A stretch of DNA of 64,000 bases, taken from assembly GCF_015999545.1 (NCBI RefSeq), contig NZ_CP065546.1:310001-374000 (forward strand), in the 5' to 3' direction. This document shows positions 1-64,000 of this stretch, piece by piece. Below the pieces are notes generated by a model. The model was given only the letters and a program-made list of their open reading frames with translations. It was not told the origin of the DNA and ran no database searches. The DNA comes from Lysinibacillus sp. JNUCC-52 (GTDB lineage: Bacteria > Bacillota > Bacilli > Bacillales_A > Planococcaceae). The position numbers and the translations under genes were made by a program. How positions within the stretch are numbered: the first letter of the stretch is position 1; each line of letters begins with the position of its first letter.

Positions 1-510
1 TATCACGATAGTCTAACACAGCTACCAAATCGAAGGTTTTTATTGAAAGAATTCCCGAAGATATTGTCAGATGCACAAGCAAAAGACACTTGTATCGCCA
101 TGCTGTATATCGATGGAGATGATTTTAAAGATGTGAATGATCGATATGGGCATGATATGGGGGATGATTTTATCCGCAATTTCGGTAATGTGCTTATATC
201 ATCTGTACGTAGTCATGATTTAGTGATCCGAATGGGCGGAGATGAGTTTATCATTATTTTAACGGGGTTAACCCGATACCAAGAAGAGAGACAAGTCCAG
301 ATAATGCACATTATTAACCGTATCCGCAATGAATTGAAAAATGGCTGGACTATAGAACAGTATTTTTTTGCACCTACTGCATCTATTGGGATTGCTTACT
401 ATCCTGATCATGCAATAACTCTTGAGTCGCTTATGGATTTAGCAGACCAAGCTTTATATAAAGCGAAGGAATGCGGAAAAAATAATTTATTTATTACGGG
501 ACCACTTTAA
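1..510 (+). CDS. Diguanylate cyclase (GGDEF domain), 5' end outside window
   Basis: The reading frame is open from base 1 and its first residues (HDSLTQLPNRR) are the usual start of a GGDEF domain, so the gene begins upstream of the window; a TTG at 43 is internal. The active-site GGDEF motif is intact at 235-249 and the C-terminal ALYKAKECGKN segment is typical. An intact motif predicts synthesis of cyclic di-GMP from two GTP in the cytoplasm or at the membrane. No RxxD inhibitory site is evident five residues before the motif. Any sensor or membrane region lies outside the window. A terminator follows directly. Confidence 0.9.
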   Translation, partial: YHDSLTQLPNRRFLLKEFPKILSDAQAKDTCIAMLYIDGDDFKDVNDRYGHDMGDDFIRNFGNVLISSVRSHDLVIRMGGDEFIIILTGLTRYQEERQVQIMHIINRIRNELKNGWTIEQYFFAPTASIGIAYYPDHAITLESLMDLADQALYKAKECGKNNLFITGPL

Positions 511-511
511 T

Positions 512-556
512 AAAAGTCTGTACAAACGAGTATTTACTTGTGGTACAGGCTTTTTA
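512..556 (+). terminator. Intrinsic terminator after the GGDEF gene
   Basis: The arms AAAGTCTGTAC and GTACAGGCTTT enclose a loop of about 19 nt, and a T-run follows. Confidence 0.75.
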
Positions 557-620
557 ATTGATGTTATGCTAGGACTATGATAGAAAGGATGTCTATATTT
601 TGAAATTAGAAGGTGATCAG

Positions 621-1298
621 ATGCCTAAAAAAATACTTTTAGTAGAAGATGAGAAGCATATTGCCCGTTTTGTAGAATTAGAGTTACAACATGAAGGCTA
701 TAATGTAACTGTTGCCTTTGATGGGCGAGAAGGGCTAACAATTGCCACAACAGAAAATTATGATGTGCTATTACTAGACGTAATGCTACCTAGTATTAAT
801 GGAATTGAAATTTGCCGTAGAATACGTACGCAATCCCAAGTACCCATTATATTACTGACTGCTAGAGACGCAGTAATGGATAGAGTTGCTGGTTTAGATG
901 CTGGGGCTGATGATTACATAGTGAAGCCATTTGCCATTGAAGAATTACTTGCACGCATACGAACTATTTTACGTCGTGTAGAGCCGAACGAAAAAATAGG
1001 AGGAGATACACTGCAATTCCGAGATATTGAAATTGACATTGATGCATATGAGGTATTAGTGCAAGGAAAAAAACTTGATCTGACAAAAACAGAATATGAT
1101 TTATTGAAGCTATTAATAGAACATAAAAATCGTGTTTGTACTCGTGAGCTTATTCTAACTTCTGTTTGGGGATATGATGCTGATATTGAGACCAATGTCG
1201 TTGATGTATATATACGCCATTTACGGACAAAACTACCTGGTGATTCGAATGCTTATATCGAAACTGTTCGTGGAGTAGGGTATGTGATGCGCGAATGA
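621..1298 (+). CDS. arlR: OmpR-family response regulator ArlR
   Basis: The protein has a receiver domain (residues 1-120) with acidic pocket E9-D10, phospho-acceptor D53 in LLLDVMLP and a conserved KPF lysine, followed by an OmpR winged helix (about 130-225, ending GVGYVMRE). I place the start at ATG 621 because AGAAGGTGATC just upstream matches the 16S anti-SD closely; a TTG at 600 would add seven residues and cannot be excluded. The stop overlaps the kinase start as ATGA, so the two are co-translated. The assignment rests on the strong ArlS similarity of the partner and the position before odhA-odhB, as in Staphylococcus aureus. ArlR there controls adhesion, autolysis and virulence; targets here are unknown. 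Confidence 0.85.
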
Positions 1299-2680
1299 TC
1301 AAAATAAAAGAATATTTCACAAAACTATCATTACAAAGAAAATGGATGCTAACATCTAGTGCGGTTATTTTTATTAGCTATGCGATTATTTGTATAGTCG
1401 TTTATGTATCATTGCATACTTGGCTTTTAAATGATGAAGGAAGTAAAGTGAAACGAACAAAAGATGATGTTGTTTCATTTTTAGAGTCCCAAGGGCCAAA
1501 CATTTCGGTACAACAACTACAGCAAAATACTGGTTTATTAAAATCAATTGTTGACCGTGATCAAACTGTAAGACTTTTTAATAATGATGGAATTGAAATT
1601 TTACGTATTAATAATGCCTCACAAGCTGCACCACTTACGCCAATGGGTTCCATTGAACAAATGACCATTGATAAAAAAGACGCATATGTCGTAAATGAAC
1701 CGTTACAGCTTGGTTTTTTTCAGGTATATATACAGGTGATACATCCGTTAACACGTTTTGAATCATTAATGCGTTATTTGTTAACTGCTATGCTTATTGC
1801 AGGTGTTGGTGCACTATTACTTTCAGGTTCCATTGGTTATTATTTAGCAAACTATTTAACAAAGCCCCTTCATGCATTACGTGCATCAATGAAAACCGTA
1901 ATGGACCAAGGTTTTAATGAACCAATTCAGCTATCCTATACATCACATGATGAAATTGGTGATTTGTTAAAAATGTATAATGCGATGATGAATGAACTGC
2001 AAATATCGTTTGCACAACAGCAACAATTTGTCGCAGATGCTTCGCATGAATTAAGGACACCGATTCAAGCGATAGAGGGGCATCTTTCATTGTTAAAACG
2101 TTGGGGTAAAGATGATCCAGCTATTCTTGAAGAGTCTATCGAGACGTCATTAACAGAAATTACACGTATGCGGAAAATGATTGAAGAGTTACTGGAGCTT
2201 GCCAGACGGGAAGAAAAAGATGAGATGAGTGAAGCGAATCCGATAGATGTAATTGACAGTGTAATAGCAGAAATGGAGTTATTACATCCGACAGCCAAAA
2301 TAACTTTGTCGAAAATTGGTGAAATAGGTCCAGTTTTTATAACATCCAATGCACTTAGTCAGATCGTTCGCAACATAGTTGAAAATGCAATTCGTTATTG
2401 TGAAAAAGTTCCAGAGGTGAATATTTCCCTTTTAACTTTAGATGATAAACTGCAAATTCAAATCGCAGATAACGGCATTGGTATAGCTGAACAAAATCTC
2501 CCGTATATTTTTGATCGTTTTTATCGGGTTGATGAGGCGAGAAATCGCCAAATTGGCGGTACTGGCTTAGGGCTTAGCATCTCAAAAATGTTACTTGAAA
2601 AATACAATGCATCAGTAGAAGTCAAGAGTGAAGAAAATGTTGGAACCGTTTTCTTGTTGAGGATACCGCTAAAATATTAA
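1295..2680 (+). CDS. arlS: Sensor histidine kinase ArlS
   Basis: The 461-aa protein has two membrane segments (about 18-40 and 163-186) bounding a ~120-aa extracytoplasmic sensor, then HAMP (187-240), HisKA with the H-box SHELRTP (phospho-His 251), and HATPase_c with N-box [10 protein letters not shown]1 DNGIGI and G2 GGTGLGLSI. The region after the H-box ([20 protein letters not shown]) is close to S. aureus ArlS from memory, which drives the name. ATG overlaps the arlR stop. It should autophosphorylate and pass phosphate to ArlR; the signal is not deducible. Confidence 0.85.
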
Positions 2681-2790
2681 GGAAAATGCGCGGTTTATTT
2701 AAGATTTTTAGCCTTCGGGAAAAAAATTGCTTAATTTGCTAAAAAGTGTTGTATTTTTTGTGAAGAGTAGTAAGATTGAGATGGAAAAAA

Positions 2791-2839
2791 CGTTCTTTAA
2801 AATATGGATAATTTGTGTCGAACGTCCTTTAAAAGAACG
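2791..2839. promoter_or_regulatory. Inverted repeat in the odhA upstream region
   Basis: CGTTCTTT at 2791-2798 and AAAGAACG at 2832-2839 are perfect inverted 8-mers. The same stretch also reads as two near-direct copies of AACGTYCTTTAAAA. There is no T-run, so an operator or leader hairpin for odhA is more likely than a terminator. No confident promoter was assigned. Confidence 0.4.
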
Positions 2840-2912
2840 GGATAATATTATATAATTAATTGTAATTTAATTAATGGAACTGCCGATAGGCAAAATTTGG
2901 AGGTCATTTTTC

Positions 2913-5735
2913 ATGTCGAACAACGTTACAACTGTAAGTTCTCCATGGTCAGCTTTCTCTGGTCCTAACTTAGGATATGTGATGGAGCAATACGACTTAT
3001 TCTTACAGTCTCCTGAAGAAGTAGAACCGGAGTTAGTATCATTATTCCAACAATTTGGTGCACCAGTAGAAGTAGAAGGTGATGTAGCTGTAGTAAGTGG
3101 TTCAGCAGCTCCTGCTGGCGATTATAAAAAGGTATTGGCAGCTGTAAAATTAGCTGATGTAATTCGTACTCAAGGGCATTTAGCAGCAGATATTTATCCT
3201 TTAAAAAATCGTGCACTTCAAACAGCACAAATTGAAGAAAGTGCTTTCAACTTAAGTCCTGCGGATTTAGCAGAAATACCTGCTGCTATCTTCTTCAAAG
3301 ATGTGCCAGCGGGCGTGAAAAATGGTAAGGATGCAATAGACTTTTTAAAATCTGTATATACAGATAAAGTAGCATTTGAATACGGTCATGTTGTAGCAAC
3401 TGAAGAACGTGAATGGATTCAAGCTCAAGTTGAATCTGGTTCTTTAAAACAAGCTCTAACTTCAGATGAGAAAAAAGCGCTTTTAGATCGTTTAACACGT
3501 GTTGAAAACTTTGAAAAATTCATTCACAAAACATTTGTTGGTCAAAAACGTTTCTCTGGTGAAGGATTAGATACTCAAATCGTCCTTTTTGATGAAATTT
3601 TAAAAACAGTAGAAGCAAATAATGTTGAAAATGTTCGTATAGGAATGGCTCACCGTGGTCGTCTAAATGTCCTAACACATATTTTAAATAAACCATATGA
3701 CATGATGTTCTCAGACTTTGCACATGTTTCGAACGATTTATTTATGCCAGAGCATGGTCGACTAGAAATTACAAAAGGTTGGACTGGCGATGTGAAATAC
3801 CACATGGGTGCTTCATACACTCGTGAATCAGGTATGAACGTAAAACTAGCTTATAACCCTTCTCACTTAGAAGTTGGAAATCCAGTTGTATTAGGTGCTA
3901 CTCGTGCAACACAGGATGATACATCTAAACCAGGGCAAGCTGTCCACAATCCCGCTAAAGGCCTAGGTATTCTTGTGCACGGTGATGCTGCTTTCCCAGG
4001 TCAAGGTATTGTAACGGAAGTATTAAACTATTCGAAAACAGAAGGTTTCTCAACAGGTGGAACAATTCATATCATTGCAAATAATATGATTGGATTCACT
4101 ACGGAGCTTCAAGACTCTCGTTCTTCTGTTTATTCTTCTGACCCAGCTAAAGGTTATGAAGTACCTGTTGTTCATGTGAACGCAGACAGCCCAGAAGCTG
4201 TATCTCAAGTAGGTCGTTTTGCAGCAAGCTACCGTCAAAAATTCGGTAAAGATATTGTTGTTGACTTAATTGGTTACCGTCGACATGGTCATAATGAAAC
4301 AGATGACCCAACTGTAACAAATCCAGAGACGTACAAACTTGTAGCAAAACATGAGACTATTCGTGCATTATATGGTGCACAATTAGTAGCAGAAGGTTTA
4401 GTTACTGCAGAAGAGGTTGCGGCACTTGATTCAGCTATTTATGCGGAAATGCAAGTTGCTTACGATCACGTAAAAGAAATGGCAGAAAAAGATGAACACA
4501 AACATGTAGAAATGCCAGAAGAATTAAAAATTAACTTCCCACAAATCGATACAGCAGTAGGTGCTGAACGTTTAGAAACGATTAATGAAGAACTATTAGT
4601 ATTTGAACAAAACTTCGAGCCACAAAAGAAATTAGGCAAAATTTTAGAAAAACGTCGTGATGCATTTGCGTCTGCAAAAATTGATTGGGGCCATGCTGAA
4701 ACATTAGCATACGCAACAATAATTCAAGATGGCACTCCAGTACGATTTACTGGTCAAGATGCTCAACGTGGTACATTCTCACAGCGTCATTTAGTATTAC
4801 ATGACAAAAATAATGGTAACGTATTTACACCACTTCACCACATTTCTGGTGCAAGCGCTTCATTTACGGTACACAATTCACCATTAACAGAAGCTGGGGT
4901 TGTTGGGTTTGAATACGGTTACAATTTAGAAAAAGGCAACGTACTTTCAGTATGGGAAGCACAATTTGGTGACTTTGCGAATATGGCTCAAGTGATGTTT
5001 GATAACTTCATTTCAGGGGCACGTTCTAAATGGGGCCAAAAATCAGGCTTAGTTATTCTTTTACCTCACGGGTATGAAGGCCAAGGTCCTGAACACTCTT
5101 CAAGCCGTATGGAGCGTTACTTACAAATGTCTGCTGAAAATAACTGGTTTGTGGCAAACTGCTCAAATGCAGGAAACTACTACCACCTATTACGTCGTCA
5201 AGCAGCAATGTTAGAAACAGAAGGTGTGCGTCCATTAGTTGTTGTATCACCAAAATCATTACTTCGTCATCCATTAGCTGCAGCAAATGCTGAACAATTA
5301 GCAAATGGCGCATTCCAAGAAGTAATCGAACAACCAGGTTTAGGCTCAAAAACTAAATCTGTTGAACGAATTGTATTAGGTACTGGTAAAGTAATGATTG
5401 ACTTAGCAGACCGCGTGAAAGATGGAGAAGGCTTCGATCACTTACACATTGTTCGTGTAGAGCAACTTTACCCATTCCCAACGACGCAAGTTGCTGATAT
5501 TATTGCTAAGTATCCAAATGTTAAAGAAATTGTATGGGTACAAGAAGAACCTAAAAACCAAGGTACTTGGAATTACGCATTGGAAACATTATATGAACTA
5601 TCTGAAGGTAAAAAGCTTCGTTATGTAGGTCGTCCTGCAATGAGCTCAACTTCAGAAGGTGATGCAGATTCTCATAAAGCAGCTCAATCAGCTCTAATTG
5701 AAGAAGCAGTTGCTGAAACGGTAAAAGTAAACTAA
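2913..5735 (+). CDS. odhA: 2-oxoglutarate dehydrogenase E1 component
   Basis: This thiamine-diphosphate enzyme of the TCA cycle decarboxylates 2-oxoglutarate and transfers the succinyl group to the E2 lipoyl arm. The 940 residues fit the family (about 940). Visible landmarks are the N-terminal E2-binding segment (YVMEQYDLFLQSPEEV), MAHRGRLNVL, HGDAAFPGQGIV and the pyrophosphate-binding GYRRHGHNETDDP, and a C-terminal transketolase half. A longer frame opens at 2874, but ATG 2913 sits 8 nt after TTGGAGGT and matches family N-termini. odhB follows after about 96 nt containing two hairpins. The E3 gene is not nearby and is presumably shared with pyruvate dehydrogenase. Confidence 0.97.
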   Translation: MSNNVTTVSSPWSAFSGPNLGYVMEQYDLFLQSPEEVEPELVSLFQQFGAPVEVEGDVAVVSGSAAPAGDYKKVLAAVKLADVIRTQGHLAADIYPLKNRALQTAQIEESAFNLSPADLAEIPAAIFFKDVPAGVKNGKDAIDFLKSVYTDKVAFEYGHVVATEEREWIQAQVESGSLKQALTSDEKKALLDRLTRVENFEKFIHKTFVGQKRFSGEGLDTQIVLFDEILKTVEANNVENVRIGMAHRGRLNVLTHILNKPYDMMFSDFAHVSNDLFMPEHGRLEITKGWTGDVKYHMGASYTRESGMNVKLAYNPSHLEVGNPVVLGATRATQDDTSKPGQAVHNPAKGLGILVHGDAAFPGQGIVTEVLNYSKTEGFSTGGTIHIIANNMIGFTTELQDSRSSVYSSDPAKGYEVPVVHVNADSPEAVSQVGRFAASYRQKFGKDIVVDLIGYRRHGHNETDDPTVTNPETYKLVAKHETIRALYGAQLVAEGLVTAEEVAALDSAIYAEMQVAYDHVKEMAEKDEHKHVEMPEELKINFPQIDTAVGAERLETINEELLVFEQNFEPQKKLGKILEKRRDAFASAKIDWGHAETLAYATIIQDGTPVRFTGQDAQRGTFSQRHLVLHDKNNGNVFTPLHHISGASASFTVHNSPLTEAGVVGFEYGYNLEKGNVLSVWEAQFGDFANMAQVMFDNFISGARSKWGQKSGLVILLPHGYEGQGPEHSSSRMERYLQMSAENNWFVANCSNAGNYYHLLRRQAAMLETEGVRPLVVVSPKSLLRHPLAAANAEQLANGAFQEVIEQPGLGSKTKSVERIVLGTGKVMIDLADRVKDGEGFDHLHIVRVEQLYPFPTTQVADIIAKYPNVKEIVWVQEEPKNQGTWNYALETLYELSEGKKLRYVGRPAMSSTSEGDADSHKAAQSALIEEAVAETVKVN

Positions 5736-5758
5736 ACATATCATTATTACTGGAAGCT

Positions 5759-5808
5759 GGGCTACGTGCCTAAGGCGGTAGCCCTTTATGTGCATGAAAC
5801 GCATGCAC
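5759..5808 (+). promoter_or_regulatory. Two hairpins between odhA and odhB
   Basis: GGGCTAC (5759-5765) pairs with GTAGCCC (5778-5784), with an inner GCC/GGC pair. GTGCATG (5790-5796) then pairs with CATGCAC (5802-5808). Neither has a terminator T-run. They may act as an mRNA processing or stability element that sets the E1:E2 ratio; that role is inference. Confidence 0.55.
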
Positions 5809-5831
5809 GTTAATCAAAGGAGGAAATGAAA

Positions 5832-7076
5832 GTGGCTGAAATTAAAGTCCCTGAATTAGCAGAATCGATTACAGAAGGTAGTATTGCACAGTGGGTTAAA
5901 AAAGTGGGCGACCGCGTGGAAAAAGGTGAATTCATCGTTGAACTTGAAACAGATAAAGTAAATGCTGAAATCATTTCTGAAGAAGCTGGGGTGTTAACAC
6001 AAATTTTAGCTGAAGAAGGCGATACTGTTCTTGTAGGCCAAGTAATCGCAGTTGTAGAAGCGGGCGAAGGTGCGGCACCTGCACCAGCAGCAACACCAGT
6101 TGCAGAAGCTCCAACACCAGCGGCTGCTCAAGCTGTAGCTGCACCAACACCAGCAGCAGCACCTGTTGTGGAAGAAACTTCTGGCGAACGTGTAATCGCA
6201 TCTCCTGCAGCACGTAAACTTGCTCGTGAAAAAGGAATCGATCTTGCAGCTGTATCTCCAGTTGATCCACAAGGTCGTGTACGTGTACAAGATGTTGCAG
6301 CTCATGGTACAGCACCTGTAGCAGCACCTCAAGCTAAACCAGCTGCAGCGCCACAAGCAGCAGTAGCTGTAGATAATTCACGTGTAACAGTTGAAAAAAT
6401 GAGCCGTCGTCGTCAAACAATCGCTAAACGTCTATTAGAAGTTAAGCAATCGACTGCTATGCTTACAACATTCAATGAAGTTGATATGACTAATGTTATG
6501 GCATTACGTTCTCGTAAAAAAGATCAATTCTTTGAGTCTACAGGCTCTAAACTTGGTTTCATGTCATTCTTCACAAAAGCTGTTGTTGCAGCACTTAAAA
6601 AATACCCTTATGTGAATGCTCAAATCGTTGGCGATGAAATTCACTTAAATAACTTCTTTGATATTGGTGTAGCTGTATCAACTGAAGAAGGTTTAGTAGT
6701 ACCAGTTGTTCGTGATGCAGACCGTAAAAACTTCGCTGAAATTGAGGATTCAATTGCAGACCTAGCTAAAAAAGCACGCGATAAAAAATTAGGTTTAGCT
6801 GATCTTCAAGGTGGTTCATTCACTATTACAAATGGCGGTGTATTCGGTTCATTAATGTCAACACCTATTATGAACGGTACACAAGCGGCTATTTTAGGAA
6901 TGCACTCAATTAAAAAACGTCCAGTAGAAGTAAATGGTGAAGTAGAAATTCGCCCAATGATGTACTTAGCATTATCTTATGACCACCGTATTATCGATGG
7001 TAAAGATTCTGTAGGCTTCCTTAAAACTGTTAAAGAGTTACTTGAAAATCCAGAAGATTTATTATTAAATTCTTAA
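5832..7076 (+). CDS. odhB: Dihydrolipoyl succinyltransferase (E2 of 2-oxoglutarate dehydrogenase)
   Basis: E2 transfers the succinyl group from its lipoyl arm to CoA. Domain order: lipoyl domain (1-75) with lipoyl-lysine K42 in LETDKVN; an Ala/Pro-rich linker (about 80-120); the E1/E3-binding peripheral domain ([15 protein letters not shown], about 125-160); and the acyltransferase core ending with SYDHRIIDG, which carries the catalytic His and Asp. An ATG at 5826 lies only 2 nt after AAAGGAGG, whereas GTG 5832 has 8-nt spacing and gives the family N-terminus (M)[11 protein letters not shown], so I start at GTG. The Ala/Pro linker creates long false frames on the other strand. A strong terminator follows. 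Confidence 0.97.
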
Positions 7077-7094
7077 TTCAATAAATGACATGCC

Positions 7095-7132
7095 AAAACC
7101 CTACAAAATGAACTGTTTTGTAGGGTTTTTTG
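7095..7132 (+). terminator. Intrinsic terminator after odhB
   Basis: AACCCTACAAAA pairs with TTTTGTAGGGTT around a 7-nt loop, with a T6 tract. It closes the arlRS-odhAB block. Confidence 0.92.
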
Positions 7133-7354
7133 TAGTCCGTTTAATTTAAGATGTACTTTCGAAAAAATACTTCATGGTCTAAAGGGCCTTTGTTGAACTT
7201 AAAAATAGATTCTTATGGTTTATAATTATTGTTTTTAATAATAAAAATTTGTGAAATAATGCCAAACGTTTTTAATGATATTCTACTTAATTTATGGATT
7301 TAAGAAGGATTATAGGCTAATTTTGTCATTAGTCAGAAAAATGATAAAACTATC

Positions 7355-7384
7355 TTGACGAATATGCTAGCTTTATAGTAATAT
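7355..7384 (+). promoter_or_regulatory. Probable sigma-A promoter of the lysine leader
   Basis: TTGACG (7355-7360) and TAATAT (7379-7384) are 18 bp apart, placing the start near 7391, just ahead of the riboswitch. Confidence 0.6.
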
Positions 7385-7404
7385 CTATATAACAATTAAA
7401 TAAA

Positions 7405-7612
7405 CAAACCTCACTTTTGTTTTTCGTGAGGTAGAGGCGCGGTATTTATTAGTCCATTGCTGAGTTAAAGCAAGCGAAGACGTAATGGAGAAGGAAATAT
7501 CGCCGAAGTATAAAAGGAGCTCGTACTTTTATGCTGGGTCTGCAGTGAATAAGTGCAGGACTGTCCTAGTAAATATAATTCCAGTTTACTAGGTTGTGCT
7601 ATCTCGGAAACA
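7405..7612 (+). ncRNA. Lysine riboswitch (L-box)
   Basis: The leader carries lysine-riboswitch landmarks in order: GAGGTAGAGGCGCGG at the 5' side of P1, a GGAGAAGG segment, CGCCGAAG, GCTGGGTCTGC, GACTGTC and a closing GTGCTATCTC. P1 forms between 7428-7434 and 7599-7605 with one G-U pair. A 5' CCTCAC (7409-7414) can pair with GTGAGG at 7426-7431 or at 7624-7629, so alternative folds are visible. A terminator follows at 7655, giving transcriptional control: high lysine should stop transcription of the importer. This identifies the transporter as probably lysine-specific. Confidence 0.9.
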
Positions 7613-7654
7613 TGGAAATTATAGTGAGGATTTGGGCAACTGTTAATAAAAGGT

Positions 7655-7687
7655 AAGACCTAAGTTCAGAACTTAGGTCTTTTTTTG
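7655..7687 (+). terminator. Expression-platform terminator of the lysine riboswitch
   Basis: AAGACCTAAGTT pairs with AACTTAGGTCTT, followed by T7. The flanking CAACTGT (about 7637) and ACAGTTG (about 7688) are also complementary and could contribute to an alternative fold. Confidence 0.88.
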
Positions 7688-7728
7688 TACAGTTGCTTTA
7701 TTTTTTTTACAGAAAAGGGGAGTTTTAG

Positions 7729-8580
7729 ATGAAAAGAAAATGGTTGTTATTTATGTTAACAGCAATGACAGCAATCCTGTTAGCGGCTTGTGGTACTAGT
7801 GACAAGGATGAAAAAGCAACAGGAGATGGTGCAAAGGATGAAAGCGGTGGAGAATTCCGCATTGGGATGGAAGCAGGTTATCCACCATTTAACTGGACAC
7901 AGCAAGATGATTCTAACGGCGCAGTAAAAATTGCTGATAATGCAGAGTATGCAGGCGGCTATGATGTACAAATGGCGAAAAAAATCGCTGACGGTTTAGG
8001 CAAAAAACTAGTCGTTGTAAAAATGGAATGGGATGGTTTAGTACCTGCGCTTCAATCCAAAAAAATTGATGCAATTGTAGCAGGGATGTCTCCAACAGAA
8101 GAACGTAAACAAACAATTGATTTCACTGAAAACTACTATACTTCTGATTTCGTAATGGTTATTAAAAAAGGTAGCAAGTATGAAAATGCCAAATCAATTC
8201 AAGATTTCTCAGGTGCAAAAGTTACATCTCAGCTAAATACATCGAACTATAATGTTATCGATCAAATTAAAGGTGTAGAAAAGCAAACAGCGATGGAAAA
8301 CTTCTCTGCAATGCGTGTAGCTTTAGAAGCTGGCAAAATTGATGGCTATGTAGCTGAACGTCCAGAAGGTATTTCAGCAGCAGCAGCTAATGATAAATTT
8401 ACATTTGTATCATTTGAAGAAGGATTTGATACAGATATTTCTAATACTTCTATTGCAGTAGGTTTACGTAAAGGTGACGCGAGTCTAGAGAAAATCAATG
8501 AAATTTTAAAAGGTATTTCAGAAGATGATCGCCAAAAAATTATGGAAGAAGCTATTTTGCAACAACCAGCAGCACAGTAA
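7729..8580 (+). CDS. Amino-acid (probably lysine) ABC transporter substrate-binding lipoprotein
   Basis: The 283-aa family 3 solute-binding protein has a lipoprotein signal ending LLAAC (lipidated C21), an acidic linker, then FRIGMEAGYPPFNW, the usual start of amino-acid binding domains. It captures substrate outside the membrane and delivers it to the permease encoded next. The lysine riboswitch makes lysine the likely ligand. RBS AAAAGGGGAG precedes the ATG. A 278-nt gap with a hairpin separates it from the permease, consistent with more binding protein than membrane components. Confidence 0.92.
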   Translation: MKRKWLLFMLTAMTAILLAACGTSDKDEKATGDGAKDESGGEFRIGMEAGYPPFNWTQQDDSNGAVKIADNAEYAGGYDVQMAKKIADGLGKKLVVVKMEWDGLVPALQSKKIDAIVAGMSPTEERKQTIDFTENYYTSDFVMVIKKGSKYENAKSIQDFSGAKVTSQLNTSNYNVIDQIKGVEKQTAMENFSAMRVALEAGKIDGYVAERPEGISAAAANDKFTFVSFEEGFDTDISNTSIAVGLRKGDASLEKINEILKGISEDDRQKIMEEAILQQPAAQ

Positions 8581-8603
8581 TATCACTGGAGCTGTCCTAA
8601 TCG

Positions 8604-8646
8604 AAAAAATAGTATACTGAGCTGTCTTCTCGTATGCTATTTTTTC
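8604..8646 (+). terminator. Partial terminator between binding protein and permease
   Basis: An imperfect stem pairs AAAAAATAGTATAC with GTATGCTATTTTTT and ends in T6. It probably attenuates rather than blocks, since the permease and ATPase need read-through unless they have their own promoter. Confidence 0.6.
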
Positions 8647-8858
8647 ATATTCAAGCAGTGTTTTACTTCAAAAGTTTAAGTGACTTTGGGACAGTCTCTA
8701 TTATAAATTTGTTGATTCAGAGAGAAAGTCAAACTGAATAATGCATGTCTAAGAAGTGTGTCACATAATTTGAATAAAGCTTATTCATTCAAATGAAAAG
8801 ATGATTTCGCTAAGGCATAATTGATATCAAGCAACAACACGTTGTTAGGAGGAACATC

Positions 8859-9584
8859 ATGAGTTTAGAATGGATTATTTCTATTATAGAAAACAACTGG
8901 CAAATGTTTTTACGAGGAGCGTATTATACGTTACTCATTTCAACAATCAGTACAATTATTGGTGCATTCATCGGATTTTTTATTGGGATTATGCATACCA
9001 TTCCAGTTCGTAAAAAAAGTATAAAACATATTTTATTAAAATGTATTAATTTTATACTGACATGCTATGTTGAATTTTTCCGTGGTACACCAATGATTGT
9101 ACAAGCAATGGTCGTATATTACGGACTAGATATTGCCTTTGGCATCGATATGCACTTTATTACTGCTGGTATTTTAGTCGTTTCATTGAATACGGGTGCG
9201 TATATGGCTGAAATCGTACGTGGTGGGATTGTCTCAATCGATAAAGGACAATACGAGGCTGCTTCTGCGATTGGCATGGGGCATGTGCAAATTATGATGC
9301 ATGTTGTATTACCGCAAGTTGCACGTAACATTTTACCTGCAACAGGTAACCAATTAATTATGAATATTAAAGATACTGCTGTTTTAAGTGTAATTAGTGT
9401 AACAGAATTATTCTTCCAAACAAAATCGATTTCGGGTAATAACTTCCGTTATTTCGAATCTTTCTTTGTCGCATGTGTGCTTTACTTCATCATGACATTT
9501 ACGGCTTCAAGAATTCTGCTATATGTAGAAAAACGTCTTGATGGACCTGATGCTTATCAAAAAGAACTGAAAGAAATAGACTAG
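8859..9584 (+). CDS. Amino-acid (probably lysine) ABC transporter permease
   Basis: This 241-aa HisM/GlnP-type permease has about five membrane segments and the EAA loop that contacts the ATPase ([15 protein letters not shown], about residue 133). The [10 protein letters not shown] segment is characteristic of polar amino-acid permeases. RBS TTAGGAGGA lies 7 nt before the ATG. The ATPase gene starts 13 nt after the stop. It forms the membrane channel of the lysine-riboswitch-controlled importer. Confidence 0.93.
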
Positions 9585-9597
9585 GGGGAACGAACAA

Positions 9598-10329
9598 ATG
9601 GCAATCATTCAAATAGATCATTTAAGTAAATCATTTGGTCGTAACCAAGTATTAAAAGATGTGAATTTTAAAGTAGAAAAGGGAGAGGTTGTATGTTTAA
9701 TCGGTTCATCAGGATCAGGTAAATCAACCCTTCTGCGTTGCATCAATTTACTTGAAACACCAAATGGTGGAGAAATTATTTATAAAGGGGAAAATATTTT
9801 ACACGAAAAGCATAACATTCAAGCTTATCGGACGCATCTGGGAATGGTTTTCCAACAGTTTAATTTGTTTAATAATCACAATGTGTTAAAAAATTGTACT
9901 GTAGGACAGGTTAAAGTTTTAAAACGTTCGAAAGAAGAAGCTGAGAAGACTGCTTTGAAATATCTTAAAATAGTTGGGATGGACCAATATGTTAATGCAA
10001 AGCCACGCCAGCTTTCGGGTGGTCAAAAGCAACGGGTGGCAATTGCTCGAGCACTATCTATGAATCCTGATGTGATGTTATTTGATGAACCTACCTCTGC
10101 TCTAGATCCAGAAATGGTTGGGGAAGTGTTAAAAGTAATGCGTGAGTTAGCCAATGCAGGAAATACGATGCTGATTGTTACGCATGAAATGGAGTTTGCT
10201 AAAGAAGTTGCAGACCGAGTTGTATTTATGGATAAAGGCGTAATTGTTGAAGAAGGGCCACCATCCAAGGTGTTAGTAAGCCCAGAACACGAACGTACAA
10301 AAGAATTTTTAAAACGAACACTGAAGTAA
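9598..10329 (+). CDS. Amino-acid (probably lysine) ABC transporter ATPase
   Basis: The 243-aa GlnQ/ArtP-type ATPase has Walker [10 protein letters not shown], the Q-loop in MVFQQFNLF, the signature [14 protein letters not shown], Walker [14 protein letters not shown] and switch His in VTHEMEFA. It powers uptake through the permease encoded 13 nt upstream. RBS AGGGGGAACGA precedes the ATG. No terminator is obvious just downstream; the first one is the palindrome at 10554. Confidence 0.95.
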
Positions 10330-10371
10330 TTTCAGAGGAGGTTTATCTTCAGTCAGTTTTGTTCAACTACC

Positions 10372-10450
10372 GTTGATTTCCATTATGTGCGATGCTTTCC
10401 GCTGGCACAATCTTCGCTAACATAAGGTCGGTTGTGTCTTACGTATCAAC
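10372..10450 (-). repeat. Decayed copy of the dispersed palindromic element
   Basis: In reverse orientation this stretch aligns with the elements at 26804, 58244 and 58463: GTTGATTTCC, GCTTTCCGCTGGCACA and TTGTGTCTTACGT are recognisable. It is about 50 bp shorter through an internal deletion. The ends still read GTTGATT and ATCAAC. Confidence 0.6.
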
Positions 10451-10553
10451 TAGATATGGTGGTAGAGAAACGCCCTGTTTAATTACTAATAAACAGAGGA
10501 GAAAAATTGCAATGGGCATCAAGTATATACTGCTTTATTACGTTATGTAGACA

Positions 10554-10591
10554 AAAATAAGTGAGTCCATCTAAATGGACTCACTTATTTT
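10554..10591. terminator. Bidirectional terminator
   Basis: A perfect 17-bp stem (AAAATAAGTGAGTCCAT and its complement) with a CTAA loop and A/T tails works on both strands. It ends the lysine transporter region and, on the minus strand, overlaps the stop of the 31-aa gene. Confidence 0.9.
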
Positions 10592-10680
10592 CTAGAATTC
10601 CATTCTGCAAATAAAATAAAGCAAATGGCAAATGCGACTGCGATGATAAAGAACCATTGCGGAACACCACCGAAACTCAT
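10585..10680 (-). CDS. Small single-span membrane protein (31 aa)
   Basis: A short frame reads from ATG at 10680 (starting MSFGGVPQWFF and ending FAEWNSRK) with an AGGTG ribosome binding site 5 nt upstream. About 18 hydrophobic residues in the middle form one membrane segment, followed by a short polar C-terminus. A strong terminator overlaps the stop codon, which supports it as a real transcription unit. I do not recognise the family; function unknown. Confidence 0.65.
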   Translation of the reverse strand: MSFGGVPQWFFIIAVAFAICFILFAEWNSRK

Positions 10681-10844
10681 AACAACACCTCGAGTATAAA
10701 TTTTAATAAGTTGAAACAGGTAAACAATTCTTTATTAAGGACAAAATATAGCCTTCTATAGTTTTTTCTCCACAAAACAACCAAAATCGTATAAAATAAA
10801 CAATAGATGTTAGCTTATGGCTAGTAAAGAGAGGTAGAGAATTT

Positions 10845-11042
10845 ATGTTACATTTAAAATGGAAAGATGCACCAACAATTCGTACGGTTACTTGCAAACA
10901 TACGAACGCATCAAAATATTTAGTATCAAACGTATTAACAGTTGGGAAAGAATACGAAGTGAAAAATGAAACGGAAGAGTTCGTTTTCATTATTGATAAC
11001 ACTGGTAATATTGGCGGTTACTATAAAGAGTATTTCGCATAA
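10845..11042 (+). CDS. Small conserved Bacillales protein, DUF6501-like (65 aa)
   Basis: A 65-aa soluble protein with the segment LTVGKEYEVKNETEEF and a C-terminal GGYYKEYF, which I associate with the uncharacterised DUF6501 family of bacilli. No membrane segment, signal peptide or metal motif is present apart from a single CKH. RBS GAGAGGTAGAG lies upstream and a strong terminator shared with the convergent TelA gene follows. Function unknown. Confidence 0.75.
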   Translation: MLHLKWKDAPTIRTVTCKHTNASKYLVSNVLTVGKEYEVKNETEEFVFIIDNTGNIGGYYKEYFA

Positions 11043-11046
11043 TAGG

Positions 11047-11090
11047 ATAAAGGGGTGTCTCACGTAATTGTTGAGACACCCCTTTATATA
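11047..11090. terminator. Terminator between convergent genes
   Basis: AAAGGGGTGTCTCA pairs with TGAGACACCCCTTT, with flanking A/T-rich tails. It lies between the 65-aa gene and the convergent TelA-like gene. Confidence 0.88.
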
Positions 11091-11107
11091 ATTTAGCGCT
11101 CATTTTC

Positions 11108-12181
11108 TTATTCCGTTGTCTTTGATGCTTTCATGCCAGCTACATCCTGTTGTAAATGTTGTTTTTCCTTTTCAGTAGCCGTATGTAAAGCAAAAACGTC
11201 TTGAATGGCTATTTTTAGCTCATGTTGTGTTTCTTTAAATTTCGATACTTGTTGTTCAAAAGTGGGGCTTGTAAACCGCTCATTTGTACGTGCAAGTCGT
11301 TCTTCTAGCTGTGCATAATGATGATCCATATTCATCGAAAGCATCATAGCTAATTGATTTTTCCAAAGCGGAATAAGTGTGACGATTGAAAACTCGATTT
11401 TCTCAGCGAGTGTTTGATTTGCCTGTTGAATCATACGTATTTGCGGTGCTGTTTGTAAAGCTACCTGCTGTGATACTTGTAAATCATATATACGCTGATC
11501 AAGACGTTCAAGTTGCGCTGTGAAATCATTGAGTTGCTGAATAGCAAGCGGTTGTTTAGTCGTTTGTACGATGCTAACTTTTGCGGGTAACTCTACTTCA
11601 ATAGCCTGGTGTTTTTTCATCTGTCCAGCGGCAATCGCAGTTGCTAGCTCTTCAAAAAAACCACGATTATGTGTGTATAATTGCTCGAGCATTTCAACGT
11701 CTCTTATTAGCTGTAGCTGTGCACGTTCAAGTTGGACGCCTATTCGTTCAACTTGAATACTAATTCGTTCAAACTCAGTAAGGGTTTGTTTAACAGTTGG
11801 TTCTGTTTTACCGAACATTTTTTTTAAGAAGGAAGGTTTTTTAGGCTCCAGTGCAGCAGGGTCAACTCGGTCTAATGTTTGCATTAACGAATCAAGCATC
11901 TGTCCAATTTTGGTGACATCTTTGTCCTTCACTTGTGCAAGCATACGATCTGCAAATTGAGAGACAGCACGTTGAGAGTCTTGACCTAATGTTAATACAG
12001 ACTCAAAATTAGTTAGGTCAATTTGACTTGCATATAAAAGTGCCCGACTTTGAGCAAGCGGTGATAGCGTTTCATAGGTAGTCATTGCCTCTTGATTTGA
12101 CGATTTTAAATAGTTTTGTACAAGAGGTGAGATGCCTGGCAATGATTCTAATGAATAGATAGAATCTCTGTTAGCTGTCAT
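11108..12181 (-). CDS. yaaN: TelA-family protein (YaaN-like)
   Basis: The 357-aa protein belongs to the TelA / toxic anion resistance family: soluble, largely helical, with heptad-rich stretches (ERIGVQLERAQLQLIRDVEMLEQLY and others) and the conserved IPLWKNQLAMML. Its ATG overlaps the upstream XpaC-like stop region by 4 nt, so the pair is translationally coupled, matching xpaC-yaaN of Bacillus. Family members are linked to tellurite, cell-envelope antimicrobial and stress tolerance, but no biochemical activity is established. No catalytic motif is visible. Confidence 0.85.
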   Translation of the reverse strand: MTANRDSIYSLESLPGISPLVQNYLKSSNQEAMTTYETLSPLAQSRALLYASQIDLTNFESVLTLGQDSQRAVSQFADRMLAQVKDKDVTKIGQMLDSLMQTLDRVDPAALEPKKPSFLKKMFGKTEPTVKQTLTEFERISIQVERIGVQLERAQLQLIRDVEMLEQLYTHNRGFFEELATAIAAGQMKKHQAIEVELPAKVSIVQTTKQPLAIQQLNDFTAQLERLDQRIYDLQVSQQVALQTAPQIRMIQQANQTLAEKIEFSIVTLIPLWKNQLAMMLSMNMDHHYAQLEERLARTNERFTSPTFEQQVSKFKETQHELKIAIQDVFALHTATEKEKQHLQQDVAGMKASKTTE

Positions 12182-12828
12182 TTTTCATCGCCTCGCCATT
12201 CCAGTTGTTCTTTCCTTCTTAAATTGGAACGGTTCGCGAATTCAATTTCCATTTGAAGATGATCAATATCATTTGAAAGCGCATCTTTCAAATCAATTTG
12301 AAATGTAGAATTTAAATCCGATAACGTTTCACGTGTTTTAGATAATGTAACTTGGATTTCTTTATCTTTGACTGGTTGCTTAGATAGCATTGTGTACTTA
12401 TCTGTTAATTCAACGGCAGAAGGGAGGTGCGCATAAAAAAATGGCTCCACATTGTAAAATTTTTGCGGATCAGTTTTTACAATTTTCACGATATTTTTTG
12501 AAATACGAGTCATTTCGAGTAATTGTTTAAAAGCAGAAACTGAACGTACGCGTAAATAGTTTTGACTTAATGTTTGAATATGTTTGTTTGCAGTTGAAAG
12601 TTGTAATTCAATATGTTTGTACTCATCCTTTGTAATACCTGCTATGTGCATAACTTTCCTTTTTTGATTATGTTTTAGCAACGCTGTGCTCGTTGCATAT
12701 GTTCCCGCGAACAATAAACCACCAAGGAAGAATCCTGGATTTACCGCAAATGCTGCGATAGAAACAGTTGATAGAGAAATTAAAAGGCTAGCGGTATGTC
12801 TAGAGAAAAACTGTCCGATACTGAGCAT
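12178..12828 (-). CDS. xpaC: XpaC-family membrane protein
   Basis: The 216-aa protein has two adjacent hydrophobic segments in the first 50 residues (about 12-30 and 32-47), then a long cytosolic helical region. It matches the XpaC family, named for 5-bromo-4-chloroindolyl phosphate hydrolysis, although no phosphatase motif is visible and the name may not reflect function. RBS AAGGAGGAAG is 6-7 nt from the ATG. It is first in the operon with the TelA-like gene; XpaC probably anchors the TelA partner at the membrane (inference). Confidence 0.83.
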   Translation of the reverse strand: MLSIGQFFSRHTASLLISLSTVSIAAFAVNPGFFLGGLLFAGTYATSTALLKHNQKRKVMHIAGITKDEYKHIELQLSTANKHIQTLSQNYLRVRSVSAFKQLLEMTRISKNIVKIVKTDPQKFYNVEPFFYAHLPSAVELTDKYTMLSKQPVKDKEIQVTLSKTRETLSDLNSTFQIDLKDALSNDIDHLQMEIEFANRSNLRRKEQLEWRGDEK

Positions 12829-13082
12829 GGTTTTCTTCCTCCTTGCTTTTCAATATGTCTATCTTTTAATACGTAATAATCGACATAAAGTTTCAATAAT
12901 ATAATAGTGCTTTCATTAATTTTACTGCTGTTTGCTAAGTTTCTCAATGAATATACTCTTGCGAAAAAAGCTCTAAACTTGCCCAATGGTGTACTTATAA
13001 CCTTTATAGTATGTTCGATCTATAAAAAGACCATTACCATTAGTCCGTTCATTTTAAGTTTTTCTTGCGTATAAAGGGAAGA

Positions 13083-13117
13083 GAAAAAAAGAAGCCAGAC
13101 TTAAACAATGTCCGACT
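13083..13117 (-). terminator. Terminator overlapping the acylphosphatase stop
   Basis: On the minus strand AGTCGGAC pairs with GTCTGGCT (two wobble pairs), then TTCTTTTTTT. The first arm lies inside the last codons of the gene. Confidence 0.7.
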
Positions 13118-13382
13118 CCATACGTACATAACCTTTTAAATCGTCAAAAAGCTCTAAAGCAAATGAGTTAGAGTCTGCCTGAGGGCTAACACCCTTTTGA
13201 ACAAAAAGAAGGAATTCATCAATTGCTTTTTTTGAGCCTTCCACTTCTACTTCAATTTGGTCTTGTGCATTTAACTTGCAATAACCCTTTAAGCCAAGCT
13301 CAATTGCTTTTTGTTTAATAAAAAAGCGATAGCCTGTCCCGTAAACATCTCCGAAAAATTTAATCAGCGCTCTTTTGTTCAC
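13101..13382 (-). CDS. acyP: Acylphosphatase-like protein
   Basis: The 93-aa protein fits the acylphosphatase fold, which hydrolyses acyl phosphates. The phosphate-binding loop reads GDVYGTGYRFF with the key Arg at 19. The usual GWVRNxxDG segment is replaced by GYCKLNAQDQ, so the catalytic Asn is either shifted by one residue or lost; activity is therefore less certain than the fold. RBS AGGAGGTTG lies upstream. It is a single gene with its own terminator. Confidence 0.75.
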   Translation of the reverse strand: MNKRALIKFFGDVYGTGYRFFIKQKAIELGLKGYCKLNAQDQIEVEVEGSKKAIDEFLLFVQKGVSPQADSNSFALELFDDLKGYVRMESDIV

Positions 13383-13424
13383 GCTACAACCTCCTAAAAG
13401 TAGTAGAAGGGTAGTCCCTCCAAC

Positions 13425-15152
13425 TTACTGCATAACACGTTCTTTTTCCAAATAAGTAATTAAGTTATTAATATAGAATAGAACTCGTTCAGAGGCTTCA
13501 TCTACCTCTTGCAAATGGTTACTAGCTTTATCGATATTACCAGCTTTAAAGGCTTCTGCAGCCAGCTTAGCCGATTGATGTACTTGTAAATGATATTGGT
13601 CTAATTCACGATAATCTGGTAAATGACCAAATCGTTCAATTGTACGGGATGCAGTGTACCATTTACCTAGACGACATTCAGTATGTGAAGATACATCACT
13701 TGGTTGCACGTCTTCTAATCCAAGGAACATATTATAAATACGCCATTTCCATAAAATATGATCAGCTTTCGAAAGTTGCAATAGGGCAATGGAGGAAAGC
13801 TGGACATTATTATTGGAAATAATGTCATTACGGAAGCGATTAATCTCTTTTCCAAGTAAGTGAATATCGCTAGATGTATTAGAACTATAAATGCGAATAT
13901 CATCTTGAAGGTTCGAGATTTCAATCATTCTGGCAGATACTTCATCAATGGCGGCTGCTTGCTCCTCAGAAATAGCAGCAGTGTTCGTAACATCAAGATT
14001 AATGCCTTCAATTGCAGCAACAATGGCATTTAACAATGGTAAAGATTCTTTTGCTTCAATTGTGGCTTCTTTTATAATTGATGTTGTCTCTGTAATGGAA
14101 TGTGAAACATCATTTGAGTAACTTTTTAGATGATGAACATTTGTAGAAACCTCGCTTAAAGCAGTAACAGTTCCTTCAGCCAACTTACGTACTTCTTGGG
14201 CAACAACTGCGAAACCTTTGCCATGCTCACCTGCACGAGCAGCTTCAATCGAAGCATTCAGTGCTAGTAAATTTGTTTGATCGGCAATTTGGTTTATTAA
14301 TGTTACAACGTGTTCAATATCATTTACACGTTTTTGTAACTCAGTAAACGATTCAACAATTGTAGTAAACGTTTCTTCTGTTTTAAAAATTTCGGATAAT
14401 GCATGTTCAATTGCATTTTTTCCTTTAACGGCATGGTCAACGGATTCCGTGGTTTTCTCAGAAATATGAGAAGACATACGGGCTACTTCATTGATTGAAG
14501 CGGCAATTTGCTCAGTTGCAGCTGTAGATGATTGAATTTCTTCGTTTTGCTTGTCTAAGCTATATACTAAATCTTTCATGTACATAATTTTTGCGTTGAC
14601 ATCCATAAGAGAAGAAATTTCAGAGACGACGTTTTCAACAATTCGTTCTGTTAGTACTTCCACAAGCAATTCTTGGTCAACATTGACTGCAGATTGGAAA
14701 GATTTCATATAGTCGAAAGCTTTGTTTGGTTTTAAACCAAAGTTATGTAAAATATACGTCGTAATATAAAAGGCAAATTGGTTGAAAACAACGATGAGTT
14801 TACCAGGTTCATAATGATTTTTTCGAAACAAATTGAAAAACTTGACTGTTTCATCTACATATTCATCATCACGTGTAGCTAGAAAAAATTGAGTTAAATA
14901 TTGATTTATATTTTCTTCGCTAATCGTTTGTTGGGAGGAGGGAGAGATCTCACTTAAATAATTTTTAAATATTGCATTCATAGAGGGTGTAATATCTTTT
15001 AATTTATAAAAGAGTGCTTTTAAATTTTCTTCATCTTGTAAATTAAAGTGATTAAAAGCCAATGTCTTATTGAATCGGCCAGTTGCACTTAAATTAGTAC
15101 CACGCTTTAATAATTCATCTAGTTCGGCCTTAGGTCGAATACTTGAAAACAT
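13425..15152 (-). CDS. Soluble methyl-accepting chemoreceptor with CZB domain
   Basis: This 575-aa cytoplasmic receptor has no membrane segment. Residues 1-170 resemble the globin-coupled sensor fold of HemAT, but the residue aligned with the haem-ligating His appears to be Arg. The signalling hairpin follows (tip [20 protein letters not shown]). Residues about 465-575 form a CZB zinc-binding domain with [17 protein letters not shown] and YHLQVHQSA, which supply the 3His/1Cys ligands. It should signal to CheA-CheW in response to a cytosolic cue such as zinc or redox state. ATG 15152 has GGAGG 8 nt upstream; a longer frame to 15224 lacks one. No che genes are nearby. Confidence 0.85.
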
Positions 15153-15280
15153 AAAAAAAACCTCCAAAATAAATAATGAATAATAAGGTAATAATAGCAT
15201 ATTGCAGGGTGTTTTAATAGACATTTCAGGAGCGTTTGCTAAAATTAGAATATCTTATTACAGCAAGGAATGTGGCAAAT

Positions 15281-15562
15281 ATGTATATAATACTTTACAT
15301 GAAAGCTGATTATGAGCCTTGGTGGAAATTTGAAGGCTGGGAAGCTTTTATTCAAACGAAAGAAACGTTTGAAACAAAAGAACAATTTGAGCAAGCATTA
15401 CAACGGAAATTAACTCATTTCCGTTCAGCATATCAACATGAGGCGAGTAAGGACGGAGGATATTGGGCTTTTTGGTCTGAAGACGAAAGTTTTTACTGCG
15501 AAGCCTGTGATGATGATGCACAAGTATATCATGGCATAATGGCATTTGAAGAGCATAGTTAA
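15281..15562 (+). CDS. DUF1033 family protein
   Basis: The 93-aa soluble acidic protein begins MYIILYMKADYEPWWKFEGW and ends with the Trp/Cys-rich WSEDESFYCEACDDD, both typical of DUF1033. The CxxC might bind metal or be redox active, but no function is established. The frame is open back to 15236; ATG 15281, 10 nt after AAGGAA, gives the family N-terminus. It is divergent from the chemoreceptor gene. Confidence 0.8.
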   Translation: MYIILYMKADYEPWWKFEGWEAFIQTKETFETKEQFEQALQRKLTHFRSAYQHEASKDGGYWAFWSEDESFYCEACDDDAQVYHGIMAFEEHS

Positions 15563-15601
15563 AATAATTTTCAAATTAACTAAAAAAACAATTTTCTTTA
15601 T

Positions 15602-15629
15602 TTGACAAATTTATGAATGGTGGTATACT
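15602..15629 (+). promoter_or_regulatory. Strong sigma-A promoter of the csp leader
   Basis: Consensus TTGACA (15602-15607), a 16-bp spacer and TATACT (15624-15629). Transcription should start near 15636, leaving a leader of about 150 nt before the csp start. Confidence 0.8.
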
Positions 15630-15666
15630 TAACTTAACAATTTAATTGCTTCACCGGAAACATGGA

Positions 15667-15728
15667 TTCACATATTACAAAAAGTGATCGCGTTAGTTCG
15701 GTACTCTTTGTAATATGTGAATTTTTTT
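15667..15728 (+). promoter_or_regulatory. Terminator-like hairpin inside the csp 5' leader
   Basis: TTCACATATTACAAA (15667-15681) pairs perfectly with TTTGTAATATGTGAA (15707-15721) and is followed by seven T. It has the form of an intrinsic terminator but lies between the promoter and the csp start codon, so it may act as a temperature- or Csp-dependent attenuator, or end a small separate RNA. Confidence 0.75.
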
Positions 15729-15785
15729 AATTCTGTTGAAGAAATTACATATTGTTCACTTTTATTTTTTTGGAGGTTTTTTCAC

Positions 15786-15986
15786 ATGAAACAAGGTACA
15801 GTAAAATGGTTTAACTCAGAAAAAGGTTTTGGATTCATCGAAGTGGAAGGCGAAAACGACGTATTCGTACACTTCTCAGCTATCCAAGGCGAAGGTTTCA
15901 AAACTCTTGACGAAGGTCAAAAAGTGGAATTCGAAGTTGTAGATGGCAACCGCGGACCACAAGCTGCTAACGTAACTAAACTTTAA
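15786..15986 (+). CDS. csp: Cold-shock protein (CspA/CspB family)
   Basis: The 66-aa OB-fold RNA chaperone has RNP1 KGFGFI and RNP2 VFVHF, TVKWFN near the N-terminus and GPQAANV near the C-terminus. It binds single-stranded RNA and DNA and melts secondary structure. The longer frame from 15717 runs through the leader; ATG 15786 follows TTGGAGG and gives the exact family length. Codon use is strongly biased, as expected for high expression. The leader hairpin suggests control by antitermination, and a strong terminator follows. Confidence 0.96.
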
Positions 15987-16013
15987 TTCTCAGTAATTAA
16001 AATTACTTTCGTT

Positions 16014-16050
16014 AAAAAAAAGCACCCTATTTTTATAGGGTGCTTTTTTT
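16014..16050 (+). terminator. Terminator after csp
   Basis: AGCACCCTAT pairs with ATAGGGTGCT around TTT, preceded by A8 and followed by T7. Confidence 0.93.
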
Positions 16051-16191
16051 CTATACTTTCATCACATGCCGTATTGCAAATGTTGGTATTTTACTATTGA
16101 CTTACTTTGCAATAACGCCTTTTTACCTACAGTTACGAATAAATTTTTGATTTTTGGGTAATAGGTAAAGAGAGCAGGAGGAGGAAGATTA

Positions 16192-16671
16192 ATGGAAGAT
16201 TATCGAAACATACCAAGTGAGCAGGAGCAAAAAGATTTTTATCAAAAATTGCGAAAAAAATTAGCACAATTTCTCGTATCAAAAACAGGAATGAAACACA
16301 AATATGCTGACTATTTGTTGTTTGTGCCTGATATTTTTCATTTATTAATTAAAATAGTAGCAGATCCTGCTGTTGACTCAAAAAGTAAGTCATTAATTGG
16401 GGCTACAATCGCGTACTTTATTTTCCCTATGGATTTTCTACCAGAAGGGATATTTGGCTTTGGAGGCTTTCTCGATGATATGATGTTAGCCACTTTTGTC
16501 CTTAATATGACGATTAATAAATTGGGTCCAGAAGTAATTGAAAAACATTGGACAGGGGATGAAAAATTACTGGAGCTTTTACAGAAAACCACTGAAACGA
16601 GTAATGAGCTTTTAAGTAAAATACCTGTAAAATCTATATTGACGAAATATATAAAAAATAAATCTAAATAA
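16192..16671 (+). CDS. YkvA-type DUF1232 membrane protein
   Basis: The 159-aa protein contains the DUF1232 core IAYFIFPMDFLPEGIFGFGGFLDD (about 67-90) with its Pro/Asp-rich turn, between hydrophobic helices (about 40-55 and 62-80). Family members are membrane-associated and uncharacterised. The last 50 residues are polar and Lys-rich. RBS GCAGGAGGAGG is strong. It is a single gene with its own terminator. Confidence 0.82.
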   Translation: MEDYRNIPSEQEQKDFYQKLRKKLAQFLVSKTGMKHKYADYLLFVPDIFHLLIKIVADPAVDSKSKSLIGATIAYFIFPMDFLPEGIFGFGGFLDDMMLATFVLNMTINKLGPEVIEKHWTGDEKLLELLQKTTETSNELLSKIPVKSILTKYIKNKSK

Positions 16672-16702
16672 TATAATTATGTTAACTAAAATATTAAATA
16701 GA

Positions 16703-16736
16703 CAAAACCCCCATACAATCATGATGGGGGTTTGTT
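16703..16736 (+). terminator. Terminator after the DUF1232 gene
   Basis: AAACCCCCAT pairs with ATGGGGGTTT, followed by a short mixed T tract. It also faces the end of the convergent small gene and may work in both directions. Confidence 0.8.
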
Positions 16737-16765
16737 GTCATAATTGAGCTTTTAATATGTTGATT

Positions 16766-17047
16766 TTATAATTTGACCTTAATTTCGGTCCCATCCTGCG
16801 CTTTAACATCTACTAATATAATGCCCTTATAATTTTTTAGTTCTTTGACAACAGGTTTTAGTGTTTCTTTATCTATAAGTGGGATCGTAAAGTCTAATTT
16901 TTTTCTTTCGAAGTGCTCTTTTGTCCATTTATTAGCAATTTTATGAACAAACTTTGAAAATAAGATAGAAATAAGGATATTTAACATGGCATATGGAATT
17001 GGGATGATAAACTTAAAGCCATTTGTCTTCACTTTTAAATGCATCAT
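16766..17047 (-). CDS. Small membrane protein, third gene of the DUF2089 operon
   Basis: About 93 aa with one membrane segment (IPIPYAMLNILISILF, about 13-30) followed by a charged domain ending VKAQDGTEIKVKL. The frame opens at 17119 inside the upstream gene, but ATG 17047 (or 17044), 10 nt after the upstream stop, is the natural start; no Shine-Dalgarno is evident, so translation probably depends on coupling. The C-terminal GTEIKVKL resembles the end of the upstream protein (GDTVSVIIE), suggesting related small domains. Function unknown. Confidence 0.6.
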   Translation of the reverse strand: MMHLKVKTNGFKFIIPIPYAMLNILISILFSKFVHKIANKWTKEHFERKKLDFTIPLIDKETLKPVVKELKNYKGIILVDVKAQDGTEIKVKL

Positions 17048-17057
17048 AAGCAATTCA

Positions 17058-17447
17058 CTATTCGATAATGACTGAAACGGTATCCCCGTTTGCAGATTTA
17101 ATATCAACAATTTGACCATCTAATTCATTTTCAATTGCTTCAATAATCAAGTTAATATCAATATCTTTAACGTATTTTTCCGATTGAGGGATACTTGCTG
17201 CAATGCTATGGCCAGCCATTAATACTACTTTGACAAGTTTTAGAGGTAAGTTGACCATCACATTATCATTCTCAGAAGAAACTACACGGACTTTTAATGT
17301 TTTATCTAAATATTTTGATGACTTTTCTAAAAGGTTGTTTCCTGTATCTTCTTTATCTTTCAACGCTTGAATAAGTTCCGATCCCTTTTCTGCATCAAGC
17401 TTTCCTTCTTGAATCATTGTTAACACTCTTGCGATTTCCTCTTTCAT
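17058..17447 (-). CDS. SHOCT-like / YvlB-type small protein
   Basis: The 129-aa protein starts with a short helical domain (MKEEIARVLTMIQEGKLDAEKGSELIQAL) similar to the SHOCT-like leader of YvlB proteins, followed by a beta-rich segment with a VNLPLKLVKVVLMAG motif and a C-terminal GDTVSVIIE. It lies 13 nt after the DUF2089 regulator gene, with AGGAGGAA between. Such pairs of DUF2089 regulator and SHOCT-like protein are common in Bacillales and linked to envelope stress in annotations; the function is unproven. Confidence 0.7.
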   Translation of the reverse strand: MKEEIARVLTMIQEGKLDAEKGSELIQALKDKEDTGNNLLEKSSKYLDKTLKVRVVSSENDNVMVNLPLKLVKVVLMAGHSIAASIPQSEKYVKDIDINLIIEAIENELDGQIVDIKSANGDTVSVIIE

Positions 17448-17460
17448 TATAAGTTCCTCC

Positions 17461-17826
17461 TTATTCCTCTTTTAAGAGCTTTATGGCTTCTTCTGGCGTA
17501 ATTTCGCCATTTTCTAACATAGTGACGATTTTTTTCTCGTCCACTTCATTTTTCTTCTTTTGTACATATCCAAGCGACGAGATGATTTCCGTTAGCTTCC
17601 CTCGAACAGTAGGGTACGAGATTCCTAATTCTTTTTCAACTTCTTTAATATTACCTCTACATGTTAAAAATACTTCTACAAAATGAAGCTGATCTTTCGA
17701 TAGTGAGGCAAGCTTTGATAATTCAAACTCATTTTCAATCGTAGTGTGACAGTGAGAGCAATGGAGCTTGGTAATTTTTAATGTTTTATTACAGACAGGA
17801 CAATTCGTAATTACTTTATAAGCCAT
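17461..17826 (-). CDS. DUF2089 zinc-ribbon HTH regulator
   Basis: The 121-aa protein has an N-terminal zinc ribbon with two CxxC pairs (CPVC, CSHC), a helix-turn-helix around residues 40-90 (EKELGISYPTVRGKLTEI) and a C-terminal motif NGEITPEEAIKLL that resembles the start of the next protein. It is the first gene of a three-gene minus-strand operon and probably autoregulates it. The upstream region is extremely AT-rich with repeated AATTTATTTAAT-type words that may be its operator. Confidence 0.8.
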   Translation of the reverse strand: MAYKVITNCPVCNKTLKITKLHCSHCHTTIENEFELSKLASLSKDQLHFVEVFLTCRGNIKEVEKELGISYPTVRGKLTEIISSLGYVQKKKNEVDEKKIVTMLENGEITPEEAIKLLKEE

Positions 17827-17872
17827 AGTGAAATTCCTTTCTTTAATTTAATTTGATTATACATTAAGGATT

Positions 17873-17942
17873 TAATAAAATAAACAATTAATTTCAATTT
17901 ATTTAATCGTTTAATTAATTATTTTAATTTATTGTTTAATAT
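17873..17942. promoter_or_regulatory. AT-only region with inverted repeats upstream of the DUF2089 gene
   Basis: Almost pure A/T DNA carries TAAACAAT near 17881 and ATTGTTTA near 17931 in inverted orientation, with AATTTATTTAAT-like words between. This is a plausible operator and promoter region for the DUF2089 operon. Confidence 0.35.
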
Positions 17943-18077
17943 TATTGATTTATTTAAAGAATGTTTTAGTCAAATTAAAGTTTGTAGTTCAATACTAAAA
18001 AATGGCTAAATGTAAAAGGGAGAGTGTTAAAATACACCGTATGGGATGTGATTATAATCTCAAAATGTTGTGTGAAT

Positions 18078-18124
18078 AAAAGATGAACCGTGTCATGTTA
18101 TATCGACACGGTTCATCTTTTAAA
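18078..18124. terminator. Bidirectional terminator
   Basis: AAAGATGAACCGTGTC pairs with GACACGGTTCATCTTT around a 10-nt loop. It overlaps the stop of the minus-strand protease gene. Confidence 0.88.
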
Positions 18125-18998
18125 TAGTGTGTAACCGAAGCGGAGAAGCTTCTTTTAATTCCAATGAGGGATTTTTTGAATTCTGCCTATATTGCTGGAA
18201 ATAAACCTCTAACACATGTACAGGTACAAACAATCCAACTCGTCCATAGGGTTCCTTTTTCATCGTGGCGAAAATAATGCCGATTACCTCTCCATCGCTA
18301 TTTAGAACAGGGCTGCCACTATTGCCTTTGTATACAGGTGCTTGCATCATCATGACAGGCTCCTGCCAATTTTCAAGATAAGTTTCTTTAAGTAATGTGC
18401 CTTTATTAGCAATACCTGTGAAGGACAGTGGGTTACCGATGAAATAAACAGACTCATCCTTTAGATAACTAGGACTATTTGCGAGAGTTAGTGAGGGAAG
18501 ATTGCTACCCTTAACTTGCAAAAGTGCTAAATCAACTTCAGGAAAGCTTTGCAGTAACTGAGCTTCCATAAGCCCTTGTTCAGGAAATACAACGGACAAT
18601 GTAAGGGCGTCTTCTACTACATGAGCATTCGTAACAATTAGACCATCAGGTGAAATAGCAAAGCCTGTACCTTTACTTGAGCCTGTAGAAACCTCTACAA
18701 TCGCTTTTTTATATGTTTGAATATCTTCTTGTTGCGATAACTGACTGGAGACCTTTATAAATTCGATAGCTGGAATGGAGTAAATTTGAAAAATAAGCGC
18801 AAACGTATTAAAAAATAGTACGAATGCCATAACCCACATTATCCATTTTATCATCGGTTTTTGTTTCTTAGTCTTTTTACCACTGAGGTGTTGTGCTCTT
18901 TCCTCAGCTAGCGCTTTTTGTTGCTCTGCAAGTACAAGTTCTATGAATTCCTCTTCTGTTAATTCTTCCTCTGTAGAGTGCTTATGTATGTCGCTCAT
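18120..18998 (-). CDS. Membrane-anchored HtrA-like serine protease without PDZ
   Basis: The 292-aa protein has an acidic cytosolic N-terminus (1-48), one membrane segment (49-71) and an extracytoplasmic trypsin-like domain. The triad is intact: H126 in TNAHVV, D156 in EVDLALL and S227 in KGNSGSP. It ends about 60 residues after the serine with no PDZ domain, so it is shorter than HtrA/DegP. It likely degrades or checks misfolded exported proteins. RBS AAGGAGGTAG lies 7 nt before the ATG. Confidence 0.87.
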   Translation of the reverse strand: MSDIHKHSTEEELTEEEFIELVLAEQQKALAEERAQHLSGKKTKKQKPMIKWIMWVMAFVLFFNTFALIFQIYSIPAIEFIKVSSQLSQQEDIQTYKKAIVEVSTGSSKGTGFAISPDGLIVTNAHVVEDALTLSVVFPEQGLMEAQLLQSFPEVDLALLQVKGSNLPSLTLANSPSYLKDESVYFIGNPLSFTGIANKGTLLKETYLENWQEPVMMMQAPVYKGNSGSPVLNSDGEVIGIIFATMKKEPYGRVGLFVPVHVLEVYFQQYRQNSKNPSLELKEASPLRLHTI

Positions 18999-19020
18999 GA
19001 ATAGCTACCTCCTTACGTAA

Positions 19021-19047
19021 GAAAAAAGGCGCCAAGCAAGACGCCTG
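19021..19047 (-). terminator. Terminator after the ATT-start lipoprotein gene
   Basis: On the minus strand AGGCG and CGCCT form a stem followed by TTTTTTC. It lies between the lipoprotein gene and the protease gene, which therefore form separate units. Confidence 0.7.
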
Positions 19048-19057
19048 CTCAGTCATT

Positions 19058-19708
19058 TCATTCGATTTTTTGCAAAGTGGAAGTAATGGTAAATGATTCA
19101 CCGTTATTTGTTACCATTTCGTCTTTTGTATAGATTAATCCCACACCTTTTGCAAAATAGTTAAAGGTCGTCATATTGTCCTTTGTTTTCTTCAGCTCAA
19201 TGACATCGTGAAAAGTAGTTAAGCCCGTTGGTATTGAGGCTGTAGTCGAAAGAATTTCCCAACCATCGAAACGGTTTCCAACCTCTAATGGCAGTTGTAA
19301 AATGGTTTCAATAACTGGTAATGTTGCTATTTCTTGTGTTGTTGGCAATATTGGCGTTTCATCGACTGCTTCCATATAAACAAGTTCTACAGCAGACTTC
19401 GTAATCCGAAAGACCTTTAATAATGTGACACCACCGTTATTTTCTAATTGTGCTATTGTCATATCATCAATATAGGTTGTTTGAAGTGTGTAACTAGCAA
19501 ACTCGTTCCCTTCCCCTTGAAAATAAGCAGTTGTTCCATCTGGAGGGAAATAGGTAGTGAGAAGACTACTAAATGGTCGATTCGTTGCTTGTTCTTTAAC
19601 ATCTTGTTGATCAGATTTAGTCGAATGGCTAGACTGTGGGTTTGTAGTCGGACTCGTTGTACAGCCGACAAGTATTATTGCTAGAGAAAATAAGAAAAAG
19701 ATTCGAAT
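19058..19708 (-). CDS. Lipoprotein of unknown function, probable ATT start
   Basis: The mature domain (about 200 aa) has no family I recognise; it is beta-rich with aromatic and Thr-rich segments and the late motif KGVGLIYTKDE. The signal peptide reads RIFFLFSLAIILVGC with the lipobox LVGC. The frame extends to TTG 19729, but that start has no ribosome site and puts seven polar residues first. AAAGGAG at 19718-19724 is exactly 9 nt before an in-frame ATT (19706-19708), which yields a textbook lipoprotein signal, so I propose ATT initiation. Confidence 0.72.
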   Translation of the reverse strand: MRIFFLFSLAIILVGCTTSPTTNPQSSHSTKSDQQDVKEQATNRPFSSLLTTYFPPDGTTAYFQGEGNEFASYTLQTTYIDDMTIAQLENNGGVTLLKVFRITKSAVELVYMEAVDETPILPTTQEIATLPVIETILQLPLEVGNRFDGWEILSTTASIPTGLTTFHDVIELKKTKDNMTTFNYFAKGVGLIYTKDEMVTNNGESFTITSTLQKIE

Positions 19709-19770
19709 ATTATCAAACTCCTTTAGCAATTTTCTTTAAGTATACGTGAAGGAGTGCCTATATACGAATA

Positions 19771-20766
19771 TTAAGTGAACCAACTTTCTAACAACAAAAT
19801 GCGTTTATTTGTTGCATCTACTTTCACACGTAAGCCGATTGGCAATGGGTGCAGGGGATGTGTGTGACAACAATCTACCTCAGCCAAGATTGGTATAGGG
19901 TTCCCGTCCAGCAGTTCTACTAAAACATCATAAGGTTTTCGACCAGTTCCTTCATCATCATACTGCTCATGCTTGCCTAAAATAATCGCTGCAATTTTTT
20001 CGAAGTAGCCATGTAACTTTAACATAGCAAAGTTTTTTTCCACGACAGCAATTGTTTTGGATGTATCTTCTAATAATAAAATATCGCCTTCTTGAATTTG
20101 CGGGAAGTAGGGGGTTCCTATAAAGCCATACATCGTATTAATATTACCTCCGATTAATCGACCTTCGGCACTCCCTCGTTGAACAGTTATCCAAGAATTA
20201 TCGTGTTGCGTTTTTTCTGCTGTTTTTTCAAGCCAATTAACTCGGTCATCTGTCCAAATAGGGGGAATCGATACTTCATAAGGAATAGGTATAGTTTGCA
20301 TAAAGAGATCGATGAAATATTGTTCTGTGTAATTCACAAATGGTGGGAATTCACCAAATGTAGATGCAACAGAAGGTCCATAAAATACTGGCACGTCGGT
20401 TTTAGCATAGATGGCAAGGAGAATGGCCGTTACATCCGATAAACCAACTAGTATTTTAGGGGATTGTTGAATCGCTTCATAATCTATATAAGGCAACATA
20501 CTATTGGCATTTGTGCCGCCCATTGTAGGCAAAATCATTTTCACTGTAGGGTCATGTAATAGTTCATTGAGCTCCTGTGCGCGTTCCTTAGGTGAACCAG
20601 AACGATAAATATCATGTTTGCCAGTTAATGAACCTTCTTTAATTGAAAAGCCAAGTGCTTGTAATCGTGCCTTACCTCGTTCATATCGAGTATGAGCAAT
20701 AACGGAAGCTGGTTTTGAAGGCGAGTAAATGCCAATTGTATCGCCTTTTTGTAATGGGGAAAACAT
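19771..20766 (-). CDS. S66 peptidase (LD-carboxypeptidase / MccF-like)
   Basis: The 331-aa cytoplasmic serine peptidase belongs to family S66, which includes LD-carboxypeptidases of murein recycling and MccF immunity proteins. The nucleophile S110 sits in GLSDVTA, and the C-terminal DCCHTHP carries the catalytic His; the Glu between them is in the LLLEDT segment. It begins KGDTIGIYSPSKP as in the family. The extended MccF-type form makes either peptidoglycan fragment recycling or resistance to a peptidyl antibiotic possible. Single gene, divergent from the DinB gene. Confidence 0.88.
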   Translation of the reverse strand: MFSPLQKGDTIGIYSPSKPASVIAHTRYERGKARLQALGFSIKEGSLTGKHDIYRSGSPKERAQELNELLHDPTVKMILPTMGGTNANSMLPYIDYEAIQQSPKILVGLSDVTAILLAIYAKTDVPVFYGPSVASTFGEFPPFVNYTEQYFIDLFMQTIPIPYEVSIPPIWTDDRVNWLEKTAEKTQHDNSWITVQRGSAEGRLIGGNINTMYGFIGTPYFPQIQEGDILLLEDTSKTIAVVEKNFAMLKLHGYFEKIAAIILGKHEQYDDEGTGRKPYDVLVELLDGNPIPILAEVDCCHTHPLHPLPIGLRVKVDATNKRILLLESWFT

Positions 20767-20997
20767 AAAATACCTCTTTCTATTAGTTTAAGATGTAGCC
20801 CATTATACATGATTTAACAAAAATATGGGCAAAGTCTTTAACTTGAGGAAAGAGAGGTAAAAATCAACTGAAATTTAGAACAAGCGTAGTAAAGTTGGAA
20901 TCTAATAATATTTTTATGTAAACTAATAGCGCAAACTTGCGATACAGTTAGGATTTTACTATGATAATAAAGAGTTAAAATTTGGGGGGGCGATAAT

Positions 20998-21471
20998 ATG
21001 TATCGACATGTAGATGATTTTTTAAGCGAATGGACGGTTGCAGCGGAAGGTACTGCTAAAGTGCTAAAAGCAATGTCAGATGAATCACTAAGTCAAAGCA
21101 TTGTTGAAGGTCACAATTCTCTTGGCTGGTTAGGTTGGCATTTAGTTGGCGCTGCAGGCTATTTTAGTTATTTAGCAGGTTTAAAGGTACCTATGATTCG
21201 ACAAGAAGATCCTATTCCAGCATCAGCAGGTGAAATTGCTGCGACATATGAAAAGACAGCTACAAGTATTAAAGAAGAAGCGGCTAAGCTGTCAAATGAA
21301 GAATTACTGGAGGAAGTGAGAGGTTTTAAAGGACCGATTACTCGAGGCGCATTATTACGTGCACTAATTGACCACCAAACACATCATCGTGGTCAAATGA
21401 CCGTATTATTACGTCAAGCTGGCTTACCAGTTCCAGGTGTACTTGGACCAACAAAAGAAATGCAAAAATAG
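20998..21471 (+). CDS. DinB-family protein
   Basis: The 157-aa four-helix DinB/YfiT-type protein has metal-ligand histidines in GWHLVGA (about 51) and in HQTHHRGQM (about 126-130). Such proteins are often thiol-dependent metalloenzymes (bacillithiol transferase superfamily), but substrates are mostly unknown. A run of seven G just before ATG serves as ribosome site. Single gene with its own terminator. A second DinB-fold protein lies at 43559. Confidence 0.85.
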   Translation: MYRHVDDFLSEWTVAAEGTAKVLKAMSDESLSQSIVEGHNSLGWLGWHLVGAAGYFSYLAGLKVPMIRQEDPIPASAGEIAATYEKTATSIKEEAAKLSNEELLEEVRGFKGPITRGALLRALIDHQTHHRGQMTVLLRQAGLPVPGVLGPTKEMQK

Positions 21472-21479
21472 CAACAGGC

Positions 21480-21511
21480 AGCAAATACGAAAAGTATTTG
21501 CTGTTTTTTCA
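21480..21511 (+). terminator. Terminator after the first DinB gene
   Basis: AGCAAATAC pairs with GTATTTGCT, loop GAAAA, then T6. Confidence 0.85.
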
Positions 21512-21521
21512 TTCCTCTTAG

Positions 21522-21553
21522 AAAAAAGTTCCCCCAAGTGAATGGGGGAGCTT
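21522..21553 (-). terminator. Terminator after the ABC-F gene
   Basis: On the minus strand CTCCCCC pairs with GGGGGAA-type bases and ends in T6. Confidence 0.8.
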
Positions 21554-21567
21554 AATTGACGATTGGA

Positions 21568-23208
<1,641 letters not shown>

Positions 23209-23362
23209 TCATGAAATATGTTCCATAGTCTATAAACATTATGACATCAACGTTTACCGCTCATAGTTCAGTACTATATAGCACAATTAATAGTACAAAT
23301 TACTTGTTTTTCATTGAATAAAGATACAATTAATCACTTTTTAAGAAAATATATAGTTGTAG

Positions 23363-23391
23363 TTGACTTTCAAGATTGGATAATATAGAAT
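23363..23391 (+). promoter_or_regulatory. Promoter of the T-box leader
   Basis: TTGACT (23363-23368), a 17-bp spacer and TAGAAT (23386-23391). Transcription should start near 23398. Confidence 0.6.
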
Positions 23392-23409
23392 ATTCCAAAA
23401 TCATTAGTT

Positions 23410-23648
23410 GTTAAATTCTGTGAAAAAGAAAGTAGTTCATTTTGTGCTGCCAAGCGAATTAGGGATGGTGTGAGCCTAATGCAGACTATTTGAATGAAAC
23501 GCACTTTGGAGAAATTTCCCGAAATAGTAGTAGGGAATATCGGGGAGTCACCTCGTTATCAACAGAAAGTGGTCATAATTTTGGCAACTAGAGTGGTACC
23601 ACGGGAATCTATGCTCTCGTCTCTTAATTGAGACGAGGGCTTTTTTTT
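23410..23648 (+). ncRNA. T-box leader with arginine specifier
   Basis: The leader shows the T-box motif AGAGTGGTACCACG (23590-23603), a Stem I apical loop GGATGGTGTGAGCC (about 23463-23476) and the CTTTGGAG segment that follows the specifier region. CGC at 23500-23502, followed by A, fits the specifier position and encodes Arg, which agrees with the downstream arginyl-tRNA synthetase. Uncharged tRNA-Arg should stabilise the antiterminator and allow transcription. Confidence 0.92.
23613..23648 (+). terminator. T-box terminator
   Basis: GCTCTCGTCTC pairs with GAGACGAGGGC (one G-U pair), followed by eight T. The 5' arm begins just after the T-box motif, as required for the mutually exclusive antiterminator. 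Confidence 0.92.
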
Positions 23649-23670
23649 ATATAAAAGGGGGAATAAGTAC

Positions 23671-25350
23671 ATGAATTTACAAATTGCAAAAAGTATTGCT
23701 AGTGCGTTAAATAATCAAGTGGAAGTAGAAGAGATTGAAAAATTACTTGAAAAACCTAAACATGTAGACCTTGGTGATTTTTCATTACCATGTTTTAAAC
23801 TGGCTAAAAAGCTCGGGCAATCTCCTCAACTAATTGCATCTAATATTCAAAAAAACTTAACGTGTGATGTGATTCAGTCGGTTGAAATAGTCGGCGGATA
23901 TGTCAATTTATTTTTAAATCAACACATCATTACACAACAAGTATTAAAGCAAATTGTGAAAGAGCAACATTTATATGGCACAAGTTTAACGAGAAAAGGG
24001 AATGTTGTGTTCGATTTTTCTTCTCCTAATATTGCGAAGCCCTTTTCCATGGGGCATTTACGTTCAACTGTTATTGGTAATGCACTCGCCAATATCGCTG
24101 AGAAAAATGGCTATAACGCTATTCGTATTAATCATTTAGGTGATTGGGGAACACAGTTTGGAAAATTAATTGTTGCGTATAAACGATGGGGACATCAGCA
24201 AACAATTGAAGCTGCACCGATTGAGGAATTATTGAAAATCTATGTGAAGTTTCATGAAGAGGCAGAGCGAGATACTACTTTAATTGAGCAAGCGCGTGTT
24301 GCATTTAAAGCGTTAGAGGATAAGGACGAAGAAGCACTTGCGCTATGGCATTGGTTTAGAGAAGTATCGTTAGAAGAATTCAAAACACTATATCAGCTTC
24401 TTGGCATTCAATTTGATGCATACGATGGTGAAGCTTTCTATAATGATAAAATGCACACGGTAGTAAATGAATTACAAGAAAAAGGATTACTTACACTTTC
24501 TGAAGGTGCGTATGTTGTTGAATTAGAGAAAGAGGAAATGCCTCCTTGTATTATTACTAAAACAGACGGTGCTACACTATATGCTACGCGTGACTTAGCA
24601 GCAGCTTTTTATCGTATTCAACAATATCATCCTGAAAAAATAGTTTATGTTGTAGGACATGAACAAACGCTTCATTTCAAACAGTTATTTAATGTAGTGG
24701 AGAAAATGGGTTACGATTGGGCAAGTAATTTAAGTCATGTAGCTTTTGGGATGATTCTAAAAGAGGGCAAAAAAATGTCAACGCGTAAAGGCAAGATTGT
24801 GTTACTCAATGATGTGTTGACTGAAGCAATTGCTACAGCAAAACAAAATATTGAAATGAAAAATCCCAATTTACAAAATAAAGAAGAAGTAGCGAAGCAA
24901 GTTGGTGTCGGTGCTGTGATTTTCAACGACTTAAAAAATTATCGCTTACATGATATTGAGTTTTCAATTGAGCAAATGATGCAATTTGAAGGCGAGACAG
25001 GACCATATATTCAATACACATATGCTCGTATTTTTTCTATTTTAGAAAAAGCGAATGGGCAACTGGGGGAGATGACTTATCAACCATTAGGCGTGCAGGC
25101 ATGGCCAGTCATTCTGTTACTAGAACAATATCCTCGCGTTATTACAATTGCTTATGAACAAGCTGATCCGTCAATAGTTGCTAAATATGCTTTACATTTA
25201 GCACGATCGTTCAATAAATATTATGCAACTAATAAGATATTATCGAATGATGATAGACAAAATTCTCGTTTAGCTTTATGTCATTGTGTAGCAATGATTC
25301 TAGAAGATTCGTTAGCCCTTCTAGGCATTAACGCGCCTAAAAATATGTAA
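23671..25350 (+). CDS. argS: Arginyl-tRNA synthetase, non-canonical lineage
   Basis: The 559-aa class I synthetase charges tRNA-Arg. An N-terminal Add1 domain (about 1-105) precedes the catalytic domain with SSPNIAKPFSMGHLRST as the HIGH region and KKMSTRKGK as the KMSK region, and a DALR anticodon-binding C-terminus. The SSPNIAKPF form is the one I associate with lactobacilli, clostridia and fungi rather than the main ArgS of bacilli (SANPTGDLHLGHARG). With the T-box this looks like a second, arginine-starvation-induced copy or a replacement acquired by transfer. RBS AAAAGGGGGAA. Confidence 0.95.
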   Translation: MNLQIAKSIASALNNQVEVEEIEKLLEKPKHVDLGDFSLPCFKLAKKLGQSPQLIASNIQKNLTCDVIQSVEIVGGYVNLFLNQHIITQQVLKQIVKEQHLYGTSLTRKGNVVFDFSSPNIAKPFSMGHLRSTVIGNALANIAEKNGYNAIRINHLGDWGTQFGKLIVAYKRWGHQQTIEAAPIEELLKIYVKFHEEAERDTTLIEQARVAFKALEDKDEEALALWHWFREVSLEEFKTLYQLLGIQFDAYDGEAFYNDKMHTVVNELQEKGLLTLSEGAYVVELEKEEMPPCIITKTDGATLYATRDLAAAFYRIQQYHPEKIVYVVGHEQTLHFKQLFNVVEKMGYDWASNLSHVAFGMILKEGKKMSTRKGKIVLLNDVLTEAIATAKQNIEMKNPNLQNKEEVAKQVGVGAVIFNDLKNYRLHDIEFSIEQMMQFEGETGPYIQYTYARIFSILEKANGQLGEMTYQPLGVQAWPVILLLEQYPRVITIAYEQADPSIVAKYALHLARSFNKYYATNKILSNDDRQNSRLALCHCVAMILEDSLALLGINAPKNM

Positions 25351-25518
25351 TGTCTGATTTTAGCAATTTAATAAGGAATTCCCCGAAATATTGACGTTAT
25401 GTAGAAAAAATGGTAAAAATAAATATAAGAAATCAGATGTCTGACAACGATAGTAGTGAATCAAGTGCAGGTTGAATGACGAATAATGAAATTGGCATGA
25501 AGAAAGGTATTAAATGTT

Positions 25519-26703
25519 ATGAATAATAAACAATGGACGGCTTCAATAGTATTCGCTGTTGTTAGTATATTTTTCGTTGCCCTCAATATGCGACCTGCTG
25601 TAACGGGCATTGGCCCCTTGTTTAATGTATTAATGGAGTCGCTACAAGTATCCAATACACAAATGAGTCTACTAACATCCATTCCAGTGTTCTGTATGGG
25701 CCTGTTTGCACCAGTGGCTGTCCCGTTACAAAAACGTCTTGGTACGAAGTCTGCTATTGCATTGCTTTTAGCCCTGCTTGTATTTGCTAATGGATTACGG
25801 TTGTTAAAAGAAAGCTATGCATTGCTAGTCGTGACAAGTTTTATAGCAGGGTTTGCTATTGCCATTATCGGTCCGATGTTAAATGCATTTATAAAAGAAA
25901 AATTCCCGAGTCGCTTTACTACAGTTGTTGGGGTGTATTCTTTTGGTATTGGAACAGGTGCCACATTAAGCGCGGCATTAACAGTATCATTTTACAATGG
26001 CTTTCATCAAAATTGGACAGTTGCACTTGGTAGTTGGTCAGTGCTTGCAGTAATTGCTCTTATGATTTGGTTGCTTGTTATCCAAAACAAACAAGGTCAT
26101 CATCAGTCTGTACAAGGAGAATATCCTATAAAGGAAACTGCACGTAATCCGTGGAAAAACGGTCGAGCATGGACGATTTTACTTTATTTTGGTCTGCAAA
26201 CATCGCTCTTTTTCTCTATGATGTCGTGGTTAACACCAATGCTACAAGATAAAGGCTTCTCACTTGTGACTGCTAGTTCGATGCTTACATTTCTATCTAT
26301 TGTACAAATGATCGGAAATATTGTCGTACCGATGCTAATGGAAAAATGGCGAAGTCGCATTCGTTGGCTTCTAACATTAGCCATTATGGGGGTTATCGGC
26401 TTTGCATTATTATGGGTAGCAACAGGTTTAATGTTATGGGTGGCTGTCCTCATTATAGGGGTAGTACTTAGCGGATTGTTTCCTATCGGGTTATTATTAC
26501 CGTTGGATGAAGCACGGAATAACGAAGAAGCAAACAGTTGGTCATCGATGGTAATGTCAGGTGGATTTATGATGAGCGCTATTATTCCAACATTAATCGG
26601 TTATTGCTATGATTTAACGGGCAATCATTCGTTTACCTATGCAATATTTTTAGTTTTAATGTTAGGTATTATAGGTACATCACTCGTATTAAAGAAAAAA
26701 TAA
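25519..26703 (+). CDS. MFS transporter, CynX/NimT type
   Basis: The 394-aa protein has about 12 membrane segments. The first begins just after residue 8 and contains NMRPAVTGIGPL, characteristic of the cyanate/2-nitroimidazole (CynX/NimT) branch of the major facilitator family. Substrate is unknown. A GAAAGG ribosome site precedes ATG. The gene lies 168 nt after argS with no clear terminator between, so read-through from the T-box transcript is possible. Confidence 0.85.
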   Translation: MNNKQWTASIVFAVVSIFFVALNMRPAVTGIGPLFNVLMESLQVSNTQMSLLTSIPVFCMGLFAPVAVPLQKRLGTKSAIALLLALLVFANGLRLLKESYALLVVTSFIAGFAIAIIGPMLNAFIKEKFPSRFTTVVGVYSFGIGTGATLSAALTVSFYNGFHQNWTVALGSWSVLAVIALMIWLLVIQNKQGHHQSVQGEYPIKETARNPWKNGRAWTILLYFGLQTSLFFSMMSWLTPMLQDKGFSLVTASSMLTFLSIVQMIGNIVVPMLMEKWRSRIRWLLTLAIMGVIGFALLWVATGLMLWVAVLIIGVVLSGLFPIGLLLPLDEARNNEEANSWSSMVMSGGFMMSAIIPTLIGYCYDLTGNHSFTYAIFLVLMLGIIGTSLVLKKK

Positions 26704-26712
26704 ATACATGAC

Positions 26713-26747
26713 GGGCATGCTTGAATAATAGGGCATGCCTTTTTTTA
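26713..26747 (+). terminator. Terminator after the MFS gene
   Basis: GGCATGC pairs with GCATGCC, followed by T7. Confidence 0.82.
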
Positions 26748-26803
26748 ATAAATCATATTACAAAATGCATCCAGTAGTTCTCTCATGATGTCTAAATTAT
26801 TCA

Positions 26804-26934
26804 GTTGATTGCAGTGGAGGGCGGCGACTCCTGCGGGAACACCACAAAATGTAAGCCACAACAGACCGCGCGTTAGCGAGGGTTGTGGCTTACATTGTGC
26901 CCGCGGAAAGCGTCCGCCCGTAACGGAAATCAAC
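26804..26934. repeat. Dispersed palindromic element, copy A (131 bp)
   Basis: The element has end repeats GTTGATT and AATCAAC and a long inner stem of TGTAAGCCACAAC with its perfect complement GTTGTGGCTTACA. Constant words are GGCGGCGACTCCTGCGGGA near one end and CCCGCGGAAAGCG near the other. It is GC-richer than its surroundings. No frame of significance is present; a 64-aa minus frame across it is a by-product. Confidence 0.88.
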
Positions 26935-27123
26935 GGCATTCAAATGTAAAAATGCTATAAATAAAGTCAATAAGTATACTTTTAAAGGTAATTTTATGAG
27001 AAATTTGGTTCCAAAGAACAGGATTCTATTGTTTAGTCGAATGACTTGTTTGATGTTGAATTTTAGGAAACGATGTGATAATTTTTGGGTAAATTATTAA
27101 TTAATAAAGAAAGGTGGCAAAAA

Positions 27124-27717
27124 ATGAAGTTGAGTCATGTTTTAGTTGTAGTTGTTTTAACGGCGTTTCTGAGTATATATGGTACTTTTTTGATAATAAA
27201 AATGTACTATGCAAACGAAGAATCTGAAAGTGACAGAAGTCAACTCGAAAACAGTCAAGCAATTTCAAAAGTAGATGAAGTGGAAGCGTTTGTATCGACA
27301 GTGGATATATACTTCGGTTGGGAAAATCCAACTTATTCCAAGATGATTGATGAATGGAAATCTGGAGATGAACCCTTTGTCGATAACCTAGTGCAAGAAG
27401 TTATTCAACAAATGACACATCAAAAGATAATTGCAGATGAGAAAGAATCATCGATTATGATTACTCCCGAACGAATAAGTACATTGTTGCAAATGGTAGA
27501 GGAAAATAAAGATAGTTTCGATTATAGCGAGAAATATGTAGAGATATTAAAGCGGTGGAAACAAGATGATTTTTCAACGGTAGATCAAGACCATAACGAG
27601 ATGTGGTTTATTCAAGGAACAAAACAAGGTGGTATAGCCACAGGTATTGCGTCAAAAGAACAAGAGCAAGACTACATATTCCGAGTTTTTGGTATTCCAA
27701 AAGAAAAACAGAATTAA
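27124..27717 (+). CDS. DUF6241 membrane-anchored protein
   Basis: The 197-aa protein has an N-terminal membrane anchor (about 4-26) followed by an extracytoplasmic domain. The MTHQKIIADEKES and HNEMWFIQGTKQGG segments match what I know of DUF6241. Function unknown. ATG 27124 has AAAGGTGG 6 nt upstream; a longer frame from 27085 lacks a ribosome site. The terminator arm overlaps its stop codon. The protein is acidic. Confidence 0.78.
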   Translation: MKLSHVLVVVVLTAFLSIYGTFLIIKMYYANEESESDRSQLENSQAISKVDEVEAFVSTVDIYFGWENPTYSKMIDEWKSGDEPFVDNLVQEVIQQMTHQKIIADEKESSIMITPERISTLLQMVEENKDSFDYSEKYVEILKRWKQDDFSTVDQDHNEMWFIQGTKQGGIATGIASKEQEQDYIFRVFGIPKEKQN

Positions 27718-27737
27718 ATTCTGTTTTTCTTTTTTTA
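27702..27737 (+). terminator. Terminator overlapping the DUF6241 stop
   Basis: AGAAAAACAGAATT pairs with AATTCTGTTTTTCT, followed by T7. The stop codon lies in the loop. Confidence 0.8.
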
Positions 27738-27935
27738 TGTAGTATACGAAGAATGAATGAAAAAAATCAGTTCGTTTTTACTATTAATAAATAATAGGTT
27801 TTTCTTTTTTTTTGATAAAAGCGTTTCTTCTAAAGAAAATAAATAAATAATAATATTATGTAAACTTGAAACGAATGACATCCTTGTTTATGATAGAATA
27901 GGAAAGAAGATGAGAAAGAAAGTACTGGTGAATGT

Positions 27936-29039
27936 ATGCGAAACAAAATGCTAATTGTTGGAGCGGCAACCTTCCTATTAACAGGCTGTGGTGATCAGTC
28001 CGTTGCAGAAATGTTTAACAAGGAAAAGGCTGAAGTGAAATCGGAAAAGCCTGTGGAGAAGCAGGAGGAAAAGCTTGTTCCAGAGGTAAAGGTTGTAGGA
28101 GAGAACGGTATTGGTGCAGGCATTATCGTGAAAAAAGAGCCAAAGATGCTCTATATTGTAACGAATGGAGCACTCGTATCCTCAAAGCCAACAGCACTTG
28201 TGCAATTTAGTAACGATAAGCTTGTAGAAGCTGATGTACGTTATATGTCGACAGCCTATAATATAGCCGTGCTACAAGTGAAGTATAACGCTACGGTCAA
28301 CGTTCCAACCGTTTATAATGGGAATTTGGATAACCTAGCCGTGTATGTCGATGGTTTGCCACACACAATCAAAAAATATAATGACAAGGTAGCTGCGTAT
28401 TATATAGATGGAGAGGAAGCATTACCACCTGGTAGCCCTGTAATGGAGGCAGAGAAAGGTCAAATCGTGGGCATTTATTTTAATCGACAGCAACAAGGTG
28501 TTTCACAACCATACATATTGCCATTGCAAGATATAGTACAGTTACTTGATGAATGGATTACAGACGGCATGAAGGCAAAAGATCGTTTGTCTCAATCAAA
28601 AAATCTATTTAAGTATAGTGAAAACGGAGACAAAGAAGCAGTGCAACAAGCTATCGAAAAATATGGTAAGGATGTTTTTGCGTATAATGAGGACGAGGTA
28701 AAAATATTTATTGACACCTTCCATGAGCATCTAAAAGCAGCTGTTGCGATTAATGATGCAAGCGTAATGAAGACTGTTACAGGAGCAGAGGATTTACAGA
28801 GTACGCTTGATGACATGGTTGCCTATTATGCGTCTAAGCAAGCAAAAATTCATTTTTCTAATACGACTATTAAACGTATAGAGAAAGTTGGACAAAATAT
28901 TGTTGTGCGTGCAAAAACAGAATATGTGCTGACTAATTCAGCGGGCCAGGAGGCACTGGCCAATTCCATCATGACATATGAAATTTTTAAAAATGCTCAA
29001 GGCGAGTATAAGTTAATTCGTCTAACAGCAGAGGAGTGA
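27936..29039 (+). CDS. Lipoprotein with catalytically dead HtrA-like domain
   Basis: A lipoprotein signal ends LLTGC (C18), followed by a Lys/Glu linker (20-50), a trypsin-like fold (52-210) and a ~150-aa C-terminal domain that may be NTF2/TcaA-like. The HtrA landmarks are present without their catalytic residues: TNGALV has G78 where His belongs (TNAHVV), NIAVLQV has N109 for Asp, and LPPGSPV has P165 for the nucleophile Ser. It probably binds rather than cuts peptides. A weak GGTGA lies 5 nt before ATG. Its end overlaps the recQ ribosome site, so the two are co-transcribed. Confidence 0.78.
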   Translation: MRNKMLIVGAATFLLTGCGDQSVAEMFNKEKAEVKSEKPVEKQEEKLVPEVKVVGENGIGAGIIVKKEPKMLYIVTNGALVSSKPTALVQFSNDKLVEADVRYMSTAYNIAVLQVKYNATVNVPTVYNGNLDNLAVYVDGLPHTIKKYNDKVAAYYIDGEEALPPGSPVMEAEKGQIVGIYFNRQQQGVSQPYILPLQDIVQLLDEWITDGMKAKDRLSQSKNLFKYSENGDKEAVQQAIEKYGKDVFAYNEDEVKIFIDTFHEHLKAAVAINDASVMKTVTGAEDLQSTLDDMVAYYASKQAKIHFSNTTIKRIEKVGQNIVVRAKTEYVLTNSAGQEALANSIMTYEIFKNAQGEYKLIRLTAEE

Positions 29040-29047
29040 GAAATAAT

Positions 29048-30826
29048 ATGGAGCAAGCAAGACAAATGCTACAGCACCACTTTGGGTACGATTCGTTTCG
29101 CAACGGACAAGCCCAAATTATAGAGCAAACGTTAAGTGGACAGTCGAGCCTATGTGTCATGCCAACAGGTGGAGGAAAATCAATTTGTTATCAAATCCCT
29201 GCACTAATGCTAGATGGCTTAACGATTGTTATCTCACCGTTAATATCACTCATGCAGGATCAGGTAGAATCATTGCGAGCAGCCAATATACCTGCAGCCT
29301 ATATTAATAGTACGCTATCGTCTCAAGAAGTAGATGAAACAATGCAGCTAGCGAGTGCAGGCTATTTAAAGCTTCTGTATATTGCCCCTGAAAGATTAGA
29401 AAGTGCATCCTTTTTACAGGCGTTATCACAATTATACGTTCCATTGTTAGCGGTCGATGAGGCGCACTGTATCTCACAATGGGGACATGATTTTAGACCA
29501 AGTTATCGTGCGATTCAAAAATTGTTTACACTATGGCCACAAAAACCAACTGTTCTCGCATTAACGGCTACTGCGACACCTGCCGTTTGCGAGGATATTC
29601 GTCAATTATTAACGATTGATGAAGAGGCAACACTTATTACTGGCTTTGAACGTGAAAACTTAGCTTTTACAGTATTAATCGGTGAAAATAAAGAACGATA
29701 TATAAAAAATTATATTGAAAAAAATAAAAGCGAAGTAGGTATTATTTACGCCGCGACACGTAAATCAGTCGACGGTTTGTATGAAGTTCTCGCACGTGCA
29801 GGTGTGTCGGTAGCCAAATATCATGCAGGGCTATCAGAGGATATGCGCGTGTCTGAGCAGGAACGTTTTTTAAAGGATGAGGCTCGTATTATGATTGCGA
29901 CGAATGCGTTCGGTATGGGTATAGATAAAAGTAATGTGCGCTTCGTTATCCATTATCAAATGCCGCGCAATATGGAGAGCTACTATCAAGAAGCGGGCCG
30001 TGCAGGACGAGATGGACTGCCAAGTGCTTGTATATTGCTTTATGCTTCAGGAGATGTTCAAACACAACGATTTTTAATTGAGCAAACACGTGATGAAACA
30101 CGTATTGCACAGGAATTAGAGAAATTACAAACAATGGTTGATTATTGTCATACAGAAGGTTGCCTTCAAAATGCAATCTTAACGTATTTTGGCGAAGAAG
30201 CCGACGAACCGTGTAATCGATGCAGTAATTGTAATGATAGCCGTGAAGTAAAGGATGTCACAGTAGACGCGCAAAAGGTTTTAGCTTGTGTCGTACGGAT
30301 GGGGCAAAAATTCGGTAAAACGATGGTAGCACAAGTATTAATTGGCTCTAAAAACCAAAAGGTTCTTGAATTTGGGTTTTCCAAACTATCAACATACGGT
30401 ATTTTAAAAGGTCAATCTTCAAAAGAGGTATCAAATTTTATAGAATTTTTAATTGCGGAAGGATTACTAGCAGTGAAGCACGGAACATTCCCAACGATTT
30501 ATGTTTCAGAGGAAGGAAAGTCCGTACTGTTAGGCAGTCGAATAGTTATGCGAAAAGAAGCGATTACTGTTCGAGTACTTGCAGAAAATGATCCGCTATT
30601 TGAACACTTACGATTATTACGTAAAGAGATTGCAGATGAAGAAAAGGTGCCACCATTTGTTGTGTTCTCTGATAAAACATTGCGTGAGCTATGTGATAAA
30701 AAGCCTTTAGAACTCGAAGGACTTAGACAAATAGGTGGTATCGGTGAAGTGAAATTTGAGAAATATGGTAAGCGTTTCTTTGAGGCAATGCAGTCATTTT
30801 CCCTTACTTCTAAAATAAACGATTAA
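29048..30826 (+). CDS. recQ: ATP-dependent DNA helicase RecQ
   Basis: The 592-aa RecQ unwinds DNA 3'-5' in recombination and repair. Seen: Walker A PTGGGKS, DEAH box VDEAHCISQWGHDFRP, motif VI QEAGRAGRDG, the zinc-binding RQC region with CNRCSNC, and a C-terminal HRDC domain (about 510-590). ATG 29048 follows GAGGAG by 11 nt; a GTG at 29036 overlapping the previous stop has no ribosome site. It is co-transcribed with the pseudo-protease lipoprotein, an arrangement with no obvious functional logic. Confidence 0.95.
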   Translation: MEQARQMLQHHFGYDSFRNGQAQIIEQTLSGQSSLCVMPTGGGKSICYQIPALMLDGLTIVISPLISLMQDQVESLRAANIPAAYINSTLSSQEVDETMQLASAGYLKLLYIAPERLESASFLQALSQLYVPLLAVDEAHCISQWGHDFRPSYRAIQKLFTLWPQKPTVLALTATATPAVCEDIRQLLTIDEEATLITGFERENLAFTVLIGENKERYIKNYIEKNKSEVGIIYAATRKSVDGLYEVLARAGVSVAKYHAGLSEDMRVSEQERFLKDEARIMIATNAFGMGIDKSNVRFVIHYQMPRNMESYYQEAGRAGRDGLPSACILLYASGDVQTQRFLIEQTRDETRIAQELEKLQTMVDYCHTEGCLQNAILTYFGEEADEPCNRCSNCNDSREVKDVTVDAQKVLACVVRMGQKFGKTMVAQVLIGSKNQKVLEFGFSKLSTYGILKGQSSKEVSNFIEFLIAEGLLAVKHGTFPTIYVSEEGKSVLLGSRIVMRKEAITVRVLAENDPLFEHLRLLRKEIADEEKVPPFVVFSDKTLRELCDKKPLELEGLRQIGGIGEVKFEKYGKRFFEAMQSFSLTSKIND

Positions 30827-30830
30827 ATGT

Positions 30831-30866
30831 AAAAATCCATTGTGTGAAAAACACAATGGATTTTTT
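30831..30866 (+). terminator. Terminator after recQ
   Basis: AAAATCCATTGTGT pairs with ACACAATGGATTTT, loop GAAAA, then T6. Confidence 0.92.
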
Positions 30867-30900
30867 GTTGTAAAGGAAAACTATACCGTTACATAGACGC

Positions 30901-31422
30901 TTATTTCTTCCAATGGTCAGCAATAAATTCATCTCGCCCTGAAATTGCGCGATCTTGCTTATAATGCTCCGATTCCTTTTGATAATAATCTTGATGGTAA
31001 TCTTCTGCTGGATAAAAGTGTTGAGCATCACGAATAATGGTTACAATAGGTTTATCGAAGCGCCCACTGTTTGCAAGTTTTTCTTTCGATGCCTCAGCAA
31101 TTCTTTTTTGTTCTTCAGAATAAGTAAAAATTGCTGTGGAGTAGGATTCACCTCTGTCGTGAAATTGACCATAGGCATCTGTTGGATCAATTTGCATCCA
31201 ATAAATATCTAGTAATTGTTCATAGCTAAATATCGAAGAATCAAATTCGATTTCTACTACTTCTAAATGACCAGAGTCGCCCTTTTTAACATCTTCATAT
31301 GTTGGATTTTCTAAATGGCCACCCATATAGCCAGATGTGACTTTATGTATACCGTCCCACTCAACAAATGGCTTTACCATACACCAAAAACAGCCACCTG
31401 CAAATGTCGCTTTTTCAATCAT
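30901..31422 (-). CDS. msrA: Peptide methionine-S-sulfoxide reductase
   Basis: MsrA reduces the S-form of methionine sulfoxide in proteins and repairs oxidative damage. The active-site GGCFWC (C11 and C14) is at the N-terminus, and the conserved Tyr/Glu/Asp residues appear in SGYMGG and [14 protein letters not shown]. The C-terminus ends in DHWKK without the extra MsrB domain. The frame starts at 31431, but AAAGG overlaps that ATG; the ATG at 31422 ([10 protein letters not shown]) has proper 9-nt spacing. Single gene. Confidence 0.95.
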
Positions 31423-31594
31423 GTTCATCATCCTTTCTTTCGTGAAAATATTATAGCATTATTTTACTCATAACTGGCAAATAGGGTGTAAAATAACGAA
31501 TAGAGAGATGTGGATGAAGTTAGAAAGAAAAATGAAACTTTCCTTACTAGCAATCGTTACATTAACTATAAAAAAATAGAGGAGTTATATTGAT

Positions 31595-32545
31595 ATGGAA
31601 GAGCAAGAGTATACAAGACGCTCGCAACGACCGAAAAAACGTCGATTGCGTAAAGGGAGAGCATTGTTTACGTTTTTATTACTCTGTGTCATTGTAATTG
31701 CAGGATATAGCATTATGCAATATCGCAGTGGTTTACAATTAGCAACTGACACAAAGGTAGCACAAGAAGATTTTAATGGAGATCAAATAAATGGTGATAT
31801 TGAAAACTATTTATTACTAGGAATTGATACACGTGGTGAAGAAAAATCACGAACAGATACAATGATGGTATTATCTTGGAATAAGAAAAACAATGATATC
31901 AAGCTTGTTTCATTTATGCGAGATATTTATGCAGACATTCCTGGTTACCAATCCTATAAACTAAATACCGCATACTATTTAGGTGGCGTTCAACTGTTAA
32001 AAGATACATTAAGTAATATGTTTGGATTACCAATTCATCATTATGCACTTGTAGATTTTAAAAATTTTGAATCACTTGTTGATATTTTAGCACCGAATGG
32101 TGTGGAAATAGATGTAGAAAAAGATATGTCTGAAAAAATTGGCGTTACGCTTACTAAAGGTACACATAACCTTAATGGTCAAGAATTATTAGGCTATGCG
32201 CGGTTCCGTCATGATGCGGAAGGTGACTTTGGTCGTGTAGCACGCCAGCAAAAAGTAATTGAAGCATTAAAAAATGAAATAGTAGCACCCCAAAATGTAT
32301 TGAACTTACCAAAATTCGTCGGTGCAGCCCAAGGCTATGTGACTACGGATTATTCGTCTGCAGGTGAAATACAACAAGTTTTAAAAATGGTGTCTAAAGG
32401 GAAAATATCAATAGAGAAAGCGACAGTACCAATTGAAGGCAGCTATGATTTCCAAAACTTTAGCCATGCAGGGTCAGCAATTGTTATTGATGAACAGAAA
32501 AATAAAGAGTTTTTAAGTAAATTTTTAGGGATTTCCTTAGAGTGA
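31595..32545 (+). CDS. LytR-CpsA-Psr family ligase
   Basis: The 316-aa membrane protein has a very basic cytosolic N-terminus (RRSQRPKKRRLRKGR), a membrane segment (about 27-46) and an extracytoplasmic LCP domain with LLLGIDTRG, SRTDTMMVLS, SFMRDIYADIPG and YARFRHDAEGDFGRVARQQ, which hold the Arg/Asp residues that bind polyprenyl pyrophosphate and metal. LCP enzymes of the TagTUV group attach teichoic acids or other glycopolymers to peptidoglycan. RBS AGAGGAG. The next gene follows 74 nt later. Confidence 0.92.
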   Translation: MEEQEYTRRSQRPKKRRLRKGRALFTFLLLCVIVIAGYSIMQYRSGLQLATDTKVAQEDFNGDQINGDIENYLLLGIDTRGEEKSRTDTMMVLSWNKKNNDIKLVSFMRDIYADIPGYQSYKLNTAYYLGGVQLLKDTLSNMFGLPIHHYALVDFKNFESLVDILAPNGVEIDVEKDMSEKIGVTLTKGTHNLNGQELLGYARFRHDAEGDFGRVARQQKVIEALKNEIVAPQNVLNLPKFVGAAQGYVTTDYSSAGEIQQVLKMVSKGKISIEKATVPIEGSYDFQNFSHAGSAIVIDEQKNKEFLSKFLGISLE

Positions 32546-32618
32546 TGTTTCGCAAAAGCCAACATTATCCTGTAAAATATAGGTGAGCGTTGGTGAGCAT
32601 TTGGATTGGGGTGTGAAT

Positions 32619-33818
32619 ATGAAAGAACAAAGACCAAGGGAGCATTCAAACTTTTTTTCGACAAAGTTTATCCGCTTTTTAGGTGGTAAAAATTTATTAT
32701 TTACGTTGATTATTTTATTATTACTCGCATGTGTGATTTTTATGTTTGGAAAAGTTTCCTTCATATTTACCCCGCTACAAGTATTATTCGAAGTTGTTAT
32801 TTTACCAGGGGTGCTTGCCGTAATAGGATATTATTTATTACGACCATTATTAGGAATACTTGAAAAATGGCGTATCCCAAGAGCATGGGGCATCTTAATT
32901 TTATATATCGGTGTCATTGGCGTCATTACGTTACTCGTCGTGCTCGTTTATCCTTTTTTACGGGATCAATTTACGAATTTAGCACAAGAATTCCCTGTGT
33001 ATTTTATGGCACTAACTCAAAATATTGTAGAATACTTGAATAACTCACGCGTAAATGAGTATTTAGCCAATATGGATTTTAACTATGAAAAAGTTGTGAT
33101 GAATTTCACGACAGATATTATCGAAACAGTAAAAGATACTGCGGCAAATTTAGCCCAAGGTGTTGCTACTGGTATAACAGGATTTCTATCAACATTAACG
33201 GGCATTATATTGTCGCTCGTTACAGTACCGTTTATTTTATTTTATTTACTGAAAGATGGAGAAAAACTACCGAGATTTGTCATGAAAATTTGCCCTCCGC
33301 GCATGCGCGACGGTTTACATGATGTTTTACACGATATGGACAAGCAAATTAGTTCTTACATACAAGGGCAAATTTTAGTTTCAATGTGTATCGGTGCAAT
33401 GGTGACAATTGGCTTCTTAATTATCGGCATGAAATATGCTTTGCTACTTGGCTTCCTAGCGATGATTACTAGTGTCGTTCCATACTTAGGACCAGTAATC
33501 GCTATTACACCAGCAGCCATTATCGCGCTTGTAAATTCGCCATTTATGCTTGTAAAACTAGCCATCGTTTGGACAGTTGTGCAGTTGATTGAAGGGAAGT
33601 TTATTTCTCCTCAAATAATGGGGAAATCATTGAGTATCCACCCAGTATCCATCATTTTCGTATTACTAACAGCAGGTTCGCTATTTGGTGTACCAGGTGT
33701 TATTTTAGGGATTCCAGGCTATGCGATTTTTAAAGTTTTAGTAACTCATTTATTTAAGTTATTTAAGAGACGATACAATCGCTATGAGGATGAAGAAGTC
33801 CAAAAATATGATGTGTAA
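32619..33818 (+). CDS. AI-2E family (PerM/YueF-like) membrane permease
   Basis: The 399-aa protein has paired membrane segments near the N-terminus, a long soluble loop (about 110-200), then a block of hydrophobic segments containing LLKDGEKLPRF and GPVIAITPAAIIAL, the pattern of the AI-2E transporter family. Substrates of most members are unknown; related proteins export AI-2 or act as sodium/proton antiporters. GGGGTGTG precedes ATG 32619; a GTG at 32583 would add 12 residues. Confidence 0.88.
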   Translation: MKEQRPREHSNFFSTKFIRFLGGKNLLFTLIILLLLACVIFMFGKVSFIFTPLQVLFEVVILPGVLAVIGYYLLRPLLGILEKWRIPRAWGILILYIGVIGVITLLVVLVYPFLRDQFTNLAQEFPVYFMALTQNIVEYLNNSRVNEYLANMDFNYEKVVMNFTTDIIETVKDTAANLAQGVATGITGFLSTLTGIILSLVTVPFILFYLLKDGEKLPRFVMKICPPRMRDGLHDVLHDMDKQISSYIQGQILVSMCIGAMVTIGFLIIGMKYALLLGFLAMITSVVPYLGPVIAITPAAIIALVNSPFMLVKLAIVWTVVQLIEGKFISPQIMGKSLSIHPVSIIFVLLTAGSLFGVPGVILGIPGYAIFKVLVTHLFKLFKRRYNRYEDEEVQKYDV

Positions 33819-33822
33819 CAAA

Positions 33823-33860
33823 ACACAGCTACTGCGTGGATGCGGTAGCTGTGTTTTTAG
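33823..33860 (+). terminator. Terminator after the AI-2E gene
   Basis: AAACACAGCTAC pairs with GTAGCTGTGTTT, followed by T. Confidence 0.85.
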
Positions 33861-33906
33861 TAAAAAAAGCATGTGAAAGGGGAGAATCCCGTATCACATG
33901 CTTTTT
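33861..33906 (-). terminator. Terminator of the aminotransferase gene (bidirectional form)
   Basis: AAAAAGCATGTGA pairs with TCACATGCTTTTT around a 17-nt loop; A/T tails on both sides. It lies just after the minus-strand stop. Confidence 0.82.
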
Positions 33907-33915
33907 GAATTAATA

Positions 33916-35079
33916 TTAAATTGAAACGTTTTTCAAACGATCTACTGCTTCTTGCAATACATCCTTTGGCTGCACAAGTGCTAGGCGCAAATAACCTTGT
34001 CCTGCTGTTCCAAAAACTGTTCCTGGTACTGTCACAACACCGATTTGCTCGATTAGCTTAAATGCCAATTCAGTACAGTCAATATCGTACGGATATTTTG
34101 CCCAAACGAACATACCACCATCTGAAGGGGCTGCATCCCAACCTAAGTCATGTAAGCCGTTCATTAATGTTTTATGACGCGCTGAGAAAGTGGCACGCAA
34201 GTTTGCAGTAATTTCTTCTGCATTATCTAGTGCAACAACTGCAGCATCTTGAATTGGTTCAAAAATACCGAAGTCTAAATTTGATTTTAGTTGCTTTAAT
34301 ATAGCAATCATTTCGGCATTACCAGCAATATAGGCAATGCGTGTTCCAGCTAAGCTGAAGCTTTTTGAAAGCGAATTAATTTCCATCCCTACTTCTTTTG
34401 CGCCTGGTGTTGCTAAAAAGCTAATTGGACCTTCACCAGTAAAATAAAACTCTGAGTATGCTGCATCATGTAGCACAATTACGTTATATTTTTTAGCAAA
34501 AGCAATGACCTTTTCGAAATAAGCAAGAGAAGGCATCGCAGGTACTGGATTCCCTGGGAGATTTAAAATAAGTAGTTTTGCTTTTTGGGCAATCTCTTCT
34601 GGCACTGCATCTAAATCTGGTAAATAATTGTTTTCGGCTGTTTGAGGCATATAGTAAGGTGTTGCACCTGCTAGATGAATGCCCGCATCATAAGCAACGT
34701 ACGCTGGGTTTGTTGACAGTACGATGTCTCCTGGATCACAAAATGCGATAGGCAAATGGACTAATCCTTCTTGAGAGCCTATTGTTTGAATAATTTCACT
34801 TGCAGGATCCAAATCAACATTACTACGGCGTTTATAGTAACGGCTCACTGCATCGTAAAAACGTTGTGTGCCACTTAACGTATAGCCATATGATTCTTCT
34901 AAGCTAGCTCGATACGATAAATGCTCGCGAATTTTCGCATGTGGTGGAAGGTCTGGGCTACCTAAGCTTAAATCAATCAAAGACATTCCTTTTTCTTGTT
35001 GTTGCTTTGCAAAGCTCTTTAAATCTCCAAAAATTGCTGGTGTAAATAAAGACATTTTTTTTGATGGTACGATTTTCAA
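33916..35079 (-). CDS. PLP-dependent class I/II aminotransferase
   Basis: The 387-aa fold-type I enzyme has the PLP lysine in NSLSKSFSLAGTR, the Asp/Tyr pair in LHDAAYSEF, the NLPGNPVPAM turn and the substrate carboxylate Arg near the C-terminus (LRLALVQP). It is closest in pattern to LL-diaminopimelate or aspartate/alanine-type aminotransferases; the substrate is not deducible. I choose TTG 35079 (LKIVPSKKMS) because AAGGAGT lies about 10 nt upstream; the frame continues to 35133 without support. Confidence 0.87.
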   Translation of the reverse strand: MKIVPSKKMSLFTPAIFGDLKSFAKQQQEKGMSLIDLSLGSPDLPPHAKIREHLSYRASLEESYGYTLSGTQRFYDAVSRYYKRRSNVDLDPASEIIQTIGSQEGLVHLPIAFCDPGDIVLSTNPAYVAYDAGIHLAGATPYYMPQTAENNYLPDLDAVPEEIAQKAKLLILNLPGNPVPAMPSLAYFEKVIAFAKKYNVIVLHDAAYSEFYFTGEGPISFLATPGAKEVGMEINSLSKSFSLAGTRIAYIAGNAEMIAILKQLKSNLDFGIFEPIQDAAVVALDNAEEITANLRATFSARHKTLMNGLHDLGWDAAPSDGGMFVWAKYPYDIDCTELAFKLIEQIGVVTVPGTVFGTAGQGYLRLALVQPKDVLQEAVDRLKNVSI

Positions 35080-35324
35080 AACTAGTACACTCCTTATAGT
35101 TCTATAACAGAATAGTAGTTCACATTTTAACATACTAAAGCACAGAAAGGGAAAGTTATTCTGAAAAAAGAATATATTCTATTAATGGAGAAGATGCTTG
35201 CGTAGGCTAGCGTAAATATTTAAGCTAATATGAGAAAAACTTGTGTACATGATAGTATCTTGTTTATATTAGCAAATAAAAGTGTTAATTCTGCTATTAT
35301 GAAACGAGGAAGGTGGTTGTATTG

Positions 35325-36137
35325 ATGAAGGTTTGTTCGTTAAGTGGACCGAGTGGAACAGGGAAAAGTACTAGTGCTCTAGTTTTTGCACATAAAATCG
35401 GTGTAGAAGCGATCATCGATGATGGTTTACTTATCGTCAATGGTGTAAAAGTAGCGGGCATATCCGCAAAATTTGAAAAAAATACGATAACAGCTGTACG
35501 ACGTGCAATTTTCACAGAGGAAACTCATCGTGAGGAAGTTATAAAAGCACTCGATACATACAATGTACAATCTATTTTACTCATTGGCACGTCAGATAAA
35601 ATGACGAAAAATATTGCTGCGCGTTTACAGTTAGGACCTATCGAAACGTATTATTATGTTGAAGATATTCGCTCGCAAAAAGAAATTCAAAAAGCGAAAT
35701 TTATTCGCCAGACACAAGGTAAGCATGTTATGCCGATACCGTATCGCCAAGTCGAGCAAAATTTCTTTAAACGACTTATTCAAAAAGGGAAAGAGATTTT
35801 CACTCCAAAGCGTGAAAAAATCGGTGAAACAACAATCGTTCGACCTGATTTCCAACAAGAATATATTGAAATTGAAAAACAGGTATATGTACAGTTACTT
35901 ACGTATTGCTGTAATGAGCAAGATATCGTGCAGAAGGTTGAGCATATCCACTTTAGTCTTGGAGAACAGGCTAAGGCAACTATATCATTGCAATTAAAAA
36001 TGCCGATTGATTATTTATTACCAAGACGACTCTATCTATTGCAAGAAGAAGTACAACGTTCGTTCCTTCAACATTTTGGCTATGAACTAGATGTCATTAA
36101 TCTTTACGTTCATCCCGCGATGCATAAACGAAAATAA
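35325..36137 (+). CDS. P-loop NTPase of unknown function
   Basis: The 270-aa protein has a Walker A motif SGPSGTGKST (about 6-15), then IDDGLLIVNG and a likely Walker B-like LLIGTSDKMT. The C-terminal ~80 residues (VQKVEHIHFSLGEQAKATISLQLKMP region) form a separate beta-alpha domain. I know similar proteins as conserved but uncharacterised in Bacillales and clostridia. RBS GGAAGGTGG lies 8 nt before ATG 35325. Single gene with its own terminator. Confidence 0.75.
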   Translation: MKVCSLSGPSGTGKSTSALVFAHKIGVEAIIDDGLLIVNGVKVAGISAKFEKNTITAVRRAIFTEETHREEVIKALDTYNVQSILLIGTSDKMTKNIAARLQLGPIETYYYVEDIRSQKEIQKAKFIRQTQGKHVMPIPYRQVEQNFFKRLIQKGKEIFTPKREKIGETTIVRPDFQQEYIEIEKQVYVQLLTYCCNEQDIVQKVEHIHFSLGEQAKATISLQLKMPIDYLLPRRLYLLQEEVQRSFLQHFGYELDVINLYVHPAMHKRK

Positions 36138-36138
36138 A

Positions 36139-36188
36139 ATACAGGTACTCCATACGCAAAAAGGCGAGAAGAGTACCTGTATTTTTAT
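36139..36188. terminator. Terminator between convergent genes
   Basis: ATACAGGTACTC pairs with GAGTACCTGTAT and T5 follows; it overlaps the stop of the minus-strand crotonase gene. Confidence 0.82.
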
Positions 36189-36979
36189 TTAGACGGGCGA
36201 GTAAATTGTGGTTGACGTTTTTCGACAAAGGCGCGACAGCCTTCTGTAAAATCGCTGCCTACAAATGGTGTAGAGCCTTGCCAAAGTGCTGGTACACTAT
36301 CGATACATTCTTGTACAGATTGTTTTACAGCTAGTAATGATTCTGGTGACATACCAGCAACAAGCTTACCCATTCGAATCATATATTTATTTATGTCCTT
36401 TTCAGCAACTAAGTAGTTGAGCATGCCAAGTTTAAATGCTTCCTCAGCTTTAAACATACGACCAGTAAATACTAAATCCTTCGTTGTAGAAGGGCCGACA
36501 AGTTGGACAAGGCGTTGAGCGAATTTATTGTTTAGTGTGATGCCTAATTTACCTACTGGAATGCCTAATTTCGCTTTTTCAGAGCCGATTCGAATATCAC
36601 AAGCTAAAGCCAGCTCTAAGCCAGCGCCCATCGCAGGACCATTAATAACACCAATAGTAGGAATTGGTAAACGTTCTATCGTTGAAATCGTTTTTTCCAT
36701 ATGTAAAAATGCTTCCTCAGCTTTTTCAAGTGAAATGGCGTTAAATTCTTTAATATCAGAGCCAGCAGTAAAGTTTTCACCAGAACCACGTAAAATTAGC
36801 ACTTTATTTTTCGGATTATCTAACACTTTTAGGGCAATGTTAGCTAATTGTTCCCACATATTTGCTGTTAACGCATTTTTCGCCTGCGGTCTGTGAATAG
36901 TGATAATCGCAAGCCCTGCCGTTTCCTGATAAATAATTTTGGCATCCTCAGCCTCAAGACGAGTCGTTCTTACTTGCAT
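36185..36979 (-). CDS. Enoyl-CoA hydratase/isomerase (crotonase) family
   Basis: The 264-aa crotonase-fold protein has the oxyanion-hole segments GSGENFTAGSDIKEF and GPAMGAGLELALACD. The first catalytic Glu position (GLE) is kept. The second, Glu164 in the rat enzyme, is replaced in GIPVGKLGI. Loss of one Glu argues against simple hydration and for isomerase or another CoA chemistry. GTAGGGGG precedes ATG. Single gene; no linked acyl-CoA genes. Confidence 0.82.
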   Translation of the reverse strand: MQVRTTRLEAEDAKIIYQETAGLAIITIHRPQAKNALTANMWEQLANIALKVLDNPKNKVLILRGSGENFTAGSDIKEFNAISLEKAEEAFLHMEKTISTIERLPIPTIGVINGPAMGAGLELALACDIRIGSEKAKLGIPVGKLGITLNNKFAQRLVQLVGPSTTKDLVFTGRMFKAEEAFKLGMLNYLVAEKDINKYMIRMGKLVAGMSPESLLAVKQSVQECIDSVPALWQGSTPFVGSDFTEGCRAFVEKRQPQFTRPSK

Positions 36980-37335
36980 AATTGAAAAGCCCCCTACATT
37001 AAGATAATACTTATATTATATAACACAAAGAAGGGGAAACACTAAATAATACGAATTTTCATGTATTTTTAGCCTGTTATACAAAATTACAAGCATATTC
37101 AAGTGATTGTACTACAACAGAAGATTACTATTGTAAAAAATTAAAACATATGAGAAACTACTATAGGAACATTTGTTTCTTTTTAACTAAGAGACATTTC
37201 CAATCGAGAAGCGGTCATCTATTCCTTTGTTACAGATTATCCGACACTATAGTTTGTAAAAAAACTTTACTACACGCCCTCTATATATTATAAAATGAAA
37301 CTAACTTACGCCCAATCTAATAAGGAGGGAGAAAA
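36980..37335. other. Intergenic region before the degenerate recombinase
   Basis: About 356 bp of AT-rich DNA between divergent genes. A weak promoter (TTTACT at 37266, 17-bp spacer, TATAAA at 37289) may serve the + strand gene. I see no conserved RNA, repeat or small frame with a ribosome site. Confidence 0.4.
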
Positions 37336-38211
37336 ATGGTAAAATTAAAGGAGGCATGGCAAAGCTATTTATTGCTTTTAGATTCTTTAAAGAAAAGTGC
37401 AGCTACTAAAAAGCAATACAATATAGATGGACAGCAATTTTTAGCATTTGCAAGTGAGCAAAATATTGAAAATGTAGACAGCCAATTCAAAGAATTAATA
37501 TTTATATATAGTAATTATTTAAAGGAGCACTATCCAAATGTAAATACATTCAATCATAAAATCGCTTCACTTCGTAGTTTTGTAGACTTTATTTTTTTGC
37601 GAGAATGGGTAGAACCATTCGATTATGAAAGTATTTTACAGCCTAAAAAGAGAGGTAAAGACACATTAAAGTTGCTTACGAAAGAGCAATTAATGAGCAT
37701 TGTAGATGTATGGCCAACATATTTTCAATATGCGAAAACACAAGAGCATGCTTGGCTTGCACGAAGAAATGGTTGTATTGTGCAAATGTTTATCGAAACA
37801 GGTTGTAAGCCAGCAGAACTTGTTCGGATGAAATGGACACATCTCTCCACGGATAATTTACATATGTCTATTGCCAATCGAAATGGAAAAAGAGAAATGA
37901 AGCTTTCAAATGTGTTAATGGAAATGTTGCTGCAGTATAAAGGGGCAACAGAGGAATTGCATGAGAAGAAAGTGGGCGAATGGCTTTGGGTTAGTGAGGC
38001 TAGTCAAACAAAACCGATTACAACGAAAACAATAGAGCGGATATTTCAAACGATATCTAAAGATATTGGCACGAATGTACGAGCGACGGATGTCCGTTAT
38101 ACTGTACTCCAAAAGGCTTTACAAAGTGAAAAAACAATTGAAACGATTCAACAAAACATGGGCTATGTTCGAAAATGGGTGCTAACCGAGCGTGGAGAAA
38201 GATTTAAATAA
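37336..38211 (+). CDS. Degenerate tyrosine recombinase-like protein
   Basis: The 291-aa protein has an N-terminal SAM-like core-binding domain (about 1-90) and a C-terminal integrase-like domain, but most catalytic residues are changed. The first Arg is K158 (TGCKPAEL), HxxR is T251-R254 (TDVRYT), the second His is Y277 and no nucleophilic Tyr remains near the C-terminus (ends RGERFK). The frame is intact with AAGGAGGGAGAAAA upstream, so it is maintained rather than a wreck. It may bind DNA without recombining. Compare the intact enzyme at 42526. Confidence 0.75.
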   Translation: MVKLKEAWQSYLLLLDSLKKSAATKKQYNIDGQQFLAFASEQNIENVDSQFKELIFIYSNYLKEHYPNVNTFNHKIASLRSFVDFIFLREWVEPFDYESILQPKKRGKDTLKLLTKEQLMSIVDVWPTYFQYAKTQEHAWLARRNGCIVQMFIETGCKPAELVRMKWTHLSTDNLHMSIANRNGKREMKLSNVLMEMLLQYKGATEELHEKKVGEWLWVSEASQTKPITTKTIERIFQTISKDIGTNVRATDVRYTVLQKALQSEKTIETIQQNMGYVRKWVLTERGERFK

Positions 38212-38255
38212 ATGTGCAGTAAAAGATGTTTTCACATGATTTACTGCACGCTCTA

Positions 38256-39110
38256 TTAAAAATGTGTTAAAGCTTTTACATTTACTTTGACCGTCAAATT
38301 ATGCTTGCCACCTGAATAGACACCTTCGACGGGACTAATATCTGTGTAGTCTCGACCAATGCATAAAATAATGTGATTTTCTAATACTTCCACATTATTT
38401 GTAGGGTCTAAGCCAATCCACCCGATGCCAGGTATCATTACTTCAACCCAGGCATGTGTTGCGATATCACCAATTAAAGCTGAATTTTCATCAACATATA
38501 AATAGCCACTTACATAGCGAGCAGGGATTCCTTTAGCACGTAAAATCGCTAACATGACATGGGTAAAGTCCTGACAAACACCACGTTTTAAATCAAATGC
38601 CTGACTTGCAGTCGTCGTGACATTGGTCGCTGTTGGATCATATTCAAATGTCGAATATAAATATTGCATTAAATTAAGTGAAAATAATACTGGATTTTCT
38701 GCATGACCAATAGCATGAAAAACTTCTTCTATTTGTGCATCCGTCATGTAGGTAAAGCTTGTCGACTTTAAATAGGGCAAATAATGTTCGTAAAATAGTT
38801 GAGAATGGAAAATCGTCTGCATTTCAGGTGAATATTGAATCCGATGAATGAAAGGGGCTCGTTGAATACTGACGATAGACGTAGTTTCTATTTCTAGCTC
38901 TTGATGTTGCTCAGGAATATAAAATGTCCCGACTGTATTGCCCCAAATATCCGCATGCTCACGCGTCAACGAGGAAGGTGAAATAGCAATTCGATAGGAC
39001 AGCAAACGCTGACGCTCATCACTCCGAGGCTTTAGGCGGATAGTATTTAGGCTTTGATCGACTTCAGATTCATATTGAAAAATATTTGTATGTTGAATTT
39101 CAAATTTCAT
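38256..39110 (-). CDS. Transglutaminase-like protease with N-terminal beta domain
   Basis: The 284-aa protein has an N-terminal bacterial transglutaminase-associated domain (about 1-80; FEIQHTNIFQYE) and a transglutaminase-like core. The triad is visible: Cys in GVCQDFTH, His in THAWVEV and Asp in GLDPTNN. Such enzymes cleave or crosslink peptides. It is the last gene of an operon with an alpha-E protein and an ATP-grasp enzyme, a widespread trio predicted to build and process a peptide product. ATG 39110 has AAGGAAG 8 nt upstream; the frame extends to 39233 into the neighbour. Confidence 0.87.
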   Translation of the reverse strand: MKFEIQHTNIFQYESEVDQSLNTIRLKPRSDERQRLLSYRIAISPSSLTREHADIWGNTVGTFYIPEQHQELEIETTSIVSIQRAPFIHRIQYSPEMQTIFHSQLFYEHYLPYLKSTSFTYMTDAQIEEVFHAIGHAENPVLFSLNLMQYLYSTFEYDPTATNVTTTASQAFDLKRGVCQDFTHVMLAILRAKGIPARYVSGYLYVDENSALIGDIATHAWVEVMIPGIGWIGLDPTNNVEVLENHIILCIGRDYTDISPVEGVYSGGKHNLTVKVNVKALTHF

Positions 39111-39171
39111 TGTATCCGCTTCCTTTTGATTACTGACTTGCGTGTTGAAAAGGAGCTGTGAATTGTTCCTT

Positions 39172-40137
39172 TCAAGATTGTAGGCTGGGTTCATATAAAT
39201 GATAAATTGTAGAAAATGTATGACCAAAATCAATACATTGACACAATCTTTCCTCCATTGAAAATATTGCTTCCTCTAAAGAAGTCGTCGATAAGTCGAT
39301 ATTGTTAATGGCAGTTAACAAAGCTCTTAATGGCGTATTAAGTGCTAAAAATCTTGCAGTTAGATGGTCTTCTTCGATGTGCATAAATGCTTCTTCCAGT
39401 TTTTTTAGGCAAACAATTACAGAGCGAGGAAAATGCTCATCATGCAATAAATATTGAATAACGTGTATCAAATATGTTTGATGGTGCTTACGTAAGTATG
39501 GCTCTGTCGCTTTTGCTAAATCAAGTAAAAACGTTCCGTCTGCTTCTTGTAAATTGCTAGCCATTAGTTTTTGTTGCTCTAGCATAATTAATATCATTCG
39601 AATCATTTTCTCTACACGTTCAAGCCATTTCCCAACTTGCATAAAATAAAAAGGTAAATCACGTTCCATAGAGCCCTCAATTAAGCCCGTAACCGTTAAG
39701 GATGTCTTCCGAACATTGTGTAAAAAATAATTTAAAGAAATTAACGGAAAAGGCCTTTCACGTACAGTAATCTCTTGCTGCATATATAAATAAAAAGCAT
39801 TGTGTAATTCCCAAAGCTCAATAGGAATACTATCTCGTGTAATGCGTGCATTTTCTCGAATTGCTCTTAATGTTGCATGTAAAGCATTGCTATTGTTCTC
39901 CGAAAATAAAAGGTATTCAATAAGAGGATTGACACGAATGACCTCATAGCTTGATATAAACTCTTCTTTTGATGCACAAATATCTAAGATGGCTTCCCAG
40001 TGATCGAGATATTCATTTTCTTTACCTGATTGCTCCAGCATATTCAACAGCTGTACTTGTAATATATGAGCATTTGTTTCTGTTCGTTCACTATATCTTG
40101 CCATCCAATATAGTGCGTCTGCTACTCGACTTAGCAT
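39172..40137 (-). CDS. Alpha-E domain protein (DUF403)
   Basis: The 321-aa all-helical protein begins MLSRVADALYWMARYSERTE, the diagnostic start of alpha-E proteins. No catalytic motif is known in the family. Its gene overlaps the end of the ATP-grasp gene by 47 nt and is followed by the transglutaminase-like gene about 60 nt later. Function is inferred only from the conserved trio. Confidence 0.87.
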   Translation of the reverse strand: MLSRVADALYWMARYSERTETNAHILQVQLLNMLEQSGKENEYLDHWEAILDICASKEEFISSYEVIRVNPLIEYLLFSENNSNALHATLRAIRENARITRDSIPIELWELHNAFYLYMQQEITVRERPFPLISLNYFLHNVRKTSLTVTGLIEGSMERDLPFYFMQVGKWLERVEKMIRMILIMLEQQKLMASNLQEADGTFLLDLAKATEPYLRKHHQTYLIHVIQYLLHDEHFPRSVIVCLKKLEEAFMHIEEDHLTARFLALNTPLRALLTAINNIDLSTTSLEEAIFSMEERLCQCIDFGHTFSTIYHLYEPSLQS

Positions 40138-41581
40138 GCTGTAATTCCTCCTTTAGTATCCACGTATCTTTAGCGCCGCCACCTTGCGATGAATTGACGA
40201 TTAATGATCCTTCTTGCAGTGCAACACGCGATAATCCTCCTGGAAGCACAAAAATATCAACACCATTCATAACATAAACACGTAAATCGACATGACAAGG
40301 ATAGAATTTGCCCTGCTGATAGGCTGGTGCACGAGATAACTGAATTGTCGGTTGTGCAATGTATTGTTTAGGATGCTTTACTATTTTTTCATAAAAGCTT
40401 GCGATTTCCTCTGTACTTGCATGTGGTCCAATTAGCATATCGTAGCCACCTGAAGCACTAACATTTTTGATGACTAATTCATGTAAGTGGTCAAGAACCC
40501 ATGCGCGTTGTCTATCATCATCTAAATGATACGTCGTCACATTTTCAATAATTGGCTCCTCATGTAAATAATATCGAATCATATCTGGCACGTACGCATA
40601 CATCGCTTTATCATCCGCAACACCATTGCCAACTGCATTCAAAATCGCGATATTTCCCGCCTTATAAGCCTCAATTAAATGGGGCACTCCTAGTAAAGAA
40701 TCTTCTCGAAAGACAGTAGGATCTAAGAAGTCATCATCGATGCGTCGATAGATAATATCAATTTGCTCAAGACCGTAAATTGTCTTCATATATACTTTAA
40801 AATCTTGAACAATTAAATCCCGTCCTTCCACAAGCTGAATATTAAGTTGTTGTGCTAAAAAAACATGGTCGTAATAAGCAGAGTTATACATTCCTGCTGT
40901 TAATAGTACTGCTTTTGGTTCACCGCGTGCTTGTAAAGCAGGTGGTCGATGTGAGAGGAGAGCTTTTTTCATAATGGCCATTTGTTTTTCAAGCGATTGG
41001 ATTGTATGTTTTGAAAAAAACTCAGGATATACTTCCTTCATTACATAACGGTTTTGAAAAACATATGAAATGCCTGAAGGATTCCGTAAATTATCTTCCA
41101 GTACACGGTATACACCATTCTCATCGCGAATGAGATCGATGCCAGCTAAGAAAATATGATTATTTATAGGCACTTGTACACCAAGCATCTCTGGATAATA
41201 AAATGGATTTTGTTCGATAAGATTTCTAGGAATAATCCCATCTTTAACAATTAGCTGTTTATTATAAACATCCTGTAAAAAACAATTTAAGGCTTTTACT
41301 CGTTGTTTCATTCCTGTTTCAATTAAGTTCCATTGCTCATGCGGAATAATAATCGGTACAAAATCAAAAGGCATCGTTCGCTCCGTCCCACCCTGTGCAC
41401 CATATACTGTAAATGTTATACCTTGTCTAAGAAAGCTTGATTGTGCTTGCTGATATTTCTCTTCTAGCTGTTCTTCGGTAAAAGCACTAAGTTTACGATA
41501 GAATGAGCGATAATGTGGTTTCGGCTGATCACCATCTAACATTTCATCAAAAAAAGAACCTGAATTATACAATTTCATCAT
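40091..41581 (-). CDS. Circularly permuted ATP-grasp protein (DUF404/DUF407)
   Basis: The 496-aa protein matches circularly permuted ATP-grasp enzymes, which join a carboxylate to an amine with ATP through an acyl-phosphate. Visible blocks: EDNLRNPSGISYVFQNR, NAVGNGVADDKAMY, VIKNVSASGGYDMLIGP and the C-terminal SSQGGGAKDTW. With the alpha-E and transglutaminase proteins it forms the trio proposed by Iyer and colleagues to make a small peptide or modified protein. ATG 41581 has GGAGG at 8 nt; the frame extends to 41668 without support. Confidence 0.9.
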   Translation of the reverse strand: MMKLYNSGSFFDEMLDGDQPKPHYRSFYRKLSAFTEEQLEEKYQQAQSSFLRQGITFTVYGAQGGTERTMPFDFVPIIIPHEQWNLIETGMKQRVKALNCFLQDVYNKQLIVKDGIIPRNLIEQNPFYYPEMLGVQVPINNHIFLAGIDLIRDENGVYRVLEDNLRNPSGISYVFQNRYVMKEVYPEFFSKHTIQSLEKQMAIMKKALLSHRPPALQARGEPKAVLLTAGMYNSAYYDHVFLAQQLNIQLVEGRDLIVQDFKVYMKTIYGLEQIDIIYRRIDDDFLDPTVFREDSLLGVPHLIEAYKAGNIAILNAVGNGVADDKAMYAYVPDMIRYYLHEEPIIENVTTYHLDDDRQRAWVLDHLHELVIKNVSASGGYDMLIGPHASTEEIASFYEKIVKHPKQYIAQPTIQLSRAPAYQQGKFYPCHVDLRVYVMNGVDIFVLPGGLSRVALQEGSLIVNSSQGGGAKDTWILKEELQHAKSSSRRTILDGKI

Positions 41582-41657
41582 GTGAACCGCCTCCGAATTT
41601 AAGTAGTAGAAAAAACGTGTTACACTAATAAGGAATACATAAAAGGAGCTAGTAAAA

Positions 41658-42071
41658 ATGACAAACATTAACTTAATGCAAGCTTATGAATTAGACAAAC
41701 TATCAAAATTAGATTTAACTGACGAGGAGATATTACAGACATTACGAACTGGGGATGTGTCATCATGGTGTAATCTCGAACCCAAATATGAATTTAATGA
41801 AACATTGGCACTTTATAAAGAAGGGGAACAAACTTTTCTTGATGCCTTTCACGGTAATTATCGAATTAAATATGTAACATTACCAGGCATTCAACGTTTA
41901 CTACATCTTCGTTTTGAATTAGAAGCAACAAAGAATTTTGACTTAGAAGATACTGGAATTAAAAATTTATCTTGCGACGAAGAAATTATTTCGAAAATTC
42001 AAAATATATTATCTATTAATTGGAAGCTAACGAAGCAAATAGATGGTACATACAGCATTTTCGCTAAATAA
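41658..42071 (+). CDS. Uncharacterised protein (137 aa)
   Basis: A soluble acidic 137-aa protein, no signal, membrane segment or motif I recognise. It contains a helical N-terminus (LDLTDEEILQTLRTGDV) and two cysteines. A good AAAAGGAG lies 9-10 nt before ATG. It is divergent from the ATP-grasp gene, 76 nt away. No terminator is clear, but a long hairpin lies 33 nt downstream. Confidence 0.7.
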   Translation: MTNINLMQAYELDKLSKLDLTDEEILQTLRTGDVSSWCNLEPKYEFNETLALYKEGEQTFLDAFHGNYRIKYVTLPGIQRLLHLRFELEATKNFDLEDTGIKNLSCDEEIISKIQNILSINWKLTKQIDGTYSIFAK

Positions 42072-42103
42072 TTACAATTATCCAAATAATACCACGCGCG
42101 TTG

Positions 42104-42157
42104 TGAGACGAATCGACTTGTACCATTACCCATCCTTTACAATTTCGATTCGTCTCA
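42104..42157. repeat. Long inverted repeat (13-bp perfect arms)
   Basis: TGAGACGAATCGA (42104-42116) and TCGATTCGTCTCA (42145-42157) are perfect complements, and an inner TTGTA/TACAA extends the stem. There is no T-run, so this is not a standard terminator. GC-rich flanks (GCGCG, GCGC) partly continue it. Confidence 0.7.
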
Positions 42158-42193
42158 GCGCATAGTAGTATACTAGAGTTTAATATTCATTTG

Positions 42194-42402
42194 GCGAGCA
42201 GATTATGCATAAAAAACGAAAGCTAATGGAGAAAATATGAAGAGGGTAATCTTTTCTCTAGTCAATAGATTTCTTTGTGGTTTGATTAACACAAAGAGAT
42301 AGTTAAACCATTTTCGAATGAAGCTCGCTGTATAATGTTAATTGCATAACAGTTGTCGTTTTACAAAGATGTTTTCTAATTACTTAGAAGTCATCTTTTT
42401 TT
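42194..42402 (+). ncRNA. Candidate structured RNA with terminator
   Basis: The + strand can fold into a closed multi-branch shape: GCGAGC (42194-42199) with GCTCGC (42323-42328); CGAA (42217) with TTCG (42313) and AATGG (42225) with CCATT (42308); inside, GAGAAAA with TTTTCTC (42229-42258) and ATTTCTTTGTG with CACAAAGAGAT (42269-42300). An intrinsic terminator ends it at 42365-42402. A TATACT at 42169 could be its -10, but no good -35 exists. I recognise no known riboswitch or RNA family. The pairing was found by eye, so confidence is limited. Confidence 0.4.
42365..42402 (+). terminator. Terminator ending the RNA candidate
   Basis: Two stacked pairs, AAAGATG/CATCTTT and TTCTAA/TTAGAA, are followed by T7. 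Confidence 0.8.
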
Positions 42403-42462
42403 GTTAGACATTGAAGAACACTTGTTCTTATTACCGTAAAAAGGCACATTTTTATTAATAAA

Positions 42463-42494
42463 GTTCCCAAATTTATATTTGGGAACGTTTTTTC
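42463..42494 (+). terminator. Terminator-like hairpin just before the recombinase
   Basis: GTTCCCAAAT pairs with ATTTGGGAAC (loop TTAT), then G and T6. It lies about 32 nt before the XerC-like start, so it can limit read-through or attenuate that gene. Confidence 0.82.
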
Positions 42495-42525
42495 GTGGTA
42501 AAATAGAGAAAATAGAGGTGATTTT

Positions 42526-43488
42526 ATGCAAAAAACGCAACTGCCAAAAATAATGAAAGATTTCCTTGTCTACTTAACGACAATTAAAGGAAAATCTCAG
42601 CGCACTAGAAAAGAGTACGAATATGATTTAACATTATTTTTCCGTTTCCACTTAGCTATGGAAAACGATATGGATATTACACAAATAGATAAAATAAGTA
42701 TTGCAACTATTACAATAGAAGAAATCCGTAATATTACATTAGAAGATCTCTACTTATTTATGGAATATTGTGAAGTACAACGACAAAATTCCGCTTCTGC
42801 TAGAGCGCGGAAAGTAGCTACATTAAAATCGTTTTTCAAATACATTAAAGGGAAACGCCGTTTAATTGAAGAGAATCCTGCCGAAGAATTAGAAACACCC
42901 AAAATTGGTCGAAGAAAACCTATTTATATGAACATGGATGAGGCAACACAATTTATCGAAGGCATTCAAATACATCGTGCATCGCCACGCAATTATTGCA
43001 TGATGATGTTTTTCTTAAATCTAGGCATTCGAGTTTCTGAGCTTTGCCAACTTAATACATCATCTATACAAGGACGCTATTTAACTGTTATCGGAAAAGG
43101 GAATAAGGAACGGACAGTATATTTGAATGATAGCTGTATTTTAGCGCTGCGAAATTATGAACAAAGCGGCAAAACGTCATACAAAGGGGAAGGAGAAGAA
43201 CCACTTTTTATTTCGCAAAAAGGAACGCGCTTTACACGCCAAACAGTGGCCAAAATCGTCAAACAAATAAACAAGCAATCGGGGCTTCAAAAGGATCGAC
43301 TAACGCCTCATAAACTGCGACATACATCCGCAACAATGATGTATAAGGCGGGTGCCGATATTCGTAGTTTACAACATATACTGGGCCACTCTAGTGTCGC
43401 AACGACGCAAATCTATACACATATTGAGGATGAACAGCTACAACATGTTCTAGAGAATAACCCATTTAATATTGTCGATAACAGCTAG
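42526..43488 (+). CDS. Tyrosine recombinase, XerC/XerD type
   Basis: The 320-aa protein has a SAM-like core-binding domain (about 5-110) and a complete integrase domain: R169 (LGIRVSEL), K191 (GKGNKER), H262-R265 (HKLRHT), H288 (GHSS) and nucleophile Y297 (TTQIYTH). Length and C-terminus fit Xer recombinases, which resolve chromosome dimers, but it could be a mobile-element integrase since no att site or cargo is apparent. RBS AGAGGTGAT. Two hairpins with T-runs lie immediately upstream. Confidence 0.88.
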   Translation: MQKTQLPKIMKDFLVYLTTIKGKSQRTRKEYEYDLTLFFRFHLAMENDMDITQIDKISIATITIEEIRNITLEDLYLFMEYCEVQRQNSASARARKVATLKSFFKYIKGKRRLIEENPAEELETPKIGRRKPIYMNMDEATQFIEGIQIHRASPRNYCMMMFFLNLGIRVSELCQLNTSSIQGRYLTVIGKGNKERTVYLNDSCILALRNYEQSGKTSYKGEGEEPLFISQKGTRFTRQTVAKIVKQINKQSGLQKDRLTPHKLRHTSATMMYKAGADIRSLQHILGHSSVATTQIYTHIEDEQLQHVLENNPFNIVDNS

Positions 43489-43558
43489 AAAAGGAGCATA
43501 CGAAATAGTACAGCGCATATATTCAGAGTAGGACCTTAAAATAGAAAGGGGATAGAGT

Positions 43559-44062
43559 ATGATATCATTATTACTTGAACAATTAAGTGCCACAAGAGAG
43601 CAGTTATTAAAGGAAATAGCAATTTACAACGATACACAATTCAACCAAAAACCTGATGCAGATAGCTGGAGTATAGCCCAAATATGCCATCATTTAGTGC
43701 TAGTAGAAGCTTCGACAATCAAGGCAATTGCTTGGGCGTTATCTTCACAGGAAAATACGAATCCCGAACGTCAAAATGTTCAGCAAATTAAAGATAGAAC
43801 AAGAAAGCTTACAGCGCCAAAAATCGTTGAACCTGCTTCTACGCCTTTTGAAAAGCATGAAATTTTGACGCTACTAGCTGATACAAGAAAGCAATTTACT
43901 GCTTTTTTGCATGGAATAGAAGATCCTTCTTTGCTGGCAAAAAAGGCAGTGAACCATCCTGCTATTGGTAAATTACCACTCGACCAATGGATAGAACAGG
44001 TGTATCTGCATGAACAAAGACATATTGAACAGATACATGAAATGAAACAAATCGTTGGCTAA
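43559..44062 (+). CDS. DinB-fold protein (DinB_2 type)
   Basis: The 167-aa four-helix protein has metal-ligand histidines in ICHHLVL (about 44) and in YLHEQRHIEQI (about 150-155), plus the DSWSIAQ turn typical of DinB_2. It probably uses a divalent metal and a thiol cofactor such as bacillithiol; the substrate is unknown. RBS AAAGGGGATAG. The 45-aa gene follows 18 nt after the stop. Confidence 0.83.
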   Translation: MISLLLEQLSATREQLLKEIAIYNDTQFNQKPDADSWSIAQICHHLVLVEASTIKAIAWALSSQENTNPERQNVQQIKDRTRKLTAPKIVEPASTPFEKHEILTLLADTRKQFTAFLHGIEDPSLLAKKAVNHPAIGKLPLDQWIEQVYLHEQRHIEQIHEMKQIVG

Positions 44063-44080
44063 ACTGTATTAGGAGTTAAC

Positions 44081-44218
44081 ATGAAAAAAAGAAAGATAAA
44101 GTTGTACACAAAAAAGTGCTTAACAGAACTTCGAAACACTCTATTATTTGAAGTAATCTGGAATATCATGTTATGGATTCCGAGAATGGTTTTTCGGCTA
44201 TTGAAACAGTTATGGTAG
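44081..44218 (+). CDS. Small basic membrane-associated protein (45 aa)
   Basis: The frame begins MKKRKIKLYTKK and continues into an amphipathic to hydrophobic stretch (LLFEVIWNIMLWIPRMVF). RBS AGGAG is 5 nt from ATG. It sits between the DinB gene and a terminator and is probably co-transcribed with it. No family recognised. Confidence 0.55.
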   Translation: MKKRKIKLYTKKCLTELRNTLLFEVIWNIMLWIPRMVFRLLKQLW

Positions 44219-44235
44219 AACAAATAAATAAAAGT

Positions 44236-44278
44236 CCGACTTCTCAACTTTGAAATTTACTGAGAAATCGGGCTTTTT
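44236..44278 (+). terminator. Terminator after the DinB / 45-aa genes
   Basis: AGTCCGACTTCTCA pairs with TGAGAAATCGGGCT (one mismatch and one wobble), then T6. Confidence 0.8.
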
Positions 44279-44302
44279 TCACCTTTTTAAATGAATAACC
44301 TA

Positions 44303-44356
44303 TTGACGAACAGCATAATCTGTTATATATTAAATAAAAATAAAAACAACTGTTAT
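44303..44356 (+). promoter_or_regulatory. Promoter and paired operator-like sites, small-protein gene 1
   Basis: TTGACG (44303), 17-bp spacer, TATATT (44326). CTGTTAT half-sites occur at 44320 (overlapping the -10) and at 44350, exactly 30 bp apart. The second lies in ACAACTGTTAT, one base from the palindrome found at gene 2. Confidence 0.6.
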
Positions 44357-44384
44357 AAAACAGTTTGTATAGGAGGAATTTTTG

Positions 44385-44534
44385 ATGTCAAAATATCGAG
44401 ATGGTTATGAGTTTTATTGTGAAATGTGTGATCTTTATGGGCTAGAGCCAATTTCTTTCCGTTATTACATTATCCAACTATCACAAGAACAACTTTCAGC
44501 TTATAATATGCAAGCGAAACAATTAGGGATTTAA
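44385..44534 (+). CDS. Small CxxC protein, paralogue 1 (49 aa)
   Basis: The 49-aa protein starts MSKYRDGYEFYCEMCD and ends LSQEQLSAYNMQAKQLGI. It shares with the next two genes a pattern of R-x-GYE-x-Y-C-x2-C, LEPI-F-x-YY and LSQEQL-x-Y. The single CxxC could be redox active or bind metal with a partner. RBS AGGAGGAATTT. It has its own promoter and terminator. Family unrecognised. Confidence 0.78.
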   Translation: MSKYRDGYEFYCEMCDLYGLEPISFRYYIIQLSQEQLSAYNMQAKQLGI

Positions 44535-44588
44535 TACATTAACTACAAAGGATGTGGTTATGACGGACGCCAACGTGAATAGTTTATG

Positions 44589-44628
44589 AAAAGCCCAGCC
44601 ATACTAATATAGTAGACTGGGCTTTTAT
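44589..44628 (+). terminator. Terminator after small-protein gene 1
   Basis: AAAAGCCCAG pairs with CTGGGCTTTT around an 18-nt loop. Confidence 0.82.
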
Positions 44629-44657
44629 GAATATGAAAGAAATTTCAGAAATTACTA

Positions 44658-44711
44658 TTGACTTGATAACATAACTGTTATATATTATTTATACAAATAA
44701 ATAACTGTTAT
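44658..44711 (+). promoter_or_regulatory. Promoter and paired palindromic operators, small-protein gene 2
   Basis: TTGACT (44658), 17-bp spacer, TATATT (44681). The perfect 11-bp palindrome ATAACTGTTAT occurs at 44671-44681 (touching the -10) and again at 44701-44711, 30 bp away, the same arrangement as at gene 1. This predicts a repressor binding two sites on one DNA face. Confidence 0.65.
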
Positions 44712-44735
44712 AGTACAAAGAAAAGAGGAATAGCA

Positions 44736-44891
44736 ATGGCACAGTATAGAGAAGGTTACGAATTGTATTGCAAAAAATGCGAGCAATTTAATTTAGAGCC
44801 AATTAATTTTCATTATTATATTAATAAGTTATCGCAAGAGCAATTAAAATATTACAATGAAGCTGCATACGAAAGGAAGTTCGCCATATGA
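44736..44891 (+). CDS. Small CxxC protein, paralogue 2 (51 aa)
   Basis: The 51-aa protein starts MAQYREGYELYCKKCEQ, with LEPINFHYYINKLSQEQL in the middle. CxxC is intact. About half of its residues match paralogue 1. AAGAGGAA lies just before ATG. Its stop overlaps the start of the third, broken copy as ATGA, so the two were one transcription unit. Function unknown. Confidence 0.78.
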   Translation: MAQYREGYELYCKKCEQFNLEPINFHYYINKLSQEQLKYYNEAAYERKFAI

Positions 44892-45058
44892 CAGACTATC
44901 GACAAGGCTATGAATACTATCGACAAATATGTAACAGCCATGAATTAGAGCCAATTAATTTTCATTATTAAATATTAAATTTATCACAGGAACAACTTGA
45001 AACTTATCATGAACAAGCGAAAATGGTAGGAGGTCAAATTGAATATGAAATCTATTAA
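44888..45058 (+). pseudogene. Third small-protein paralogue, interrupted by a TAA
   Basis: The frame starts MTDYRQGYEYYRQIC and reaches LEPINFHY, where a TAA (44969-44971) stands at the codon that is Tyr in the two paralogues. Past the stop the same frame continues ILNLSQEQLETYHEQAK to a final TAA at 45056-45058, so one nonsense codon separates it from a full 56-aa protein. The first Cys of CxxC is also lost (Arg). It may yield a 27-aa peptide. Confidence 0.75.
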
Positions 45059-45063
45059 CATGT

Positions 45064-45102
45064 AAAATGCCTTACTGCCCAGCTATGACAGTAAGGCATT
45101 TT
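45064..45102 (+). terminator. Terminator after the small-protein array
   Basis: AAAATGCCTTACTG pairs with CAGTAAGGCATTTT around an 11-nt loop. Confidence 0.88.
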
Positions 45103-45287
45103 CACATATAAATATATTTGGACATTTGTGATTAACAAGGTAAATAGTATTTCTATAGTTTAAATAGTAGTACAAATGTAATTAAGTAAAATGGTAAATT
45201 GCTGAAACACGTGCGTTTAAAGTCATTCTTTTTTGTCTAATTTATAGAAATCTATTAATTTTGATAGGTACAGTTTGTATATTTGGG

Positions 45288-45317
45288 TTGAATTAACTGC
45301 TTTTCTAAGACTATAAT
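45288..45317 (+). promoter_or_regulatory. Probable promoter of the PAS-GGDEF-EAL gene
   Basis: TTGAAT (45288), 18-bp spacer, TATAAT (45312). The leader is about 95 nt. The 180 bp before it (45103-45287) is AT-rich with nothing else I can name. Confidence 0.55.
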
Positions 45318-45417
45318 ATAATTACATAAAAAAGGGCCATCTACCACAACTTTATACCTCACTGTAATATAAAGAATAAGTACTAAACCCTCTTATTTTA
45401 ATGAACGGAGAATGAAG

Positions 45418-47139
45418 ATGATGAATATCACGCCTAGTAGTATTAATCAAGTAAACTACAGCCTGAAAGAATTACAAGATATTTTTTCAGCAATGAACAG
45501 TTCAATCATAGTAGCTATTACAGATCGGACAGGAAAAATTACCTTTGTTAATGATCATTTTTGTAAAATTTCTAAATATAAGCGTGAAGAATTAATTGGA
45601 CAAGATCATCGTTTACTAAACTCGGGTTTCCATCCTAAATCATTTTTTAGAGAAATGTGGAAAACAATCGGAAAAGGTGCCATGTGGAATGGTGAGGTAT
45701 GCAACCGTGCAAAAGATGGCAGTCTATACTGGGTGAAAACAACAATCATTCCTTTTCTCGATGATAATGACAAACCATATCAATATATTGCCATTCGAGT
45801 AGATATTACTGCACAAAAGGACATAAAAAAAATTACACATATTGCGTATCATGATGAATTAACAGGGTTACCAAACCGTCGTAAATTAGAACAACGTTTA
45901 GAAAATGAATTCCATCAATCCCGACGTACAGAAGAGAAGTTTGCGTTATTTTTCATTGATGTCAATCGTTTTAAAAACATTAACGACGGACTTGGCCACA
46001 TCATTGGTGATATGTTCCTAGTTGAAATGGCAAACCGTTTACGCAATATAGATTTCACATCCAATTCATTTTATAGGCATAACAGTGATGAATTCGTCAT
46101 GATTTTAAATGATGTTTCTCGTATCGAGGAAATGGCAAAAGAAATTATTGCCGTTTTCAATGACAGTTTCATCGTTGATGCTTACGAATTTTATGCAAGT
46201 ATTAGTATTGGAATTAGCATTTTCCCCGATCATGCTAATTCAATTGAAGATTTATTAAAAAATGCTGATATCGCAATGTATGCTGCAAAATCTACACGTG
46301 GGAATCAATATAAGCTTTATCGACATAATATGGATGAGGCAAATGATAAATGGTTATTGCTTGAAACCAAACTTCATCAAGCATTAAAAAAGGATTTATT
46401 AGAGCTACATTATCAGCCAAAAATTGATTTAAAAACAGATCAAGTGGTAGGTATGGAAGCATTGCTTCGTTGGTATGATCCAGAATTAGGACAAATGCCA
46501 CCAGATCGTTTCATCCCATTTGCGGAAGAATGTGGGCTTATAAATGATATTGGTATATGGGTATTACATAAAGCTTGTGCACAAGTTTGTGCATGGAACG
46601 AAACATTTCAATTAAATTTACGTGTAGCTGTAAATATTTCGCCAATCCATATTAGTACACCAGGTTTTGTTGAAATGGTACGCGATGTAATTGAAAAAAC
46701 AAAAATTGACCCACATTCTTTAGAAATTGAAATTACAGAAATGAGTATGCTTGATTATACAGAAGAGCTGATAAATACAATTGAGCAGCTACGAGCATTA
46801 GGCATTACGATTGCATTAGATGATTTTGGAACGGGCTATTCATCATTAAATTATTTGAAAAAATTCCCTGTAGATGTATTAAAAATAGATCGGGCATTTG
46901 TGCGTGATATTCTGCCTGAGAAAACAGGGATAGCGATGATATCCGCAATGATTTCGTTGGCGCATGCTTTAAACCTCAAAGTAGTAGCTGAAGGAGTCGA
47001 AGAGGAAGCAGAATTAAACGTGCTTCGTGAGCATGGCTGTGAATTCGTCCAAGGCTATTATTTTAGTAAGCCGTTATCCGTGAAGGACTTTACGACGAAC
47101 ATTATAAAACAATCACGAACAATTAAATCTAGCTCCTAA
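45418..47139 (+). CDS. PAS-GGDEF-EAL protein, probable cyclic di-GMP phosphodiesterase
   Basis: The 573-aa cytoplasmic protein has a PAS domain (about 15-130), a GGDEF domain (about 140-305) and an EAL domain (about 315-565). The cyclase motif reads NSDEF, so synthesis is unlikely. The EAL site is intact: EALLRW, NISPIHI, EITE, DDFGTGYSSL, KIDRAFV and AEGVEEE. It should hydrolyse c-di-GMP with the PAS and dead GGDEF (possibly GTP-binding) as regulators. ATG 45418 has ACGGAG at 7 nt; ATG 45412 is too close. Confidence 0.9.
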   Translation: MMNITPSSINQVNYSLKELQDIFSAMNSSIIVAITDRTGKITFVNDHFCKISKYKREELIGQDHRLLNSGFHPKSFFREMWKTIGKGAMWNGEVCNRAKDGSLYWVKTTIIPFLDDNDKPYQYIAIRVDITAQKDIKKITHIAYHDELTGLPNRRKLEQRLENEFHQSRRTEEKFALFFIDVNRFKNINDGLGHIIGDMFLVEMANRLRNIDFTSNSFYRHNSDEFVMILNDVSRIEEMAKEIIAVFNDSFIVDAYEFYASISIGISIFPDHANSIEDLLKNADIAMYAAKSTRGNQYKLYRHNMDEANDKWLLLETKLHQALKKDLLELHYQPKIDLKTDQVVGMEALLRWYDPELGQMPPDRFIPFAEECGLINDIGIWVLHKACAQVCAWNETFQLNLRVAVNISPIHISTPGFVEMVRDVIEKTKIDPHSLEIEITEMSMLDYTEELINTIEQLRALGITIALDDFGTGYSSLNYLKKFPVDVLKIDRAFVRDILPEKTGIAMISAMISLAHALNLKVVAEGVEEEAELNVLREHGCEFVQGYYFSKPLSVKDFTTNIIKQSRTIKSSS

Positions 47140-47270
47140 TGGGGGCTAGATATTTCAATATTATATTAGTTTACATAATAATATTATTCATAAAAATAGT
47201 ATTTATATTTTTTATAACATATATGGTACAATTTGTATTGTAAACTTTTCAGTTAAGGAGGCTTGATCGT

Positions 47271-47297
47271 ATGAGAAAGCATACTATTTTTGCATAG
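47271..47297 (+). CDS. Micro-ORF leader peptide (8 aa)
   Basis: ATG with AAGGAGG 8-9 nt upstream encodes MRKHTIFA and then TAG. The strong ribosome site for such a short frame and the stop falling at the foot of the next hairpin suggest a leader peptide for the CD3324 gene at 47377. Confidence 0.5.
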   Translation: MRKHTIFA

Positions 47298-47337
47298 CAA
47301 AGGCTATTGCAAAATATTGAAATGAAATAGCCTTTGC
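47297..47337 (+). promoter_or_regulatory. Hairpin between the micro-ORF and the CD3324 gene
   Basis: GCAAAGGCTATT (47297-47308) pairs perfectly with AATAGCCTTTGC (47326-47337). No T-run follows, so translational attenuation or mRNA protection is more likely than termination. Confidence 0.7.
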
Positions 47338-47376
47338 TCTTCCTAAAAGGACGATAAAACATTTAGGAGTGCAAAC

Positions 47377-47655
47377 ATGAGCTATAAAAAAGCAAGTAAT
47401 CTGTTACCAGCAGAATTGATCGCGTTAATACAAAACTATGTTGATGGTGAATATATTTATATACCTCGAAGACAAGATAGCAAGAAACGTTGGGGGTCAG
47501 GCACGACAACCAAAAAAGAATTAGAAGTAAGAAATAATAATATTTATCAGGATTATCTTTCAGGCACTGATATGGAGACATTAAGTGCAACATATTATTT
47601 ATCTTTAAAGAGTATTCAACGCATCCTACTAAAGGAAAAAAGAACAAATGGATAA
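47377..47655 (+). CDS. CD3324-family protein
   Basis: The 92-aa protein starts MSYKKASNLLPAELIALIQ, contains GEYIYIPRR and WGSGTTTKKELEVRN, and ends with a C-terminal HTH-like YYLSLKSIQRIL, all features of the CD3324 family. The C-terminal helix-turn-helix suggests DNA or RNA binding; no function is established. RBS TAGGAGTG. It is preceded by a micro-ORF and hairpin, and by GNAT genes downstream. Confidence 0.83.
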   Translation: MSYKKASNLLPAELIALIQNYVDGEYIYIPRRQDSKKRWGSGTTTKKELEVRNNNIYQDYLSGTDMETLSATYYLSLKSIQRILLKEKRTNG

Positions 47656-47698
47656 AATAAGCTATGTGGTTGATTGCCACATAGCTTATTTTTATTTA
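47655..47698 (+). terminator. Terminator after the CD3324 gene
   Basis: AAATAAGCTATGTGG pairs with CCACATAGCTTATTT, followed by T5. Confidence 0.88.
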
Positions 47699-47777
47699 TG
47701 AAACAAATATAAGGTATTTTCATGGTCTGTCATTCAACTATAATCTAACTAACAAGATAAGCTAAAAGGAGAAATGA

Positions 47778-48215
47778 ATGATGACTTTTTATGTAACGCA
47801 AGAGATAAATGAAAAGGCTAAACAGCTAGTTAATTACGCACTTTATAAATTTAATTTAAAGCATTTTCCAGTTGATTTAAGAGGTAATTACGAAGAAATG
47901 AATATATTCCTTAAAGATGAAAACGACAATATTCGTGGCGGCATTCTTGCAGAAGTATGTTGGAATTGGCTAGAAATTCACACTTTAATGATAGATGAGG
48001 ACATACGAAAATCAGGATTTGGCACAAATTTATTACTAGAACTTGAGCAGATGGCTTTAGCAAAGCAGTGCGATTTTATTAAGGTAGATACATTAAGTTT
48101 TCAAGCATTAGAATTTTATGAGAAGCACGGTTATCAAGTATTTGGGACTTTGTATAATGTAGGTAGAGACTTTAAGCATTACTATTTGAAAAAAGATTTA
48201 ACGAAGAAGAAATAA
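47778..48215 (+). CDS. GNAT-family N-acetyltransferase
   Basis: The 145-aa acetyl-CoA-dependent transferase has the beta4-alpha3 region IHTLMIDEDIRKSGFGTNLLLELE, where the R/Q-x2-G-x-G/A loop binds the pyrophosphate, and FYEKHGYQVFG near the end. Acceptor unknown. AAAGGAG precedes two adjacent ATG codons (47778, 47781). The second GNAT gene follows 14 nt later, so they form an operon. Confidence 0.85.
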   Translation: MMTFYVTQEINEKAKQLVNYALYKFNLKHFPVDLRGNYEEMNIFLKDENDNIRGGILAEVCWNWLEIHTLMIDEDIRKSGFGTNLLLELEQMALAKQCDFIKVDTLSFQALEFYEKHGYQVFGTLYNVGRDFKHYYLKKDLTKKK

Positions 48216-48229
48216 CTGGAGGTTTAACA

Positions 48230-48802
48230 ATGCATAATTTATTTACAATTGACTGTGGTGATATTTTTTTAAGAGAGTTTTGTAGTGAAGATGCCGATGG
48301 GATTTATAAGCTTACTTCACAACCAGAAGTATATGAGTTTTTGCCAGATTGGCGTTCTACGAGAGAACAACGATTAAACTGGATCATTAATGAAGAAATA
48401 CCATCCAACAAAGCGTTTTTATCTGCTGTTCCTAATATTAACGGTCATAATTACTTAAAACTAGCAATTATATTAAAGGCAACGGGCGAAGTGATTGGTT
48501 TTTGCAATACTGGAACGAAAGAAGAGCTGAGTGAACCAAATCAAGAAATTGCCTATGCTATGTCAAAACATTTCAGAAATCGCGGCTACACAACTAAAGC
48601 GGTAAAAGGCTTACTTCATTACTTGTTCGAACAGACAAATATTGAACAACTCAATGCAATCATTCAACCGCGTAATGTCAGTTCTTTGAATGTTATTGAA
48701 AAATGCGGTTTTAGTTTCGAAAAAACAATAGAAATAGATTCACTAATATATGGACATTATACTTTATATAGGGAGGTTTGGAAAAATAGAAAAGTTCAGT
48801 AG
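48230..48802 (+). CDS. RimJ/RimL-type GNAT acetyltransferase
   Basis: The 190-aa Acetyltransf_3-type protein has EIAYAMSKHFRNRGYTTKAVKGLL as the acetyl-CoA loop and NVSSLNVIEKCGF, the NxxSxxxxEKxGF signature. Such enzymes acetylate ribosomal proteins, antibiotics or small amines. Acceptor unknown. RBS CTGGAGG. It follows the previous GNAT gene by 14 nt. No clear terminator in the AT-rich 240 bp after it. Confidence 0.85.
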   Translation: MHNLFTIDCGDIFLREFCSEDADGIYKLTSQPEVYEFLPDWRSTREQRLNWIINEEIPSNKAFLSAVPNINGHNYLKLAIILKATGEVIGFCNTGTKEELSEPNQEIAYAMSKHFRNRGYTTKAVKGLLHYLFEQTNIEQLNAIIQPRNVSSLNVIEKCGFSFEKTIEIDSLIYGHYTLYREVWKNRKVQ

Positions 48803-49043
48803 TTGTATTGAATACTTTTGAATGTAGTTCAAGCAGTCACCCTTAAGTAGAGCTAATCATATACTTAATTTACAATAATTATAATTAATGATAAAATCTA
48901 ATAACCAATTAATATAGCATTACACTATGTAATTCCACCATTAATTTGGATTAATAGTAATAGGAGTAGCTGCCAATAACATATACCTATTTTAATATTT
49001 TTGTCTTAATAATGATGTCAAAAATGATAATAGGAGAATAAGT

Positions 49044-49547
49044 ATGAATGAATTGAACACAGAAAGATTAAGAATACTTGCGCTAAATGAAGAAAACTTA
49101 AGATTACTCATTGATCACCCAAAAAAGTTAGAGCTTCAATTATCCTTAATGGAATCAGTTAGCTATTTAGATGCAGAACTTCAACAAGCGATGGAAATTC
49201 GACATTCTAAGTTAGTACGAGATAAGGAAAACTATATTTGGTATACCAATTGGTTAATTGTGTCGAAAAGTCAAAACTGTAGTGTTGGCGGAATTATGTT
49301 AAAAGGTCTTCCTAACTGCTCTGGAGAGGTAGTAGTAGGGTATTACACTTTGCCTGAATATCAAAGGAATGGCTATATGACAGAAGCGATTTATTCAATG
49401 AAAAACTGGTTGTTAAGCCAGCCTAATGTGAAGTTTGTTGTTGCTGATACCGAAAAAGATAATATTGCATCTCATAGAGTTTTAGCAAAATCAGGCGCTG
49501 TACTTTATAAAGAAACAGCGGAATTATTGTATTGGAGATTTAGCTGA
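49044..49547 (+). CDS. GNAT-family acetyltransferase
   Basis: The 167-aa protein has VVVGYYTLPEYQRNGYMTEAIYSM as acetyl-CoA loop and NIASHRVLAKSGA as the late signature, closest to the RimJ/RimL group. Acceptor unknown. ATAGGAGAATAAG precedes ATG. Third GNAT in 1.8 kb but with a separate leader. Confidence 0.85.
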   Translation: MNELNTERLRILALNEENLRLLIDHPKKLELQLSLMESVSYLDAELQQAMEIRHSKLVRDKENYIWYTNWLIVSKSQNCSVGGIMLKGLPNCSGEVVVGYYTLPEYQRNGYMTEAIYSMKNWLLSQPNVKFVVADTEKDNIASHRVLAKSGAVLYKETAELLYWRFS

Positions 49548-49618
49548 AAATAATTATTTCATAATATAACGTCTTCCTATTATTATGGGGATTCTTTATC
49601 TTTTTATAAAAGGGGATA

Positions 49619-49828
49619 GTGATTCATTTGATAGACTTAATATTAGTCTTATCTTTTATGCTTAATCCAATATTCGCAATTGTTTTTTGCTTAAATTTAA
49701 CTAGTTATTTGAAAAAGCTGATTGTCACAAAGGATGTAAACACAAAATATAATATTATTTGGATGTGTATTGCTTCAACGTATATCGTGTTCACGTTAAC
49801 TTGGATGTTTACAAAAATTAGTGTGTAA
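49619..49828 (+). CDS. Small two-span membrane protein (69 aa)
   Basis: The protein has two hydrophobic segments (about 3-28 and 46-66) joined by a basic loop (YLKKLIVTKDVNTKYN). I use GTG 49619, directly after AAAGGGGATA; a TTG at 49628 is possible. No family recognised. The layout resembles the small membrane proteins of bacilli with unknown roles. Confidence 0.55.
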   Translation: MIHLIDLILVLSFMLNPIFAIVFCLNLTSYLKKLIVTKDVNTKYNIIWMCIASTYIVFTLTWMFTKISV

Positions 49829-49856
49829 TTAAAGTAATAAGGTAGGGAAAGATGAT

Positions 49857-49967
49857 ATGGGATTATTTCTTTCCATCATAAAGCCTACAATTATCGAGAA
49901 ATTTCTTGCTAATCCTAAACAATGGAAAAGGGATTTTAACTCAACATTTACTAAACGGCAATACTAA
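49857..49967 (+). CDS. Small protein (36 aa)
   Basis: A short frame begins MGLFLSIIKPTIIEKFL and ends basic (RDFNSTFTKRQY). AGGGAAAG is about 6 nt before ATG. The N-terminal half is amphipathic and the stop runs into a clear terminator, both in favour of expression. It is probably co-transcribed with the 69-aa membrane protein. No family recognised. Confidence 0.45.
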   Translation: MGLFLSIIKPTIIEKFLANPKQWKRDFNSTFTKRQY

Positions 49968-50000
49968 AGAGCCATCGTATTTATGATGGCTCTTTTTGTT
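49966..50000 (+). terminator. Terminator after the 36-aa gene
   Basis: AGAGCCATC pairs with GATGGCTCT, followed by T5. Confidence 0.85.
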
Positions 50001-50037
50001 ATGAGAAGGTCTGTATAGTACTAAACGCTACATGGCA

Positions 50038-50505
50038 TTAATCTCTATCATTAAGTACTTTTCGTGTCCTTCGATTAATGACGTTTAAAATCGTAATATA
50101 ATTTTGAAAATCTTCCACAGTAAATTGCTCAAGATTTTTCAAATGGCTTCCATACTCTTCTTCATCTAACTTTTTATGATATTCGTATACTAACTTGCCT
50201 TTTGGTGTTAATTCGATGGTCAATTCTCGATAATTGTCAGGATTTCTATATTTAAAAGCTAAGTCCTTTTTAATTAATTTATCGACCATTTGAGAAACTG
50301 CACTTTTCGTTCGGTTCGTTAAATCAGCAATTTCAGAAGTATTTGTTTTTACTTGATCACCAATTAAGTTTAGCGTATGTACTTCTATCATATACAGCTC
50401 ATCTTCAGTTCCATATTTTCTAGGAATGTTTTCGTAGGAGCTTATTAGTCTAGATGTCTCGTAAAGCGTTTCCATTAGTTCATAAAAAACTTTCTCCTTA
50501 TCCAT
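50038..50505 (-). CDS. MarR-family regulator
   Basis: The 155-aa winged-helix protein has the recognition helix in LTNRTKSAVSQMVDKL and a wing with KYRNPDNYRELTIELTPKG. It is divergent from the PatB operon with 225 bp between, so it probably controls that operon and itself in response to an operon substrate. RBS AAAGGAGGTTAATCG. Confidence 0.87.
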   Translation of the reverse strand: MDKEKVFYELMETLYETSRLISSYENIPRKYGTEDELYMIEVHTLNLIGDQVKTNTSEIADLTNRTKSAVSQMVDKLIKKDLAFKYRNPDNYRELTIELTPKGKLVYEYHKKLDEEEYGSHLKNLEQFTVEDFQNYITILNVINRRTRKVLNDRD

Positions 50506-50625
50506 TCGATTAACCTCCTTTCAAAAATTTTAGACATAATGATTTTATTCTAACATATTCAAAAATCTTATAATGATAGTTACTTGCAAAATAGATATTT
50601 TTTAAAAAATCTGAATTTTTTTATT

Positions 50626-50678
50626 GACCATTTTACAGTTAAGGTGCTAAACTGAGAAAAATTAAATGCAAACGTTTG
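50626..50678 (+). promoter_or_regulatory. Promoter region and palindrome of the PatB operon
   Basis: TTGACC near 50624-50630 and TAAACT about 18 bp on may form the promoter. The 10-bp palindrome CAAACGTTTG (50669-50678) lies just downstream, where a repressor would block transcription. Confidence 0.45.
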
Positions 50679-50729
50679 AAAAAATGCTTTATAAAAGAAA
50701 TATTGGTGAAAGTTAGAGGAGGAAATAAA

Positions 50730-51941
50730 ATGCAATACAATTTTGATGAAATGGTTCAGCGCCGAAATACGTATTCCTTAAAGTGGGACGGTGAGGAATT
50801 AATAAAAGAAATTGGTTATACAGAAAGATATGATCATGAGACGATACCATTGTTTACGGCAGATATGGATTTACCAGTACCTCAACCATTGATAGAGGCA
50901 CTTCATAAAACAGTGGATCATCGTATTTTTGGATACTCCATATTTCCAAACGAGTACTTTGAAGCGATTCAGCATTGGTTTAAAAAAAGACATAATTGGA
51001 CTATCAATAAAGATGAAATTGTATACAGTCCTGGTACAGTGCACGCTTTGAATATTGCGGTTAGAGCGTTAACTAAACGTGGGGAAAGTATTATTATCCA
51101 ACGTCCTGTTTACCCACCATTCACAGCAGCTATTGAAGGAAATGGCAGGATTGTTCGTAATAATGCATTGATACGTAACAGTGATGGCTATTACACAATT
51201 GATTTTGAAGATTTTGAAGCCAAGGCACAAGAAGAGAACACTAAAATGTTTGTTCTTTGTAATCCACATAACCCGACAGGAAGAATTTTTACGAATGAGG
51301 AATTGAAAAGGCTTTCAGATATTTGTGAAAAAAACAATGTCATCGTTATTGCAGATGAAATACACGGAGACTTGATAAGAAAAAATCAAACCTTTACACC
51401 ATTAGCTAAAATTGTAAGTAATACAGACCATATTATTACATGCACGGCCATTAACAAAACATTTAATGTCGCTGGTCTACACTGTACGAATGTTATTATT
51501 ACTAATCCTGAAATGAGAAATAGCTTTAGAGAAAAAATGGGCATGCAGTTACCATCTCCGTTTACGATATCTGCACTGATTGCTGTCTACAATGACGGGG
51601 AAGAGTGGTTAGATCAACTAACACAATATATTGATGACACGATGGACTATGTGAAAAGTTTTCTAGCTGAAAAGTTGCCGACGGTGAAAGTTACAATACC
51701 TGAAGGAACCTATGTCATGTGGATGGACTTTAACGGATACGGTCTTTCAGCACAAGAAATTCATCATCGAATTTATAATAAAGCGAATGTGCTGCTTGAA
51801 GATGGGGACCTATTTGGAAAAGAAGGTGAAGGGTACCAACGTATTTGTATTCCATCACCGAGACCACTTATTCAAGAAGCACTTGAAAGAATTGCTAAGG
51901 AATTTCAGGATATTGAAACAAACAATCAATTGGAAAGGTGA
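50730..51941 (+). CDS. patB: PatB/MalY-type cystathionine beta-lyase (C-S lyase)
   Basis: The 403-aa fold-type I PLP enzyme has the PLP lysine in AINKTFNVAGLH, ADEIHGDLI as the Asp region, CNPHNPTGR, and the MalY/PatB hallmark PLFTADMDLPVPQP. It cleaves the C-S bond of cysteine conjugates or cystathionine, releasing a thiol, pyruvate and ammonia through 2-aminoacrylate. ATG 50730 has AGAGGAGG upstream. It heads an operon with an amidohydrolase, a symporter and RidA. Confidence 0.9.
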   Translation: MQYNFDEMVQRRNTYSLKWDGEELIKEIGYTERYDHETIPLFTADMDLPVPQPLIEALHKTVDHRIFGYSIFPNEYFEAIQHWFKKRHNWTINKDEIVYSPGTVHALNIAVRALTKRGESIIIQRPVYPPFTAAIEGNGRIVRNNALIRNSDGYYTIDFEDFEAKAQEENTKMFVLCNPHNPTGRIFTNEELKRLSDICEKNNVIVIADEIHGDLIRKNQTFTPLAKIVSNTDHIITCTAINKTFNVAGLHCTNVIITNPEMRNSFREKMGMQLPSPFTISALIAVYNDGEEWLDQLTQYIDDTMDYVKSFLAEKLPTVKVTIPEGTYVMWMDFNGYGLSAQEIHHRIYNKANVLLEDGDLFGKEGEGYQRICIPSPRPLIQEALERIAKEFQDIETNNQLER

Positions 51942-51949
51942 GAAGTAAT

Positions 51950-53236
51950 ATGAAAACATCCTATAGTATTGATTCGTTAAAAATGGCACAACAATTAGAG
52001 GATTATGTAATTGGTATAAGACGAGATCTTCATAGACATCCCGAAATTGGTTTACATGAAGTGCGAACAATAAAAGTAGTTACAGAAGAACTAAGCAGCA
52101 TGGGAATCGGCTACGAGATTGTGCCTAATGGTGGCATTATTGGCTTTATAGAGGGCAATCAAGCTGGGAAAACGTTAATACTTAGAGCAGATTTAGATGC
52201 ATTACCGATGAAAGAAGAAGAAACGAATTTAAAAATGAAAAAAGTAGTCGTTTCAAATACTGACCAAGCTGCTCATACCTGTGGACATGATGGACATACC
52301 GCCATGCTTTTAGGTGCTGCGAAAATATTAAGTCAAAATAAAGACAAAGTAAAAGGTAAAGTGCTGCTCGCTTTTGAGCAAGGAGAAGAGATGGGTGGAG
52401 GCATTTTTAGCCTTTTAAAGCGATTATGCGAAATTGGGGCAGACGGTGTTTGGGGCATCCATTTAAAATCTGATATGCCGACAGGAAAGATATCTGTTGA
52501 AGCAGGACCGAGAATGGCAGCTTCGTTTAGTTTTAATGTTGTCATAAAAGGACAAAGTGGTCATGGTTCACGACCAGATTTGTCAATAGCGCCATTAGAT
52601 TGTTTTACTGATTTTTATAATAATTTAAAAACAATGCGATTAAGCACTTTAGATCCGTTTAAAACAATTACCTATTCAATTGGTACAATTCATTCTGGCA
52701 CGGCAATTAATATTATTCCTGAAAGTTTACAGTTTTCTGGCACTGCAAGATATTTAGATTTTGAACAAGGTGCACATGCAGCTAATGAATTTAAGAGAAT
52801 ACTAGAAAAGGTTTGTGAGTTGCATCATTGCACCTTTGAATTTATTACTGAGCCTAAGGAATGTGATTTAATTGTCAGCAATCAAAAAGATTGTGCTCAA
52901 CTAGCAATGGCCGCTGTACAAGATGCAGTTGGGGCAGATGCATTGTACGCTACACCAGCTTGGATGGCTTCCGAATCATTTGCATTTTATGAAAAATATT
53001 TTCCAGGTGTCTTTGCATTCGTCGGTATACAAAATTTAGAAAAAGGAGTCGGAGCAGAACATCATAATGTTTATTTTGACATAGATGAAGATGCATTAAA
53101 GTTTGGTGTAGCGGCTACTGTACAATACGCACTTTATTTTTTAGATAATGAAAATCCTATTGTATTTACTCCTGATAAAAGAGATATTAAAAGTTTATTT
53201 GTTGAAAACGGCTTTGCGCAATTAGTAAGACAATAA
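51950..53236 (+). CDS. M20 amidohydrolase (N-acyl amino acid deacylase)
   Basis: The 428-aa zinc-dependent hydrolase has the M20D motifs RRDLHRHPEIGLHE, ILRADLDALPM, HTCGHDGHTAML, EQGEEMGGG and the late AEHHNVYF. It should remove an N-acyl group from an amino-acid conjugate. It starts 8 nt after the PatB stop region with AAAGGTGAG, so the two act in sequence. The dimerisation domain is at about 185-295. Confidence 0.9.
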   Translation: MKTSYSIDSLKMAQQLEDYVIGIRRDLHRHPEIGLHEVRTIKVVTEELSSMGIGYEIVPNGGIIGFIEGNQAGKTLILRADLDALPMKEEETNLKMKKVVVSNTDQAAHTCGHDGHTAMLLGAAKILSQNKDKVKGKVLLAFEQGEEMGGGIFSLLKRLCEIGADGVWGIHLKSDMPTGKISVEAGPRMAASFSFNVVIKGQSGHGSRPDLSIAPLDCFTDFYNNLKTMRLSTLDPFKTITYSIGTIHSGTAINIIPESLQFSGTARYLDFEQGAHAANEFKRILEKVCELHHCTFEFITEPKECDLIVSNQKDCAQLAMAAVQDAVGADALYATPAWMASESFAFYEKYFPGVFAFVGIQNLEKGVGAEHHNVYFDIDEDALKFGVAATVQYALYFLDNENPIVFTPDKRDIKSLFVENGFAQLVRQ

Positions 53237-53275
53237 GCTATATTCATAAATCGATGGAAAAAAGGAGATAGAAAA

Positions 53276-53482
53276 ATGACACGAAAAAGACTTTGCTACT
53301 TATTATCGTTCATTGCATATTTTGGCATGCCTATAGGCATCCCCTTTATAAGAAGTGCTGAACCTTACGTTTTAGGTCTTCCATTTCTGCTCTTCTGGAT
53401 GGTTTTATGGATTTTGTTAGGGACAGGCATAATGCTAATAGTGCACCGAATAAATCCTAGTGCGAGAGAGGAGCTAGAATAA
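53276..53482 (+). CDS. DUF3311 small membrane protein
   Basis: The 68-aa protein has two membrane segments and the EPYVLGLPFLLFWMV core of DUF3311, which almost always precedes a sodium:solute symporter gene. The symporter starts 1 nt after its stop. It is probably an accessory subunit. RBS AAAGGAGATAG. Confidence 0.85.
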   Translation: MTRKRLCYLLSFIAYFGMPIGIPFIRSAEPYVLGLPFLLFWMVLWILLGTGIMLIVHRINPSAREELE

Positions 53483-53483
53483 T

Positions 53484-54971
53484 ATGATTATTTCAGTAGG
53501 AATCATTGCATTTTTCTTATGTGTTGCTTTACTTTTAGGTGTTATAGCAAGTAGAGGAAAAGATATGAGTCTCGAGCAATGGAGTGTTGGGGGCAGGGGC
53601 TTTGGATCTATTTTCATTTTTTTATTAATGGCTGGTGAAATATATACAACGAGCGCATTTTTAGGTATTAGTGGCTGGATGTATGGAAAAGGCGGTGCAG
53701 CATTTTACAATATTATGATGCTGAACTATGTTATTGCCTATTGGTTAACGCCGAAAATATGGGGCTATGGAAAGAAACATAAATTACTATCGCAATCTGA
53801 CTTTTTTGAAAAGGCCTATAAAAGTAAAGCACTAGGTATGCTAGTAGCTGTAGTAGGGTTAGCCGCTCTGATTCCTTATTTAATTATTCAGCTAAAAGGT
53901 CTAGGCATTATTGTATCTGAAGCTTCCTATGGTGCGATTGATCCAAAAATCACGATTTGGATTGGTACAATTGCGATGATTGTCTATGTGATGGTTTCTG
54001 GTATCCATGGCTCAGCTTGGACAGCTGTAATTAAAGATTTTCTTATTTTAGGAGTAGTATTATTTTTAGGGCTATACTTACCTTTCCATTATTATGGAGG
54101 TATACAACCGATGTGGGAGGCAATTGAAGTTGCTAACCCAGGGTTTCTATCGTTGCCAGACTCTGGTTTAAGTGCTTCATGGTATGTATCGACGATGATG
54201 TTAACATCCTTAGGGTTTTATATGTGGCCTCATACATTTGTTGCTACATTTTCAGCAAAAAGTGGAAATGCCTTAAGGAAAAATGCCATTATGCTTCCTA
54301 TTTATGCTTTGTTCATCTTATTTGTGCTATTTGCGGGAGCAGCCGCTATTTTACAAGTACCAAATCTTTCGGGTGGTAATGTCGATTTAGCATTATTTAA
54401 AATTTCCACACAAACGTTTAATCCTGTTATCGTTGGCTTTATCGGAGCAGCGGGGCTATTAACTGCCATTGTGCCAGGATCATTAATCTTGATGTCAGCA
54501 GCAACGCTCTTTGCGAAAAATATATTAAAACCGCTTCGTCCTCAAACTACGGATCAGCAAATTGGCATCATTGCACGTTATACGGTTCCTGTTGTCGCAT
54601 TAATCGCATTGTACTTTACGTTTAGTGGAGGAGGAGCCATTACGTTATTATTTTTAATGGGGTATGGTCTTGTTACACAATTTGCACCTGCCGTAGTCTT
54701 TAGCTTTTTGAAGAAAAACCCATACACAGTACAAGGCGTATTTGCAGGGATTATTGTTGGTGTGGCGATTGTTGGTTGGCAGGCTGCTACAGGTACAAAT
54801 TTAAGTAAATTGTTCCCAAGTTGGCCATCTTATCTTCAAGATATCAATATCGGTTTTCTTGCATTAGGCGTTAATATTTTTGTAAGTTTAACTGTTAGTG
54901 CATTTACGAGAAAAGGCATTGTTATGAATGACGAGTCTTCTAATGAAAATGCAGTAGAAAGTATTTCTTAA
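53484..54971 (+). CDS. Sodium:solute symporter family transporter
   Basis: The 495-aa SSS-family protein has about 13 membrane segments. WSVGGRGFG near the N-terminus and SGIHGSAWTAVIKD in the fifth to sixth helix region are typical. It takes up an organic acid or amino-acid derivative with sodium. Its place between the amidohydrolase and AhpD-like genes indicates that it imports the operon's substrate. ATG follows GAGAGGAG. Confidence 0.9.
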   Translation: MIISVGIIAFFLCVALLLGVIASRGKDMSLEQWSVGGRGFGSIFIFLLMAGEIYTTSAFLGISGWMYGKGGAAFYNIMMLNYVIAYWLTPKIWGYGKKHKLLSQSDFFEKAYKSKALGMLVAVVGLAALIPYLIIQLKGLGIIVSEASYGAIDPKITIWIGTIAMIVYVMVSGIHGSAWTAVIKDFLILGVVLFLGLYLPFHYYGGIQPMWEAIEVANPGFLSLPDSGLSASWYVSTMMLTSLGFYMWPHTFVATFSAKSGNALRKNAIMLPIYALFILFVLFAGAAAILQVPNLSGGNVDLALFKISTQTFNPVIVGFIGAAGLLTAIVPGSLILMSAATLFAKNILKPLRPQTTDQQIGIIARYTVPVVALIALYFTFSGGGAITLLFLMGYGLVTQFAPAVVFSFLKKNPYTVQGVFAGIIVGVAIVGWQAATGTNLSKLFPSWPSYLQDINIGFLALGVNIFVSLTVSAFTRKGIVMNDESSNENAVESIS

Positions 54972-55034
54972 TCATTATTTTCAGAATATTTTGAATTTAA
55001 TTCAATGAATAATAAGTAAACGGAGGCATTTTTA

Positions 55035-55691
55035 ATGGAGAATAATAGTTTATATCAAAAATCATATATTCGCAGATTACCTGAGCTTGCAAAACTAACA
55101 CCAAAGACGTTTAAAGCATTTGCTGAATTCGATAAATTAGCACTTTCTGATGGAATCATACCTAAAAAAACGAAAGAGTTAATAGCCATTGCCGCTGCAC
55201 ATGTCACTGGATGTCCTTATTGCATCGATGCTCATGTTGCGAATGCAAAAAAATTAAACATTTCTATGGAAGAAATAGCAGAGGCGATCATGGTGGCTAC
55301 TGCATTAAAAGCTGGCTCTGCTATAGCACATGGCTTAAATGCATTCCAGGCATATGATGGAGAGAATAATGAAGATTTATATCAACAATCCAATATTGCT
55401 CGCTTTAAAGAAATGAATGATTTAAGTCCCGAAGCTTTTCGTGCATTTAATAAGTTTGATTTAGAAGCATTGAAGCCAGGGCTCATAAGTAAGAAAGATA
55501 AAGAGTTAATTGCTGTTGCGATTGCGCATATAACTGGTTGTGCATATTGTATTGAAATTCACGTCAAAAATGCAAAGAAATTAGAAGTTTCCCGCGAAGA
55601 ATTAGCTGAAGCGATTTTCGTTGCTACTGCGCTAAAAGCAGGTTCAGCACTTGCTCATAGCGTAAATGCACTCAACGCGTATGACTTGTAA
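55035..55691 (+). CDS. Tandem carboxymuconolactone decarboxylase / AhpD-like protein
   Basis: The 218-aa protein is an internal duplication: residues 1-105 and 110-218 each hold an AhpD-fold domain with CxxC (CPYCIDAH and CAYCIEIH) and the same KELIAIA and ATALKAGSA segments. The fold includes CxxC peroxidase partners and lactone decarboxylases. The duplicated single chain mimics the dimeric family unit. In the operon it might deal with peroxides or thiols formed from substrate breakdown. CGGAGG precedes ATG. Confidence 0.87.
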   Translation: MENNSLYQKSYIRRLPELAKLTPKTFKAFAEFDKLALSDGIIPKKTKELIAIAAAHVTGCPYCIDAHVANAKKLNISMEEIAEAIMVATALKAGSAIAHGLNAFQAYDGENNEDLYQQSNIARFKEMNDLSPEAFRAFNKFDLEALKPGLISKKDKELIAVAIAHITGCAYCIEIHVKNAKKLEVSREELAEAIFVATALKAGSALAHSVNALNAYDL

Positions 55692-55724
55692 CTCGAAACA
55701 ATTAGAAAAAGGATGGATTAGCAA

Positions 55725-56111
55725 ATGACACAAATTATTTACACGGACAAGGCACCAAAGGCCATTGGTCCATACTCTCAAGGGGTTATTGTAGGCGATT
55801 TACTATTTTTATCTGGACAAATTCCTGTTGACCCTACAACGAATGAAGTAGTCGAAAGCGATATGATAACGCAAACCAATCAAATAATGAAAAATATAGC
55901 AGCTATTTTAGAGTCTCAACATCTTTCTATTAAGAATATAGTTAAAACGACAATTTTTTTAAAGGACATGCAACAATTTGCACTTCTAAACGAGGAGTAT
56001 AGTAGACATTTGGGAGATCATCGTCCTGCAAGATCAACAGTAGAGGTAAGTAGACTACCTAAAGATGTACTCGTAGAAATAGAAGCCATTGCATCAATAA
56101 AAACTAAATGA
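55725..56111 (+). CDS. ridA: RidA family enamine/imine deaminase
   Basis: The 128-aa protein has the RidA hallmarks: GPYSQGV near the N-terminus and RPARSTVEV carrying the catalytic Arg, with the FLSGQIPVDP segment. RidA hydrolyses 2-aminoacrylate, the reactive product of PLP beta-lyases such as PatB at the start of this operon, so its presence fits the pathway. RBS AAAAAGGATG. Confidence 0.92.
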   Translation: MTQIIYTDKAPKAIGPYSQGVIVGDLLFLSGQIPVDPTTNEVVESDMITQTNQIMKNIAAILESQHLSIKNIVKTTIFLKDMQQFALLNEEYSRHLGDHRPARSTVEVSRLPKDVLVEIEAIASIKTK

Positions 56112-56123
56112 AGTTATATGAAA

Positions 56124-56166
56124 GTTATGAGACATTTCCTATTAAATTAGGAAATGTCTCTTTTTT
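56124..56166. terminator. Terminator at the end of the PatB operon
   Basis: GAGACATTTCCT pairs with AGGAAATGTCTC, followed by T6. It also lies at the end of the convergent TetR gene. Confidence 0.9.
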
Positions 56167-56169
56167 ATG

Positions 56170-56784
56170 TTATTTCTTCAAGCCTGCTGCAAAAAAAGGA
56201 CCATTTAACGTAATGGTAGATAATATTTGAGCCATTTCTTGTGGGGTTTCTTTTCGATCTTCTAGCAACCATTGTTGAATAACGCCGATATGAGCTGAGG
56301 CAATATAAGAAACTAAGTATTCCCCTGGGACTAGCAAATTAACCTGCTTTATGGGATTTTCAGTACTTTCAAATAACGTTTTCCACATGAAATTTTTTAA
56401 TTTTGTTTGAAAAGACAAATCACCATTTGGACCTAAAATCGCCTTAATAAATTTTCTATTCCGCTCCAAAAATTCAAATATTAACACGGCAATTTCAAGT
56501 GGCTGTAAGATTGAATTATTCGTATTTATGCTTGCCACCAATTTAGCTATATTTTGTTTTACGATATTTGACATTTCTAGCATAAACTCTTCTTGGCAAC
56601 GATTCATTAAATCGTACTTATCCTGATAATGTGCGTAAAATGTTCCTCTATTGATTTTAGCTGTTGCTGTAATGTCCTTTACTGTAATTGACTCAAAGCC
56701 TTTTTCTTCAATTAATGCTACAAAGGCTTCTTTAATGGATTCAATTGTACGAACTACGCGTAAATCATTGTAATTTTCTTTCAC
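56170..56784 (-). CDS. TetR-family regulator
   Basis: The 204-aa protein has the TetR HTH with ITVKDITATAKINRGTFYAHYQDKYDL (about 32-60) and a helical ligand domain. It faces the YhgE/Pip-like gene 167 bp away and probably represses it. RBS GGAGGAGGAAATG-type sequence is upstream. Confidence 0.88.
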   Translation of the reverse strand: MKENYNDLRVVRTIESIKEAFVALIEEKGFESITVKDITATAKINRGTFYAHYQDKYDLMNRCQEEFMLEMSNIVKQNIAKLVASINTNNSILQPLEIAVLIFEFLERNRKFIKAILGPNGDLSFQTKLKNFMWKTLFESTENPIKQVNLLVPGEYLVSYIASAHIGVIQQWLLEDRKETPQEMAQILSTITLNGPFFAAGLKK

Positions 56785-56900
56785 ATTTCCTCCTCCTAAA
56801 TTTTATCAGACATATTACTGAAATGTGTTCTATAAACGACATCAAGACCATTTTTGATTATTGAAAGCATACAAACGCACACTTATAATTCAAATTGTAA

Positions 56901-56918
56901 TAAACAACAGGTTGTTCA
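56901..56918. promoter_or_regulatory. Candidate TetR operator
   Basis: AACAAC and GTTGTT (56903-56908, 56911-56916) form a palindrome with a 2-bp centre, with AT-rich flanks. It lies 35 bp upstream of the YhgE-like start in the divergent region. Confidence 0.5.
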
Positions 56919-56951
56919 TTATTATAACTCAAAAAGAGAAGAGGTAATGAA

Positions 56952-58136
56952 ATGTTTAAAAATAAAATGGTTTGGTTTGCGCCCATAATTGCAATTGTCG
57001 TTATTTTTGTTTTTTCACTCACTTTATTTCCGTCAGTGCAAGCAAAACCAAAAAATTTACCAATAGCGATTGTTAATGAGGATCAAGGAGTGGAAATCCC
57101 TAATCAACCGAAAGTAAATTTAGGTAAAAACATCGTAGACATGATCCAAACTACAGCGGGGTCGACAAAAGGTGAAGAACCTGCAGTAAAGTGGGTAATT
57201 GTAAAGAATAATAAAGAAGTACAAAAGGGATTAGATGAACAAAAATACTATGCCGCTCTAGTATTTCCGAAAGATTTTAGTGTAAAACAGGCATCATTAC
57301 AAACTGCGAATCCAACTTTACCCGAAGTTCAAATCTATATTAATCAAGGTATGAATATGGCGGCTTCCACAATAGCAGGGCAAGTTGTCAACGGGGTAGT
57401 TGATAATATTAACAATAACGTACGCTCACAGCTTTTTGCAGCAATAGCATCGCAAGGAGGAACTTTAACGGTAGAGCAAGCTTCCAATTTAATCACACCC
57501 ATTTCAAAAACCATTACAAATGTAAATGCAACAGGAGAACATAGTGCAAACGGTAATTCCCCTGTTTCTATGTTTCAGCCATTATGGATGGCTATTATGG
57601 CAAGTGCAGCAATCGTCTTTATTGCAATAAATAAAATAGAAATAAATTCACGAAAAGAGAAGCTTACTATAATGGGTGGTCAAATTATTATGGGGGCGCT
57701 TGTAGCTTTAATTGTAGGTTTCGGCCTTACATTGTTAGTTGAGAGTATGATAGGAATTGACATTCCAGCATATATGGACACTGCCTTATTTTTAACCATT
57801 ACTTCCTTTAGTTTCTTCTTATTAATAACGGCAGTTATTTCATGGTTCGGCATTCAAGGTATAGCTATTTTTGCACTCATGTTATTCTTTGGGGGACCAC
57901 TGCTTGCGTTAGCCCCTGAAATGATGTCATCCTTTTTTCATGACTGGATTTATCCATGGTTACCAATGCGATTTATGGTCGAAGGTTTACGAGAACTTTT
58001 CTTCTTTGACAAAGGATTTTCTTGGAACACATCCGTATCAGCCCTTACATGGATTGGTATAGTTAGTTTTATCGTTATTTTCGCTTCCGTTATAAAAATA
58101 CAACCAGTACGTCTAGAACAAGGCGTACAAGAGTAA
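56952..58136 (+). CDS. YhgE/Pip-like ABC-2 type membrane protein
   Basis: The 394-aa protein has one N-terminal membrane segment (about 8-28), a large outside domain (about 35-195) and five more segments in the C-terminal half, the usual ABC-2 permease/YhgE layout. LPIAIVNEDQGVEI just after the first segment is typical. It may export a drug or lipid-like compound; no ATPase is encoded nearby. RBS AAGAGGTAATG. The TetR gene opposite is the likely regulator. Confidence 0.85.
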   Translation: MFKNKMVWFAPIIAIVVIFVFSLTLFPSVQAKPKNLPIAIVNEDQGVEIPNQPKVNLGKNIVDMIQTTAGSTKGEEPAVKWVIVKNNKEVQKGLDEQKYYAALVFPKDFSVKQASLQTANPTLPEVQIYINQGMNMAASTIAGQVVNGVVDNINNNVRSQLFAAIASQGGTLTVEQASNLITPISKTITNVNATGEHSANGNSPVSMFQPLWMAIMASAAIVFIAINKIEINSRKEKLTIMGGQIIMGALVALIVGFGLTLLVESMIGIDIPAYMDTALFLTITSFSFFLLITAVISWFGIQGIAIFALMLFFGGPLLALAPEMMSSFFHDWIYPWLPMRFMVEGLRELFFFDKGFSWNTSVSALTWIGIVSFIVIFASVIKIQPVRLEQGVQE

Positions 58137-58148
58137 ATTTTAAAGTGT

Positions 58149-58196
58149 AGACAAACGGCATCAAGAAGTTATACTTGATGCCGTTTGTCATTTTTA
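58149..58196 (+). terminator. Terminator after the YhgE-like gene
   Basis: ACAAACGGCATCAAG pairs perfectly with CTTGATGCCGTTTGT, followed by CATTTTTA. Confidence 0.88.
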
Positions 58197-58243
58197 TATA
58201 CTTTGACTAAATGTAAATGAAAATTTCTTTTCAATGCCTTCTG

Positions 58244-58374
58244 GTGATTGCAGTGAAGGGCTAGCGACTCCTGCGGGAAAGCACGAAACGTAAGACGCAA
58301 CTATCCGCGCGACAGCGAGGGTTGCGGCTTACGTATGTGCCCGCGGAAAGCGCTAGCCCGAAGCGGAAATCAAC
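58244..58374. repeat. Dispersed palindromic element, copy B (131 bp)
   Basis: Element with GTGATT and AATCAAC ends, the same constant words as copy A, and a long internal stem (GTAAGACGCAAC and GTTGCGGCTTAC, one mismatch or wobble). Followed by TGCAGAAATCTTC, which also follows copy C. Confidence 0.88.
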
Positions 58375-58462
58375 TGCAGAAATCTTCTATATTTAGTTTG
58401 CCTATGTCTCTTCCCATGCTAAAAAATCGTTATTAATAAGAACTTTTTCCTTGTCTATTAAG

Positions 58463-58592
58463 GTGATTGGAGTGAAGGGCTAGCGACTCCTGCGGGAAAG
58501 CACGAAACGTAAGACGCAACAAACCGCGCGTAGCGAGGGTTGCGGCTTACGTATGTGCCCGCGGAAAGCGCTAGCCCGTAACGGAAATCAAC
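58463..58592. repeat. Dispersed palindromic element, copy C (130 bp)
   Basis: Nearly identical to copy B and in the same orientation, 219 bp further on. The shared flank GCAGAAATCTTC suggests that a larger unit was duplicated in tandem. Confidence 0.88.
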
Positions 58593-58751
58593 TGGCAGAA
58601 ATCTTCATTTAATAGGTAAGATTCCATATAAATAAACACTATCAAAAAGATAAATATAGAATATTCTGTTAACTGGTGATAAAATTACATTTATAAACAT
58701 ATAGTACAAGTTAAACGTTATACAGTTCGCATTTTTTTCAAGGAGGTATTC

Positions 58752-60794
58752 ATGATAAATAAAAATGATTACGAGAATGTTGCCTTTAACCAATTGGAAA
58801 TGCTTCGAAATGAAATAAATAGAACGAAAATGAATAGAAATTTATTCAATAAAATTGATAACTATTATGTACTTTGTATTTATGAACAACAGAAAATCGC
58901 AAGCAATGATCATGCGACCAAAGCTAGTACGTTGACTAAAAATGTCATCACTAATTCTTTTGTCATCTGGGATCATACCTATAAAGAGAGTGAGCAATTA
59001 TTCATGAATTTACGTATTTCTTCTAGAAATCGCGTAATTACTGAAATTGCAAAAAACATCGTTTCATTTTTACTGCAACAATACGAGGACCAATTAAACG
59101 AATCACAGAAGCGAAAATCAACGCATCGTAATGCACTTCAAGTTGAAAAATATATCCATCGCATGGAGAATATGATCAAAGCTAACACTTTCCTTGGTGA
59201 AGATACAGCTTGGGAAGAGTTTTGCTCATGGTTCCAAGTATATTTAACAGAATGGGTACTTGAAGAACTAGAAAGTTTGATTGGCTATGACATGATGAAC
59301 CAGATGAGCAATGAGGATTTAAATGAAGTATTTTATCAGCAAATGACGAAAAATCTATCATCAAATGATATGTTTATTTCAAAATATACAAACATCGTTA
59401 ACAACTATATGACAGAGTGGTTTCATAACATTATTGAATCAATGAAGCTAGCAATTTTAACAACAGAAGAAATTGAATCTATGTTACAAATAACTACACC
59501 TAAAAATCATGATACTCTGCCTCTTAGTAAAAGTATTGCTCTCTCATTAGGGGTAGAACAACATTTACACGTCATGAATAATGCCCCTTATCAATATGTA
59601 AGGGAAGCACTTTATAAAAATAATTTTCAACGTATAGAAAATACTCCTTGGCCTACTACACCTTTATATAAAGGCAATCTAGAAGGAATTATTCAAATAC
59701 GTCCATTTCAACCTAGCGAGCATTCCTTCGCCACACAATTATTGATTGAGAAAGCACAAAATCAAGCGCAAAGCTTAACAGATTTAGACGTAGATATGTT
59801 TGATGCATTATGTAGTATCTTTTTATCGAAGGCTCGTTATACTGAAGATATTATTGAAATACACTTTACTGATCTATTAATGATTCGTGGGTTAAAGCCG
59901 AAATTAGGAGGCGAAGGGAGAAGGGGTGGATATGAGCAACAACAAAAGGACAAGGTTTTGCAATCGCTTACAAAAATTCAAAGCTTATGGCTCGAATTAA
60001 ATAAAGCAACGGTCTATGAAAAAGGAAAAGCTGTACAAACGCAGCTTCAAGGACGAACATTTCTTTTTGTCGATCATAATCGAAATGAGTATGATATTGC
60101 TCAATTAGATAAACATAAAACATTTACATTTACAGTTGATAAAGTTTTTACAAAGTATTTATATGGATCAGGACGGCAAATTGCCCTTTTACCTATTCAA
60201 ACATTACATTATAATCCATACAGTCAAAAGTGGGAAAAAAGATTAGCAAGATATTTTAGTTGGCGATGGCGAACACAAGCAAGAAAGGGCGATTTCTTGC
60301 AACCAAATAAAATACGAACTTTATTAGAGGCAATTGGGGAAAATGTAAATGAACGCACACCATCTCGTACGAGAGACCGTTTAGAAAAAGCATTGGATCA
60401 ATTGCTTGAAGACGGCGTTCTGTCTGCTTGGCATTATCATAAATGGGATGAAACGATTGCTAATAATAAGGGCTGGGTTCGACTATGGTTAGATTCAACC
60501 ATTCTTGTGGAACCACCTGAAATTATCAAAGATCAGTACCGTTCTATTGAAAAAACAAAAAGTCCATCCCATTATTCAATTAATTTCCAAGACAGTGCTC
60601 AACATAAAGCAAAAGGAGTCACAATTGGCAATCAATTACGAGCGATACGTAAGCAATTTAATTTATCTCTTTTACAAGTTTCAGAGGAACTTGAAATTTC
60701 ACCTTCCTATATAAGTAATATAGAAAGAGGGGTTAAAACTCCTTCGGTCAAAATTCAAAATAATATAAGTCGCTGGATGCAAAAATTTATGTAA
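58752..60794 (+). CDS. Large protein with C-terminal XRE HTH and possible Rep-like winged helices
   Basis: The 680-aa protein ends with a Cro/C1 helix-turn-helix (LRAIRKQFNLSLLQVSEELEISPSYISNIERG, about 628-660). Residues 1-260 are helical and unrecognised. Residues about 340-590 look like two winged-helix units: one with DVDMFDALCSIFLSKARYTEDIIEIHFTDLL, one with LARYFSWRWRTQARKGDFLQPNKIRTLLEAIG, an order reminiscent of plasmid replication initiators. RBS AAGGAGGTATTC. No partition genes or iterons are apparent. A replication role is inference. Confidence 0.6.
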   Translation: MINKNDYENVAFNQLEMLRNEINRTKMNRNLFNKIDNYYVLCIYEQQKIASNDHATKASTLTKNVITNSFVIWDHTYKESEQLFMNLRISSRNRVITEIAKNIVSFLLQQYEDQLNESQKRKSTHRNALQVEKYIHRMENMIKANTFLGEDTAWEEFCSWFQVYLTEWVLEELESLIGYDMMNQMSNEDLNEVFYQQMTKNLSSNDMFISKYTNIVNNYMTEWFHNIIESMKLAILTTEEIESMLQITTPKNHDTLPLSKSIALSLGVEQHLHVMNNAPYQYVREALYKNNFQRIENTPWPTTPLYKGNLEGIIQIRPFQPSEHSFATQLLIEKAQNQAQSLTDLDVDMFDALCSIFLSKARYTEDIIEIHFTDLLMIRGLKPKLGGEGRRGGYEQQQKDKVLQSLTKIQSLWLELNKATVYEKGKAVQTQLQGRTFLFVDHNRNEYDIAQLDKHKTFTFTVDKVFTKYLYGSGRQIALLPIQTLHYNPYSQKWEKRLARYFSWRWRTQARKGDFLQPNKIRTLLEAIGENVNERTPSRTRDRLEKALDQLLEDGVLSAWHYHKWDETIANNKGWVRLWLDSTILVEPPEIIKDQYRSIEKTKSPSHYSINFQDSAQHKAKGVTIGNQLRAIRKQFNLSLLQVSEELEISPSYISNIERGVKTPSVKIQNNISRWMQKFM

Positions 60795-60806
60795 AAATTG
60801 CATGCA

Positions 60807-60858
60807 AAAACTGCCTACATCTATCGAGTGTTTACGATAAATGTAGGCAGTTTTTTTT
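60807..60858 (+). terminator. Terminator after the 680-aa gene
   Basis: AAACTGCCTACAT pairs with ATGTAGGCAGTTT, followed by eight T. Confidence 0.9.
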
Positions 60859-60886
60859 ATTTGAAGCTGTATATCTTCAAATTTTT
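60859..60886 (+). terminator. Second terminator in tandem
   Basis: ATTTGAAG pairs with CTTCAAAT around an 8-nt loop, then T5. Nothing else recognisable was found between here and 61207, an AT-rich leader of about 320 bp without a clear promoter. Confidence 0.7.
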
Positions 60887-61207
60887 CACTTTTCCTTATT
60901 TGACTTTCAGTTGCTATTATCTTGTACTTAGCGATTTATCTATATAATGAATATTTCAGTTTTTGCTTTTATCCTTCCCATAAGTCGAGGTTATCGTGCG
61001 TAAATGTCGTGTGTAGTGTGTACAAAAAATAAAATACAAATTTTTGAACCCTTGCTATATATACGTTTCCTACATGTTTTTCTTTTTTTTACTCCTTAAT
61101 AATTAAATCATTTTACATACTTTTGTTTTCAGAATATTTAAAACGCATCCATTACAATGAACAATATAATCAATTGTTTTTCTATTATTCGAAACCGAGG
61201 TGAAATA

Positions 61208-63376
61208 ATGAATAAAGAATTGAAAGCTTACGAATCATTAGAACCATTATTTAATCCGAAGTCTGTGGCAGTACTTGGTGCTTCTACAAATCCGTATAAA
61301 ATCGGATACATTCAATTGAAAGCGCTTATAGACGGCGGTTTTGCTGGAAATATTTATCCTATTAATCCGAAAGCTAGTGAAATAGAAGGCCTTACTTGTT
61401 ATCCTTCCATCACAGCTGTCCCAGAGGAAGTAGATTTAGCAATATTTTGTGTAGGTGCAGAACAAATTGTGGACAATTTACAGGCATGTGCGAAGAAGAA
61501 TATAAAAGCAGCCATTATATTTGCATCTGGATTTTCTGAAACTGGGGAAGAGGGCGTACTGTTACAGCAAGAGTTAGCTAACATTGCAAAGGAAAACGGT
61601 ATCCGAATTATAGGACCAAACTGTGTTGGGTTAGTTAATACAACGAATGGTATGATTGGGACATTTTCACCAGCTATTTTAGCCGTGCCATTACATGAAG
61701 AAAAGGCTGTTGGCTATGTTTCACAAAGTGGTGCATTTGGTGTATTAACATATATGGCGGCAGCACAAAATGGTTTAAGCTTTAATTATTTTGCAAGTGT
61801 CGGCAACGAAATGGAAACCGAATTTTCAGATGTAGTAGAGTACATGATTCATGATCCAAAAACAAAAGTCATTACAGGCTATTTAGAAGGGGCTAAAGAT
61901 ACTAAAAAGCTACGACGTTTAGCAAAAGAAGCCCTCCAACTTAACAAGCCCATTGCGTTGATGAAAACTGGAAAGAGTTCAGCAGGTAGTAGAGCGGCGG
62001 CTTCACATACAGGCTCGCTTGCTGGATCAGATTTAGTTTACGATGCGTTTTTCAGGCAGAGTGGTATCGTTCGAGTTGATGATTATGAAGATATTATTAC
62101 GTTTTCAAAGCTATTTTTATCTAATAGACTACCACAAGGGAAAAATACGGTATTAATTACAAGCTCAGGTGGACGAGGTATTAATGAAGCAGATCGGTGC
62201 GAAGGACTAGGATTAAATATTATTGCGCTAAGCGAAAAGACAAAGGCAGAAATTAAAAAGCATGTTCCTTCTTTCGCAAGTGCAATCAATCCAATTGACT
62301 TAACTGCAGCCGCTTCAGTAACGAATCCCGAATTATATATTGCACCACTTCGAGCGCTTGTAGCTGATCCAGAAGTTCATAATATTATCCTTACAGAATT
62401 TCCTTTGTACTGGGAGGCAGATAATCCATATTTACAAGAGTTTATTGACATATGCAAAAACTCAGATAAATTTGTCTTCATTACGACATTCCCATTAGAA
62501 GGCATGTCTGTACCTAAAGGAAAAGCTGAACTTGAGAAAAATGGCATTCCTGTCATTCCAGGTAATTTAAATCCAATCAAAGGCTTAGCAAAGCTTGTAG
62601 AATATAGCGAGAGTTATAGAAAACATCAACAAGCAACAATCCAAGAAGAGGAATTACCTAAGAAACGAATAAACATGTCACATGTAACAGGCTCGACATT
62701 AAGTGAAGCTCAAGCAACAGACATTTTAGATTTGTACGGGATTCCAACAACAAAACGAATTGTCGCTAAGACGGCCGAGGAAGCTGTTCAATTTGCGAAT
62801 TCGATTGGTTACCCAGTCGTGTTAAAAGTTGATTCTGCGGATATTCCACATAAAACCGAGGCAGATGCGATTCGACTAAATGTACAATCAGCAAACGAAG
62901 TTATGAAAGCGTTTACTGATATTTATCACAATGCAAGAAACTATAAAGCAGATGCTAACATCAACGGTATTTCTGTTCAAGAGATGCTTCCTGAAGGGAC
63001 AGAGGTAATTATCGGCGCAACAAAGGATCCGAATTTCGGACCAGTCGTCATGTTTGGCTTAGGTGGCATTTTCGTTGAAGTATTTAAAGATATTTCATTT
63101 AGAGTGGCGCCACTAACAAGAACCGATGCTGTTGAAATGATTGAAGAAGTAAAAGGAAAAGCGCTTCTGACAGGTGCTCGTGGAAAAGCCCATAGCGATA
63201 TTGAAGCCATCATTGATGTGTTACTGAAGGTTTCGAAGCTTGTCACTGAAAATGAAGAGATTATCGAAGAATTAGATATTAATCCTTTAATCGTCTATGA
63301 AGATGGCGTAAAAGCAGCAGATGCAATGATCGTCGTGCAAAAAGATGTATTAGAGAAATCAGCAGTTAGGGGGTAA
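61208..63376 (+). CDS. ADP-forming acyl-CoA synthetase (acetate-CoA ligase family)
   Basis: The 722-aa protein fuses the alpha and beta halves of NDP-forming acyl-CoA synthetases: CoA-binding (about 10-140), succinyl-CoA ligase-like (about 150-310, with SHTGSLAGSD), a middle domain and a C-terminal ATP-grasp (about 480-720). It makes an acyl-CoA from the acid with ATP, or ATP from the thioester. The following MaoC-like genes suggest a branched or unusual acyl chain. ATG 61208 has GAGGTGA; a frame from 61157 adds 17 residues without a ribosome site. Confidence 0.9.
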   Translation: MNKELKAYESLEPLFNPKSVAVLGASTNPYKIGYIQLKALIDGGFAGNIYPINPKASEIEGLTCYPSITAVPEEVDLAIFCVGAEQIVDNLQACAKKNIKAAIIFASGFSETGEEGVLLQQELANIAKENGIRIIGPNCVGLVNTTNGMIGTFSPAILAVPLHEEKAVGYVSQSGAFGVLTYMAAAQNGLSFNYFASVGNEMETEFSDVVEYMIHDPKTKVITGYLEGAKDTKKLRRLAKEALQLNKPIALMKTGKSSAGSRAAASHTGSLAGSDLVYDAFFRQSGIVRVDDYEDIITFSKLFLSNRLPQGKNTVLITSSGGRGINEADRCEGLGLNIIALSEKTKAEIKKHVPSFASAINPIDLTAAASVTNPELYIAPLRALVADPEVHNIILTEFPLYWEADNPYLQEFIDICKNSDKFVFITTFPLEGMSVPKGKAELEKNGIPVIPGNLNPIKGLAKLVEYSESYRKHQQATIQEEELPKKRINMSHVTGSTLSEAQATDILDLYGIPTTKRIVAKTAEEAVQFANSIGYPVVLKVDSADIPHKTEADAIRLNVQSANEVMKAFTDIYHNARNYKADANINGISVQEMLPEGTEVIIGATKDPNFGPVVMFGLGGIFVEVFKDISFRVAPLTRTDAVEMIEEVKGKALLTGARGKAHSDIEAIIDVLLKVSKLVTENEEIIEELDINPLIVYEDGVKAADAMIVVQKDVLEKSAVRG

Positions 63377-63380
63377 AGGT

Positions 63381-63836
63381 ATGGATTTAGATCAAAGCTT
63401 AATAGGTTTAACAGGACCACAATATGTTTTTGAAGTCGAAAAAAGGCACATTCGTCAATTTGCCGAAGCAATCGGGGATTCTAATCCATTATATGTAGAT
63501 GAAGAGTATGCAAAATCAACGATTTATGGGGGCATAATTGCACCTCCAAGCTTTCCAGTAGCGATAGGGGCTGATAGTGGGCAAGGGGTAGAGCTACCTT
63601 TGGATTATAGCCGTATGCTGCATGGCGAGCAAGAGTTCATTTATCATCGACCGATTCGCGCAGGAGATCGTTTGTCCTGTCAGATGAAAGTGACAGATGT
63701 ATATGAAAAAGAAGGAAAAAATGGGCCAATGCAGTTTTTAGTAATGGATACAGAAATGAAGGATCAAGAAGGCGAGCTAGTGGTGATTAGTCGTACTAAC
63801 ATCATTTATCGAGCTGTAGCGAGTAGTAAAGTGTAA
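63381..63836 (+). CDS. MaoC-like dehydratase, HadA/FAS1-type N-terminal domain
   Basis: The 151-aa hot-dog protein has ADAIGDSNPLYVDEEYA-like segments (AEAIGDSNPLYVDEEYA, about 28-44), GGIIAPPSF and HGEQEFIYHRPI, as in the N-terminal MaoC (HadA-like) family. It starts 4 nt after the synthetase stop. Together with the next, partial MaoC gene it probably forms a heterodimer that hydrates or dehydrates an acyl chain, as HadAB. Confidence 0.87.
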   Translation: MDLDQSLIGLTGPQYVFEVEKRHIRQFAEAIGDSNPLYVDEEYAKSTIYGGIIAPPSFPVAIGADSGQGVELPLDYSRMLHGEQEFIYHRPIRAGDRLSCQMKVTDVYEKEGKNGPMQFLVMDTEMKDQEGELVVISRTNIIYRAVASSKV

Positions 63837-63842
63837 ATAAAC

Positions 63843-63880
63843 TGTTGAACGAAGATACTGATGTCTTCGTTCAATTTTAA
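63843..63880 (+). terminator. Hairpin with short T-run inside the operon
   Basis: TTGAACGAAGA pairs with TCTTCGTTCAA and TTTTAAT follows. It lies between the two MaoC-like genes, so it may attenuate transcription of the second. Confidence 0.65.
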
Positions 63881-63906
63881 TCCATCATTAAAGGGGGAAA
63901 AAAATT

Positions 63907-64000
63907 ATGCTTGAATTTAAAAGTTTACAAGAAGGACAAAAGCTTGAACCACTTGTGAAGCCTGCTGTGACAAAGGTACAGCTTGTGAAATATGCTGGTG
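63907..64000 (+). CDS. MaoC-like dehydratase partner, 3' end outside window
   Basis: The first 31 residues (MLEFKSLQEGQKLEPLVKP) resemble the start of MaoC/HadB-type hydratases. AAAGGGGGAA precedes ATG. The rest lies beyond the window, so the assignment depends on context with the HadA-like gene. Confidence 0.65.
   Translation, partial: MLEFKSLQEGQKLEPLVKPAVTKVQLVKYAG

Follow-up and report, generated by a model that had tools for sequence, protein, structure and literature searches.

We identified an unnamed, unusually strongly conserved family of small proteins whose promoters carry a pair of operator sites at a near-constant spacing of 30 bp, and we could define this putative operator, TGTTATANNACA, together with a first list of further target genes. 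Three genes of the family, A, B and C, lie in the window, the stretch of 64,000 nucleotides analysed here, which spans positions 310001–374000 of a 4.68 Mb single-contig Lysinibacillus genome (Table 1). In the best explanation of the whole, to which we give slightly less than even weight, the genes may encode small protein modulators under nutrient and carbon control. With the operator defined, a direct search becomes possible for the candidate regulator that would govern carbon and respiration genes in Lysinibacillus and its relatives. The locus further indicates that duplicated small-protein genes can hold one control element exactly and diverge in another.

Table 1. Features of the A-B-C locus and of operator-bearing loci elsewhere. 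Positions refer to the window, except for the 40-aa genes, which are given in genome coordinates.
Feature	Position	Strand	Remarks
Promoter of A, sigma-A-type	44303..44331	+	TTGACG-17-TATATT; geometry kept in relatives
Operator O1 of A	44321..44332	+	TGTTATATATTA; overlies -10
Operator O2 of A	44351..44362	+	TGTTATAAAACA; in presumed leader, 30 bp from O1
Gene A	44385..44534	+	49 aa, YCEMC type; family member
Conserved element behind A	44547..44588	+	AAAGGATGTGG...GTGAATA.TTTATG (AAAGGATGTGGTTAT.ACGGAAGCCGACGTGAATATTTTATG); 24-sequence alignment
Terminator-like hairpin between A and B	44589..44626	+	AAAAGCCCAGCC...GACTGGGCTTTT; stem pairs kept in 22–24 of 24 sequences
CodY-like box	44640..44654	+	AAATTTCAGAAATTA; 3 mismatches; just upstream of B/C -35
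Promoter of B-C unit, sigma-A-type	44658..44686	+	TTGACT-17-TATATT
Operator O1 of B/C	44676..44687	+	TGTTATATATTA
Operator O2 of B/C	44706..44717	+	TGTTATAGTACA; 30 bp from O1
Gene B	44736..44891	+	51 aa, YCKKC type; modelled as three helices
Gene C, broken	44888..45058	+	in-frame TAA at 44969–44971 (codon 28)
Terminator-like inverted repeat after C	45064..45102	+	from sequence; stem visible in alignment
40-aa gene (L225)	4595526–4595645	+	
40-aa gene (L219)	3591479–3591598	+	
40-aa gene (L215)	3049878–3049997	-	
Operator site L221			between acetate–CoA ligase gene (acsA) and presumed AcuA-like acetyltransferase gene
Operator site L276			between YhfH and lipoate–protein ligase (lplA); two sites 29 bp apart, first over TATAAT
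Operator site L212			upstream of SCO1/SenC
Operator site L216			upstream of SoxA/TsdA-type cytochrome c
Operator site L220			upstream of DcuS/MalK-type kinase (match below cut-off)
Operator site L277			upstream of AIM24 protein
Operator site L218			between CdaR-like regulator and glycerate kinase

Organization and control elements of the A-B-C locus

By sequence comparison, A, B and C are homologous to one another, and the motifs R-x-GYE, LEPI and LSQEQL are present in all three, in C partly beyond the stop. The initial annotation had read the locus as two intact paralogues and a broken one, which was borne out, with C being interrupted by a single in-frame stop and intact C orthologues being present in relatives. 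The CxxC motif assigned to the copies was found in A and B, but not in C, which reads YRQIC. B and C overlap by four bases (44888–44891) and appear to be expressed from one common promoter. The three genes are preceded by genes for a XerC/D-like recombinase (42526–43488) and a DinB_2 protein and followed by a gene for a PAS-GGDEF-EAL protein (45412–47139). Around the small genes, the XerC/D-like cluster was found in 47 and the PAS-GGDEF-EAL cluster in 45 of 69 loci, a set including some genomes fetched twice.

The two proposed sigma-A-type promoters of identical geometry were confirmed, as were the CTGTTAT half-sites 30 bp apart at 44320/44350 and 44675/44705. Scanning the entire 4.68 Mb for such 30-bp pairs, we recovered the composite only at these two promoters, corresponding to 2 matches versus 0 in the reversed control. 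The palindrome ATAACTGTTAT, initially highlighted at gene B, is indeed present there twice, but only 3 of the 105 distinct regions upstream of family genes contain it, counting the window's own, and it was therefore rejected as the operator; in the genome it is found three times, two of them here, versus seven times in the reversed control. Both the pair and the exact palindrome are rare in the genome, and the abundance at random positions that would have spoken against the initial reading did not occur. The conserved putative operator is TGTTATANNACA, and ATAACTGTTAT is incidental. O2 reads TGTTATANNACA and O1 mostly TGTNNTATATTA, a form that could represent the TGTTATANNACA site in reverse orientation, impaired by its overlap with the -10.

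Upstream of A in Lysinibacillus, the spacing was exactly 30 bp in each of 32 distinct regions, as it was in both A-type regions of another genus, and 53 of the 71 B/C-type regions were paired at 28–31 bp (19/31 in Lysinibacillus, 34/40 in other genera). The pair was thus present in 87 of the 105 regions (72 at 30 bp, 13 at 29 bp and one each at 28 and 31 bp), as counted by a script that anchored O1 behind a -35-like TTGA and chose the value closest to 30. The 18 regions without the pair (12/31 Lysinibacillus B/C-type, 6/40 from other genera) include decayed B remnants (L029, L083 and L087) and a misplaced start (L181), as well as L175 and L176, which were counted as pairless and where two sites read in another orientation. 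Read by eye, the A leaders contain a strong stem, whereas that of the B/C leaders is weak; we therefore prefer a DNA site and rejected a leader RNA hairpin as the operator.

The two units diverge in a further element, a CodY-like box. Compared with AATTTTCWGAAAATT, which we take to be the CodY consensus, 33 of 49 non-A promoters carried a box with at most three mismatches, versus 3.7% of shuffles, and 31 of these 33 boxes sit just upstream of the -35, whereas the A promoters yielded such a box in 3 of 34 cases, versus 2.2% of shuffles; both counts are restricted to regions with a locatable -35 pattern, of which there were 34 for A and 49 for the rest.

Behind A, directly before a terminator-like hairpin, we observed a strongly conserved element that is possibly a 3'-UTR RNA; the 24-sequence alignment contained no covarying pairs within it. 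Its putative start codon varies between sequences (ATG, ATT, ATA, AAA and GTA, among others), which makes a short peptide less likely. At the A-B-C locus, Rfam yielded no known RNA family at gathering score, and the low-scoring matches were taken as chance. Elsewhere in the window, Rfam indicated a lysine riboswitch (7424–7609), a cspA thermoregulator (15715–16049) and a T-box leader (23411–23627). A simple terminator scan picked up neither the hairpin between A and B nor the inverted repeat after C.

Distribution, selection and predicted fold of the family

Homologues in related genomes are abundant, with family matches in all 32 genomes of the genus and in 101 of the 261 genomes of a family-level survey, covering 13 of 19 genera (100 genomes and 12 genera in the wider alignment). 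In a class-level sample of 398 genomes, 21 matched at E ≤ 0.01; eight class-sample genomes from three other Bacilli families matched at E ≤ 0.002, and three further matches near E 0.008 are probably due to chance. In three genomes of another family (L171–L173), a gene of the acetyl-CoA hydrolase/transferase type, as assigned by Pfam for the copy in L171, is located just upstream of the family gene, where we also noted genes presumably resembling nrdE/nrdF.

Named members carry the database labels 'transcriptional regulator', 'hypothetical protein' or 'predicted protein'. The HMM library searches suggested at the outset gave weak matches only: for A and B, no match listed from Pfam and NCBIfam was above the curated cut-off; the same was true of the matches listed from these two libraries for 13 divergent members, and of those from Pfam for 81 members, among the best 25 of 31 weak families. 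Within titles and abstract openings, we found no description of these proteins or this operator. B had no match in plasmids and a C-type protein none in phages, viral contigs contained no relative, and a plasmid or phage origin was rejected on these grounds.

A tree of 111 distinct members separated A (support 0.937), the B-type proteins encoded first in the pair (0.946) and the C-type proteins, mostly second in the pair, which formed two groups (0.912 and 0.762). This implies an old B-C pair to which A was added as a further copy. Many Lysinibacillus genomes have lost B or retain it only in decayed form. The median dN/dS over the first 44 codons was 0.029 for A (31 distinct sequences; 416/465 pairs), 0.085 for B (8 sequences; 19/28 pairs) and 0.056 for C (29 sequences; 292/406 pairs), at a mean pS of 0.55–0.65, which is near saturation. 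These codon comparisons strongly indicate a strong purifying selection on the family. Together with the spread of the family and the kept operator spacing, they lend strong support to the original proposal that genes with their own promoters and this operator arrangement are under selection. The opposite notion, that we are dealing with chance ORFs and AT-rich repeats, is refuted by the dN/dS of 0.029, the conservation across families and the near-constant 30-bp spacing, leaving it a vanishingly small probability.

The CxxC motif had been considered a defining feature of the family, which did not hold up. Counting over the 173 of 186 proteins that contain the family motif, the window's own included, the second Cys is kept in 166 and the first in only 34, and we rejected CxxC as a family signature as well as membership in a CxxC metal-redox class. 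The same 173 proteins have a mean net charge of -2.8, with A and B of the window being about neutral. AlphaFold confidently predicted B to form a three-helix domain (residues 2–17, 25–31 and 34–50; mean pLDDT 90.6, pTM 0.72). Fold searches gave only weak matches, few in number and mostly to DNA-binding domains (HMG boxes, RFX), and Foldseek against BFVD gave no match at E ≤ 0.001 among the best 50 of 63 weak matches.

The operator at other genes and its probable regulator

In its own genome, TGTTATANNACA gave 22 strand hits at 20 distinct places, versus 41 hits in the reversed control, and TGTWMTAKWACA was found at 15 places versus 13. The operator is not enriched genome-wide; what stands out is its placement and conservation. 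Using all 20 operator places (L223, lacking TGTTATANNACA, was excluded), 15 were located outside ORFs of at least 100 codons, versus 6 of 27 in the control (Fisher p 0.0004), where 27 of 37 distinct places were read and the remaining 10 had no locus. ORF cut-offs of 80 and 150 yielded p values of 0.002–0.003, and excluding the seven places of the family and of the 40-aa family described below left 8 of 13 versus 6 of 27 (p 0.03). In comparisons of two or three genomes, several of the non-coding sites stood out from their surroundings by conservation.

The putative operator is common to other genes, a point that the initial annotation had missed, as it had the CodY-like box of the B/C-type promoters and the operator pair at yhfH in a genome without the family. 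At L221, the acetate–CoA ligase gene is cut by the locus end, hence its match below cut-off, and the acetyltransferase that we take to be AcuA-like is a GNAT protein by Pfam. The genes sharing the site are mostly metabolic (acetate–CoA ligase, lipoate ligase, SCO1, cytochrome c and glycerate kinase), which would suit small proteins that are ordinary metabolic or stress effectors, e.g. enzyme or membrane adaptors, standing under the regulator and CodY with no feedback. Nothing specific speaks against such effectors, and the difference in the CodY-like box between A and B/C fits regulators and effectors equally; we consider them a somewhat unlikely, albeit substantial, alternative to the modulators proposed above.

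Among the genes with the operator is a second unnamed small-protein family of 40 residues (MWVxTVFE...), present in 31 of the 32 genus genomes, usually in three copies. Two operator sites 41–43 bp apart were observed in 24 of the 30 loci read, and these promoters also carry conserved sites that we presume to be cre-like and TTGTGAAnnnnTTCACA sites.

Two genomes without the 50-aa family bear on the question of which protein binds the operator, and they point in opposite directions. In the first, G232, the yhfH/lplA promoter keeps TGTTATAATACA over TATAAT plus an ACAGTAC.AGTACAG site, and the pair is 29 bp apart, the same as in Lysinibacillus. The 800 kb read of this genome contained 3 exact operator places versus 2 in the control, and the other target genes had no close match within them. 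In the second, G227, the cre-like and TGTGAA sites are preserved at the five 40-aa genes; no exact operator was found at these five promoters, and one of them has a one-mismatch site, with matches at chance level. We give the G232 result the greater weight, since the two sites there occupy positions orthologous to those in Lysinibacillus. The small proteins could themselves be the repressors, binding as dimers to TGTTATANNACA and controlling the other genes with the site as well, but the persistence of the yhfH operator pair in a genome devoid of the family argues against this, and we regard such autorepression as quite improbable. For the same reason, the operator is probably bound by a regulator separate from the family.

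Proposed mechanism and comparison with known systems

The small protein modulators under nutrient and carbon control would be produced from the two units seen in the sequence. A stands by itself and B together with C, and both units have a sigma-A-type promoter and paired TGTTATANNACA-type operators. The 30 bp correspond to about three helical turns, so that a candidate regulator on both sites could occupy one DNA face and block RNA polymerase. CodY would add nutrient repression to B/C, and under such dual control by the operator regulator and CodY the proteins would therefore be made once carbon and amino acids run short. They might then bind and modulate another protein of the acetate/respiration gene set, in a manner that may be likened to small anti-repressors or kinase inhibitors, and A, B and C may be copies tuned by different inputs. 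These last two steps are the least certain, the partner-binding role being a guess suggested by acidity and size. The acetyl-CoA hydrolase-type gene beside the family gene in L171–L173 agrees with this picture, whereas the near-neutral charge of A and B, the mostly DNA-binding character of the weak fold matches, the 18 regions lacking the pair, the missing genome-wide enrichment of the operator and its absence in exact form from the 40-aa promoters of G227 count against it. A more elaborate version seems rather doubtful to us, namely that the proteins form a new class of very small feedback modulators acting on a so far undescribed regulator of the Bacillales, which would control the activation of acetate, the scavenging of lipoate and respiration and would recognise TGTTATANNACA pairs at whole helical turns (~30/~42 bp), the paralogues being split into CodY-linked and CodY-free ones.

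In size, predicted helical make-up and presumed conditional expression, the family resembles SinI and Sda, small Bacillus regulators of about 45–57 residues that are helical and conditionally expressed. A role in sporulation or biofilm decisions, as for these two proteins in B. subtilis, would agree with the small size and the all-helical topology, as well as with the GGDEF-EAL protein cluster in 45 of the 69 loci, some genomes being counted twice. However, the family differs by its paired TGTTATANNACA control and by its presence in Kurthia and Caryophanon, which are not known to sporulate. Furthermore, no SinI or Sda model was among the 15 Pfam families matched at E ≤ 10 by 13 divergent members, nor was either model among the best 25 of 31 for 81 members, and a cognate HTH repressor of the SinI type is not found beside A-B-C, the scanned window neighbours (XerC/D-like, DinB_2 and PAS-GGDEF-EAL) including no HTH gene. 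The SinI and Sda structures were also not among the fold matches, an absence that excludes nothing. We judge such a role very unlikely.

The Fbp proteins of the B. subtilis Fur regulon are likewise a set of small proteins at the service of a single metabolic regulon; they are basic and iron-controlled, whereas the family is acidic on average and has a CodY-like box and a different operator. YhfH (PF14149) is encoded by a small-protein gene that by our reading has the same kind of paired operator, with one site over the -10, but its sequence is unrelated and it contains CxxC pairs, whereas the CxxC of the family is not kept. From HMG boxes the family differs in being acidic on average and shorter and in having no sequence match to them, and the fold likeness may reflect a common arrangement only. 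CodY is described in PMC5314169 as mainly repressing genes for adapting to nutrient limitation. The B/C unit has a predicted CodY box at its promoter, as do CodY regulon genes; the A promoters differ from these in being mostly devoid of the box and carrying the paired operator only.
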